A stretch of DNA of 41,573 nt from a virus, in the IMG/VR virus record IMGVR_UViG_3300048625_000197, positions 1-41,573 of that record, one strand, 5' to 3'. The notes below the pieces were generated by a model, which was not told where the DNA came from, made no database searches, and saw only the letters and a program-made list of their open reading frames with translations. Numbering within the stretch: the first letter of the stretch is position 1; each line of letters starts with the position of its first letter. Position numbers and translations under genes: made by a program. Below are positions 1-41,573 of the stretch, piece after piece.

Positions 1-228
1 GTGTTATATCCATAAGGTCCCGAGTTATCTGAAATTGTAAGTGAGCCACCAGAGTTTTGGTTTACAACAAGGCGAAGAACATCATTAGCGTTAAGTTTTA
101 CAATCTGGCTAACCGTATTTATTACCACAGCAGTTCCAGCAGGTTGCATAACATGGGCAAGAACCATATTCGACCCAGCGGGAGTAGCATCCGTAGTTTG
201 GTTACGGCTAACAAAAAGGTAACGATAG
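1..228. repeat. Terminal redundancy, left copy (contig closes to a circle)
   Basis: This block is repeated at 41346-41573. The two copies match at 227 of 228 positions; the only difference is C at 101 against T at 41446. Joining them gives a circular map of 41,345 bp and restores one uninterrupted minus-strand gene across the junction. It may be an assembly overlap of a circular or circularly permuted genome, or a true short terminal repeat. Confidence 0.95.
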
Positions 229-1073
229 GTAGAACCAGCTGCTGAGGGCCACGAAATATTTGCAGATACTCGATAAAAACCAGCAAAAGGTACCTGAATG
301 TTTGGGTCAGTACCTCCGCTAGCAGTCATAAGTCCCTGAAAACGAGCTACGTCAAATCCAGACTTAAGCGTTATTGTCGATCCACTAGGAACAGAAACAG
401 CAGTGGAGTTACGGGTAATCGACGCTACCATCTCAGTTCCGGGAGCTGGATACCAACCAGCAGGATTAGCTCCCCCCTCATTACTGGGCGATGCGTAAGT
501 TGAGTAATACTGCTCCACATAACCGTAAGAATTACTACGAACCTGATCCCCCAATACGGGGGAGGGGAACAATGCGTCACGATCAACACCACTAATAGCG
601 GGTACTTTACCGACAGGTCGCCAACCGCTAGTTGTAGAAATATACATACTATGCGTGTCTGTTTCGTAAATAACCTGCCCAAGCAAGGGTGTTGGACGGG
701 TAGTGGATGTAGCGATAATTGCGTTACTTACCGGATACCAAGCTCCCAACCATACATAAGTAAGGTTTGTGTCAAACTCATAAATCATTTGACCGGTATA
801 GGGGGCGAATGGGCGACTAACAGTCGTACAGGGAGTAATAACCTTATCAACAGCTTTCCATGACGTAGTAGCTGCACGATAGGCGTATGTGTGGTCTGTA
901 TCAGTTTCGTAAATGATCTGACCATCGAACGGGGTAGCCGGGCGAGTACCCGAAGTAACAAGCGTTGCCCCAATAGCGGCATCAATCTTGTCTGAGTTAG
1001 CGTTTAACGTGGCAATACTAACCAGATCGGATCCGGCAGGTTTAGTAAGCGACAGGCGAGTAGTGGTAGTCAA
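1..1073 (-). CDS. Tail fibre / receptor-binding-type protein, N-terminal part (continues at 41345-41309)
   Basis: On the closed circle the gene runs from 1073 through 1 and on to 41309, encoding 369 residues. The start is TTG at 1073, with AGGAG 6 nt upstream; no better start lies in frame. After a short N-terminus come three related modules of about 30 residues at roughly 45-140. Each has the pattern RP-x-x-P-x-x-GQ-hydrophobic-IYE-x-DT, followed by an aromatic-rich stretch ending in W. This pattern is familiar from phage minor tail and fibre proteins. The C-terminal 130 residues resemble a C1q/TNF-like jelly roll (GFYRVSANI near its start and alternating beta pattern), usually a trimeric knob. 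It sits between the small terminase subunit and the endolysin, so it is a late virion gene. Function as a receptor-binding spike is inferred. Confidence 0.8.
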   Translation of the reverse strand, partial: MTTTTRLSLTKPAGSDLVSIATLNANSDKIDAAIGATLVTSGTRPATPFDGQIIYETDTDHTYAYRAATTSWKAVDKVITPCTTVSRPFAPYTGQMIYEFDTNLTYVWLGAWYPVSNAIIATSTTRPTPLLGQVIYETDTHSMYISTTSGWRPVGKVPAISGVDRDALFPSPVLGDQVRSNSYGYVEQYYSTYASPSNEGGANPAGWYPAPGTEMVASITRNSTAVSVPSGSTITLKSGFDVARFQGLMTASGGTDPNIQVPFAGFYRVSANISWPSAAGSTYRYLFVSRNQTTDATPAGSNMVLAHVMQPAGTAVVINTVSQIVKLNANDVLRLVVNQNSGGSLTISDNSGPYGYN

Positions 1074-1081
1074 AATAACTC

Positions 1082-1786
1082 CTAAGAATTCAAAGCCTCA
1101 AGGGTACCAGCTGCAAGGCTAACTTCACTCATTATAGCCTTGCGCACATCAGCATCGGGGACATGTTTAATAATTGCTTCCAGCAGCGTCATCACAACGA
1201 CACGGGCATCTTCAACGGATTGGGCGTTCGGGTTCCAGCGTCCTGAAATTTCCAGCACCTTGTCGATTGCGCGGTCTTCACCAGCAGCAGCTTTACCTGC
1301 CAATGCGGTCAAGGCTGGTGCGACAGCTTCCTGCAACACGGCTTCCGCTTGGTCGTTCGTTGCTTTTCGAAACAAGGGGTGCTTCAGCCATGCTTGGTAT
1401 CGTGCCATCGGCACGCCAAGCTCCTTCAACTTCACGCCAAGGCTCCGCCGATCAGTGAAATCAGCCAGCTTTAATAGTACGCTTTGCTGTTCAAGGCTAA
1501 GCCCAGCGGATTCATCCCACTCAATCCCGCGGTAGCTTAAAGCTTTCTTAAACTCATCCGTCAACAAAATGCCGGAATATGTTTTCCTGTCGATCGCACC
1601 ATGCACATTCGCAAGGTCGGATACGGCAGCAAGTTTCCCAGTCTGTCGATAAAACGTGTATGCCGCAGCAACCGCGTTACGGAACTGGCTGTCCGTGTAC
1701 CCGACAGGGGTGTCGACAGGTTGAAAACCTTTCTTAGCATCTCGCACCATAATCCCGCCGGTACGTTCCACAAAATTATTTACCAC
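1082..1786 (-). CDS. terS: Probable terminase small subunit
   Basis: 234 residues. An N-terminal helical part is followed by a helix-turn-helix-like segment (RSLGVKLKELGVPMARYQAW, then a basic stretch), and then a long amphipathic helical region ending in AIDKVLEISGRW. This layout is that of phBC6A51-type phage small terminase subunits: DNA-binding HTH, then an oligomerising helix with an L-x-L/I-S/T-GR motif. The protein would recognise packaging sites and load the large subunit. The GTG at 1786 overlaps the preceding 36-residue gene by 11 nt; an in-frame ATG at about 1750, after GGCGGG, is an alternative start. The large subunit lies about 38 kb away on the linear map but only some 2.5 kb away on the circle, with fibre and lysis genes between. 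Confidence 0.65.
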   Translation of the reverse strand: MVNNFVERTGGIMVRDAKKGFQPVDTPVGYTDSQFRNAVAAAYTFYRQTGKLAAVSDLANVHGAIDRKTYSGILLTDEFKKALSYRGIEWDESAGLSLEQQSVLLKLADFTDRRSLGVKLKELGVPMARYQAWLKHPLFRKATNDQAEAVLQEAVAPALTALAGKAAAGEDRAIDKVLEISGRWNPNAQSVEDARVVVMTLLEAIIKHVPDADVRKAIMSEVSLAAGTLEALNS

Positions 1787-1886
1787 GTGTCACCAATCCA
1801 ATAATTACAAAAATTGCTATCCCAATAAAGAAAGCACCAAATGTAAACGGCGACAACCCAACCAAGAAATCGTAATCGTTAAACAT
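1776..1886 (-). CDS. 36-residue single-pass membrane peptide
   Basis: ATG at 1886 overlaps the stop of the upstream gene by 8 nt, and its TAA at 1776-1778 overlaps the terS GTG start. The peptide starts MFNDYDFLVG, continues with about 22 hydrophobic residues (rich in F, I, G, V) and ends in the basic tail TRGK, so the C-terminus should be cytoplasmic. Overlap on both sides suggests translational coupling. I do not recognise the family. A lysis-accessory or membrane-anchor role is possible but unproven. Confidence 0.55.
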   Translation of the reverse strand: MFNDYDFLVGLSPFTFGAFFIGIAIFVIIGLVTRGK

Positions 1887-2403
1887 ACTTCACCACCCAA
1901 TCTTCCTGCTTATCACGCAAATCCCTCACGTGGTGGTATCCGGCCTGCGTCAATGCTTCCGCAACACTCACCGGCATCTGCAACTGCCCACCCCGCATGT
2001 ATCGCATTAATGTCGCTGGTGGTAGTTTCAAACTCTTCGAAAAACCTTGCACAGTGCCTGTCGTATCCCGCACCATCAAAGCCACCGGGCTCAACTCTGG
2101 CGTACCCTTCGTCGGCACGTAATCCAAAATGCGCTGATCAACACTAGCCCGCTCCAACGCAATCCAAGACTTGTATGCCGCCGACAAATACGGGGTATCG
2201 TACTCGTCCATCAACTCGACAGCCGGGTCCAAGTCGACAGCAAGGCAAGCCGCGTAAATCGCATCCACCATACGGTCACTAAGGTCCGGGTACATGCCCT
2301 GCTCAATAGCCACCAACGTCTGCTTCGCAAACTCATGCTTCACACAAAACTTGCGCTGACTAAGCCCGGCCCGGTTACGCAAAAACGCATACGGGTTAAC
2401 CAT
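1879..2403 (-). CDS. HTH (XRE-like) DNA-binding regulator
   Basis: 174 residues. Residues 1-40 (FLRNRAGLSQRKFCVKHEFA, then TLVAIEQGMYP) read as a typical XRE/Cro helix-turn-helix: GLSQ starts helix 2 and the V-A-I-E-Q-G-x-YP signature closes helix 4. A second HTH-like segment lies at about 115-150 (TVQGFSKSLKLPPATLMRYM). The ATG overlaps the stop of the upstream 70-residue gene by 8 nt. It is the third gene of the leftward arm, near the divergent control region, so it is a good candidate for the phage's transcriptional regulator, perhaps acting on the palindromes at 4467 or 4867. Without an integrase it need not be a lysogeny repressor. Confidence 0.6.
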   Translation of the reverse strand: MVNPYAFLRNRAGLSQRKFCVKHEFAKQTLVAIEQGMYPDLSDRMVDAIYAACLAVDLDPAVELMDEYDTPYLSAAYKSWIALERASVDQRILDYVPTKGTPELSPVALMVRDTTGTVQGFSKSLKLPPATLMRYMRGGQLQMPVSVAEALTQAGYHHVRDLRDKQEDWVVKYV

Positions 2404-2608
2404 CTAAATGCTCCTTCAACTTCAACAACTGTGCCTGTACCTCAGCCACAAAAAAATCATCCGGTGTCTGACGCGGCACATGCACCTCACCAGAAACCTG
2501 CCCAATCGTGACACGCACCCACGGGTCAGGGAAAAGCCCGGCAGTCACCCGCCCAGCTTTCGGAAACGCCGCAAACGCAGCATTAACCAATTCATCCTCC
2601 CGATCCAT
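2396..2608 (-). CDS. Hypothetical protein, 70 aa
   Basis: Soluble protein without recognised motifs: MDREDELVNAAF, a Pro/Gly-containing middle (FPDPWVRVTIG) and an amphipathic C-terminal helix (VQAQLLKLKEHL). ATG at 2608 lies 2 nt after the stop of the 118-residue gene, and its end overlaps the XRE-like gene by 8 nt. The coupling suggests it works with that regulator, perhaps as a partner. No function can be assigned. Confidence 0.6.
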   Translation of the reverse strand: MDREDELVNAAFAAFPKAGRVTAGLFPDPWVRVTIGQVSGEVHVPRQTPDDFFVAEVQAQLLKLKEHLDG

Positions 2609-2612
2609 TAGC

Positions 2613-2966
2613 TTACTTACGGATCTTGCTCAAAAGTTCGATTAGCTCATCAAGGCGAATCTCCAACACCTGCAAAGGTGCCGGGCCTACCCAGCCAACC
2701 TGCTTAATGTGCACCATAGGCAAACCAGTCATGCCAGAAATCACATCAACCCGGTAATTCTCAGACTGAGAACTACGAGGATACTCAGGCACATCCGGCA
2801 CATCCATGATCTGATCATTCACAAAAGCCTTCTTACTAGCCGTAGCCTTCTGAACAGGCTGCTTCTTGTAACGCTCATCCTTAAGCGGCTCAACCTTGTA
2901 CTTGTCGCTGATCGGCTCCACGCCTTCCTTCTCAAACTGCTGCTTGTTCAGGTTCTTCTCGGTCAT
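2613..2966 (-). CDS. Hypothetical protein, first gene of the leftward arm
   Basis: 117 residues from the second of two adjacent ATGs. A strong AAGGAG lies only 1 nt from the first ATG (2969) but 4 nt from the second (2966), which favours 2966. The first half is charged and lysine-rich and looks disordered. The C-terminal half has short beta-like strands (MVHIKQVGWVGPAPLQVLEI) and an amphipathic helix (LDELIELLSKI). It is the first gene after the leftward promoter-like site at 2997-3002, with a short predicted leader. No family recognised. Confidence 0.6.
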   Translation of the reverse strand: MTEKNLNKQQFEKEGVEPISDKYKVEPLKDERYKKQPVQKATASKKAFVNDQIMDVPDVPEYPRSSQSENYRVDVISGMTGLPMVHIKQVGWVGPAPLQVLEIRLDELIELLSKIRK

Positions 2967-2996
2967 CATTCTCCTTATTAGCGGACCATTGGGGTT

Positions 2997-3002
2997 AGCT
3001 TA
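2997..3002 (-). promoter_or_regulatory. Putative leftward promoter (-10 TAAGCT)
   Basis: The minus strand reads ATGGTAAGCTAACCCC. TAAGCT fits the actinobacterial -10 form TANNNT and places a start near 2990, about 24 nt before the first leftward ATG and upstream of its AAGGAG. No consensus -35 is present at 17 nt. The word GGTA(A/C)GCTA recurs at three other intergenic positions. Inferred, not demonstrated. Confidence 0.4.
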
Positions 3003-3083
3003 CCATGCTCAGGGGAAAATGTGATCAAAAGCACCGGTAACAAGTGGGGGGGAGTGTGCTGGGCTGGACAAGATGATTCTTGG

Positions 3084-3089
3084 TACGCT
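3084..3089 (+). promoter_or_regulatory. Putative rightward promoter (-10 TACGCT)
   Basis: The plus strand reads TTGGTACGCTAATG, matching the shared intergenic word GGTA(A/C)GCTA. Transcription would start near 3096, about 80 nt before the first rightward gene at 3177. The -35 is not recognisable. An ACAAGTGG word lies 44 nt upstream (3040-3047); the same word lies 48 nt upstream of the related site at 4159. Confidence 0.4.
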
Positions 3090-3176
3090 AATGTGAAGAC
3101 ATAGCAACTTGATAACTACACAGCGAACACAGCCCTTCGGCGGACATACCTACACACAGTTGGGAGACTGACCAGT

Positions 3177-3329
3177 ATGGAAAACAGGGAACTAAACAGG
3201 AGCCTTCGACTTTCATGGGGAACCATGGACAGGCAGGCAAAGGAACTTGACCGAGTGCTAGCGATTTACAAAAGCGGGGACGCTGAGGAAATCGCAAGAC
3301 TTGAACAAGAATACGATTACCTAATCTAG
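3177..3329 (+). CDS. Small hypothetical protein, 50 aa, first rightward gene
   Basis: ATG at 3177 is preceded by GGGAG about 10 nt upstream within the leader AGTTGGGAGACT, which is repeated before the gene at 3420. The product is short, charged and almost wholly helical (MENRELNRSLRLSW, then KELDRVLAIY and EEIARLEQEY). It could be a small helical DNA- or protein-binding factor. No family recognised. Followed by a GC-rich hairpin without a T-run. Confidence 0.55.
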   Translation: MENRELNRSLRLSWGTMDRQAKELDRVLAIYKSGDAEEIARLEQEYDYLI

Positions 3330-3342
3330 TTGGCACGGCTCG

Positions 3343-3363
3343 CCCCGGTACTTGTGACCGGGG
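3343..3363 (+). terminator. GC-rich hairpin after the 50-aa gene
   Basis: CCCCGGT and ACCGGGG form a perfect 7-bp stem with a 7-nt loop. No T-run follows, so it may attenuate or process the transcript rather than end it. A second small stem (GGGCT/AGCCC) follows at 3370-3383. Confidence 0.4.
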
Positions 3364-3419
3364 TGGGTCGGGCTACCTAGCCCACACAATGCACCACCTA
3401 CCTAGTTGGGAGACTAGAA

Positions 3420-3848
3420 ATGTTCGAGAACCACGAAGAAACCCCCATCGTCCTCACCGAGAGCGACCGGGTAAGCGTCAAGCCAACGCCCGAAGCAGAA
3501 ATTGTTATCCGGGACGTGGTTATCAAAAGCCAGAAAATCACCATCGAAGACCTCACCACCATCGCCAACGCTTACATGAGCGTGATGCTTGAGTGGGGGC
3601 ACACCATCCCCGAGAACGTGAAGACTACCCTTCGCTCGCTTGAGGACATGGGCACCATCTCGGCACCTAAGAAGACCGTCACCATCGAGGGGGAGGTTAT
3701 CCGAACCTACAACTACAGCGTCGAGGTTGACATCCCCATCTTCGACGACGAAGAAGGCATCGACCACAACGACTTCGAAGATGAAATCATCGCTGAAGCC
3801 GAAGACACCTACGATGTCTACACAGAAATCCGCCCGAGCAACTACTAA
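3420..3848 (+). CDS. Acidic hypothetical protein, 142 aa
   Basis: ATG at 3420 follows the repeated leader AGTTGGGAGACT. The product is strongly acidic, with an Asp/Glu-rich C-terminus (FDDEEGIDHNDFEDEIIAEA). Residues 25-80 contain alternating beta strands and a helix (EDLTTIANAYMSVMLEWG), and VTIEGEVIRTYNYSVEVDI reads as a beta hairpin. Highly acidic early phage proteins are sometimes DNA mimics or inhibitors, but nothing here proves that. It has its own strong downstream hairpin, so it is probably a separate transcription unit. No family recognised. Confidence 0.65.
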   Translation: MFENHEETPIVLTESDRVSVKPTPEAEIVIRDVVIKSQKITIEDLTTIANAYMSVMLEWGHTIPENVKTTLRSLEDMGTISAPKKTVTIEGEVIRTYNYSVEVDIPIFDDEEGIDHNDFEDEIIAEAEDTYDVYTEIRPSNY

Positions 3849-3856
3849 CAACCAAC

Positions 3857-3878
3857 GGGGAGGGCGCAAGCCCTCCCC
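3857..3878 (+). terminator. Strong GNRA-capped hairpin
   Basis: GGGGAGGGC and GCCCTCCCC form a perfect 9-bp stem closed by the tetraloop GCAA, directly after the 142-residue gene. There is no clear T-run, so termination may be partial; an RNA-stability or attenuation role is also possible. Confidence 0.55.
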
Positions 3879-3902
3879 CCTATCCTTGAAGGGTTTCGGA
3901 TC

Positions 3903-4007
3903 ATGAAACTAACTAAGCGAGGCCGTATCGTCCTCATCTATATCCCCCTCACCGCCCTATGGCTTGCAGGATTCCTATACGCCTGTAGCCTCCCCGGAGC
4001 CCCCTAG
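3903..4007 (+). CDS. 34-residue membrane or lipoprotein-like peptide
   Basis: ATG at 3903, with GAAGGG about 8 nt upstream. The peptide has a basic N-terminus (MKLTKRGR), a hydrophobic core (IVLIYIPLTALWLAGFL) and then YACSLPGAP. LYAC resembles a lipobox, which would leave a 7-residue mature lipopeptide; alternatively it is a simple membrane-spanning peptide. It is flanked by two hairpins, the second a canonical terminator. Small early membrane or lipoproteins of phages sometimes block superinfection, but that is speculation here. Confidence 0.45.
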   Translation: MKLTKRGRIVLIYIPLTALWLAGFLYACSLPGAP

Positions 4008-4029
4008 AGTTGTCTCCCTAACCGGCACT

Positions 4030-4054
4030 AGCCCCCTCATCGAGGGGGCTTTTG
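4030..4054 (+). terminator. Rho-independent terminator
   Basis: AGCCCCCTC, loop ATC, GAGGGGGCT, then TTTTG: a perfect 9-bp GC-rich stem with a short T tail, 23 nt after the 34-residue gene. Confidence 0.8.
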
Positions 4055-4104
4055 TCGTTAGTCCGCGAGCGCGGAACTCGCTTCGCTCGTTCTTCTTTAT
4101 TGAT

Positions 4105-4128
4105 CTGGAAACAAGTGGACAATCAGGA
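4105..4128 (+). repeat. 24-bp direct repeat, copy 1
   Basis: The 24-bp word starting CTGGAAACAAGTGGAC and ending AATCAGGA is repeated exactly at 4437-4460. Both copies lie just after a terminator and before a promoter-like or structured region, as expected of an operator or activator site. Its core ACAAGTGG also occurs at 3040-3047 upstream of the first rightward promoter-like site. Confidence 0.85.
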
Positions 4129-4158
4129 GGCGCGTTTGGTGACTTGCGCAATATACGG

Positions 4159-4164
4159 TAAGCT
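4159..4164 (+). promoter_or_regulatory. Putative rightward promoter (-10 TAAGCT)
   Basis: The plus strand reads ACGGTAAGCTAATAG. A TTGGTG at 4136-4141 is 17 nt upstream and could serve as a -35. Transcription would start near 4171 and give a leader of about 38 nt for the 54-residue gene at 4209. The 24-bp repeat at 4105 lies immediately upstream. Confidence 0.45.
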
Positions 4165-4208
4165 AATAGCAACCCCTAAATCGACAGGGGCAGACAGTTA
4201 GGGAAACC

Positions 4209-4373
4209 ATGAGCTACACAGTTACAGCGACGAACGCCCGAGGCACCCAGTCGAAGACATTCACGGACAAGGACCGCGCCTTGCTAGTCGCAGAGTCCGC
4301 ATGGGAGGTCTACGGCGGAGATGTCGAGGTAGTAGATGAGAACGGAGACATCATCGCAGAGTTTGAGAGCTAG
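4209..4373 (+). CDS. Small hypothetical protein, 54 aa
   Basis: ATG at 4209 follows the leader AGTTAGGGAAACC. The 54-residue product has a beta-beta-alpha-beta pattern: MSYTVTATNARGTQ, then DKDRALLVAESAWEVYGG, then VEVVDENGDIIAEF. It is acidic and soluble. It forms its own unit between a promoter-like site and a strong terminator. No family recognised. Confidence 0.6.
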   Translation: MSYTVTATNARGTQSKTFTDKDRALLVAESAWEVYGGDVEVVDENGDIIAEFES

Positions 4374-4395
4374 CCCCCTAGCCCCCTAGCCAACT

Positions 4396-4423
4396 AGCCC
4401 CGGTTCCCCCTCCGGGGCTTTTT
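4396..4423 (+). terminator. Rho-independent terminator
   Basis: AGCCCCGG and CCGGGGCT form an 8-bp stem with an 8-nt loop, followed by a run of five T. It is preceded by tandem CTAGCCCC words (4369-4393). Confidence 0.8.
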
Positions 4424-4436
4424 GGTGCCCGCGAGC

Positions 4437-4460
4437 CTGGAAACAAGTGGACAATCAGGA
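4437..4460 (+). repeat. 24-bp direct repeat, copy 2
   Basis: Exact second copy of the word at 4105-4128. Six nt downstream lies the 14-bp palindrome at 4467, and a GGTACGG word occurs at 4496-4502, a partial match to the promoter-like word of the other sites. Confidence 0.85.
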
Positions 4461-4466
4461 AGCAGC

Positions 4467-4480
4467 AATCGTATACGATT
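4467..4480. promoter_or_regulatory. 14-bp perfect palindrome (operator-like)
   Basis: AATCGTATACGATT reads the same on both strands. Its length and position beside the 24-bp repeat suit a binding site for a dimeric HTH protein, such as the XRE-like product of 1879-2403. No other copy was noticed. Confidence 0.6.
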
Positions 4481-4555
4481 TGCAGGCAGGTTAGTGGTAC
4501 GGAAAAAGTCCGCGAGGTCTGTCGAGTTTTCTCGCAACCGAACTACCGGACATTC

Positions 4556-4582
4556 TGGCAAGTTTGGCAAGTCTGGCTAGTT
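4556..4582 (+). repeat. Three tandem 9-bp units
   Basis: TGGCAAGTT, TGGCAAGTC and TGGCTAGTT follow each other without spacers. They differ by one base each from the consensus. Iteron-like arrays of this size can bind replication or regulatory proteins. Confidence 0.7.
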
Positions 4583-4678
4583 TGAGCCCGCTCCGAAAAT
4601 TCCCACGATCAGAGCACACGCCCCGGTGAGCGAGCCCCGCCGTTAGGCGTGGGGGCGAGCGCGAGGGCGTGGGCATAA

Positions 4679-4711
4679 AAATAACCCCGGCTCATTCACC
4701 GGGGGTTATTT
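4679..4711. terminator. Bidirectional terminator
   Basis: AAATAACCCCGG and CCGGGGGTTATTT pair with one bulged G around an 8-nt loop. A-rich and T-rich flanks on the two sides allow termination in both directions. Confidence 0.75.
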
Positions 4712-4720
4712 CATATCAAT

Positions 4721-4765
4721 ATTATTGCGAGCACCGCCCTCTGTTAGGACGGTACTCGCAATAAT
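4721..4765 (-). ncRNA. 20-bp stem-loop, fully paired only as minus-strand RNA
   Basis: The arms 4721-4740 and 4746-4765 flank a 5-nt loop. As plus-strand RNA they have two C/A mismatches; as minus-strand RNA both positions become G.U pairs and all 20 positions pair. This suggests a leftward transcript whose structure matters. It may be a processed RNA element, an antisense or leader element, or a cruciform at an origin. The structure is seen directly; its transcription is inferred. Confidence 0.45.
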
Positions 4766-4789
4766 TAAGGGTGTCAAAGTAATGCATAA

Positions 4790-4799
4790 ACATATTGTC
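4790..4799 (+). repeat. ACATATTGTC word, copy 1
   Basis: ACATATTGTC here recurs at 4868-4877. AGTAATGCA at 4778-4786 and TGCATTACT at 4879-4887 form a matching 9-bp inverted pair, so the whole AT-rich tract is bounded by related elements. Confidence 0.6.
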
Positions 4800-4864
4800 G
4801 TTATTACCGTTTATTGCCCTATGTTTGTCTCGAAAAAAACTTTTCATATTTCTTTGCAATATTG

Positions 4865-4895
4865 TTGACATATTGTCTTGCATTACTGCTAGACT
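4865..4895 (+). promoter_or_regulatory. Putative early promoter with overlapping operator-like repeat
   Basis: TTGACA (4865-4870) is a perfect -35. TAGACT (4890-4895) is a possible -10, but the 19-nt spacing is longer than ideal. An A-run and T-rich tract upstream (4832-4855) could act as an UP element. GACATATTGTC (4867-4877), an 11-bp inverted repeat, overlaps the -35 and could hold a repressor. It would drive the small-gene operon from 4970. Confidence 0.45.
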
Positions 4896-4969
4896 TTTCA
4901 CGTGGGGCAGGTAGCCCCCAAGACTTCGGAACCGATACCCGAAGAACCGACACAGAAAGTTAGGACACC

Positions 4970-5314
4970 ATGAGCAACGAAGACGCAACCAAGATGGCGG
5001 ACTCCATCAGCCGTGAACTGTACACCTACGCGGAAGACGGCAACGTATTCGGCATTGACGAAGACACGCAAGAAGAGGCAACCGCCTACGACTACCTAGA
5101 AGACGCGCTAGACATCGAGTACCGCGTCGGCTCAGACGGTAAGTACCGTTCAGCTAAAGTGCTCACCGGCTGGGGTGGTCCGAATGTATGGATTGACACC
5201 GCCCGCCAGCAGGTAGCCGTGGCCTGGTACTGCGAGCCGGTATACCGTGACCTACCCGTCGAGTTCTGCAACGAACTAGACGAAGCACTTGCCGAACTCT
5301 GGTCAATCCGATGA
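4970..5314 (+). CDS. Hypothetical acidic protein with GGPNVWIDT motif
   Basis: 114 residues; ATG after the leader AGTTAGGACACC, a form shared with the genes at 4209 and 13512. The N-terminal 45 residues are acidic and helical (YAEDGNVFGIDEDTQEEATA, YDYLEDAL). The C-terminal half has VLTGWGGPNVWIDTARQQV, a WYCEP turn, and a final helix (CNELDEALAELW). I recall small phage proteins with a similar GGPN-x-W-x-DT core but cannot name the family. First gene of the packed small-gene operon, so an early host-takeover or counter-defence role is plausible but unproven. Confidence 0.65.
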   Translation: MSNEDATKMADSISRELYTYAEDGNVFGIDEDTQEEATAYDYLEDALDIEYRVGSDGKYRSAKVLTGWGGPNVWIDTARQQVAVAWYCEPVYRDLPVEFCNELDEALAELWSIR

Positions 5315-5421
5315 GCACGTGCGCTTATCCCGGCACCAACCACAGCCCGGACACCGTAGCCGTTTACGACGGCAACCCGACACCGACCATTCTTTGCGGA
5401 TATCACGCAAGCACCCACTAA
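5311..5421 (+). CDS. Small protein, 36 aa
   Basis: ATG overlaps the preceding stop as ATGA. The sequence starts MSTCAYPGTNHSPDTVAVYD and ends CGYHASTH, with two Cys and three His that could hold one metal ion. Its codon use resembles that of its neighbours. Function unknown. Confidence 0.45.
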   Translation: MSTCAYPGTNHSPDTVAVYDGNPTPTILCGYHASTH

Positions 5422-5443
5422 CACAGAACAGGACACCGACACC

Positions 5444-5869
5444 GTGAACACATTCACTAAAGCTTGGGACATTAAGGCTTACACGCTGGACGGCTCGGCA
5501 TATTGCAAGGCGTGCGCCGAAGACGGCGACGCGGGCATATTCGGTCAGCCGGTATTCGAGAGCGACGAAGCTCACGGCATGACGTGCGACTCCTGCCGTC
5601 ATTACATTGACGAGCCGGAGCGCATCGAAGTGAATGACCAGCGAGCCCGTGCCACTGCTGAAGTTGGCGGTGACTACTACATAGAGGTAGCCCGTGCCGA
5701 AAGTAAATGGGTAGTCACCGAATACCACCGGATTACAGGGTACCCGTGGTATCAGGCAACATACCGCACACTAGGGCGAGCCATTGCCGACGCTAACACA
5801 CGCCTAGCTGAAGAGCAGGACGCGAGCGGTATCGCTCACCCACAATTCACCTCAAAGAAGGGCAACTAA
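5444..5869 (+). CDS. Zinc-ribbon hypothetical protein, 141 aa
   Basis: GTG start at 5444, preceded by an AGGACACC leader but with wide spacing. Residues 21-24 (CKAC) and 48-51 (CDSC) form a CxxC-x23-CxxC pattern, a probable structural zinc site, followed by H53. The C-terminal half has a beta/alpha pattern (GGDYYIEVARAESKWVV, then RTLGRAIADANTRL). Its stop overlaps the next ATG as TAATG. No family recognised beyond the zinc knuckle. Confidence 0.65.
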   Translation: MNTFTKAWDIKAYTLDGSAYCKACAEDGDAGIFGQPVFESDEAHGMTCDSCRHYIDEPERIEVNDQRARATAEVGGDYYIEVARAESKWVVTEYHRITGYPWYQATYRTLGRAIADANTRLAEEQDASGIAHPQFTSKKGN

Positions 5870-6144
5870 TGATTACGTTAACGACAGACCAGTGGCTTGA
5901 AGAGTTCGAGCCGATTCAGAATCCACGCTCAAAAGATACCGGATACTGGGGCGCGTTCTTTGACTCCGCTAACGGCGACGACAATAACTTTATCCATGAG
6001 CATGCAAGCAAGTTCACAGTGTGGACGGTAGTCGATGATGAAGGCACGTACACGCGCATAGTATCGGGCGAGCACTGGGCAGACAGGCTTGGCTACTTTC
6101 TGACTGATGCTACGCCTACCGATTACACGGAGGTGACACGATGA
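5869..6144 (+). CDS. Hypothetical protein, 91 aa
   Basis: TAATG overlap with the previous gene. Acidic and soluble, with aromatic-rich strands: WLEEFEPIQN, GYWGAFFDSANGDDNNFIHE, FTVWTVVDDEGTYTRIVSG and a C-terminal GYFLTDATP. The spacing suggests a small alpha/beta or beta-barrel fold. Part of the coupled small-gene block. Unknown function. Confidence 0.65.
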   Translation: MITLTTDQWLEEFEPIQNPRSKDTGYWGAFFDSANGDDNNFIHEHASKFTVWTVVDDEGTYTRIVSGEHWADRLGYFLTDATPTDYTEVTR

Positions 6145-6425
6145 GAGAGTGCCCTAACCACGAAGGGGCTTTTGATTGCACCCCGTTCTGTCCCCTATGT
6201 GCGGGACAGCAGGAATTACCCATTGATCGGAGCACGGTTACTAGCACTAAGCGGTTAGAACGCATGCTTGAAGACTTGATGAACCTATCCGACGACTTGC
6301 GTCGACGAGCGACAGAAGACAAGTTACCTTTGTCTGCCCGTTACCATGCAGGCAGGGCTGAGGCCTTTGCCACTGCACTCTTCCACGTCCAAGAAACAAA
6401 CAACAAGAGCCATGGAGGCGAATAG
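6141..6425 (+). CDS. Hypothetical protein with N-terminal zinc knuckle, 94 aa
   Basis: ATGA overlap with the preceding gene. The N-terminus MRECPNHEGAFDCTPFCPLC holds C4, H7, C13, C17 and C20, a probable zinc-binding knuckle. Then comes a long charged helical region (RLERMLEDLMNLSDDLRRRA, and HAGRAEAFATALFHVQE). The knuckle plus helix layout suits a small nucleic-acid- or protein-binding adaptor. Function unknown. Confidence 0.65.
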   Translation: MRECPNHEGAFDCTPFCPLCAGQQELPIDRSTVTSTKRLERMLEDLMNLSDDLRRRATEDKLPLSARYHAGRAEAFATALFHVQETNNKSHGGE

Positions 6426-6428
6426 AAA

Positions 6429-6629
6429 ATGTCAATCAACAAAATGAAAGAGTACATTCTGGAGCTGGAAAACACGATTCTGTGCATGGCTCAGACCGCG
6501 CTGGACATCGAGGTGCCTACCGGTGAGAACACGGAGGCCGTCGAGTTTCTGGTGAAACGCACTAGCAACCCCAGCGTGCTGGCTGACGCGAAAGAGTTTC
6601 TGGTTGAGATTGAGGAGAGTGGTTACTAA
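6429..6629 (+). CDS. Hypothetical helical protein, 66 aa
   Basis: ATG 3 nt after the previous stop. Two helices (MKEYILELENTILCMAQTAL and SVLADAKEFLVEIEES) flank a short loop. Acidic. The TAATG overlap couples it to the next gene. No family recognised. Confidence 0.6.
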   Translation: MSINKMKEYILELENTILCMAQTALDIEVPTGENTEAVEFLVKRTSNPSVLADAKEFLVEIEESGY

Positions 6630-6964
6630 TGGAAACGCAATATGACCTGAACATTTGGGATTACGGCACGCATAATGGCAATGACCCACAGTGGCGCATC
6701 TCAGTTCACCAGCTCGAATACGCGACTGATGGACACGTGCAGTGTGGGCAGTGGATTGAGGGAACTCATCTCGATCTCACTGACGACGAGGTAGTAGACC
6801 TAACGCTGGGCTGGGAGCCTGAGCTGGGGGGCGACTACTCATGCGATAGTGACTTTTTTCTAGATAGCGATAGCTTCTTCGACATCTACAAGAGTATCCC
6901 TCAGCGTGTGGCGGACTTCGTTCACTCGCTCCCCCCTTACACGATGAAAGATTGGAGAAAGTAA
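6629..6964 (+). CDS. Hypothetical acidic protein, 111 aa
   Basis: TAATG overlaps at both ends. The protein is acidic and aromatic: METQYDLNIWDYG, QWRISVHQLEYATDGHVQCG, then DDEVVDLTLGWEP, an Asp-rich stretch (CDSDFFLDSDSFFDIY) and PPYTMKDWRK. The beta-rich first half and acidic loop suggest a small globular protein. No motif assigned. Confidence 0.65.
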   Translation: METQYDLNIWDYGTHNGNDPQWRISVHQLEYATDGHVQCGQWIEGTHLDLTDDEVVDLTLGWEPELGGDYSCDSDFFLDSDSFFDIYKSIPQRVADFVHSLPPYTMKDWRK

Positions 6965-7434
6965 TGGCTGTATTCACTAGCAAGCGATTGCAAGCATCGG
7001 TGCTCGATACTATGCGCATGATTGGCGAGCCTATGTCGGTTACGGAACTATCTAAGGTGATTGGCAAGTCTCGACAGGCTGTACGGCATGCGCTACAGGA
7101 ATCGGGGGCTGTCGTGATTGATGACTCGCGCCCGGTGCTGTGGGCTTTGCCCGAGGGCATGAGCATCACGAAGCGGGTACCGGGCAAGCACAATGAGGTT
7201 GAGTATGTTGTCTCGACTAAGGCATCGAGCAACTTCGTGGATATCTGGAACAAGCAACGCGAGAAGATTGGCGCGTCGATCACTGGGTTAGCTATTGAAC
7301 CAAGCACTGACCCCGGCGACATGGCGGTACAGCTCGGCTCGCTGGCTGGCAGTTTGGCTGCTTTGGCCTACGACTTGGAGCAGGTAAAGAACATGCCTGA
7401 CTGGTACGAAATTCTCACAGAGGAGGTAAGCTAA
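6964..7434 (+). CDS. Winged-helix DNA-binding protein
   Basis: 156 residues from ATG at 6964, which has GGAG 6-7 nt upstream and overlaps the preceding TAA; a TTG 12 nt earlier (6952) is less likely. Residues 10-55 read as a winged HTH: SVLDTMRMIGEPMSVTELSK, then IGKSRQAVRHALQESGAVVI, a MarR/ArsR-like helix 2-turn-helix 3 with a wing. The rest is a helical C-terminal region (ISITGLAI to LEQVKNMPDWYEIL) that could mediate oligomerisation. A regulator of early or middle transcription is likely; the target is unknown. Confidence 0.7.
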   Translation: MAVFTSKRLQASVLDTMRMIGEPMSVTELSKVIGKSRQAVRHALQESGAVVIDDSRPVLWALPEGMSITKRVPGKHNEVEYVVSTKASSNFVDIWNKQREKIGASITGLAIEPSTDPGDMAVQLGSLAGSLAALAYDLEQVKNMPDWYEILTEEVS

Positions 7435-7637
7435 TGGATGTAATGAAATTAGAAACGACACCTATCCGAGTACCAGACCATGACTTCTGGTACCAAGACC
7501 CCACCCCCTTGCTCGAAGCATGGGAACGTACGCAACACATTGAAAGAAACCTATTCTGGCTAGCAACAGGACTTGCTATCTCAGTACCCGCACTATTTAC
7601 ATTCATTATTGGAATAACGATTGGATTGAACCGATGA
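7434..7637 (+). CDS. Single-pass membrane protein, 67 aa
   Basis: TAATG overlap. A charged, proline-rich N-terminal 40 residues is followed by a hydrophobic segment (FWLATGLAISVPALFTFIIG) and a short tail ending GLNR. One membrane helix with the N-terminal domain probably cytoplasmic. No family recognised. An early membrane protein could act in superinfection exclusion or host takeover, which is a guess. Confidence 0.6.
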   Translation: MDVMKLETTPIRVPDHDFWYQDPTPLLEAWERTQHIERNLFWLATGLAISVPALFTFIIGITIGLNR

Positions 7638-7846
7638 GCAGTTACCACAACCCCGAGAACGAGGTAGACGTAGAAACCTACGCCGATATCTCTGTTGCAT
7701 GCAGTGGCCTTAAGTGTGGGCTCGAAGCAGACTTCCGCGATGCTTTCTTACAGGGCGATCAGTACACACTTGCCTTCGTGTGGACATGCCCCAACTGCCA
7801 GCATAAGAACTTCTTTGAAGCTGATACGGATAAGTACTTCGACTAA
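7634..7846 (+). CDS. Small zinc-ribbon protein, 70 aa
   Basis: ATGA overlap with the membrane protein. C23, C28 and the CPNC at 52-55 make a likely zinc ribbon (SVACSGLKCG, then VWTCPNCQHKNFFE), the classical form of a short nucleic-acid-binding or structural ribbon. Its stop overlaps the ATG of the Snf2-like helicase. Related in style to several other small Cys-rich proteins of this phage. Confidence 0.6.
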   Translation: MSSYHNPENEVDVETYADISVACSGLKCGLEADFRDAFLQGDQYTLAFVWTCPNCQHKNFFEADTDKYFD

Positions 7847-9762
7847 TGAGCATTGACGACGCACGGCAACAACTCATTCAGCTTGAGCTAGAACGACAGG
7901 CTAATGAGGAAAAGCAAGCCGAGCTTGAACGTATCCGCAAGGAGCTAGCTGAGAGCGATCTCAAGGCACAGCAACTTCGCAACCAAATAGAAAATGCTCG
8001 CAAAGAATTAGAGCGTGAAGAGCGTCTCGCTCAATCACGTGCACAAGCCGATGAGGTACGCACTGGGGCTGTCGAACTGCGTGAGAAGTTCGAGGCTATG
8101 GCTCAAGGCCGTGTGTGGTGGGACGGCATCCTACCTCACCAAAAGCAAGGCGTTATGTTTGGGGCTGTCGCTAAGCGTTGGATTCTTGGCGATGTCCCCG
8201 GGCTAGGTAAGACGTGGCAAAGTATTGGCTGGCTTGACCTCATCGAAGCTAAGCGCGTCATCGTTGTAGTGCCTGCCGACATTTGCGATCAGTGGGCTGG
8301 CGAAGCAATGACCCTCGCCCCGCATCGCCACATTGTCAATCTCTACAAGAAAACACCAAAGACCCGACACGCCATGCTCGATGCTTTGACCTCACGTAGC
8401 GAGGGCATGGCGATTGTGAATTATGAAATATGGCGCAAAGATACTGAAGTACTAGCCAAACTCATGCGCTGGCAGGCAGACACACTAATTGTGGATGAGG
8501 CACACGCGCTCAAAAACACACAGTCAAGCAATTTCAAAAATATCAAAGTACTAGCGTTCGTAGACAACACATGCCCCTGCTGTGGCGGTCTCATCAAGGG
8601 ATTGTATGAAGCAAACGACCACCCACTTGCTCGCAAGACAGCCAAACCTTGCGCTAGCTGTGGTTGGATGCTGGGGGATCAGTGCCCCAACCAAGACTTT
8701 GCTAATCCTTTAGACGATTACCTCAAAACAAAGAGCATTAAGCACACACTATTTACTACAGGCACCCCTATCCTAAATAGTCCCGAAGATATCTATGCCT
8801 TGCTTCACCTATGCGATCCGATCTTGTTCAAGTCAGTGAACCAATTCCTCAGCACCTATTGTCGAGAAAACTACCTTTCAGGCAAGTGGGAGTTTCGCCC
8901 GGGCGCAGTAGCTAACCTAAAACCCCTGATCGAAGGACGTTTCTTAGCGCGTACCTACGATGATGCTGGCGTAACTATCCCTAGCCAGCACGTGCACGTT
9001 GTAGCTGTCGATCTCGACAAAGAAAAGTACGCCAAGCAATATAAAGTCATTACACAGCTGAGTAAGGCAGCTTCGATCATGCTCGACTCAGGTGCCCGCA
9101 TGACGGTCATGCACCTGATCGCGCTTGTTACACGTAAGCGACAGGCAAACGTGTGGGCCGGGGGCATCGAGATGAAAGATGAAGATGGCAACGTGATCTT
9201 CTCGGTCGGTGACGAGGTACAAGAGTCAGTCAAGATGGACTACGTGCTTGACAACGTACGTACTCACCTCGCTGACGGGCACCGACAGGTTGTCTTTTCG
9301 CAATTCAAGACTGGCCTTGCCGAGCTGGAACGCCGCATGCGAATAGAAAATATCCGTGTGGTTCGTCTCGATGGTGACACGCCAGAAGCTTTACGCGCTG
9401 AGATCAAAACAAACTTCTATCGCGCCAAGGGCGAAGAGCCAAAGTGGGACGTGCTGCTCTGTAACTACAAAACCGGCGGTGTCGGACTCAACCTGACCAG
9501 CATTACCAAGACACATATTCTCGATGAGGAATGGAACCCCGGCAAGCGTGACCAAGCGTATGCTCGATCTGCTCGCATGGGACAATTAGAAGAGACCGAC
9601 GTGTACGTGTACCGGATTCCCGCAACTATTGACACGTGGATGTCAAATACGATTTATCGTAAAGAACAACTCATCGGTGAGTTCACTGACGAGATGATTG
9701 AAGAGAAGGAAGACATGATGGGAAGCCTGAAAGACGCTCTTGAAAGCGGAGAGATCCTCTAA
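7846..9762 (+). CDS. Snf2-family (SF2) helicase/translocase
   Basis: 638 residues. Residues 1-75 are a charged coiled coil. The ATPase core follows: GLGKT (119-123, Walker A), IVDEAH (215-220, Walker B/DEAH), TTGTPI (304-309, motif III) and, near 560, the motif VI region DQAYARSARMGQ with conserved arginines, preceded by the Snf2-type GGVGLNLT. Between DEAH and motif III is an insertion with four CxxC-like pairs (243-280), a probable zinc module. Snf2-like phage proteins translocate on double-stranded DNA and may remodel protein-DNA complexes or aid recombination. Coupled by overlapping stop/start to genes on both sides at the head of the replication block. Confidence 0.9.
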   Translation: MSIDDARQQLIQLELERQANEEKQAELERIRKELAESDLKAQQLRNQIENARKELEREERLAQSRAQADEVRTGAVELREKFEAMAQGRVWWDGILPHQKQGVMFGAVAKRWILGDVPGLGKTWQSIGWLDLIEAKRVIVVVPADICDQWAGEAMTLAPHRHIVNLYKKTPKTRHAMLDALTSRSEGMAIVNYEIWRKDTEVLAKLMRWQADTLIVDEAHALKNTQSSNFKNIKVLAFVDNTCPCCGGLIKGLYEANDHPLARKTAKPCASCGWMLGDQCPNQDFANPLDDYLKTKSIKHTLFTTGTPILNSPEDIYALLHLCDPILFKSVNQFLSTYCRENYLSGKWEFRPGAVANLKPLIEGRFLARTYDDAGVTIPSQHVHVVAVDLDKEKYAKQYKVITQLSKAASIMLDSGARMTVMHLIALVTRKRQANVWAGGIEMKDEDGNVIFSVGDEVQESVKMDYVLDNVRTHLADGHRQVVFSQFKTGLAELERRMRIENIRVVRLDGDTPEALRAEIKTNFYRAKGEEPKWDVLLCNYKTGGVGLNLTSITKTHILDEEWNPGKRDQAYARSARMGQLEETDVYVYRIPATIDTWMSNTIYRKEQLIGEFTDEMIEEKEDMMGSLKDALESGEIL

Positions 9763-10391
9763 TGGAAATCAACTCATGCTGGGCATGTATCTGTGACCTA
9801 CACGAGGAGTGCTACGACCTAGCCCCTGTCGATGACGAGAGTGGATACAAGTGCTGTTGTTTTGACGGTAAGCATGGCGAAGACTCAGTGACGTGGGTCA
9901 AAGAGATTGGTCGCCCACTTTCACAGCCTGACGAGATCGCTGACGTACTCTCGACAGGGCGCAAGCGAGCTGCAATGTTGTACCCAATCTATGAAGGCAT
10001 GGTCTGCGAATGGGCTGGCCTCAAGAACGCTGGTGGCGGTGTCGTACCGATCATCGGATGTAATAGCAACAAACTCTCACCAAAGAAAGGCGGGGACAAT
10101 GACCTCGTTCAAGGAGATGTCCACCACGGGCCGGATAAGAATACTCTCGCCAATGAGCCGGGCAATGCCCATCGTATTTGCGCGTATTGCCACCACCGAT
10201 GGCATGCAGCTAACGACAAGTATTACGGCAAGCGACCTACCCGTGAGGATGGGAAGGTGGATGGTACTAAACCGTTCCTACCTATTGGAGAACATGACTG
10301 GGCACCTCACGACTCGGAAACAAAAGCAACTGATCAAGAAATTGAAGAGAATGAAATCTACTGGAGTTCTCGTAAAGATGTGGTAAGCTAA
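9762..10391 (+). CDS. HNH-like endonuclease / zinc-binding protein
   Basis: 209 residues. The N-terminus is Cys-rich (CWACICDLHEEC and CCCF), a likely metal site. Residues 121-150 hold VHHGPDKNTLANEPGN, then HRICAYCHHRWHAAND. HH, the spaced N and the closing CxxC-HxxxH are the core of an HNH (beta-beta-alpha-metal) nuclease fold of the kind seen in many actinophage replication regions. TAATG overlap with the helicase. It may nick or process DNA. Whether it is a free-standing homing enzyme or a phage maintenance nuclease cannot be told from the sequence. Confidence 0.7.
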   Translation: MEINSCWACICDLHEECYDLAPVDDESGYKCCCFDGKHGEDSVTWVKEIGRPLSQPDEIADVLSTGRKRAAMLYPIYEGMVCEWAGLKNAGGGVVPIIGCNSNKLSPKKGGDNDLVQGDVHHGPDKNTLANEPGNAHRICAYCHHRWHAANDKYYGKRPTREDGKVDGTKPFLPIGEHDWAPHDSETKATDQEIEENEIYWSSRKDVVS

Positions 10392-10418
10392 ACTCATCGT
10401 GTCAGAGCGATGTCGATA

Positions 10419-10456
10419 GCGGAGCCGGGACTGCCCCTAACCATTCCCGGCTCCGC
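10419..10456 (+). terminator. Intergenic 12-bp stem hairpin
   Basis: GCGGAGCCGGGA and TCCCGGCTCCGC form a perfect 12-bp stem with a 14-nt loop. No T-run follows (C-run, then A-rich), so it may be partial or may protect the 3' end of the transcript. It divides the Snf2/HNH genes from the exonuclease/recombination genes. Confidence 0.6.
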
Positions 10457-10500
10457 CCCCCTAAAATCAAAAGACAAAATAAAAAGAAAGAAGAACCGAA

Positions 10501-11136
10501 ATGTTACTTTGGATTGACCTTGAAACTACTGGTCTCGAACCGACCGAAGACCACATCATCGAAGTTGCTTGGCAGCTGACTACCAACAACATCAAGGCAG
10601 GCGGTGATATGTACACTCGCCTTGTCGAGGTACCCGCTAAGGCGTGGGCAGAAATCGCCCAGAACCCTGACGTGTGGGACATGCACACCAACAGCGGACT
10701 GATCGCTGACTACGAAGATGCATGGAAGCACGAACGTATCAACCGTGTCGAAGATGTCGAGGATCAGATCCTCAAGCAGATCGAAGAGCTGCACTCAGAT
10801 GATATCGTCATGGTCGCTGGCTTCAGCGTCCACTTCGATCTCGGTTTCATTCGTGAGCACATGCCACGTCTCGCACGTGTACTCAGCCACCGAGTATTCG
10901 ATGTCACCACGCTGAAGACATTCTTCAAGACGTTCGGTGTCAGTAGCACGTACGAGAATATGGGTAAGCACCGCGCCTACTGGGACACAATCGAGGCTAT
11001 GCACATCGCTGCGGAACTCCGCAGCCTCGTCAAGCAGCACCTCGAAGTTGAAGAGGTAACGTACCCTATCCCCGGCTTTGAGGACTTCCACCAGATTCTC
11101 GACAGCCTGACAATCAAAGGAAACGACAATGCCTAG
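10501..11136 (+). CDS. DEDDh 3'-5' exonuclease (oligoribonuclease/DnaQ-like)
   Basis: 211 residues. All DEDDh residues are visible: D6 and E8 in WIDLETTG (motif I), D113 in FSVHFDLGFI (motif II), and H157 and D162 in HRAYWDT (motif III, with the h-type histidine five residues before the aspartate). HRVFDVTTLK at 130-139 is typical of the oligoribonuclease and RNase T group. It would trim 3' ends of single-stranded DNA or short RNA, aiding nucleotide recycling, repair or proofreading. SD-like AAGAAG lies upstream. Its 3' end overlaps the next nuclease gene by 8 nt. Confidence 0.85.
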   Translation: MLLWIDLETTGLEPTEDHIIEVAWQLTTNNIKAGGDMYTRLVEVPAKAWAEIAQNPDVWDMHTNSGLIADYEDAWKHERINRVEDVEDQILKQIEELHSDDIVMVAGFSVHFDLGFIREHMPRLARVLSHRVFDVTTLKTFFKTFGVSSTYENMGKHRAYWDTIEAMHIAAELRSLVKQHLEVEEVTYPIPGFEDFHQILDSLTIKGNDNA

Positions 11137-12040
11137 CGTTAGCCACTCCGAGGTAGATAGCTACCTGCTCTGTCGCCGTAAGCACTACTACGGCTACACC
11201 ATGAGCCTTCAGCGCGTACGTGAGTCAGCCGCCCTGTCGATGGGTGTCGCGGGTCACGCAATCCTTGAAACCTTCTACAAAGAGATCCTCGCAGCTGGCG
11301 ATGACCACTCAGCTCAGCTAAAATTCTGGCCTAAGGCATTGAAGGTAGCTGAGAATAAGATTGTTGAGTTCCGCAAAGAAGTAGACGTGCCCACTAACCG
11401 AGCCAACATCTTCGACACGCTACTTGACATCTATTTCCCTAATGAGCCGCTCGTTAAGGAAGGCTGGGTAATTCTCGGTGTAGAGAAGTCATTCAACTTG
11501 GAATACGACGAAGAGAACCACCTTCAATACCCATTCGTTGTAGACATCATTGCCCGCTCGCCCGAAGGTAAGACAGTAGTCATTGACCACAAGTTCGTGT
11601 ATGACTTTTACACGTACGAAGCCAGCATCATGCAGCCACAGATCCCTAAGTACATCGGGGCTTTGCGAGCGCTTGGTTACAAGATTGACCACGGCGCATA
11701 TAACATGATCCGTACACGCAAGCTCAAAGAGCCTGACTTCGCCAGCATGGTGCAGTGGCTTGATGTAAAGCCTGAGCCTGCCCGTGTACAACAAGTCTTC
11801 ATCGAACAGATCGCTGTAGCCAATGAGATCCAAGGCATCAAGCAGCTCGATGAGGAAGACCAGAGCGCCCACGCTTACCGCGTAGCAAATAAGATGGTGT
11901 GCCAATCATGTTCATTCATCGACATCTGTCGTACGGAACTGTCGGGCGGCAACACTAAGCTAATGATCCAAACAGAATACAAAATCCGTGAACGAAAAGA
12001 ATTCACCGTATCAGAGGAAGTAAAAGAAGATGGCAACTAA
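11129..12040 (+). CDS. PD-(D/E)XK nuclease with iron-sulphur cysteines (Cas4/RecB-like)
   Basis: 303 residues. The nuclease core has H43 (VAGHAILETF), D139 (FVVDIIA) and D153-x-K155 (VIDHKF), the order expected of RecB-type PD-(D/E)XK exonucleases. C15 near the N-terminus and C258, C261 and C267 near the C-terminus match the four-cysteine 4Fe-4S staple of Cas4 and AddB. Such phage proteins act with a RecA-like ATPase and an SSB in recombination; both lie directly downstream, and 11 nt of overlap couples it to the ATPase. Resection of double-strand ends is the likely role. Confidence 0.88.
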   Translation: MPSVSHSEVDSYLLCRRKHYYGYTMSLQRVRESAALSMGVAGHAILETFYKEILAAGDDHSAQLKFWPKALKVAENKIVEFRKEVDVPTNRANIFDTLLDIYFPNEPLVKEGWVILGVEKSFNLEYDEENHLQYPFVVDIIARSPEGKTVVIDHKFVYDFYTYEASIMQPQIPKYIGALRALGYKIDHGAYNMIRTRKLKEPDFASMVQWLDVKPEPARVQQVFIEQIAVANEIQGIKQLDEEDQSAHAYRVANKMVCQSCSFIDICRTELSGGNTKLMIQTEYKIRERKEFTVSEEVKEDGN

Positions 12041-12938
12041 ACTCGACATGCTCATCGGTCGCATGGCTGACCTTGAGCATCAAACAGTAGACAAGAACTT
12101 TATGGGTATGCTGTACGGCCCTCCCGGAGTTGGCAAGACCACGCTCGCAATGGGCTTAGCACACAAGCTCGCTGGAACTAATGGCAAGGTGCTTTACCTT
12201 GACTCGGCTGACGGCTGGGTATCGCTGGAGAACATCCCAGCCCTTATGCACAATGTTGTACGTATCCCCTTCGAGGAGTACGGCGACTTGCCAGCCCTCG
12301 CGGCTGCGCTGCGGGACAAGAAGCGCCCAGACATCCTTAAAGGTGTGAACGTCATCGTGGTAGATGAGCTGTCGTCTATCGCTAACGACGTACTCGACCG
12401 CGTACTGCGCGATCGTACCGGTACCAAAGACGATGAGATCCCCGATGTTGTAGCTGAATGGTCTGACTACTACCCGCAGAAGGAGCTCGTGCGTAAGGCT
12501 GTCATTCAGTTGCACGAGGTACCTAACCTGCATGTCATTCTCGTAGCCCACGCTAAGGAAAAGATCGACCATCGCAAGGTCAAGATCACTAAGCCTGACT
12601 TCCCGGACAAGTTGCTGGGCGAGCTTCAGAAGCTCATGCACTTGACTGCCTACTGCACTGCCGAGACTTCCATGCGAGCAGGTGAGGTTATCTACACTCG
12701 ACAGGTGCAGAGCCAGCCGTCCGCTCTTATCGAAGCTAAGTCCCGCATCGGTGGCCTTGCATACAAGGCTGAGTACCCCGAGTTCGTAGCCGCTGTCGCT
12801 AGCTGGGTAGCTGGCGATCACATGGCTAAAGATCTTGTCTCGCCCGAAGTCACCGACCTCGTGCCTGACGAGCTTCCTACCGATGGAATCCCTGTCGCGG
12901 AAGATGTTGATGATGAACCCATCATTATCACCGAATAA
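12030..12938 (+). CDS. Sak4-like RecA-fold ATPase
   Basis: 302 residues. GPPGVGKT (30-37) is a Walker A motif, and VIVVDELSS (108-116) the Walker B strand with D112 and E113. VLYLDSADG after the P-loop and a later helical region fit the AAA_24/Sak4 group, short RecA paralogues that anneal or pair single-stranded DNA with a phage SSB. The acidic C-terminal tail (EDVDDEPIIITE) may contact partners. Flanked by a Cas4-like nuclease and an SSB-like gene, a common phage recombination trio. Replication or repair of concatemers is the inferred role. Confidence 0.85.
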   Translation: MATKLDMLIGRMADLEHQTVDKNFMGMLYGPPGVGKTTLAMGLAHKLAGTNGKVLYLDSADGWVSLENIPALMHNVVRIPFEEYGDLPALAAALRDKKRPDILKGVNVIVVDELSSIANDVLDRVLRDRTGTKDDEIPDVVAEWSDYYPQKELVRKAVIQLHEVPNLHVILVAHAKEKIDHRKVKITKPDFPDKLLGELQKLMHLTAYCTAETSMRAGEVIYTRQVQSQPSALIEAKSRIGGLAYKAEYPEFVAAVASWVAGDHMAKDLVSPEVTDLVPDELPTDGIPVAEDVDDEPIIITE

Positions 12939-12964
12939 GAAAAGAAAACAAGGAGAAAAATAAA

Positions 12965-13447
12965 ATGGCTGGATTGATTGAAGAATTCAACATTGACCTG
13001 TCCAACGTCGAAGCTCCGGCTTACGGCGCACCGGCGGACGACATCTACGAGTGGACGCTTGGCGATGTCTTCCTTCAGGAAGGGTCAAAGAACTACCCCG
13101 ACAAGAAGTGGATCGTCTTCAAGTACCTGCTTGGTGACACCGGACGCGACTTCAGCGAGCTGTTTGCTTTGCCCGCTGATCCCGCAGCCCCCACCTCAGC
13201 TGAAGTTCAGCGCCTCGGCTTCTACAAGCAGCGTCTTGTATCGCTCGGCGTTGACCCCAACGATGTGAACACTGTCGGAGCGGACGACCTCATCGGTGCC
13301 ACTGGTACCTTCGAGCTTCGCACCACCAAGGCAAACAACGGCAAGGAATACCAGAACATTCGTAGCTTCAAGGCAAACCTCGGTAAGCCTGCTGCGAAGA
13401 CTGCCGCTGCCAAGCCTGCGACCGCGGTATCTAACCCCTTCGCATAG
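12965..13447 (+). CDS. Probable single-stranded-DNA-binding protein
   Basis: 160 residues; AAGGAG upstream in an A-rich leader. Beta-rich middle (YEWTLGDVFLQEGSKNYPDK, KWIVFKYLLGD and GATGTFELRTTKANNGKEY), followed by a helix and an Ala/Pro/Lys-rich linker ending in SNPFA. The order and the downstream location after Sak4 are those of phage OB-fold SSBs. The usual acidic tip is missing; NPF may replace it as a partner-binding tail. No direct SSB signature can be read by eye, so this is supported mostly by context and general shape. Confidence 0.6.
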   Translation: MAGLIEEFNIDLSNVEAPAYGAPADDIYEWTLGDVFLQEGSKNYPDKKWIVFKYLLGDTGRDFSELFALPADPAAPTSAEVQRLGFYKQRLVSLGVDPNDVNTVGADDLIGATGTFELRTTKANNGKEYQNIRSFKANLGKPAAKTAAAKPATAVSNPFA

Positions 13448-13456
13448 TAAGCTGGG

Positions 13457-13487
13457 TGCCCCGACATCTTAGAGCCGTGTCGGGGCA
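13457..13487 (+). terminator. Hairpin between SSB-like and primase genes
   Basis: TGCCCCGACA and TGTCGGGGCA form a perfect 10-bp stem with an 11-nt loop. No T-run follows, so it is probably an attenuator or a stabilising 3' hairpin. Confidence 0.6.
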
Positions 13488-13511
13488 TCCATCCCTCAGT
13501 TAGGACAAACA

Positions 13512-14060
13512 ATGAGCGACATCGCAACCGACGAACTAGGCGACTTCTTCGACTACATATGGGGCGACACTGAAGGCTACGTGTACCTCCCAGTGCAGCC
13601 CGCACCGTACGGCCCGAAAGACTGGCAGGGCTTCATGTTCCAGTGGCCTAAGCAGCGAGCTGGCGTAATCCGCCACGTGCTCCGTCACGCTGCCACTGAA
13701 GCCAACGTCTTCTACAGCCCCGCCATCTTCAAAGCAGCCAGCCCTAAGAAGGATGCAGTGCTCGGATCATGGGTGCTCTGGGTTGACTTCGATGGTAACG
13801 CCCCTGCTGAGTGGGATGGCAAAACTATCCCTAAGCCAACTCTTCGTGTACAGTCATCATTGCCCGGTCACGAACACGTGTACTGGCGCTTGGACGAATT
13901 CGTAACCGACATCCCCATGCTGGAAGACCGCAACCGTTCCATCGCCTACCTACTCAGTGCTGACACATCGGGTTGGGACGCTGACCAAATCCTGCGCCCT
14001 ATCCACACGATCAATCGGAAGCGTAACCTCCCTGTCGCTATTAAGGAGTGGGAACTATGA
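13512..14060 (+). CDS. Minimal AEP-type DNA primase
   Basis: 182 residues after the leader AGTTAGGACAAAC. Motif I is WVDFDG (D92-x-D94). Motif II is the S-x-x-PG-x-H block at 115-122 followed by VYW. Motif III holds D156 in GWDADQILR, and a conserved RPIHTIN-x-K follows, as in RepB-type archaeo-eukaryotic primases. These are usually fused to helicases or longer; this one is only the catalytic core and sits directly ahead of a RecA-fold helicase gene, so the two likely work as a primase-helicase pair. ATGA overlap joins it to the next small gene. Confidence 0.75.
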   Translation: MSDIATDELGDFFDYIWGDTEGYVYLPVQPAPYGPKDWQGFMFQWPKQRAGVIRHVLRHAATEANVFYSPAIFKAASPKKDAVLGSWVLWVDFDGNAPAEWDGKTIPKPTLRVQSSLPGHEHVYWRLDEFVTDIPMLEDRNRSIAYLLSADTSGWDADQILRPIHTINRKRNLPVAIKEWEL

Positions 14061-14248
14061 GCGCGTACACACACCACGACGACTGTTCAATCAAAGACCC
14101 GTGCCTGCGTTGTAAAGAGTTTGGTGCGACTCAGGAACGTGAACGCATTATCGCGCTACTAGAAACCGAAGCTGGTAGACACGGCAACCCTAACGCGAGC
14201 AATATGATTTTGTTGCTTATCGCGCTTATCAAGGGAGACGACAAGTGA
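14057..14248 (+). CDS. Small zinc-knuckle protein, 63 aa
   Basis: ATG at 14057 overlaps the primase stop as ATGA and is preceded by AAGGAG about 7-8 nt away; the GTG nine nt earlier is less likely. H6, H7, C10, C16 and C19 (HHDDCSIKDPCLRC) form a likely metal site. Then come a helix (QERERIIALLETEA) and a hydrophobic helix (MILLLIALIKG). The pattern of a Cys knuckle followed by a RERIIxLLE helix is one I recall from small actinophage proteins. Coupled to both primase and helicase, so it may be an accessory factor. Confidence 0.65.
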   Translation: MSAYTHHDDCSIKDPCLRCKEFGATQERERIIALLETEAGRHGNPNASNMILLLIALIKGDDK

Positions 14249-15504
14249 GGTCTTACTCGCTCAGCTCCTTCGGGCACATAACCTCTGCCAAAGAACTTGT
14301 ATCAAGCAAGATTCTCGAAGAGGTGCTGCCATCTATTGACGACGTAAAGACACTCGCCAAATGGACACCCGAGATGCTCGACCTGTTCAATATGGACAAG
14401 ACGATGGCTCTCGCCACCGATGACCAAGGCAGCAAGATCTTTGACCGCTCATCCGGCATGGCTCGCATGGCCTACTATGGCGCAGAGCAAGGCTGGTCTG
14501 ACGCACAGATCATGGCAGTGCTCATCGATGTAGACAATCGCTGGGGCAAGTACATCAATCGCCGCGATCGTGAGACACGCTACCTCATCCCGCTCGTGAA
14601 CCGCGCCCGACAGAAGCACGGCTACTCCGGCTCGCTCACTGACTTAGCCATGTCATCGCTACTACAACAGCAGAAACCTGTCGATGGTGCTGAAGCAACC
14701 AAGATGGTGTGGGGCTTTGACGAGTTCGTTAATGCTGAATTCAAAATCAACTGGATGCTCGAAGATCTCTTTGCTGTCGGCGGCTTCGGCCTGCTCGTTG
14801 CCCACCCCGGCGTAGGAAAGACAACGCTTGCCATTCAGATGGGAGCTCAGCTAGCCCTAGGCCACGAGACGTTCCTCAAGTGGAACAATTTGGGTGGTGC
14901 CAAAAAGGTTTTGCTGCTCAGTTTGGAGATGGGCAAGCCGCCACTGAACCACTTCCTATCGCTGATTAGCAACAGCTACGCCGACAAGAAGATGCTAAAC
15001 CGCAACTTCCTCGTGGCTCCATTCGGTACTCCGATTCCTCTCGATCAGCCAGAAGGCCAGCAGTTCCTTAGCAACCTGATGGATGAGTACATGCCTGACG
15101 TTGTGATTATTGACTCGTTGCAGAAGATTAGCTCGAAGGAGTTGACCGATGAGCAGGCAGTGAAGAGCCTGATCCATTACCTAGCAAACGTGCGAGCTAA
15201 GTACAACACCTCGCTGCTAGTGATTCACCACAACCGTAAGAAGCCGAACGATGCGCAGAAAAAGTCAGTAGAGCTGTCGGACGTGTACGGCTCGACCTAT
15301 ATTGCTACCGATGCTGACTTTGTTATGAACCTGCATGCTACGACAGAGAATGTGGTGGCTGTTACTATGGTCAAGAACCGTCTCGGGCCGACACCTGAGC
15401 CGTTCGAGATTCACCGTGATGAGAACCTAACATTTAGCATGGACTTCCAGAAGCTCCACCAGCAATTCATTAAGGACGACAGTGACTTCTTCGACATTGG
15501 ATAG
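14245..15504 (+). CDS. RecA-fold replicative helicase (DnaB/RepA-like)
   Basis: 419 residues from GTG at 14245 (GTGA overlap), with GGGAG upstream. An N-terminal helical part (about 1-150) precedes the ATPase: HPGVGKTTLA near 186-195 (Walker A), VLLLSLEMG (motif like DnaB H1a), DVVIIDSLQKI near 285-295 (Walker B) and LLVIHHNRKK near 325-335 (sensor). These mark the hexameric SF4/RepA group. It follows the AEP primase and precedes the polymerase, so it should unwind DNA at the fork. Its end overlaps the polymerase start by 23 nt. Confidence 0.85.
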   Translation: MRSYSLSSFGHITSAKELVSSKILEEVLPSIDDVKTLAKWTPEMLDLFNMDKTMALATDDQGSKIFDRSSGMARMAYYGAEQGWSDAQIMAVLIDVDNRWGKYINRRDRETRYLIPLVNRARQKHGYSGSLTDLAMSSLLQQQKPVDGAEATKMVWGFDEFVNAEFKINWMLEDLFAVGGFGLLVAHPGVGKTTLAIQMGAQLALGHETFLKWNNLGGAKKVLLLSLEMGKPPLNHFLSLISNSYADKKMLNRNFLVAPFGTPIPLDQPEGQQFLSNLMDEYMPDVVIIDSLQKISSKELTDEQAVKSLIHYLANVRAKYNTSLLVIHHNRKKPNDAQKKSVELSDVYGSTYIATDADFVMNLHATTENVVAVTMVKNRLGPTPEPFEIHRDENLTFSMDFQKLHQQFIKDDSDFFDIG

Positions 15505-17245
15505 CTATGAAGAACCCGCAGGGCGTGAGGTACTTCGTCGTTTATACGAAGCCAGCAGTACTCCGATTGCAGTCGATACCGAGACAACCGGATTTAATTG
15601 TGTCGGTGGAGACGACCGTTGTATTGGTGTCTCCATCGCCGCCTTGCTAGATGACGGGCCCGTATCTCACTACTACGGCATCGATCATGTTGTCGGGCAG
15701 AACGTAGATCCGAGCACGACAGCTCAGCTCAAGTACGTGCTAGAGCAGGAAGGTCGCCCACTCATCTTCGCTAACGTGCAGTTCGATGTGCTTGCGCTAG
15801 AGACTATTGACATCCACACGGCGGACAATCCATTCTGGGACATTCTGACTGTGGCGAATATGGTGGATGAGAACAATCCGATCCAGAAATCGCTGGCACA
15901 GCTATCTCTACGCTATCTGGATGAGCAGGGCAAAATCGACACTCCTCAGATTACCAAGGAGAAGAAGTCTGGCTGGCTCAACACGACACCGCAGGACATG
16001 TTCGAGTATGCGGTAGCTGACGCTGTAACTACGTGGCGTATTTGGGATCAACTGATAAAGCATCCTGAGTGGGCTGCTATCCCCGAGGACGTGTGGGATC
16101 AGAAGCAGAAACTTATCCGTGTGCTCATGCACATGCGTCGTCGTGGCATTATGATCGATCAAGATTTGGCTACAAATATGGTGCGAATTGGTGATGCCCG
16201 CATTGAGGAGATCAAGGCAGAGCTGGGCGTAAACCCCGCCAGCAATAAGGACATGTACGAACTCCTTATTGAGCAGCTCAAACTGCCAGTGCTAAAAGTA
16301 TCGAAGAAGACAGGCAAGCCTAGCTTCGACAAGTTTGCTATGGAAGAGTACGAGGAGCTGTTGGAGCGTATGGACTCGCCGGTAGCCAAACTCATACGAG
16401 AGTTCCGAGGCTGGCAGAAGGCCATCAGCGCCTCGTACAAGCCCTATCTGGAGCTGGTTGACAGCGATGGTCGTCTGCGGTGCTCCTACAAGACACACGG
16501 CACTGTCTCGGGCCGCCTGAGTTGCGCTGAGCCCAACCTGCAACAGATCCCCAAGGCATCCGACAAGCCGTGGAACGGCAAGGTTAAGGAGTGCTTCATC
16601 GCCAAGCCCGGCTATACCCTTGTCGAGTTTGACTACTCGCAGCTGGAGCTCAGACTTGGCACAGCCTACGCCAACGAAGAGTCTCTCAAGACTGTCTTCG
16701 CTGAAGGCCGAGACATCTTCGATGAGATGAGCGCACAGCTCGGTATGACCCGGCAGGATACCAAGACACTTGTCTACTCGATGCAGTATGGCGCAGGTGA
16801 GAAGCGCATCATGGCAGCGTTTGGTGTAGACCAGCCCGAAGCCAAACGCCTACGCGAGAACTACTTCAACACATACCCACGCTTCAAAGCCCTGTCGGAC
16901 GTAGCCTCAGAGCGGGCAGCGCAACTAGGTAAGGTCAAGATCTGGTCAGGACGTTACCGCCACTTCCAGTACCCTAGCGAAAGCTACAAGGCCCTTAACT
17001 CAATCATTCAAGGCGGAGCTGCCGACATCGTAGAGCGCATCATGGTACGCGCCTTCGACCAGATCGACAACCCTGAATGTCGCCTGCTATTGCAGGTACA
17101 CGACTCTCTCATGTGGGAAATCAAAACCGACAAGGTGGACTACTACTTTGAGAAAATCCAGACCCTCATGGAGGATGTGGAACCGAAAGACTTCGATGTG
17201 CGCTTTGCTGTCGATGCGAAAATACTAGGAGGTAAGAATGAGTGA
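15482..17245 (+). CDS. polA: Family A DNA polymerase with 3'-5' exonuclease
   Basis: 587 residues from GTG at 15482, with AAGGA about 9 nt upstream; the only nearby ATG is out of frame. Exonuclease motifs are VDTETTG (D32, E34), ANVQFDVLAL and YAVADAVTTW. Polymerase motif A is EFDYSQLELRLG near 382-393, motif B RQDTKTLVYSMQYGAG near 424-439, and motif C LQVHDSLMWEI with D541. The 5' nuclease domain of bacterial Pol I is absent, as in phage T7-type replicative enzymes. Motif B lacks the extended thioredoxin-binding features I could check. Replicative polymerase of the phage. Confidence 0.93.
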   Translation: MTSSTLDSYEEPAGREVLRRLYEASSTPIAVDTETTGFNCVGGDDRCIGVSIAALLDDGPVSHYYGIDHVVGQNVDPSTTAQLKYVLEQEGRPLIFANVQFDVLALETIDIHTADNPFWDILTVANMVDENNPIQKSLAQLSLRYLDEQGKIDTPQITKEKKSGWLNTTPQDMFEYAVADAVTTWRIWDQLIKHPEWAAIPEDVWDQKQKLIRVLMHMRRRGIMIDQDLATNMVRIGDARIEEIKAELGVNPASNKDMYELLIEQLKLPVLKVSKKTGKPSFDKFAMEEYEELLERMDSPVAKLIREFRGWQKAISASYKPYLELVDSDGRLRCSYKTHGTVSGRLSCAEPNLQQIPKASDKPWNGKVKECFIAKPGYTLVEFDYSQLELRLGTAYANEESLKTVFAEGRDIFDEMSAQLGMTRQDTKTLVYSMQYGAGEKRIMAAFGVDQPEAKRLRENYFNTYPRFKALSDVASERAAQLGKVKIWSGRYRHFQYPSESYKALNSIIQGGAADIVERIMVRAFDQIDNPECRLLLQVHDSLMWEIKTDKVDYYFEKIQTLMEDVEPKDFDVRFAVDAKILGGKNE

Positions 17246-17414
17246 CGAATTCTATGAATGGCTGAGACAAGGTATTGAGGCTGGCTGGGTCAGTGATGTT
17301 GTATGCGACACGCACGAAGGCTTGCCTCAGACCGAGGTTGAGCAGGACGAGTGGGAAGAGGGCAGCGATCCTTGCATCCACGGTGTCCGCGTATGGATTG
17401 ATGGAGCCCCCTAA
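17238..17414 (+). CDS. Small hypothetical protein with conserved Cys/His, 58 aa
   Basis: ATG at 17238 overlaps the polymerase stop by 8 nt; AGGAGG lies just upstream. WVSDVVCDTHEGLPQTEVEQ and WEEGSDPCIHGVRVW include C23, H26, C47 and H49. This short Trp/Glu-rich protein with a C-x-THEG-x-P core is a type I recall near replication genes of actinophages; no function is known to me. Coupled to both neighbours. Confidence 0.7.
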   Translation: MSDEFYEWLRQGIEAGWVSDVVCDTHEGLPQTEVEQDEWEEGSDPCIHGVRVWIDGAP

Positions 17415-17593
17415 TGCCCGCTTATTTGTACGGCTGCCCAGAGTGCGGCAGCACTAAAGAAGTAAAGCACTCAATTTCAGATGATCCAAAGATCATTTGC
17501 TCAAACTGTCCTTGCCCTATGGTGCGCCGCCCACAAACGACAGGCGTATCATTCAAGGGTGAAGGCTTCTACACGACCGATAAATTCAACTAA
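17414..17593 (+). CDS. FmdB-like zinc-ribbon protein, 59 aa
   Basis: TAATG overlaps at both ends. CPECG (8-12) and CSNC with a further PC (29-34) form a zinc ribbon, followed by VSFKGEGFYTTD, the C-terminal signature of the FmdB regulatory-protein family. In phages such ribbons often precede the RuvC-like gene, as here. Role unknown; DNA binding or partner to the resolvase is possible. Confidence 0.75.
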   Translation: MPAYLYGCPECGSTKEVKHSISDDPKIICSNCPCPMVRRPQTTGVSFKGEGFYTTDKFN

Positions 17594-18012
17594 TGATCCT
17601 CGTAGTAGACCCCGGTGATACCACAGGCATGGCTCTTTTCAGTGAGACGGGAGAGCTAGCCGAACGTGGTCAGTATAACTTCGATAAATTCATGGAGTTC
17701 ATTAGCGTACATCGAGATATCTCCCTAATTATTGTGGAGGACTATCGGCTACGCGCAGGTAAGCAAGCACAGCAGACAGGCAGCCGCTTTCAAGCAGTGC
17801 AGGTAATTGGAGCCCTCAAGTACTACGCCTACATTCGCGGAGCCGAGTTCACCCTTGTCGATGTACAGGCCAAGACGCTTGGAGCCATGTACTCAGGCGA
17901 GAAGCCGCCAAGTAATCACAAGCTCAGTCACCAAGTAGACGCGTCTAACATTGGCATTTATTGGTTTGTGAAAGAAAACATTATAGAACCTCCAGCATTG
18001 AAAGATCTATAA
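17593..18012 (+). CDS. RuvC-like Holliday junction resolvase
   Basis: 139 residues. D6 in ILVVDPGDTTG starts the RNase H fold; E49 in LIIVEDYRLR is the second acidic residue; and D116 in SHQVDASNIGIYW closes the active site. A glycine-rich loop with QTGSRFQAVQVIG lies between. Phage RuvC-like enzymes resolve branched replication intermediates before packaging. Last gene of the rightward arm, overlapping the zinc ribbon by TAATG and followed by two terminators. Confidence 0.8.
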   Translation: MILVVDPGDTTGMALFSETGELAERGQYNFDKFMEFISVHRDISLIIVEDYRLRAGKQAQQTGSRFQAVQVIGALKYYAYIRGAEFTLVDVQAKTLGAMYSGEKPPSNHKLSHQVDASNIGIYWFVKENIIEPPALKDL

Positions 18013-18052
18013 AAACCTATATACTTAGAACGTCGGTCGTCCTAACTGGCGT

Positions 18053-18085
18053 GGCCCCTGCGTAATCGGTTCCGCAGGGGCCTTC
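18053..18085 (+). terminator. Rho-independent terminator of the rightward arm
   Basis: GGCCCCTGCG and CGCAGGGGCC form a perfect 10-bp stem with a 10-nt loop, then TTCTTCT. Located 40 nt after the resolvase gene. Confidence 0.85.
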
Positions 18086-18108
18086 TTCTATATATGATAG
18101 AAGTGAAC

Positions 18109-18146
18109 GCCCCGGATAGCCTCTGACTCAAGCTCCCGGGGCTTTT
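18109..18146 (+). terminator. Second terminator in the convergent gap
   Basis: GCCCCGG and CCGGGGC form a 7-bp stem around a 20-nt loop, followed by TTTTG. It would catch read-through of the first terminator; for leftward transcripts the T-run is poor. Confidence 0.6.
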
Positions 18147-18147
18147 G

Positions 18148-18480
18148 TTATTTGCCGTTAGCTACGCGACGAAGCTTCCCAGCCTGCCCAGTGAGCCGAG
18201 CCTCGTGCTGGGCTAGCTCATCAAAGATTAAAGCATCATTCTCAGTTAGCTTACTTAGCTTGCTATCGAATTCTTTTTGCTCTGAAGCAATCGTATCTAG
18301 CTTCGCAAAGACAAGCTTAAATTTGGCATCCAGATCATCACGTAAATGCTGCGGGTGCGAGTTAGTAATCTCTTTCTTCGTCTCCTGAATTTTACGGTTC
18401 AGAAACCAACCCACAATAAGCAAAATAAGAGGGCTAATCAGCCATTGAAGAAGGCTTACCCACCAAGATTCGACAGTCAT
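18148..18480 (-). CDS. Membrane-anchored coiled-coil protein, DUF2746/holin-like
   Basis: 110 residues, last gene of the leftward arm. An N-terminal hydrophobic helix (WVSLLQWLISPLILLIVGWF, about 7-27) is followed by a basic stretch and a coiled coil to residue 100. The SHPQHLRDDLDAKF segment resembles the N-H-x-x-NLRDDLD motif I recall from DUF2746 membrane proteins near actinophage lysis genes. It may be a second holin or a spanin-like lysis factor. A second holin candidate lies at 40412 next to the endolysin, so this copy is more likely accessory. Confidence 0.6.
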   Translation of the reverse strand: MTVESWWVSLLQWLISPLILLIVGWFLNRKIQETKKEITNSHPQHLRDDLDAKFKLVFAKLDTIASEQKEFDSKLSKLTENDALIFDELAQHEARLTGQAGKLRRVANGK

Positions 18481-18492
18481 AATACTTTTATT

Positions 18493-21400
18493 CTAGTAGG
18501 GGCTTCGTGTGGATTGAGCAGCAGCAGCAGCATTACGCTTCTCAATTTCAGCAGCATTGATGTAGCTTTGCTTTGACATATTCTGAAGACCCAAACCAGT
18601 TACCCAGTTAGTCGCAGTAATAAACTGATCAAAAGGAGTCTTATTACCAGCGGTAACTGCATACTGCGGATCAATACCTTTACCGCTAAGCAAACTAACT
18701 GGGGTACCTGTAACTGACGTACCAGTAATGTTGGCTACATAGTTAAGTCCTGGAATGTTGGAGTCAACATAATCCGACAAATCTTTAATCTTAGCTCCGC
18801 TACCAAGTTGCTGTTGCGTTGCTAACTCAATAGGAATCTTTATGACAGGTGAAATCATTCCTGCAATGCCCTTACCCGGGTTGGCAATAAACTGGTTAAC
18901 CATATCTAGGTAAGGAATACCTAATGTAGTTGCATAGTAATTATGGTTAATTTGTACAAGGGGGCCTGTCATTCCCTCACGCAGAAATGAGGGGAACAAC
19001 TGGTCTGTCGGGAAAGGATCGGCTAGTGATACTGGGTCAATACCCATAGCAACTGCCGTGTTGTATGAAGCTTTAGGGATTGCCATGAAGCGCCCCGGAC
19101 GAGCCAGAATACCTTCAGCAATAACAGGAGCTGCCAAACGGAACCACGTATAGAAGGGGAATAGCAGGCGAAGTTTACGCTCTCCCGTAGCTAGCATGCT
19201 AGCATCCGGATGGGATCGACGTACCTTTTCCATTCCAGCAGTTACTAGATCTTCCCACGTTTTGTAGATACCTTTATCTTTATTGTTCAAAACAAACTGA
19301 TAGAAGTGAGCCATACGGTTGGTATTGTTTTGGAATTCTGACAAATCGCCAGCTTTTTTAGCAATTTTAGTGCCGCGAAAAGCCATAGCATTAGTAAGTT
19401 TCTGGATAAGTCCCGGAGTTTTTACGTCACCAATAACATCTTGAGACTGGTGATAAACGACAGGGCCACCGTGTTTCATGTAAGCCTCTACCATTGTCCC
19501 GTGAGTAAGCTCTCCCCATTTACTGTCGGTAAAATGCTTACCCATTGTAGGCATTTCCAGATCGCCTGCTGTAGATAGTTGTTTAGCCCAGTCAAGACCT
19601 TCATAGTTATTCATCAAGTAAAGACCGCGCTGTGCCTCTACATGTGATCGAGTAAAGTTTTTAAGGCCCTCTTCAAACATCTGAATTGAAGAGTCACTGA
19701 AGAAGTTACGAATGTGGTGGCCCAAACGGAGAACAGTAACACCAAACTTCCAGTTACCAATGATAGGTGTATACACTTCATTAATAAATTTGCCAAAGTC
19801 TCCCTTAAATCCCTTAGCTTCCATAGCAAGTTTTTCTACCTTCATAACTTGCTGGATAAGCTCTTCCGACATATAGGTGCCCTTGGGCATATGGGAAAGA
19901 AATGGGTGCTGGAAGGGGCTCATGTTGTCGGGAAGTTTTTTAAATCCCTCAGCAGCTACCTTTGAAGTAGCTCCCTCAATTTTTTGGAATAGGTTAGCTG
20001 CTTGCTTATCAGCAATCATCAAGCCAGCCCCATAGTGCAGCTTAGTAAGGAAGTCCATTGGGTCTGGAATATCTTTAGCCCACGACCCCCACTTCTGCAT
20101 AGCTGCCTCAAGCATGCTAATACCACCCTGCTCGTCAGCCCACTTCTTAACCATGTCCATTTCAAATGGAAATTCAAGACCAGCACGTTGCACATAGGCA
20201 GCAAAATCATCAATAGAAGCGTGGCCCATAGCCCACAAACTTGTTTCGCCCTCAGCCCCAGCAACACCAAATACTCGATTTACGAAGGGCTCCAAATCCT
20301 TACGAACCTGATCACCCTCTACGGCTGGCTTGCCCATAGCCATATCTCGGAAAGCCTGTTCTACCTTAGTTGTCGTACTTCCCTTAGATACAAAGCCTGC
20401 ATGCTTTTTCATTACAGATTCAAGCCCCTGCTCATAGCGAGCAATACCGCTAGTAAGGGCAATCTCTGTACGTTTATATGGCTGAATAACATCCTCGACA
20501 CCACGAGAAATATTAAAGAAGTTATCAAGTTTACTAGCAATGCCCATCTGCATACCCGTGTTCTTTACAGCGAGATCGTGAGCAATTGCATCAACAATAT
20601 TTCCAGCTGCATCAAAACCGTCTTCTTGTCGCTTAGCCGTATTGACCAGTTGCTCTCCCATGCGAGCATGGTAGGCACTATCTTCAACAGAGTTCTTAGT
20701 TGATACCTCAGCATCCTTAGCCGCTTGATCAGCTGCTTTCAGCTTGGGATTATTAACCCTATCTACAGTTTTCTTCTGCTTGACAATAGCCTGTGCCTCA
20801 TGAATAGCCTGTGGAGGAATACTATCTACGAGGTTCTTAGTAGAAATAGCTTGTGCTTCAGGAGTAACCTTCTGTAGCTTACCGACACGCCCTGCCTCTT
20901 CACCAATATTAGCTATCGCGCGAATACCTGCGGCTGTCCCAGGCCCGCTCTCAGCAGCCTTCTGAATAGTAGTACGAACAGTGGGGGTAAGTTTGGCTTC
21001 ATCTGCAATTCTACGAGCAATAGCCATCCCCTCATTATCCCCAATAATCTTGGCAATATCGGCAGTCGAGTTATCAAGCAGCTTAATAACTGCTTGTTCA
21101 AACTTGGCTGGGTCAGCCTTCAAATACCACCCCTTAATCCGCCCAGTCTTCTCATTAAAGTTTTCGATAGGAGTCATAAAGCTAGGAATATCTATAGGCT
21201 TTTTCTCCCCCGGAACATGCCCGTAAATCCCGTCCATCTTAGGATCAGTGAGGAAATTCTTAGCTGCATTTTCGCCCTTACCAGCTTCCTGTCGGAGGAT
21301 AGAGCTAATTGAACGCCCGGAAGGCAACTGCTTCTCAACAAGAGCTTCAGCGATATTGCTAAGAGGAATCATAGTGTCTGCGTTCAGCACCATCATATTC

Positions 21401-23634
21401 ATCAAGTAACGAGTATCCCGCTCTGCATAGCCAGCCTCACGCAAAGCCATTACTGCTTGATCAAGGTATAGGCGTACCTTACGGTCCCCAAATCCCAGCC
21501 ATGCAGAGCCTCCCTTAGTGTCAATAAAGTGCATTACAAGACTGAAAGTATTAAGGGCATCTTCATAAAGACTCTTAGCACGTTTGCCCCCAGCAATAAC
21601 GTCTGCCCATCGCTTCTCAAGGCGAGCTTCTTTATTCAATGCGTCAATAGGTTTAGCGAAATGAGAGATAGCGCGAGCAAGATAAGTTGTTTGCCAAGCA
21701 CTATTAATTTCATCTGTATATTTAGCTAGGCCCTTACCCGCGATGTCACTGTTACGAGCTACATTCTTTTGTTTCGTAGTCCAGTTAAATCCAGTCAGCT
21801 CCATGATCTTAGGAGTATCTTCCCCAAAAATCTTGATAGCTGCGTCTACCTGATCTTGAGTCATGCCAGCTCGCCAAGGCTCATCGACAAGTGTCTTGCC
21901 CTGAGCTGCCGCCATAGCATCGTCCAAAGTAGCGGGGTTATCCATCATCGTGTCTCCAGTAAGACGACGAATATTGGTACCCGGAATATCTACCTGATAG
22001 TGCTCAAAGATACGCTGAGCCATCTGGTGCTCTGGCGTAGTAGCCCACTCAGTAATTTTGTCAATCGGTTGCTTACCACTAATAACATCCCGCATGAAAC
22101 GAGACGCTGTGCGGATGTTGTCTTCCTGCCCACTCTTAGCAAGAGTAGATAAGTATGAGACAGCTTTAGGCCCGACAGCGTTAGTAAAGGCCTCACCTGT
22201 AGTGGGTTGAGAGAAGATATGTTGAAGAGCCTCTGAGGGCTTAACCCATTTTTCAGCTTTGGCAGGGGCTGGAAGAACGTTGCCATTAAGGTCAATCCCC
22301 GTTGGGCTTGCTTGAAAATCTTTAATATAACGCTCGTGAGCAATTTTAATATCCGCAGCTGTAGCAGCTGGATCTGCTGCCTTAGCTTGCACAGTAAATT
22401 CACGCTTACCCAAAGGAGCAGGCTTAACACCTTCAGTCTTAATAACCTTCGGCTCTGTCTTAGCAAGCTGTTTACTGATCTTGTCAGCGTGAGGAGCCAA
22501 ATTACCAAGAAGATCCGTCAAACTAGGAGTCATAGTAGCTGTAGTCGCCTCGACAGGGACAGTCTTTTGAGCTGCCTCAGCTGCCTTACCTACTGACTCA
22601 GCTGCTGTCGGGTCTTTCGGAAGGGGTGCTTCCTGCGCTAGTTTATCTAGCAGGACAGCTGCCTTAGCTGCCTGCGCTTCTGCATGAGCACCTGCTTTAA
22701 TAGCATCAATGTTATTAACGCCATCAAGGTGCCTTTGAGTTTGACTAAAAACTTCCTTAAGCTTAGGCACTGCTGTCGTAGGTTTAAGAATTTCACCTTT
22801 CTTAGAGACAACATCACCAAACTCGCCAGCTTTAATTTTCTTAGCAACTGTAGTAGCTGACTCACCTGCATGCATAGCAAGAAGAGCATCGACAGGAACA
22901 ACTGCCTTAGATGCTGCTTTAGTTGCCTTTTCGTAACTACGAAGATCTTGCCACTGCTTAATACCTACAGGCTTTATAGCCTTAGAGATACCTCCAAGCT
23001 TAGAAACGCCCGGAGCTCCTTCGATAATTCCCTTACTGAAAGCAGCAACTTTACCGGCCCCCTGTGCAAGTTTTCCAGCTTCTGTAAGAGCCTTAGCCCC
23101 CTTAACTCCAGCAATACCTCCACGAAGTCCGGCTACCGCAATACCGCCCGGAATGTAAGTAAGTGGATCAAGTCCAACGTCAAGTCCAAAACCTAATCCT
23201 CCCTTAAGAATTGGGTTTACGTTATCTTGAGTATTTACATAGTTAGGGTTAAATGCTTGTCCAAAAGCATCTGTCCCCTTTTCAATAAGGTCAGCTCCCA
23301 TAGGCTGATCAGCTGGGTTAGCGGAAAAAAATCCACGAGGGCCCGCAGTAAGCATGTTACCTAAGCCCCCCATTACGTCATAGGGAGTACCTGCCTTAGC
23401 AGCGGTACTAATCTTATTCATTTCATTAAAAAATTGATTAGGTACGTTTGCGATAGTCCGCATTGGGCGTGAAGCTATGTCCATAGCCCAGCTAAGGAAA
23501 TCCTGATTACCGCCCCCGGCAGCCCCCGTAGGAATTGTAGGTTTAAACGAAGCCGCTGAAGCCGCAACCGGGCTAGCTACTTTATTACGAGCTAAAGCTG
23601 CTTGGTAATCTTTTGAAAAAGTCGGTTGCGCCAT
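18493..23634 (-). CDS. Very large internal virion / DNA-ejection-type protein
   Basis: 1713 residues, one of the longest possible products of a 41-kb genome. The first 500 residues are Ala/Lys/Pro-rich and look repetitive and partly disordered; the middle is helical; and the last 350 residues hold a well-formed domain (LRLGHHIRNFFSDSSIQMFE, FPFYTWFRLAAPV) with several amphipathic or hydrophobic helices. No lysozyme or protease motif seen. It follows two smaller helical proteins, matching the order of podoviral internal core proteins (T7 gp14-15-16), which form a channel for DNA entry. An alternative is another kind of virion-injected protein. No tape-measure signature, since tail-tube genes are absent. 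Confidence 0.65.
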   Translation of the reverse strand: MAQPTFSKDYQAALARNKVASPVAASAASFKPTIPTGAAGGGNQDFLSWAMDIASRPMRTIANVPNQFFNEMNKISTAAKAGTPYDVMGGLGNMLTAGPRGFFSANPADQPMGADLIEKGTDAFGQAFNPNYVNTQDNVNPILKGGLGFGLDVGLDPLTYIPGGIAVAGLRGGIAGVKGAKALTEAGKLAQGAGKVAAFSKGIIEGAPGVSKLGGISKAIKPVGIKQWQDLRSYEKATKAASKAVVPVDALLAMHAGESATTVAKKIKAGEFGDVVSKKGEILKPTTAVPKLKEVFSQTQRHLDGVNNIDAIKAGAHAEAQAAKAAVLLDKLAQEAPLPKDPTAAESVGKAAEAAQKTVPVEATTATMTPSLTDLLGNLAPHADKISKQLAKTEPKVIKTEGVKPAPLGKREFTVQAKAADPAATAADIKIAHERYIKDFQASPTGIDLNGNVLPAPAKAEKWVKPSEALQHIFSQPTTGEAFTNAVGPKAVSYLSTLAKSGQEDNIRTASRFMRDVISGKQPIDKITEWATTPEHQMAQRIFEHYQVDIPGTNIRRLTGDTMMDNPATLDDAMAAAQGKTLVDEPWRAGMTQDQVDAAIKIFGEDTPKIMELTGFNWTTKQKNVARNSDIAGKGLAKYTDEINSAWQTTYLARAISHFAKPIDALNKEARLEKRWADVIAGGKRAKSLYEDALNTFSLVMHFIDTKGGSAWLGFGDRKVRLYLDQAVMALREAGYAERDTRYLMNMMVLNADTMIPLSNIAEALVEKQLPSGRSISSILRQEAGKGENAAKNFLTDPKMDGIYGHVPGEKKPIDIPSFMTPIENFNEKTGRIKGWYLKADPAKFEQAVIKLLDNSTADIAKIIGDNEGMAIARRIADEAKLTPTVRTTIQKAAESGPGTAAGIRAIANIGEEAGRVGKLQKVTPEAQAISTKNLVDSIPPQAIHEAQAIVKQKKTVDRVNNPKLKAADQAAKDAEVSTKNSVEDSAYHARMGEQLVNTAKRQEDGFDAAGNIVDAIAHDLAVKNTGMQMGIASKLDNFFNISRGVEDVIQPYKRTEIALTSGIARYEQGLESVMKKHAGFVSKGSTTTKVEQAFRDMAMGKPAVEGDQVRKDLEPFVNRVFGVAGAEGETSLWAMGHASIDDFAAYVQRAGLEFPFEMDMVKKWADEQGGISMLEAAMQKWGSWAKDIPDPMDFLTKLHYGAGLMIADKQAANLFQKIEGATSKVAAEGFKKLPDNMSPFQHPFLSHMPKGTYMSEELIQQVMKVEKLAMEAKGFKGDFGKFINEVYTPIIGNWKFGVTVLRLGHHIRNFFSDSSIQMFEEGLKNFTRSHVEAQRGLYLMNNYEGLDWAKQLSTAGDLEMPTMGKHFTDSKWGELTHGTMVEAYMKHGGPVVYHQSQDVIGDVKTPGLIQKLTNAMAFRGTKIAKKAGDLSEFQNNTNRMAHFYQFVLNNKDKGIYKTWEDLVTAGMEKVRRSHPDASMLATGERKLRLLFPFYTWFRLAAPVIAEGILARPGRFMAIPKASYNTAVAMGIDPVSLADPFPTDQLFPSFLREGMTGPLVQINHNYYATTLGIPYLDMVNQFIANPGKGIAGMISPVIKIPIELATQQQLGSGAKIKDLSDYVDSNIPGLNYVANITGTSVTGTPVSLLSGKGIDPQYAVTAGNKTPFDQFITATNWVTGLGLQNMSKQSYINAAEIEKRNAAAAAQSTRSPY

Positions 23635-23662
23635 GCAACAATACTACCTGTTTATTGGGCTA

Positions 23663-24703
23663 CTAGCCCATATATCTGGCTTGCTCCGTGGCAAGTTTCA
23701 AAGCTGTATCAGAGTTCATTCCACCAGTTACGAATTGCTGGTATAGCCCACTAACATCGACAGGAGTGCGGGCAGTCTGAGCTGCTGCTTGAGCTGCTAA
23801 GAATGGCTTATCATAAGCATATTGGTGCTGCCAGTCACGCTCAGCCTGAGCAGCTGCGGCACGATCAGAAGCTGCCTGAGCAGCCGCCTGAGCTTGTGCC
23901 TGAGCCTGCGCCTGTCGAAGAACATTCTCAGAAACAGTACGGTCGAAGCCCTGAAGTCCCTGATTCTTCTCCCCGGCAACAGCGTTTACAAGTGCTTGGT
24001 TATTAGCGACAGCTGCCTGACGCTCCGCTACGTTCTGTGAGCCAGCGAGGGCCCCAAGGTTCGTGTAGCGATCAGCTGATGCAAGCTGAGCATCCGTATT
24101 CGTAGCTGGGGTGACACCCGACAAACCAAGAGCCTGCATTTGAGCAGTCAAGGCTGTCCGAGCAGCGTCATATCCTGCGTTACTTTGCTGAGTAGCGTTC
24201 TGATACAGATTAGCGAGAGTGTTCTGGGAGGTATCGTAGTTGGCGTTAATGTCAGTGGACATCCCACCTATTTGCTTACTATATGCGTCGAATAAGGCAG
24301 CGAGACGTGCACGATCCTGCTGAGACTGAAGCTCATAAGCTGACGGGCCTGCGGGGCCCCCACCCCCACTTCCCCCTCCCTGAGGGGCAGGGGTAATTAC
24401 CCCACTAGCAGCAGCAAGCTGAGCAGGGGTCTTCCATGCAGGGCCAGTAAAATCTAATTTGTACGGAGCTGCCAAAGCTGGGGTAGCCGCAGGAGTTCCT
24501 TTCCAAGCATCTCCAGCTGCCTTACTCATAGCAGTAGCTTGATTTCCAGAGATGTTATATCCTGCCCCAGATCCCCACTGATTAGCATGCGCATCTGAAG
24601 CAACTTTACTAGGGGTTGATAATTTTTTGATTGCAGCAGCTGTTTTGACAGCTACAGGAGCAATATTATTTGGTGAAATAGGGTTCCAGTCACTAAATCC
24701 CAT
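23663..24703 (-). CDS. Helical internal-virion-type protein, 346 aa
   Basis: An N-terminal part with Gly/Pro-rich linkers (PQGGGSGGGGPAGPS near 109-123) leads to a long Ala/Gln-rich helical domain (SAYELQSQQDRARLAALFDA, then QAQAQAQAAAQAASDRAAAA) and a C-terminal stretch ending LATEQARYMG. Its ATG overlaps the stop of the upstream gene and it precedes the 1713-residue protein. Size and order resemble a podoviral internal core protein (T7 gp15 position), but no sequence motif proves it. It could also be a scaffold-like or tail-associated component. Confidence 0.5.
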   Translation of the reverse strand: MGFSDWNPISPNNIAPVAVKTAAAIKKLSTPSKVASDAHANQWGSGAGYNISGNQATAMSKAAGDAWKGTPAATPALAAPYKLDFTGPAWKTPAQLAAASGVITPAPQGGGSGGGGPAGPSAYELQSQQDRARLAALFDAYSKQIGGMSTDINANYDTSQNTLANLYQNATQQSNAGYDAARTALTAQMQALGLSGVTPATNTDAQLASADRYTNLGALAGSQNVAERQAAVANNQALVNAVAGEKNQGLQGFDRTVSENVLRQAQAQAQAQAAAQAASDRAAAAQAERDWQHQYAYDKPFLAAQAAAQTARTPVDVSGLYQQFVTGGMNSDTALKLATEQARYMG

Positions 24704-25236
24704 TAGAGTCCCACGCTCCCTGCGTTCTGATTGTATAGACGAGTCAAAGCAGCCTGCTTAGCTTGATCCAAAGCAGCCACACGGTCCTTTTCCTGCTGAG
24801 CTTGGAAAGCCAGCGCATCAGCCTGCTGCTGCTCACCAAACTGTGTGCGGCCTTTAGCCAAATCTGATTTTTGCTGAGCAAGGTTATTTCCCAGCATATT
24901 TTTAGACTTTGTAAACTCTGTTGAACGTAAAGCTCCACGGCCCGCAAAATCTTGCAACTGATTCCAGAAACCTGTACCAGCTTTTGTAGCGATACCCTGA
25001 TCACGAAGCTGACCATAATCCCAAGAACCAGCGTTACCAGCTTGATCCGGAGTATTGGCTGTCGGAATCCAGCCAAGGTTCTTGACGTTTTCCATAAACG
25101 ACTGATCGTAACGACCAGCAGCTGTTTTCTGAGTTTGTTTCTGAAGATCCGCAGCTGCCTTAGAGCTAGCGAGGTATTGTTTGTAAGCGACAGAATTAAG
25201 AGCTTCTTGTGCGGCCTGCGCGTCAGTCATAGCCAT
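24703..25236 (-). CDS. Internal-virion-type helical protein, 177 aa
   Basis: ATG at 25236 overlaps the stop of the 51-residue gene (TGATG); a GTG at 25239 is also in frame. The protein is Ala/Gln/Lys-rich and helical: DAQAAQEALNSVAYKQYLAS, then GWIPTANTPDQ in a short linker, then FGEQQQADALAFQAQQEKDR. Size, composition and position fit the T7 gp14 slot. No motif assigned. Confidence 0.5.
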   Translation of the reverse strand: MAMTDAQAAQEALNSVAYKQYLASSKAAADLQKQTQKTAAGRYDQSFMENVKNLGWIPTANTPDQAGNAGSWDYGQLRDQGIATKAGTGFWNQLQDFAGRGALRSTEFTKSKNMLGNNLAQQKSDLAKGRTQFGEQQQADALAFQAQQEKDRVAALDQAKQAALTRLYNQNAGSVGL

Positions 25237-25391
25237 CACTTACCTTTAAGTTTTTTACTAAGGGCTTTTTTACGTGCCCCTACTTTATCAGGTAAGTTTT
25301 TACCTTTAGGAGTCTCTTTAGCCCAGCGTTTAGCCATAGCGGGGTCTTTAGCAAACATCCAGCTACGTTGAGCATTGGACTTGAAAGGCAT
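25236..25391 (-). CDS. Small basic protein, 51 aa (AQRSWMFA type)
   Basis: ATG at 25391 overlaps the upstream TAA (TAATG); AGGT lies close. The product starts MPFKSNAQRSWMFAKDPAMA and continues KRWAKETPKGKNLPDKV. This short, strongly basic peptide is a type I recall from many unrelated phages, usually near structural or replication genes. Its role is unknown; DNA binding during packaging or ejection would suit its charge. Confidence 0.7.
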   Translation of the reverse strand: MPFKSNAQRSWMFAKDPAMAKRWAKETPKGKNLPDKVGARKKALSKKLKGK

Positions 25392-25558
25392 TACTTACCT
25401 CCAGTAAGTCTTGATAATGCATTAATCCTAGCAGTGTGCTTACGCAAACGACGGTATGGGTGGATACCTGTAAGATCCTTAGCTACTTTAGCTTCAGTTT
25501 TCTTACTACGCTTTCTAAACATGGCATCTTTTGATGCCTTGGACTGCTTGGAGGACAT
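25391..25558 (-). CDS. Small basic protein, 55 aa
   Basis: ATG at 25558 overlaps the upstream stop as TAATG and the TAA overlaps the next ATG. About one third of residues are Lys or Arg (MSSKQSKASKDAMFRKRSKK, then HPYRRLRKHTARINALSRLT). A nucleic-acid-binding or condensing protein of the virion is likely from charge alone. Second of a pair of basic proteins. Confidence 0.6.
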   Translation of the reverse strand: MSSKQSKASKDAMFRKRSKKTEAKVAKDLTGIHPYRRLRKHTARINALSRLTGGK

Positions 25559-25773
25559 TAGTCCATCTCTCCCTGTGCGGGAGCCTGCCCCTTAATCAAG
25601 CTTTTCATAGGCTTGAGCGCAGCTGCACGTGTAGCAACAGGGGGGCCTGATAGCTTAGTGCCGCAATCACAGCAGTAGTTATCATCTGGTTCGCAGTCTT
25701 CGCCACACTTCGGGCAAGGGTATTCCTCGCACGAGTCGTCATCTTCCTGCTCAAAAACAATTTTGAATCCCAT
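25558..25773 (-). CDS. Zinc-ribbon protein, 71 aa
   Basis: After an acidic start (MGFKIVFEQEDDDSCEEY) comes CPKCGEDC and then CCDCG, a pair of CxxC elements with extra Cys, forming a classical zinc ribbon at 20-38. The C-terminal half is Ala/Pro-rich (PVATRAAALKPMKSLIKGQA). AGGAG lies about 12 nt before the ATG. Located among small virion-region genes; a structural or nucleic-acid-binding role is plausible. Confidence 0.65.
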   Translation of the reverse strand: MGFKIVFEQEDDDSCEEYPCPKCGEDCEPDDNYCCDCGTKLSGPPVATRAAALKPMKSLIKGQAPAQGEMD

Positions 25774-25775
25774 GG

Positions 25776-26084
25776 TTAACGGTAGCTCCTATCTGGGTAC
25801 TTGGAACTATTGAGTCCCATAGCTTGTCGATCGCTTCCCCACTGCGTAAGTTTGCTTGTTGCAGCTGCACGTGCAGGGCTATTTTTAGGGAGAGCATCGC
25901 TAGCTTTACGAAGCTTAATACCTGCGTTCCAGTTACTAGCTTCGGTTTTGGCACTATATTGACCAGCATGTTGCTGTAAAGCGCGTGTATGTAAAGCAGC
26001 TGAGGGGTTAGTTTTAGGGCTTACTGGAGGAAGCCCAGCTCGCTTATTTAGCGCTGATGCGCGGTACATGCCATAGGCAGCCAT
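25776..26084 (-). CDS. Hypothetical basic protein, 102 aa
   Basis: Basic and polar: MAAYGMYRASALNKRAGLPP, a Ser/Ala/Lys-rich middle, then AAATSKLTQWGSDRQAMGLN. No hydrophobic core evident, so probably disordered or nucleic-acid-bound. Two nt separate it from the upstream gene's stop. Likely a minor virion component by position. Confidence 0.55.
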   Translation of the reverse strand: MAAYGMYRASALNKRAGLPPVSPKTNPSAALHTRALQQHAGQYSAKTEASNWNAGIKLRKASDALPKNSPARAAATSKLTQWGSDRQAMGLNSSKYPDRSYR

Positions 26085-26086
26085 TA

Positions 26087-26386
26087 TTACATTCCTCCAG
26101 AGGATCGGCGCAAAAGCGCATTTTTACGAGCAGCAGCCGCAGCATCACGCTGGGCATAGCCTGTCTTATTTGGGGTAATCCCGACATTAGGAGCATTGCG
26201 CCCAGTGCCATAGTGCTTGGCCCCAGCAGCATACTTATTAAAAGCAGCTCCGGGAGTAGGGGGTGTTACCGGCTTGATATCGGGCTTATAAGTGCCTGTA
26301 CGCTCATCAAACGAAGTTGACCCTCCAGTAACCATCTGGTTTGAAGGCTTAGGAAACCCGGGAGCTGGAATTGGTTTAAGTGCCAT
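26087..26386 (-). CDS. Hypothetical basic, Pro-rich protein, 99 aa
   Basis: Begins MALKPIPAPGFPKPSNQMVT and has a PVTPPTPGAAFNKYA segment, then an Ala/Arg-rich C-terminus (RDAAAAARKNALLRRSSGGM). Low-complexity and probably extended. It directly follows the nozzle-like gene. Virion component by position; no motif recognised. Confidence 0.55.
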   Translation of the reverse strand: MALKPIPAPGFPKPSNQMVTGGSTSFDERTGTYKPDIKPVTPPTPGAAFNKYAAGAKHYGTGRNAPNVGITPNKTGYAQRDAAAAARKNALLRRSSGGM

Positions 26387-26402
26387 AAGAATATAATACC
26401 CC

Positions 26403-27959
26403 TTAGCTTACAGATTTCGACACATGTTGATGAGAACGTACATATGTCATAAGCGAGAAAAGACGCACCGGAGAGGTAGCTGGAGTACCGTCTGAAGTAA
26501 ATGTCACCTGATAGTTCAGCTGTCGGAATCGTAAGCCTTTTAGAAACTTAACAAATTTACGGGCAATAGAAGCACCAAAAGTCATACGATCTGTAGTCAC
26601 CGACACGCTAGGGGAAATCGGTTGATCCCACGAGTTAGCGATCAACGAGCTCCACGTGTATGTTGCTAGCTGGCCCCACGTAATTGACTGGCTGTAGATA
26701 ATGGGCGTAGCCGTACCGACAACTTCGCCATTGAATGAAGCGTCAATACCCCACCAGAAAAGACGCTTATAGGTGGCAGCTGACTGGTAGTTAAAGTTCT
26801 TGGTTTGGATAACACAGTTAAACGTCTCTGACTTGCCTACCTCAAATGTGTCTGAAATATTCAGCATTTTAGCTACTCGGCCCGATCCAGACGGCACTAT
26901 GTATGAGCTAAAAGCAGCCCCCTGATCGTATTGATCTGACGTTACATGAGTAATAATCTGACCAATGGCATGGAAAGTAGGGGACTTCCATGTAGTCCAT
27001 GTGCGTGTACGCAAGTTGAATACATACAGAATATCAAAGTAGCTGAAAATGATACGGCGGTTGAATAGGGATACTGCGCGAGCTTGGGGCTCCTCAATGT
27101 TAGATCGGCTACCTGAAATAAAAGGTACCTTTATATTGATTTGCTCAGCGCGGTTATTTACAAATTCAAATGCGTTGTCATCGTAGTTGAAGTAAAGATA
27201 GTTCTTATATACAACAAGGGATTTTTTATCCGCTAGGCCAATATCAGAGACAATAAGCGATAGCACGAAGTTAGCGGAGTCAGCGGAGAAGCTGTAGGAG
27301 AAGATCGAAGTGCTTCGAAAAACAAGAATTGAGTTGTAATAGACAACAAGTTTTTTAATTGCTTGTCCATCTCCATTACTGACAATAATGGCATTTTGGG
27401 CAGTAGGCCAAAATGTAGGAGCCCCAAAAGGGTTGGAATAGTAGAACGTACTTGCATGTGTCGTGTTCTCACGATCTCCCGCAATATAAATACGCTCTTT
27501 ATATACGACAGCTGTATTACCTTTAGGCATATCAGCAACAGCAGTGAAGGTACCCGCAGTACCGCTCCATGTCCAATAACCTCCGGGGTTAGATGATGAC
27601 ATAGGGGCTATAAGCCAAGCCTTATTGTCATACTCCACCATCGCAGTTGCAGCAAAAGTATTAGTGATTAGGTGCCATGATCCGTCGTAGTAATATGTGG
27701 AGCCGTACCCGTCACTAGCGATCAAGAATGGCACGTTACCAGCAGCATAAAAGTATCCAAGAATATCTGGCATACCTGATGTTGAGTTCAGCGGAAGGCT
27801 AGCTCCCTCGACAAAAGGGGGTCGAGACTTTACCGAGCCATCAAGATCTAGCTCGAAGTTCTCACAAATTATGAGCTCATTATCCGCGATAGATGAAGGA
27901 TCGCCATAACTATTCAAACCCCCAGTAAAGGGGCCGACTTGGATTGCTTCGCCGGGCAT
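26403..27959 (-). CDS. Tail nozzle / tail tubular protein B-like
   Basis: 518 residues. The start VGPFTGGLNSYGDPSSIADN, followed by ELIICENFELDLDGSVKSRP, is a signature I recall from phage tail-nozzle or stopper-like proteins: a GGLN-x-x-x-DP-S-x-I-x-D-N-E-L core. The remainder is beta-rich with many aromatic strands and repeated YKNYLYFNYD-like turns, compatible with a beta-propeller. It follows the adaptor gene, as gp12 follows gp11 in T7-like phages. AGGAG lies 4-5 nt before the ATG. The order makes a role in closing the short tail likely. Confidence 0.65.
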   Translation of the reverse strand: MPGEAIQVGPFTGGLNSYGDPSSIADNELIICENFELDLDGSVKSRPPFVEGASLPLNSTSGMPDILGYFYAAGNVPFLIASDGYGSTYYYDGSWHLITNTFAATAMVEYDNKAWLIAPMSSSNPGGYWTWSGTAGTFTAVADMPKGNTAVVYKERIYIAGDRENTTHASTFYYSNPFGAPTFWPTAQNAIIVSNGDGQAIKKLVVYYNSILVFRSTSIFSYSFSADSANFVLSLIVSDIGLADKKSLVVYKNYLYFNYDDNAFEFVNNRAEQINIKVPFISGSRSNIEEPQARAVSLFNRRIIFSYFDILYVFNLRTRTWTTWKSPTFHAIGQIITHVTSDQYDQGAAFSSYIVPSGSGRVAKMLNISDTFEVGKSETFNCVIQTKNFNYQSAATYKRLFWWGIDASFNGEVVGTATPIIYSQSITWGQLATYTWSSLIANSWDQPISPSVSVTTDRMTFGASIARKFVKFLKGLRFRQLNYQVTFTSDGTPATSPVRLFSLMTYVRSHQHVSKSVS

Positions 27960-27966
27960 GGGGCTC

Positions 27967-28611
27967 CTAGTAGTCGTAGCTGGTGATAGTGGAGTACGTC
28001 ATAGTCTGAGCTGTACGATCTTCCTCAGACATATTGTTTAGGCTGTCCTCAAACTGCTGCGCTTTAACCTGCGAGTTTGCCATATCCTCATCCATTTCGT
28101 ATGCCTGCTGCATAACGTAACGGACAACATCCTGATAATACTTGTCGGGTACAGCTAATACGTCTGTCGTGCTAGTTACTTGGGCAGGGCGCTGGGTGTA
28201 GTACAGATCAAGAGTTTTAGCTGCATTAGGGGTAGGCCAAAGAGTAAAAGTTCCAGCCCATTCATACCAAATTTGCGGGTCCCCCAAAACTACATTGATG
28301 GGGTCTGATCGGAAAATAAGTTCCTCAGCCTGTGGAAAACTCATGTTAGGTACACGGTAGCCGTTGTAGTGAATTGCTTCAATCTGGTGAATGTTCTGCG
28401 TAGGGAACGTGTACGTGCTCTGGCTAGCAACAGTGGTACTAGAGCTTTTAGCTTTTAGCACCTTATTCTTAGCGACAATAATGTCCTGAGCATCATTGAT
28501 CCATCGAATAACATCAGCTGAGTCCAGCTGTACGCCAGCCTCGTCACCAAACTGTCGCTGGGCTGCTGTAATGACTTCGCTTACGAGGCGAGTGGGGGGT
28601 GCATAACTCAT
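27967..28611 (-). CDS. Head-tail adaptor (tail tubular protein A-like)
   Basis: 214 residues. The N-terminal helical bundle (LVSEVITAAQRQFGDEAG, DVIRWINDAQDIIVAKN) leads to a beta domain (STYTFPTQNIHQIEAIHYNG) and a C-terminal helix (DKYYQDVVRYVMQQAYEMDE). W-I-N-x-A-Q and a proline-rich FTLWPTPNA-x-K-x-L-x-L-Y-Y motif are typical of phage adaptor proteins such as P22 gp4 or T7 gp11. It would link the portal to the nozzle. ATGA overlap with the gene upstream. Confidence 0.7.
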   Translation of the reverse strand: MSYAPPTRLVSEVITAAQRQFGDEAGVQLDSADVIRWINDAQDIIVAKNKVLKAKSSSTTVASQSTYTFPTQNIHQIEAIHYNGYRVPNMSFPQAEELIFRSDPINVVLGDPQIWYEWAGTFTLWPTPNAAKTLDLYYTQRPAQVTSTTDVLAVPDKYYQDVVRYVMQQAYEMDEDMANSQVKAQQFEDSLNNMSEEDRTAQTMTYSTITSYDY

Positions 28612-29066
28612 GCGCGGTAAGTCCTTCCATTATGCTTCCACGTGTTCTTATTGGTGCGGGCCGCAAACTCAATAAGATCCATCGTTTCAGCTAGTTCTTC
28701 TTCTTGCTTCTTATAGTTGAGCAATTCTTCAGCAACTCGCTTGGCTTCCATACGAGCAAAAACATCATCGGGACGATGCTTAGTGAGATCGCCTTCGAAA
28801 ATCCATGCAAGAATAGCTGCCGGATTTTCCATCTCAGAATCAGATAGATAACGGATAATGTGCGCAGGCATGTTATCTGGGGAGTCCAGAATAGCCCACG
28901 GCTTCGTATCGGTTTCATCGCGTTCCTGTTTTGGGATGTAAACAAGCGACAGGGATGGCTTATAGTCGCGGAGAACCTCAGCAAGATGTTCATGCTTGCT
29001 ATCGACAAACTCGTTCAGGTCGGAGTTCCAGACCATAGAGTTTTGATGAAGAGATGTACCTAGCAT
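28608..29066 (-). CDS. Hypothetical virion-region protein, 152 aa
   Basis: Soluble, mixed helix/strand protein: MVWNSDLNEFVDSKHEHLAE, LRDYKPSLSLVYIPKQERD, then PAHIIRYLSDSEMENPAAIL and a charged coiled coil (FARMEAKRVAEELLNYKKQE). SD is weak. I recall similar 'W-x-x-x-L-N-E-F-V-D-x-x-H' proteins next to structural genes in actinophages. Possibly a connector or minor capsid component. Its stop overlaps the adaptor ATG. Confidence 0.6.
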   Translation of the reverse strand: MLGTSLHQNSMVWNSDLNEFVDSKHEHLAEVLRDYKPSLSLVYIPKQERDETDTKPWAILDSPDNMPAHIIRYLSDSEMENPAAILAWIFEGDLTKHRPDDVFARMEAKRVAEELLNYKKQEEELAETMDLIEFAARTNKNTWKHNGRTYRA

Positions 29067-29086
29067 ACCTACGAGTGTATCGTAGC

Positions 29087-29467
29087 CTAGAAGTCTTGTC
29101 GCTTCCCATCACGCATTATATAGAATTTCACGCGAGGGAGCAGGGCTTTCATTTCGCTCAAATGTTGAGCATTATTATCTGTGTAACTGGTCAAATGTAA
29201 TCGACCAATAATCCCAGCCTTTTGTTTTGATACGTCTGATCCGCTAACATAGTAGATCTTCCGACAGTTAGGTTGGTGTTCGTTTACCCACTTCTGGGTT
29301 GCCGCTTTATCTCCAGCATTGTGGATCGAGCGAGCGGTGATGATTACGAATGGAACATCTGGAGTGTAAATTACCGGGGCATCAGAGTATACGGCGGACA
29401 AGCCTTTAAAGCCTGCCTGCTTATAGTTAGTACGGGCTAAGGTATCATCCAGATCGAATCCATCCAT
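29087..29467 (-). CDS. HAD-superfamily phosphatase
   Basis: 126 residues. Motif I DLDDTLA (D5-x-D7-x-T9), motif II VIITARS (T44) and a D-N-N segment (YTDNN near 96-100) outline a small HAD hydrolase of the polynucleotide-kinase-phosphatase or 5'-nucleotidase class. KAGIIGRL supplies the conserved Lys. Next to a metallophosphoesterase; the two may process DNA or nucleotide ends. SD weak. Confidence 0.7.
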   Translation of the reverse strand: MDGFDLDDTLARTNYKQAGFKGLSAVYSDAPVIYTPDVPFVIITARSIHNAGDKAATQKWVNEHQPNCRKIYYVSGSDVSKQKAGIIGRLHLTSYTDNNAQHLSEMKALLPRVKFYIMRDGKRQDF

Positions 29468-29471
29468 AGAT

Positions 29472-30698
29472 CTATCTTAGGACCTCATAGCCGGTGAAGC
29501 GATTGTCTTTCGACACAATCCATGTACTCATGCCGGGGGCTGCGTCGGTTCCTGAGAAATCAGCAAACTCAGGGCTTCCTCCATCCATTGCGGGGTTTTG
29601 GATAAAGAGGAGTTGCCCGAAGTTACGAATGACCTCATGGTGGAAGTGGTTTCCCACAAGAACCGTAGCATCGCCCACAGGATAATGACCCGCTGCCATA
29701 TTTTTATACCAGTTGTACGCTTTAACATCAGGACTTCCGCCTGTTCCCTTTCCATAGATACTGCCATGTGTGAGTGCGTATATGTGGCCTTGAATATCCA
29801 TAGTTAAAGCTGGCTGATCATACGCGATGTTGAACGCGACATGGCTAAGTTTCTCATCGCGCTCAGCTGCCATTGCAGCGGCTTCAGCTACGAGCTGGTC
29901 AAAGTTGTCGTGTCGATTGTTTCGTTTACCGTTGTATCGGTTTTCTCCGTGGTTTCCGGGTACTGCCATAACTCGGAATTTTGGAAACTGGGTTGCTACG
30001 CGATCAAGGAAGTTAAGAAGGATTCCTGTCGTGGTTCTGATCTGGGCTCGCATGTCCATATCTACCTGCCACATCTGGTTTGGGTAGATCGAGCAACCTT
30101 CTACGAGGTCCCCGCCGAGCAAAAGTACGCCATCGCCTACAAACTTTCGATCAGTGGCAATACGCTCCTCTGCAAGAGTAAAGAAATGATCTAATCGCTC
30201 TATAAGGGCTTCAGTGCCCCCTCCAGCATCTTTACCTGTCTGGGTATCGTTTATATTGAACACCAGTGTGTTCTCCCCGGAAACAGGCTTCTGTGCCCTC
30301 GAATTTCTTTTAAGGCTGTTTAAAACTTGAATTCCATCCACAGTGGGTGTGGATAAGTCTGGTTCGATAACAAAACGATAACGCCAGACAGCCTGCGTCG
30401 TTGCAAGCTTCTGATCCTCGTTATCACGAGTCCACGCCACCGGATCATATTTCATCTCAGCAATGCGGACACGGTACCCGACAGGAATCTCAATGCCCAT
30501 CTCGGTGATCGCTGCCGCAAAATCAGGCTCCCCCTCAAGCGTAGGCAAAACGTCAGTTGTAATATACCTTACGTCATTAGCCTGAAATACGATTCCCGGT
30601 TCCCACCCTTTAGGGTGAGCCTGCCGGCTTCGCGTAGCCAGCGTAGGCTGAGGTGTTTGCAAGAATTCAGATAGGCCCACAGGTATTACACGCCCCAT
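29472..30698 (-). CDS. Calcineurin-like metallophosphoesterase
   Basis: 408 residues from ATG at 30698; the ORF extends to 30740 but the extra N-terminus overlaps the upstream gene by 74 nt and lacks an SD at a suitable distance. Metal-binding motifs occur in order: NINDTQTG (D near 151), LLGGDLVEG, VPGNHGEN, LTHGS and GNHFHHE. The first 140 residues form a separate domain (ending before the first metal motif) with no recognised fold. Candidates are a DNA exonuclease (SbcD/Mre11-like) or phosphatase. It forms a cassette with an HTH gene upstream and a HAD phosphatase downstream, within the virion operon. Confidence 0.8.
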   Translation of the reverse strand: MGRVIPVGLSEFLQTPQPTLATRSRQAHPKGWEPGIVFQANDVRYITTDVLPTLEGEPDFAAAITEMGIEIPVGYRVRIAEMKYDPVAWTRDNEDQKLATTQAVWRYRFVIEPDLSTPTVDGIQVLNSLKRNSRAQKPVSGENTLVFNINDTQTGKDAGGGTEALIERLDHFFTLAEERIATDRKFVGDGVLLLGGDLVEGCSIYPNQMWQVDMDMRAQIRTTTGILLNFLDRVATQFPKFRVMAVPGNHGENRYNGKRNNRHDNFDQLVAEAAAMAAERDEKLSHVAFNIAYDQPALTMDIQGHIYALTHGSIYGKGTGGSPDVKAYNWYKNMAAGHYPVGDATVLVGNHFHHEVIRNFGQLLFIQNPAMDGGSPEFADFSGTDAAPGMSTWIVSKDNRFTGYEVLR

Positions 30699-30906
30699 TT
30701 CGGTGTTTGCGTAAAGCCTCCACCTGAACAGGCAGGCCATACTCTTTTAATCCCGCAGCCAGTTGCGGCAGACTCCACTCTGGATTAAGAACAGCTTTCT
30801 TAACAGCGGTCTGTTCGTCTTGGTTGAGAGAATTTATCCAATCCGCAAACTTACAAGGAGTTTTATGGACAGGGGGCTTTGACAAAAAATCGGTTAAATC
30901 GGTCAT
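30667..30906 (-). CDS. HTH-like small protein preceding the phosphoesterase
   Basis: 79 residues. Helical with W-S-L-P-Q-L-A-x-G-L-K-E-Y-G-L-P-V as a helix-turn-helix core, then EALRKHRNGACNTC. The pattern 'x-L-x-x-x-G-x-x-V-x-x-x-x-L-x-x-H-R-x-G-x-C' is familiar from small actinophage proteins next to metallophosphoesterases. Cys17 (PCKF) and the C-terminal CNTC may bind zinc. A DNA-binding partner of the phosphoesterase is the inference. It overlaps that gene by 32 nt. Confidence 0.65.
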   Translation of the reverse strand: MTDLTDFLSKPPVHKTPCKFADWINSLNQDEQTAVKKAVLNPEWSLPQLAAGLKEYGLPVQVEALRKHRNGACNTCGPI

Positions 30907-30918
30907 GTAGTTAGCGTA

Positions 30919-31185
30919 CTACATATTGAAGACAATACGCTTCAAATCTGAAATCGTATTCTGATGTTCTGCCGTACCCACGAGATTATGAAAATACGCA
31001 AACTCAGCATCTTCATTATTTTGAAGCCCCGTCTGGCGAAAGTAGTACTCAGACTTCATATCATCGAGAGTAGCTTTAGGGCCCATACTGACAAGCGAGT
31101 TAAAGTAGGAATACTGATAGTCATAAAGACTTTTGCCATCAGGAAGCCCTGAGAGGTTCTTGTAATAGGTGAGTTCCTTTTCCAT
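30919..31185 (-). CDS. Small protein sharing the fibre N-terminal motif, 88 aa
   Basis: ATG at 31185, with GGAGG 4 nt upstream. Residues 8-26 (YKNLSGLPDGKSLYDYQYSY) match the N-terminus of the collagen-like fibre ([20 protein letters not shown]): the shared core is SGLP-x-G-x-SL-x-DY. Two later segments (LDDMKSEYYFRQTGL, and FAYFHNLVG to SDLKRIVF) repeat the theme loosely. In the fibre such a motif should anchor the protein to the tail, so this small protein may be a cofactor or chaperone that binds the same tail site. It is coupled to the zinc gene upstream by TAATG. Confidence 0.65.
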   Translation of the reverse strand: MEKELTYYKNLSGLPDGKSLYDYQYSYFNSLVSMGPKATLDDMKSEYYFRQTGLQNNEDAEFAYFHNLVGTAEHQNTISDLKRIVFNM

Positions 31186-31316
31186 TATGCCTCCACGACA
31201 TCTGTAATGATCTGACTGCAAGGGCCACACATAAATTGGTCAGCATCCGTTGTGATCGGAATAGCTACTCCATCATTTTCACAACCGCTAATGTGGCAAG
31301 TTACTAAGTAATTCAT
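31185..31316 (-). CDS. Small zinc-ribbon protein, 43 aa
   Basis: ATG at 31316 overlaps the fibre stop as TAATG and its TAA overlaps the next ATG; GGAG lies 7 nt upstream. VTCHISGCEN (C7, H8, C12) and FMCGPCS (C29, C32) form a CxxC-type metal site. Short and soluble. It follows the fibre gene in a tightly coupled trio (fibre, zinc protein, small fibre-motif protein). No family name. Confidence 0.6.
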   Translation of the reverse strand: MNYLVTCHISGCENDGVAIPITTDADQFMCGPCSQIITDVVEA

Positions 31317-33229
31317 TATCCAGCTCCAGATGAAGAGGTCATTTGGACAGCTGTCCAGTAAGTAAGAATAGCGTTCGCTGTAGCTCCATAGTAAGCCGTA
31401 CGAAGAGTAAACCCTGTCGTAGTAACACCGGATACCCATGTAACCATAGGTACTGCTGCGTTGTTAGTAGCTGTAGAAGTAACCATTGGAGCCTGAGAAA
31501 AACGACTTGTTGGGAAAGTAACTGCAATGCTACCTGCTGACCAAGGAGTAGCTGACGACAGGGTAGGGGATGCTGATCCAGCAGCTGTGCGGTAAGGAAT
31601 ACCAGCATCTCCGGGAGCTGACACACCAAGGTTTGTACGAGCCGTAGCTGCATCAGTAGCGCCTGTTCCGCCATTAGCGACAGCTACAGTGCCAGTTACG
31701 TTAGCTGCGTTCCCCGAGATATTTCCAGTGATCTGTGAACCAGCCAAAGCCAAAGTTGACTGCGCTTTATTTTTCCAAAGCCCTGAAGAGGACTCATACT
31801 GAAGAAGATCACCGTTAGTCTTTGACACGATCAAAACATCATGAAGTTCGTCAAGCTCAAAACCGTTTTGTGGTCGAACAAAGATCTCACCATTGCTACC
31901 GTTTACACGAGTAACAATACCAATGTAAACCTGATGAGCGGGGGCAACTGGCTTGTTTGATACGCCATAGAGAAGGTTCCCCGAAGTTCCAAGCCATACA
32001 GGATCCCCGGCAGTGGTAGCTGCTGAAGTATCTAGCCCAGCTAGGAGCCCTTGAGTAACAACATAGCCAAATCCATTTGTAGACAAAGTGGAGTCGATAA
32101 GGCCCATTGTTTTACTGGAAGTTGATTCAGCCCCATTAGAAGCTTTCGACACAATCATGTTTGTACCATCTGCGGAAGATACGTAAATAGCCTGCCCTTT
32201 AGTAAGAGCCTCACCAGCTTTTACCTGATGCTTAATAGCTACCGAGTAGTTATCGATCCATGAAGTGTCATAATCAGTACCAGATGTCTTAGATAAAATC
32301 TGCCCCGTCGTACCGCCAGCGGGAACTCCAGCGCCGGTAGCCCCGGTTGCCCCAGTTGCTCCAGTAGGGCCGGTAGGACCAGCAGGACCAGTAGGCCCGG
32401 TAGCTCCTTGAATACCCTGCGGACCCTGAGCCCCCGTAGCTCCGGTAGCTCCTGGCGCACCTGTTGCCCCAGTAGCCCCAGTAGTTCCTATAGTACCTGC
32501 TAATGAAAAATTAATTACAACAGGATTTCCATTTCCGAAACCTACTGTTCCTGATAAATAAGTAACTCCATAAGTTACATACGTAGAGTTATCTGTAATT
32601 GAAGTAATTTGAAAATATGCCTGATGAGAAGAAGCATTATTATTCGAAATAATCGAAATAATAGTATTAGTGTTGATGCCTAGTAAATAAGGCCCAACAG
32701 AAGCTGGAATTGCGTTTGTTTTATGAATCCATATAGTAGTTATCGATGCTGGAGTAGTTGAGTTAAAAAGTAACTGTCCCGTAGTTGGCGGAGCTGACGT
32801 AGTAGTGGAATAGTTAAATTTGCTTCCACCTTTATCTCCTTGCGCACCAGCAGTTCCAGTAGCTCCAGTAGATCCAGTAGCTCCGGTAACTCCTTGAATA
32901 CCCTGAAGTCCTTGAGGCCCGGTAGCTCCGGTAGCCCCCGTAGGACCTGTCGGTCCCATAGGCCCCGTAGCTCCGGTAGGCCCAGTAGGCCCTACTGAGA
33001 TAGCGTTCCAAAGAGTACCATCATAAACCTTAAGAGTTCCATCAGTTGGGTTATACCAACCATCTCCGGTAGCTGGAGTAGCAGGCTGTGTAGTAGACAC
33101 AAAAATATGTGTCTGTCCGCCACCAGCTGCGTTCCACCCATTCTTGAAAACTTCAAGCATGTAGTCGTCAAGAGAAAGACCGGAGGGTAGGCCACTACCG
33201 GTCTTGAAGAACGGATACTGATATTCCAC
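31316..33229 (-). CDS. Collagen-like tail fibre protein
   Basis: 637 residues; GTG at 33229, with GGAG 5 nt upstream. The N-terminus (about 1-40) carries [12 protein letters not shown], a tail-anchor candidate. At about 78-133 and 246-300 lie two Gly-x-y collagen-like blocks rich in [10 protein letters not shown] and [10 protein letters not shown], which should form triple helices. Between them is a 110-residue beta domain encoded by unusually AT-rich DNA. After the second block come a beta domain often seen in phage fibres ([20 protein letters not shown]), a short linker [21 protein letters not shown]-like segment and a C-terminal domain. Trimeric adsorption fibre. Confidence 0.85.
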
Positions 33230-33240
33230 AAAAACTCCAA

Positions 33241-33276
33241 AAATAAAGGCCCTACCCGATTGTATCGGATAGGGCC
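33241..33276 (-). terminator. Terminator after the major capsid gene
   Basis: Read leftward, GGCCCTATCCGAT and ATCGGGTAGGGCC pair over 13 bp with one wobble and a 3-nt loop, followed by TTTATTTTT. It separates capsid from fibre. A strong signal here probably reduces downstream transcription so that capsid is made in excess. Confidence 0.85.
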
Positions 33277-33290
33277 CCTACTTTGGGTGA

Positions 33291-34502
33291 CTAGGACTCG
33301 ATGATGTCCGAGATCAGACCGTGGGTGTTACGACGATCAGTACCAAGCTCGTGGTACTCAACGAGGCGAGCGTAGTAAGCGTCGTAATCGCCAGAAGCGT
33401 CACGAACCTGCTTCCACATGCTGCCATCGCGGTCGAGCCAGTGAGCTTCCTGATCGCGGTAGAACGTAAGTGCGTCCTCGTTGACAAAGTACTGCTTGCC
33501 AAGAGGTGCATCAACGTCTGCTACGACAGGGATTTCGCCGTTGTCGGTAGTGAACGCAAGGCCGGTGAAACCGCCCTTGAATTCCTGCTGGTTGACAACG
33601 CTACGCTGCTGCGAGAGCAGGTTGAAGTAGCTACGACGAACACCGAGCGACTGGAAGATAACCGTGGTCGAACCACCGCGAGTGCGGATACGGTCAGCCA
33701 TCTGAATCATCAGACCTTCCGAAAGTGCACGTGCGGTACCACCGTTGGACGAAACCTCTGCCGTCCACTCGGGCTCAGCCGAGGGGTCGATGTTGTAGAG
33801 GGTTCCGCTCGAAGCGATGATTGACTCAAGACCCGTGATTTCACGGAAGCTTGAACCGGTACGGGTGATGATCTGACCAGCGGTTACGTTGAACGTAGCG
33901 CCCGACAGGGTGACAGTGTTGGCACCTGAGGTCAGGTCAACTGCGGTAACGGTACGACCCGATACGGCAACAGTAGGACCTGAAACGGTTACAACATCGA
34001 CAACTGCGCCGATCTGGAACAGGCGAGCGTCCGTAACAGCAACGATGTTTACACCGGTACCGTTGGTCTTGACGGTACCAATAGCACCGTTGCCCGAACC
34101 ATAGATCTGACGGTTGAGGTCCTTCTTGAAGTCATTCTTCAAGCCCTCAATCTCGTTGTCAAGAGCCTTAGCAAAGGCCTTGGGGTCAGTCTCCGACAGG
34201 GCAATAGCCTGACCGGTGAGCTGAATTCCACCGTACTGGTACTTGAGGCCGATACGAGCGGCGGCGTGACCCTGCTGACCAGCAGCGGGGAGAGCTTCCA
34301 TCTCGTTACGAGCTCCGATACCGGAGTTACGACGGGTGTGGACAGGGAAGGTTACGTACTTACCGCCAGTCTCGTTCGAAACACCGCTCGAAGAGCGCGT
34401 GATGCGCTTAAGAGTAGTGACCTCGTTGTTGAGCTGTTCGCGGATACGACCCTGATATACCTCTTTGAGGAGAGGCGTAATGGTGGACAGTGTTGCTGCC
34501 AT
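33291..34502 (-). CDS. Major capsid protein (HK97-like)
   Basis: 403 residues; AAGGA about 10-12 nt before the ATG. N-terminal helix (ITPLLKEVYQGRIREQLNNE) and then VSNETGGKYVTFPVHTRRNS and a glycine-rich segment (GQQGHAAARIGLKYQYGGIQ), followed by the spine-helix-like LDNEIEGLKNDFKKDLNRQI; this is the pattern of HK97-fold phage capsid proteins. An Ig-like or beta insertion at about 150-225 (VVDVVTVSGPTVAVSGRTV) may decorate the surface. The gene follows the scaffold gene and precedes a strong terminator, the classic capsid arrangement. Long length and position make this assignment secure. Confidence 0.9.
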   Translation of the reverse strand: MAATLSTITPLLKEVYQGRIREQLNNEVTTLKRITRSSSGVSNETGGKYVTFPVHTRRNSGIGARNEMEALPAAGQQGHAAARIGLKYQYGGIQLTGQAIALSETDPKAFAKALDNEIEGLKNDFKKDLNRQIYGSGNGAIGTVKTNGTGVNIVAVTDARLFQIGAVVDVVTVSGPTVAVSGRTVTAVDLTSGANTVTLSGATFNVTAGQIITRTGSSFREITGLESIIASSGTLYNIDPSAEPEWTAEVSSNGGTARALSEGLMIQMADRIRTRGGSTTVIFQSLGVRRSYFNLLSQQRSVVNQQEFKGGFTGLAFTTDNGEIPVVADVDAPLGKQYFVNEDALTFYRDQEAHWLDRDGSMWKQVRDASGDYDAYYARLVEYHELGTDRRNTHGLISDIIES

Positions 34503-34532
34503 GATTGCGTTTTCCTTAGTTAGGAGTGGTGG

Positions 34533-35354
34533 CTAAGCCTTGCCCTGCGACAGGTAGGCAGCAATAAGATCTTGTGTCTCATTACGAGACATTTCACCTA
34601 CTGTACGCTGCACTCCCTGTGGCGTTCCACCCGAAGTGGGAAGAAGGCGTGGAGCTGAGTCACCGGGACGGGGGGTTGTGAGAATTCGTTCACGAAGAGA
34701 ATCAAACTGTTCTGCTGCCTGAGCAAGCGGAACAAACTGATCATTCTGTGAACTTAGAAAAGCAGCTGTACGAAGAATTTCTTGCATGTCAGCTTCGGAG
34801 TATCCTTTGCTGTTTACAAGATCCTTAATCTCGGCATCAAGCTCTGATTCAGCTTCCATCTGCAACTCGTATTCTTGCTGTTTCTCAAGAAATTCCATAA
34901 TGGCTTCTTGACCTTTAGCAAGCTCCGCATAGCGCGGGTCAACTGAATCAGATGACGACTCATCTGATTCAATTTCGTCAGCGATGTCCTGAGCTTCTGC
35001 CTTCGTAGGCATGCGCCCATTTTCTTGAAGGAAGTTACCAAGGGCCTCATACATAGCTTCCGGGTTCTCATCCATTTGCTGAACGATTGCTCGGTAGTTA
35101 GTTAGTTCCTCGGGAGTACCAAGGTCCTTGTATGGTGCATACTCAGAACTGATAGTTTCAAAACGCTTATTTACGCCCTGATCCCACTTGTTGAGTTCTG
35201 GCTGAATGAGTTGGAAGGCAGCATCGCCCAGCTTCTCTTTGATGGGTTCCCATGCGGGGTTAAAACCGCCTGTCGTATCCGGCCCTGTAGCCTCAGTTGC
35301 TTCAATGTTTCCGTCGAAACTTTCAGCGGACTCTGTACCTTCTTCAAATCCCAT
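34533..35354 (-). CDS. Scaffolding protein
   Basis: 273 residues, acidic in its first two thirds and helical, with ESESDESSSDSVDPRYAELA and LEKQQEYELQMEAESELDAE. The C-terminus (RNETQDLIAAYLSQGKA) is the likely capsid-binding helix. AAGGAGATATATC lies upstream of the ATG, close to the T7-type leader. It directly precedes the capsid gene. Acidic and helical composition, size and position are those of a scaffold; no protease motif seen. Confidence 0.85.
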   Translation of the reverse strand: MGFEEGTESAESFDGNIEATEATGPDTTGGFNPAWEPIKEKLGDAAFQLIQPELNKWDQGVNKRFETISSEYAPYKDLGTPEELTNYRAIVQQMDENPEAMYEALGNFLQENGRMPTKAEAQDIADEIESDESSSDSVDPRYAELAKGQEAIMEFLEKQQEYELQMEAESELDAEIKDLVNSKGYSEADMQEILRTAAFLSSQNDQFVPLAQAAEQFDSLRERILTTPRPGDSAPRLLPTSGGTPQGVQRTVGEMSRNETQDLIAAYLSQGKA

Positions 35355-35424
35355 TGTGATATATCTCCTTGCCGTACCTACAAGTAGGCCCTAGCTAGAT
35401 AGTTTGTCTGTAATCGGTTATCGG

Positions 35425-35631
35425 TTACAGTCCTACGACGGAAATGCCGTGGGTCTTGCAGACGTAAATCAGATCATCCTTAGTCGCTGCGTCAAGAAAC
35501 GCTGCGGGGTATGAACCTGATACGCCAGATCCTGAAATAGCAGTGCGAAGGTCACTGATCGTGGGCTTCGTGTTTGCTCGCTTGTTTAGACGCTGCGGAG
35601 TAGTATCCGCGTTCTGGTCAAAGTTTGCCAT
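35425..35631 (-). CDS. Small hypothetical protein between portal and scaffold, 68 aa
   Basis: The sequence has a polar N-terminus (MANFDQNADTTPQRLNKRAN) then TKPTISDLRTAISGSGVSGS and YPAAFLDAATKDDLIYVCKT. The last part resembles a SAP- or LEM-like helix-turn-helix (ATKDDLIYVCKTHGI). I recall homologous small proteins at this site in actinophage structural operons. Its role could be a head decoration or assembly factor. Two nt separate it from the portal stop; an inverted repeat CTGTAA/TTACAG lies at its 3' end (35408-35430). Confidence 0.6.
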   Translation of the reverse strand: MANFDQNADTTPQRLNKRANTKPTISDLRTAISGSGVSGSYPAAFLDAATKDDLIYVCKTHGISVVGL

Positions 35632-35633
35632 TG

Positions 35634-37760
35634 TTATGCTCCGGGGTTATTGGGGTCTTGGGCAGGGCTACTACCACTCATCGTAGCACCTGAAGGGCCA
35701 TTTTGCGGTGCTTGGCCCATCATTGCTTGCTGAGCTGCTTGCTGCATCATCTGTTGTTGCTGCTGTTGCTGAAGGAAAGCCTCATGCTGAGCAACGTGCA
35801 AATCAAACTGCTTGCGGATAGCTTCTGGTAGAGCTTCATATTCTTGCGACATACGGAAGGTGTTGTGAACTTCAATGTGCTTTTCGTGAATATCGAAATT
35901 GTCTACCTTTACGACAGGGGGCATCTGCTGAGGCTGGGATGGCTGAGCCATAGGGTCCTGCGGAGCCATCTGCTGCATTTGAGCTTGCATCTGGAACTGC
36001 TGCTCTTGCATCTGAAGTTCCATCGGATTCAGCATCTTCATCTTGATGTTCTCACGCTGAGCCTTACGCTCCGCTACCTGCAAGATATCAAGAATCTTTT
36101 GAGCACCACCAACCTCAAGAAGACGAAGGGCAAGAGGCTGATCAATCAGTCCCATACCGAACATATCCATGACGCGAGCATCTTGAGCTGCTTTAGAGAT
36201 ACCGACAGAAGAGCCGGGCTGGATACGGATATCCGTACCGTTCTTTACGTCAGCTCCAGTGAGGAGAAGAGTATCGAACGACCCATCGGCACCGATCGTC
36301 TTGATCTTACGGCGAATATCAACAAACTGAACAAAGTTCTCAATGGTCTGCTGAGCGATACGGCTATAACCATCTTCAATGTTCTGGAACTGTGGCGTAC
36401 GGTACGAGTTATCAGCTTCCTGAAGGAACGAGATGGCAGTACCTGCGGTGACTCCTGTCGGGGCTTTTCCACGTGAAACATCGTGCTGACCGCCAATGTC
36501 TTCCATGTCGGTAAGAACACGGTCCTGCTGGTCCACGTAGTACGACGGGAGCGGACTGAGCTGGATCGGCTGGGGAGCTGCGAATCCTGCCTTGTACTCG
36601 ATAACAAGACCGGGTTCGTTAGTGATCTTGCTGGGAACAATGGAGCCCTTTTGAGCGAGAAGCTGAGGCTTAGCCATACGGTTTCCGGCCTCGCTAATTT
36701 GCGAGCGAAGAGTGTTGTATTCACGCTGGAGTGGGTTCAAGTCAACCAGCGGCGAGTCGCCATAGAAGGTGCTAGTGGGAATGTGCTCAAACTTGGTGAA
36801 TGGGTACTGTCCGTGGTGGTAAGGCATCCCATCTCGGGTAATCGACACAATGAAATCATTGATCGAAATAATTACGCCACCCTGCGGCATCAACTTATGG
36901 GCTCCGGGCTTCAGCCATGTCTCATAGACAATAACTGAATCAGGAGCACTGGAGTTAATATTTCCTAGGTTAAGGTAGCCTTCCTCAATGATCTGGTTTG
37001 CGCTAGAAGAGTTTGGCTGTAGATCGTGCCCATTAAGTGCATCACCAAAATACTGCTTGCACCATGATACGGGCTTTGTATAGGCGTTAATGATGAAAGG
37101 CTGGTCATCAATGTCCTGCTCACGTAGGTCAGGAACAAAAAGGTGGAAAGGTGTTACAGCTCCAAAACGAATGTTTCCTTGCTGACCAGATACCTTATCG
37201 GTAGCGTCCTGATCCCACCATGTCTTAATAAAACCAGTACCGGTTACGACAGTCCACCACATTGCACGTGAGTAGTGGTAGCGAAGTTTCTGGGCCTCAG
37301 AGATAGAACTCCATGCCTGCTCGGCTGCGTACGCGGCGCGAACGTCTTCGTCCTCAGCTGTCGCCGGGACGGCTGTAGCATTAGGGATTGCCGATAAGAA
37401 CTGGGCAAGCTCAGAGCGAACAAACGCGCGAGTACGGTTAATTGTTTTACGCTGCGAGTAATACGGCTTCTTAGGCATAATAAGTTTGCCTTGAAGATCT
37501 GCCGGGTACTGCCCACCCGATTGCTCTACCCACTGCTGCCCGTAGAAGAAGGCCATGTTGGTATACCACTGGAGTTGACGCTGAGTACGAGCCTGTTTAG
37601 CTTTAGAGTGCTCAGAACGTACCCAAGCTGCAAGCTTGGATGCGTCCTTTGAAGCTAAGAAAGCTTTGAGGTCAAAGCCATCATTTACCGGAAGCTTAGT
37701 CGGATTCGAAGAACTCTGCGTCGAGTCCAAGCTCGGTGATGAAGGATTGCTCATACTCAT
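35634..37760 (-). CDS. Portal protein
   Basis: 708 residues; starts at ATG 37760 (MSMSN). The N-terminal half has RQLQWYTNMAFFYGQQWVEQ and a conserved R-x-x-x-N-R-x-R-x-F-V segment (INRTRAFVRSELAQF). Then come strand-rich parts, a stem-like LQREYNTLRSQISEAGNRMA, and a long Gln/Met-rich C-terminal tail (residues 590-708). This is the plan of podoviral portals of the P22/phi29 general type. Twelve copies would form the DNA channel and the docking site for terminase and adaptor. The first 65 nt overlap the preceding membrane-protein gene. Confidence 0.85.
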   Translation of the reverse strand: MSMSNPSSPSLDSTQSSSNPTKLPVNDGFDLKAFLASKDASKLAAWVRSEHSKAKQARTQRQLQWYTNMAFFYGQQWVEQSGGQYPADLQGKLIMPKKPYYSQRKTINRTRAFVRSELAQFLSAIPNATAVPATAEDEDVRAAYAAEQAWSSISEAQKLRYHYSRAMWWTVVTGTGFIKTWWDQDATDKVSGQQGNIRFGAVTPFHLFVPDLREQDIDDQPFIINAYTKPVSWCKQYFGDALNGHDLQPNSSSANQIIEEGYLNLGNINSSAPDSVIVYETWLKPGAHKLMPQGGVIISINDFIVSITRDGMPYHHGQYPFTKFEHIPTSTFYGDSPLVDLNPLQREYNTLRSQISEAGNRMAKPQLLAQKGSIVPSKITNEPGLVIEYKAGFAAPQPIQLSPLPSYYVDQQDRVLTDMEDIGGQHDVSRGKAPTGVTAGTAISFLQEADNSYRTPQFQNIEDGYSRIAQQTIENFVQFVDIRRKIKTIGADGSFDTLLLTGADVKNGTDIRIQPGSSVGISKAAQDARVMDMFGMGLIDQPLALRLLEVGGAQKILDILQVAERKAQRENIKMKMLNPMELQMQEQQFQMQAQMQQMAPQDPMAQPSQPQQMPPVVKVDNFDIHEKHIEVHNTFRMSQEYEALPEAIRKQFDLHVAQHEAFLQQQQQQQMMQQAAQQAMMGQAPQNGPSGATMSGSSPAQDPNNPGA

Positions 37761-38109
37761 TTACTGGATCCTCTGCTAAACCGGGATTGCGTTCTGCAAT
37801 TCGGGAAATCTCGCCCTCGTCTGATGGGTCAAACGTATTGAACCCATCATACCCGGAAGTAGGCGTTACTGCTGTAATTGCTTGATACGCCATAACATCC
37901 TGAGATGCTACAAGCTGCACATATCGCTCTTCACGAAAACCTGACTCACTTAGAAGTTGCCTGTACGTCGTCAGAATTGCCAGCTGGCTTTCCAAGTTTG
38001 ACTCCTGCTGCTTTTGCAAGCTTCTCAGCAACTTTGTCACCAGAAAGGTCATCAATGCCAGTAGAACGACCAGCAAGGATGTGGGTAATAGCCATAAGAG
38101 ATTCGACAA
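37696..38109 (-). CDS. Membrane-anchored protein whose 5' third overlaps another gene
   Basis: 137 residues. The TTG at 38109 has AAGGA 5-6 nt upstream (AGAAGGACAACTTG). The N-terminus is a membrane helix (LLWLLPTSLLVVLLALMTFL) followed by a coiled segment; the second half has VASQDVMAYQAITAVTPTSG and YDGFNTFDPSDEGEISRIAE. I recall actinophage proteins with a hydrophobic N-terminus and this SQD-x-x-AYQAI / GYDG core between terminase and portal. The first 164 nt are out of frame within the 157-residue gene at 37946-38419. A downstream GTG (37922 region) would avoid the overlap but lose the membrane helix. Confidence 0.6.
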   Translation of the reverse strand: MSNLLWLLPTSLLVVLLALMTFLVTKLLRSLQKQQESNLESQLAILTTYRQLLSESGFREERYVQLVASQDVMAYQAITAVTPTSGYDGFNTFDPSDEGEISRIAERNPGLAEDPVNEYEQSFITELGLDAEFFESD

Positions 38110-38419
38110 GTTGTCCTTCTTTCTTCAGGCCATCTGCGTAGCCTTTTTCGTATTGTTCTTTATCATGCAATGCTTGAGTAGCATTGTCTTTGCTTTCGAG
38201 AAGACCAGCGATTTCAGCCATCTCGCACAGGGTATCTACTGATAGATAGACACGACCTTTACTCTCGACAGTAAGGTTGATACCAGTATCGAGGAATGGT
38301 CCGTTAGGGGATCGGGTGATCCAGTCAACTGCTGGGAGCAGTGTGGGGGCATCGGTCATTGACCAACGTCTTGCATCTTCGCCTTCAAAAGCCATGTCAG
38401 CCTCCGTAATAGTCGCCAT
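37946..38419 (-). CDS. Hypothetical protein, 157 aa, between terminase and portal
   Basis: The ATG lies 23 nt inside the 3' end of the large-terminase gene. Soluble and acidic: an early proline-rich loop, VESKGRVYLSVDTLCEMAEI and DALHDKEQYEKGYADGLKKE-like helix, then VAEKLAKAAGVKLGKPAGNS. The last 164 nt also encode the membrane helix of the next gene in another frame. No motif recognised. A structural or packaging accessory by position. Confidence 0.65.
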   Translation of the reverse strand: MATITEADMAFEGEDARRWSMTDAPTLLPAVDWITRSPNGPFLDTGINLTVESKGRVYLSVDTLCEMAEIAGLLESKDNATQALHDKEQYEKGYADGLKKEGQLVESLMAITHILAGRSTGIDDLSGDKVAEKLAKAAGVKLGKPAGNSDDVQATSK

Positions 38420-39962
38420 ACGATTCTGTAGTTTCCCACGGAATTGTAGAGCTGTCGTCGTCTACAAAATGGACATTCGGATCATTAGCCATCTTGGCTA
38501 ACAAGTCCATATATGGAATTGTAGTGGGTGTTTTATCATTTCTGGTAAGTTCACGCCCGTTGTTTGGGCGAAGATCCGGCATAAGCGTCATAAAGTAACG
38601 AGCTGAGTCAGCAGCGTGGTCATCTTTCTTGTGAATCTCTTCTTGCTTATTTGTAGAGTATGCCTGCTTATCTGAGGAGTAGGCAGCCCATCGTAGTTTC
38701 TTTAGCTCGCGGATCAGGTTGTGGCAGTTATTTGTAATACGCCATGTAGGGGTCCCGTTGGGGCGAATACGCATATACTCTTGCATCTTCTCAATACCGA
38801 TGGATACGGCCCGTGGAACGCCTTCTACGGCGATATAGACACCATTCTCTGCATACGCCTGAAGCACCGATGTTCCAGTGATACCTGAAGTCTGCTTCAG
38901 CGCTGGGTCCCCAGTACGGATATCAGGTTGTTTCCCCCACGCACTTTCCCGTTCGTGGATAACAGCAGAGTGCTCACTCACTGTCATGTTAGGTGCGTAG
39001 TGTTCAGCAAACGTCACGATCTCTCCGTTAGGAGCTACCGCATGCCAAAGAATAGCTGTCGGGTTGTTCCAGCCATGATCAATGGACATGTACCATTCCC
39101 AGTCTTTAGGGGGTAGGTATTGATCGACAATATACTTCTCAGACTCCATATTGAAGTTAGGGAAGACCAGACCGGATCGAGCCACGAAGCTACCGCTCTC
39201 ACGGATATCACGCTCTTCCTTATTCATGCCCATCATGTAGAAGTTCATATCGTCTTCTTCAGCTTCAATGTATGGGTTCTGCTCAGCCGACAGCTGGAAC
39301 GTGGCAACTTCGCCATCGGGGTTAGCTAGTGCGGGCTCCCATAGTAGGTCATAAGTCCAGCCCATACCCTTTGTCGGAGTAGCTGCAATAACCCACCAGC
39401 CGTTGTAGTCAATCAGACGCATCATGGACTCATTGAAAATATGCTGAGGGGGCTCCTCATCAAAGAAAATAAGGTGACGTGGCACACCACCGAGCTTCAT
39501 CAAATCCATACCCCACGTTACAAAGTCGATGGTGGATCCGTTGGAGAAAGTGAAGATGAGGTTTTTGGAGTCCCAACTCTTATCGAAAGATCCATCAATA
39601 AGCATGGAAGTCGTTGTCCATCTTTTAATCTTAGGTAGCACAATCTGTTCCACACCTTTAGCGATATCAACGACGACAAATCGTAGTTGAATCGCCCCTT
39701 TACCCCATGTTGCGGGACGAGGTATATACGGATGAGAATTAGTTGCCCACCATATCGCTTCAACAACTTCAGCGTCTGACTTTCCTCCACGGTTTCCTCC
39801 CGACAGGAATCGCCCGCGCTTAGCCGTTTGATGAAAACGTTTCTGCTCGGGATAGTCTTTTTGCCCATAAGCAAGAATGTTTGGTTTACGTACAGACGAA
39901 TCGAGCTCGTCTAAAGCTAGATCAAAAAGATCTTTAAGGGACGGTTCAAGTTTCTTAGCCAT
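38397..39962 (-). CDS. terL: Terminase large subunit
   Basis: 521 residues from ATG at 39962, which overlaps the previous stop as TAATG; a GTG at 40019 is the only alternative. Walker A is SGGNRGGKS (54-62), and Walker B LIFFDEEPP (164-172) with the catalytic Glu. The RNase H-like nuclease has D295 in MSIDHGWNNPTA and a late DHAADSARYF block. These give the full ATPase-nuclease motor. It packages DNA from concatemers and cuts at the end. Its 3' end overlaps the following gene by 23 nt. Confidence 0.93.
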   Translation of the reverse strand: MAKKLEPSLKDLFDLALDELDSSVRKPNILAYGQKDYPEQKRFHQTAKRGRFLSGGNRGGKSDAEVVEAIWWATNSHPYIPRPATWGKGAIQLRFVVVDIAKGVEQIVLPKIKRWTTTSMLIDGSFDKSWDSKNLIFTFSNGSTIDFVTWGMDLMKLGGVPRHLIFFDEEPPQHIFNESMMRLIDYNGWWVIAATPTKGMGWTYDLLWEPALANPDGEVATFQLSAEQNPYIEAEEDDMNFYMMGMNKEERDIRESGSFVARSGLVFPNFNMESEKYIVDQYLPPKDWEWYMSIDHGWNNPTAILWHAVAPNGEIVTFAEHYAPNMTVSEHSAVIHERESAWGKQPDIRTGDPALKQTSGITGTSVLQAYAENGVYIAVEGVPRAVSIGIEKMQEYMRIRPNGTPTWRITNNCHNLIRELKKLRWAAYSSDKQAYSTNKQEEIHKKDDHAADSARYFMTLMPDLRPNNGRELTRNDKTPTTIPYMDLLAKMANDPNVHFVDDDSSTIPWETTESYGDYYGG

Positions 39963-40276
39963 TATGGTGCGATCGTAGCCCCGAGACGCTGAAGAGCTGC
40001 CTCCACCTGTAAACGCCACGTAGCAATCGCAGCTGAAGTCTGAATAGAAAAACCATCCAGCAAGTATGGCGATGTTCCACCATCATGTATGTGATCACCG
40101 GGAGATGCCTGCCCGGGGTTCGGGCCTAGTGTATGGTGAACAGCTTCATCACGAACATCCGTGTCGGCATTGATATGAAATCTTGTAACCTCATCAGAGG
40201 TAGGGGGCAGATCTACAGATACCCTGTCGGTTTTTTCGCCAGCTCCGTACTGTTTTACATCTGTTCTAATGTCCAT
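39962..40276 (-). CDS. Small actinophage-type protein, 104 aa, probably leaderless
   Basis: No SD precedes the ATG. Instead TAAGCT of the word GGTAAGCTA ends exactly 6 nt before it, as expected for a leaderless message. The protein starts MDIRTDVKQYGAGEKTDRVS, and its centre is HHTLGPNPGQASPGDHIHDG, a His/Gly-rich motif I recall from actinophage proteins beside terminase genes. C-terminal helix (AAIATWRLQVEAALQRLGAT). A structural or minor head protein is the best guess. It is the first gene after a terminator. Confidence 0.7.
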   Translation of the reverse strand: MDIRTDVKQYGAGEKTDRVSVDLPPTSDEVTRFHINADTDVRDEAVHHTLGPNPGQASPGDHIHDGGTSPYLLDGFSIQTSAAIATWRLQVEAALQRLGATIAP

Positions 40277-40282
40277 GAAGCT

Positions 40283-40288
40283 AGCTTA
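40283..40288 (-). promoter_or_regulatory. Putative promoter for terminase/structural genes (-10 TAAGCT)
   Basis: The minus strand reads TTGGTAAGCTAGCTTCATG. A start 6-7 nt after TAAGCT would fall on the ATG of the 104-residue gene, giving a leaderless transcript. The upstream terminator at 40297-40325 fits a new transcription start here. Confidence 0.5.
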
Positions 40289-40296
40289 CCAAAAAG

Positions 40297-40325
40297 AAAT
40301 CCCCCGGCCTATTACCGGGGGATTT
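40297..40325. terminator. Bidirectional terminator after the lysis genes
   Basis: AAATCCCCCGG and CCGGGGGATTT pair perfectly over 11 bp around a 7-nt loop, with T-rich flanks on both strands. For the leftward arm it ends the terS-lysis unit. Confidence 0.85.
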
Positions 40326-40328
40326 TCT

Positions 40329-40409
40329 TTACTGGCAACTATCGCACTGCATCGCGTCCATCGGATCGATGGGGCATGCGTAGCCACCTACGGTGTCAAC
40401 TGAGTCCAT
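40329..40409 (-). CDS. 26-residue Cys peptide (CPIDPMD type)
   Basis: ATG at 40409; its AAGGA is formed by the last codons of the upstream holin gene. Sequence features: MDSVDTVGGYACPIDPMDAM, then QCDSCQ, with C12, C22 and C25. I recall tiny peptides with a CP-x-DPMD-x-x-QC-x-SCQ core in actinophage genomes, often missed in annotation. Probably metal-binding; function unknown. Confidence 0.6.
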   Translation of the reverse strand: MDSVDTVGGYACPIDPMDAMQCDSCQ

Positions 40410-40411
40410 TA

Positions 40412-40627
40412 CTATTCCTTAGTGATTCCAAAAGCAGGGTCGTTAGGGTTAAGGTAGCGAATTGCGACAGGGATTACTGCTACCCATACTGCATTGGCAA
40501 CAGCGTACCAATCCTGAGAGGAAAACTCGAAAGGAAGTTTTCCACCTGACTGAGCTACCACGAAGATAGCCGTAACAACGGTAGCCAGAAGCGACCGTCC
40601 ATATGATGAGATAAGTGCTTTATTCAT
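40412..40627 (-). CDS. Holin
   Basis: 71 residues. Two hydrophobic segments (SLLATVVTAIFVVAQSGG and VANAVWVAVIPVAIRYLN) separated by a short charged loop, ending in NPNDPAFGITKE, a C-terminus I recall from actinophage holins. Directly follows the endolysin gene. It would permeabilise the membrane for endolysin release. Confidence 0.75.
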   Translation of the reverse strand: MNKALISSYGRSLLATVVTAIFVVAQSGGKLPFEFSSQDWYAVANAVWVAVIPVAIRYLNPNDPAFGITKE

Positions 40628-40643
40628 ATTACGAGTTTACTCC

Positions 40644-41309
40644 TTAGCGAAGCTTGCAGCCAGCACGTTGCATAGCTGCGTATGTCTGAGGGCCCGGAGC
40701 CCCATCAATGACTCCCTGATATAGCCAGTGAGCAGCAAGCCATTTCTGAGCAGCCGTCCATGTGCCTTTACCCGCAACCCCGTCGATCGTGCCAGTATAT
40801 CCCCACCACTGCTGAAGATACTTCTGCATACGTGACCAGAAAAGTTTCTGCGAAGTAGTGGGCTCGGGAATAGCTGGGGGGAATCCGACAAAGTGGGCAT
40901 GCCAAGACTCGCTGCTGATGTCGAATACAAAACCATGACGTTCGAAAGCGGTCTTTACCGCGGCAGTGTTCCTACCGGGATTCACGTCTGCTGCTTTACC
41001 CCAGCCATGCAAAGAGGTCCCCGGAGTTGCAGCGGCAGGAGTTTCTCCACGCTTCATGCGGCCCCATTCATACCACTGCCCTCCCTGCCTAGTGGAGGTC
41101 TTGGCTGCGTCACGAATGTACTGGTCAGCTGGGATACCAAGTGGTCGGTAGCCTTCATTGACTGTAATTGGGAATCCAGCTTTTTCACAGTCAGCAATAG
41201 CAGATGCAAGTGCGTATGCTACCTCTGGTTTAAAGTAGGAAGTTTTACACAAGATCATGGCAGAGGTTGGAATCTGCCCATTCTTGTACCCGCCCCATGC
41301 GTCACCCAT
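40644..41309 (-). CDS. Endolysin: M15 peptidase with peptidoglycan-binding repeats
   Basis: 221 residues from ATG at 41309, which overlaps the fibre stop as TAATG; 7 further in-frame residues upstream are less likely. Residues 1-140 form an M15 (VanY/L-Ala-D-Glu or D-Ala-D-Ala) peptidase: SLHGWGKAADVN supplies the H and D ligands and ESWHAHF the last His. C-terminal to it are two peptidoglycan-binding-like units with W-Q/Y-TGTIDGVAGKGTWTA and YQGVIDGAPGPQTYAAMQ. Cleaves stem peptides of the cell wall at lysis. Between fibre and holin genes. Confidence 0.88.
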   Translation of the reverse strand: MGDAWGGYKNGQIPTSAMILCKTSYFKPEVAYALASAIADCEKAGFPITVNEGYRPLGIPADQYIRDAAKTSTRQGGQWYEWGRMKRGETPAAATPGTSLHGWGKAADVNPGRNTAAVKTAFERHGFVFDISSESWHAHFVGFPPAIPEPTTSQKLFWSRMQKYLQQWWGYTGTIDGVAGKGTWTAAQKWLAAHWLYQGVIDGAPGPQTYAAMQRAGCKLR

Positions 41310-41573
41310 TAGTGTGCCACCCCAACCCACTCGACTGATAGCCCAGTGTTATATCCATAAGGTCCCGAGTTATCTGAAATTGTAAGTGAGCCACCAGAGT
41401 TTTGGTTTACAACAAGGCGAAGAACATCATTAGCGTTAAGTTTTATAATCTGGCTAACCGTATTTATTACCACAGCAGTTCCAGCAGGTTGCATAACATG
41501 GGCAAGAACCATATTCGACCCAGCGGGAGTAGCATCCGTAGTTTGGTTACGGCTAACAAAAAGGTAACGATAG
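41309..41573 (-). CDS. C-terminal end of the fibre gene (partial, right-hand copy)
   Basis: The part 41309-41345 completes the fibre begun at 1073 on the circle, and 41346-41573 duplicates 1-228. The frame stays open to the contig end. This copy has Ile where the left copy has Val (base 41446 against 101) in the SQI-x-KLNAND stretch of the jelly-roll-like C-terminal domain. The stop overlaps the endolysin ATG as TAATG. Confidence 0.9.
   Translation of the reverse strand, partial: YRYLFVSRNQTTDATPAGSNMVLAHVMQPAGTAVVINTVSQIIKLNANDVLRLVVNQNSGGSLTISDNSGPYGYNTGLSVEWVGVAH
41346..41573. repeat. Terminal redundancy, right copy
   Basis: Same 228-bp sequence as 1-228 with one substitution. See the left copy for interpretation. 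Confidence 0.95.

Follow-up and report, generated by a model that had tools for sequence, protein, structure and literature searches.

The window, the whole stretch of 41,573 bases that was analysed, is a virus record in which polymerase, primase-helicase, helicase, terminase and portal genes were found. Its best annotated matches were Microbacterium phage Shocker, the Arthrobacter Jasminevirus group (cluster AV: Jasmine, Adat, Brad, GurgleFerb, Nellie and Casserole) and Cellulosimicrobium phage DS1. The terminase is 48.8% identical to that of Shocker, against about 40.8% for Jasminevirus. Jasmine itself has been described as a podovirus (PMC5513430). The early genes start at about 3.2-3.4 kb and run rightward; the late genes run leftward. 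Ahead of the main early operon lies a gap of 596 bp (positions 4374-4969), bounded by the stop codon of an ORF of 54 aa and the ATG at 4970. The preliminary description had listed repeats, a palindrome, tandem 9-mers, a bidirectional terminator, a long stem-loop and an AT-rich tract with repeated words in this gap, and all of them are present (Table 1). Four ORFs of 52-88 aa within the gap gave no tblastn match with E < 0.01 in 16 related sequences, and three flanking control genes likewise gave none.

Table 1 Features of the gap and of the adjoining early region (positions in the window).
Feature	Position	Strand	Remarks
First box, degenerate, GGTAACAAGTGGG with GGACAAGATGATT downstream	3036-3048	+	Candidate left end of terminal repeat near 3034
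Second box, GGAAACAAGTGGA	4107-4119	+	After terminator, before -10-like TAAGCT (4159-4164) and ORF 4209-4373
Terminator of upstream unit	4396-4424	+	Stem 4396-4419 plus T run; equivalent in G004
Third box, GGAAACAAGTGGA	4439-4451	+	Last before hairpins; equivalents in relatives
14-bp perfect palindrome, AATCGTATACGATT	4467-4480		G004 has GATCGTATACGATC at equivalent place
Three tandem 9-mers, TGGCAAGTT/TGGCAAGTC/TGGCTAGTT	4556-4582	+	15/18 period matches
Irregular hairpin A, GCC-GTTA-GGC tip	4614-4674	+	Predicted fold
Terminator-like hairpin	4679-4711	both	Stem 4685-4704, scored as terminator on each strand
Long hairpin B	4721-4765		Candidate inner boundary of terminal repeat; predicted end in loop near 4740-4746
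AT-rich tract with operator-like repeats	4766-4864	+	ACATATTGTC at 4790-4799
Promoter-like TTGACA-N19-TAGACT, main early operon	4865-4895	+	Consensus-like
Leader with two short hairpins (4904-4918, 4924-4944)	4896-4969	+	Read from sequence, unscored
First ORF of main early operon, 114 aa	4970-5314	+	

The individual elements differ in how far they exceed chance. The tandem 9-mers do so clearly, as none of 300 shuffles reached 15/18 period matches; tandem 10-mers occupy the same place in G003 (by reading, unscored). Long stems are also rare: with one defect tolerated, stems of 14 or more pairs number two in the window against one in total in 20 shuffled windows. The palindrome alone is within chance (14-bp perfect palindromes number five in the window), as are the AT-tract repeats of the window taken alone (p = 0.145 for direct and 0.10 for inverted repeats), and both carry weight only through their retention in relatives. 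Hairpin A, possibly a small structured RNA on the basis of its predicted fold, has similar folds in several relatives. Its alignment gave no consensus fold beyond two pairs, and consequently no covariation is claimed for it. A scan of the window against Rfam gave no match at the gathering score, the best weak match in the block being BSnc120 (17.4 bits against 114).

The orthologous gap was compared in 11 related sequences (G003, G004, G005, G006, G008, G009, L065, L068, L069, L070 and L081), and two more (G011, and G012, also designated L072) extend only to the hairpin, where both contigs stop. Nine of the sequences (G003-G006, G008, G009, G011, G012 and L065) had been retrieved through the polymerase or helicase and L068-L070 through the box described below; L073 has the same sequence as L068 and was left out of the counts. 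L081 was retrieved only by its hairpin pattern and is thus not an independent case. A distant DNA search of the named phages with window positions 3000-7000 gave no match, and a 141-aa early ORF used as query found no relatives. Two more distant relatives were also tried: Gordonia phage BigChungus, which has a different gene order, and MW202795, in which no CAACAT motif was found in the stretch searched and the hairpins could not be placed.

The gap is not a random spacer. The relatives hold the same order of parts, namely terminator, box, irregular hairpin, long hairpin, AT-rich tract and early-operon promoter, while the sequences of stems, repeats and flanking genes have changed between them. 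Conservation in related phages, to which the preliminary description had looked for confirmation, was thus found in the arrangement of the region and not in its letters, the words having changed. Relatives of the 114-aa gene that opens the main early operon occur at 11 loci in phages that otherwise differ, yet the 16 related sequences gave no match with E < 0.01; this pattern suggests that genes next to the block are exchanged and that its layout persists. Phages that share only this gene (L004-L014) have the long hairpin in 0 of 11 loci.

The long hairpin, hairpin B, was found in 13 of 13 orthologous gaps read, in addition to the window. Its stem covaries: across 11 aligned rows, 14 of 18 pairs are changed on both sides, and the covariation score was 0.469, compared with 0.126 for shuffled and at most 0.231 for slid alignments, in a set that includes L081, found by its hairpin. 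Classified by eye, the 5' arm of the stem has one extra base, in most cases 7-9 pairs away from the loop, in G005, G006, G008, L068, L070, G012, L081 and DS1, and L069, Shocker and Jasmine/Adat have a 5' bulge at other distances. L065 has one mismatch, the window has two C-A mismatches, and G003, G004 and G009 have no defect (G011 was not classified). A T run is mostly absent from hairpin B.

Immediately past hairpin B, GC content falls to 0.35 over 150 nt, compared with 0.50 for the window. Direct repeats in this tract, assessed in eight genomes with 200 shuffles each, reached p <= 0.005 in G003, G004, G008, L070 and L081, 0.04 in Shocker and 0.055 in L065. The word ACATATTGTC occurs twice in this part of the window, its second copy (4868-4877) overlapping the -35 hexamer, and in several relatives direct repeats lie 57-66 bp apart with the second copy near -35; these paired repeats may be operators. 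At window positions 6952-7434 a helix-turn-helix domain was matched weakly (HTH_20, E = 0.0035, which does not reach the curated cut-off), and this product could be a regulator acting on the AT-tract repeats. A standard promoter scan found no promoter at 4865-4895 because the spacing is too long for that scan. Equivalents lie at the same distance from the hairpin in G004 (TTTACA-N19-TACCTT) and G003 (TTGACA-N16-TATTGT), the promoter-like sites of the window, G004, G003, L065 and Shocker being 92-99 nt past the hairpin. Other relatives have them 53 to 221 nt past it, and none was found after the hairpin of DS1; several of all these sites are weak. The leaders of G004 and G003 likewise contain two hairpins, of different sequence (by reading). 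The earlier suggestion of a master control region therefore stands only in part, as a consensus-like promoter upstream of the main early operon within a layout kept in relatives.

Three boxes related to GGAAnCAArTGGA precede the hairpins of the window. Box 1 is degenerate, with two mismatches to this pattern, and is degenerate in G004 too. Boxes with at most one mismatch are confined to the interval between box 1 and hairpin B except for two strays (L053:2246 and L070:13782); L081 has no box at the one-mismatch threshold. The box was also considered as a host promoter motif. A scan of bacterial genomes (genome_contigs) gave 31 matches in scattered bacteria, about 30 being expected by chance on our own estimate from the information in the pattern, and the box therefore looks phage-specific at the sequence level.

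Genome ends are recorded for some sequenced relatives. In eight metagenomic genomes, among them the window, the first box can be aligned with the recorded left ends of Shocker, Jasmine and Adat, and CAA[CG]AT is present in 11 of 11 rows of this alignment; the recorded left end of Casserole is 7 nt further in. Exact terminal repeats were found of 1330 (Jasmine), 1551 (Adat), 1549 (Brad), 1558 (Casserole), 1550 (GurgleFerb) and 1551 bp (Nellie), the lengths for Jasmine, Adat, GurgleFerb and Nellie agreeing with published tables (PMC5513430, PMC5794937). In each of these six Jasminevirus records (Arthrobacter podoviruses, repeats 1.33-1.56 kb long) the repeat has its inner edge within the loop of the hairpin that corresponds to hairpin B. 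Since the six are close relatives, they amount to one or two independent observations. Four genomes were tested for folding stability, and in each the 90-nt stretch at this boundary ranks within the top 1.7-2.8%. Jasminevirus resembles the window in its related polymerase and terminase, its opposed early and late arms and the long hairpin in the gap that precedes the main early operon. It differs in having tandem GGATA-type words instead of operator-like pairs, in its boxes and in an Lsr2-like gene within the repeat, and no sequence similarity was evident between its hairpins and that of the window.

Shocker provides the seventh fixed repeat end, also of a direct terminal repeat, and is the main contrary fact. 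It is the best-scoring annotated match for polymerase and terminase, and it shares the box type, a similar left end, and a bulged hairpin with an AT-rich tract before an early operon. Its repeat of 484 bp nonetheless ends at 44948, about 450 bp from the hairpin near 44465-44498, at a boundary that is unstructured and has no strong fold, so that the loop rule fails in Shocker although this phage is closer to the window by terminase than Jasminevirus is.

Metagenomic contig ends were also compared. Among 38 termini of 19 related contigs, two (the end of G011 and the start of G012) coincide with the 3' edge of hairpin B, and the start of G010 lies just past a terminator, where a box is expected; neither end of the window showed such a feature. 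Folds as strong as those at the contig breaks occur in 0.67% of random 50-nt stretches, and both breaks could reflect assembly trouble at a strong hairpin. A scan of 40 terminase loci revealed no further terminus at the hairpin, and the end sequences of three contigs, which stop some 6.9 kb upstream of the terminase, have neither a box nor a strong fold. The window has no exact terminal repeat, as is expected of a collapsed contig. One contig, IMGVR_UViG_3300043469_000360 (48,903 bp), carries the same late region twice (L194:1-7691 and L195:4740-11449) at about 86% identity, and since its two ends share this region it seems to join two strains.

The kept layout, the loop boundary in Jasminevirus, the left ends at box 1 and the two contig stops together suggest that a terminal repeat has its inner boundary in the block. 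On balance it is probably a conserved junction between the end of the repeat and the main early promoter, with a repeat of about 1.7 kb in the phage of the window. The direct terminal repeat would begin near 3034, at box 1, and end near 4743, in the loop of hairpin B; with the same two marks, repeats of 1.6-2.7 kb are obtained in the eight metagenomic genomes. It would carry small genes in short units, each with its own terminator, box and promoter, and these genes may be the first expressed. Hairpin B would form the inner end, the cutting of concatemers for packaging producing one mature end in its loop, and the AT-rich tract and promoter just beyond would start the main early (replication) operon. 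By comparison of sequences, the phage of the window may thus have the same ends as Jasminevirus, and packaging proteins may recognise the boxes and hairpin B. In favour of this reading, the same order of parts recurs in relatives mostly picked without using the hairpin. Cobaviruses offer a precedent, an ORF-free gap between gene modules matching their terminal repeat (PMC6775973).

The same features could instead constitute a purely transcriptional switch, in which the small first units and the main early promoter are insulated from each other by terminators and hairpin B, the paired repeats are operators of a phage regulator, and the genome ends lie elsewhere. Terminators ahead of most boxes with -10-like sites after them, the 92-99 nt placement of promoter-like sites in five genomes, the repeat copies near -35 and the distant repeat end of Shocker are all consistent with such a switch. 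It nevertheless seems rather unlikely: hairpin B mostly lacks a T run, the six Jasminevirus loop boundaries and the contig breaks would be coincidence, and the box is unlike a host motif. The preliminary description had also proposed a replication origin. In its favour, the AT-rich tract carries iteron-like repeats and adjoins a hairpin, and the helicase, primase and polymerase genes lie downstream. Cumulative GC skew does not support an origin, being flat across the block (-0.42, -0.41 and -0.45 per kb) with its minimum near 25.5 kb; the repeats, moreover, differ between relatives and the second copy sits at -35. An origin here is accordingly quite improbable.

The first-expressed genes of T5 lie in its terminal repeat, which is associated with structured noncoding DNA (PMC13250531). 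By analogy, small genes inside a predicted repeat with a structured noncoding border might indicate a stop in a two-step injection, which we regard as highly improbable here. The predicted repeat of the window is much shorter than that of T5, and T5 is not a podovirus. The relatives of the window are podoviruses (PMC5794937).

To our knowledge, the duplication and cutting of long terminal repeats are poorly understood outside T7. The concatemer hairpin of T7 is a processing intermediate, whereas in Jasminevirus it is the recorded mature end that lies in the hairpin loop. A hairpin in T7 DNA with the terminal repeat has been linked to repeat duplication (PMC4281155, citing Chung and Hinkle 1990). 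For the repeat boundary proposed here, a more speculative and rather doubtful extension is that the mature end is made inside the hairpin: strand-displacement synthesis would duplicate the terminal repeat, the strand would fold back at hairpin B, and opening of the loop would give the packaged end. In this scheme the extra base that most relatives keep in the 5' arm would serve for recognition, and the role of the boxes would go beyond transcription to directing the packaging enzyme. No description of a hairpin where the repeat of these phages ends was found in a literature search, and the word 'hairpin' does not occur in the available text of PMC5513430. A hairpin whose loop coincides with the recorded end in one genus and whose stem covaries in the wider family provides a cut-site model that can be tested in actinobacterial podoviruses, and it offers a means of predicting genome ends for metagenomic contigs that have none mapped. 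Other hairpins were also observed. The AT-rich tracts of G005, G006 and L068 contain an extra one, TGAGTCC-loop-GGACTCA, downstream of hairpin B, and in the window further long hairpins lie at 10419-10456 and 40293-40330.
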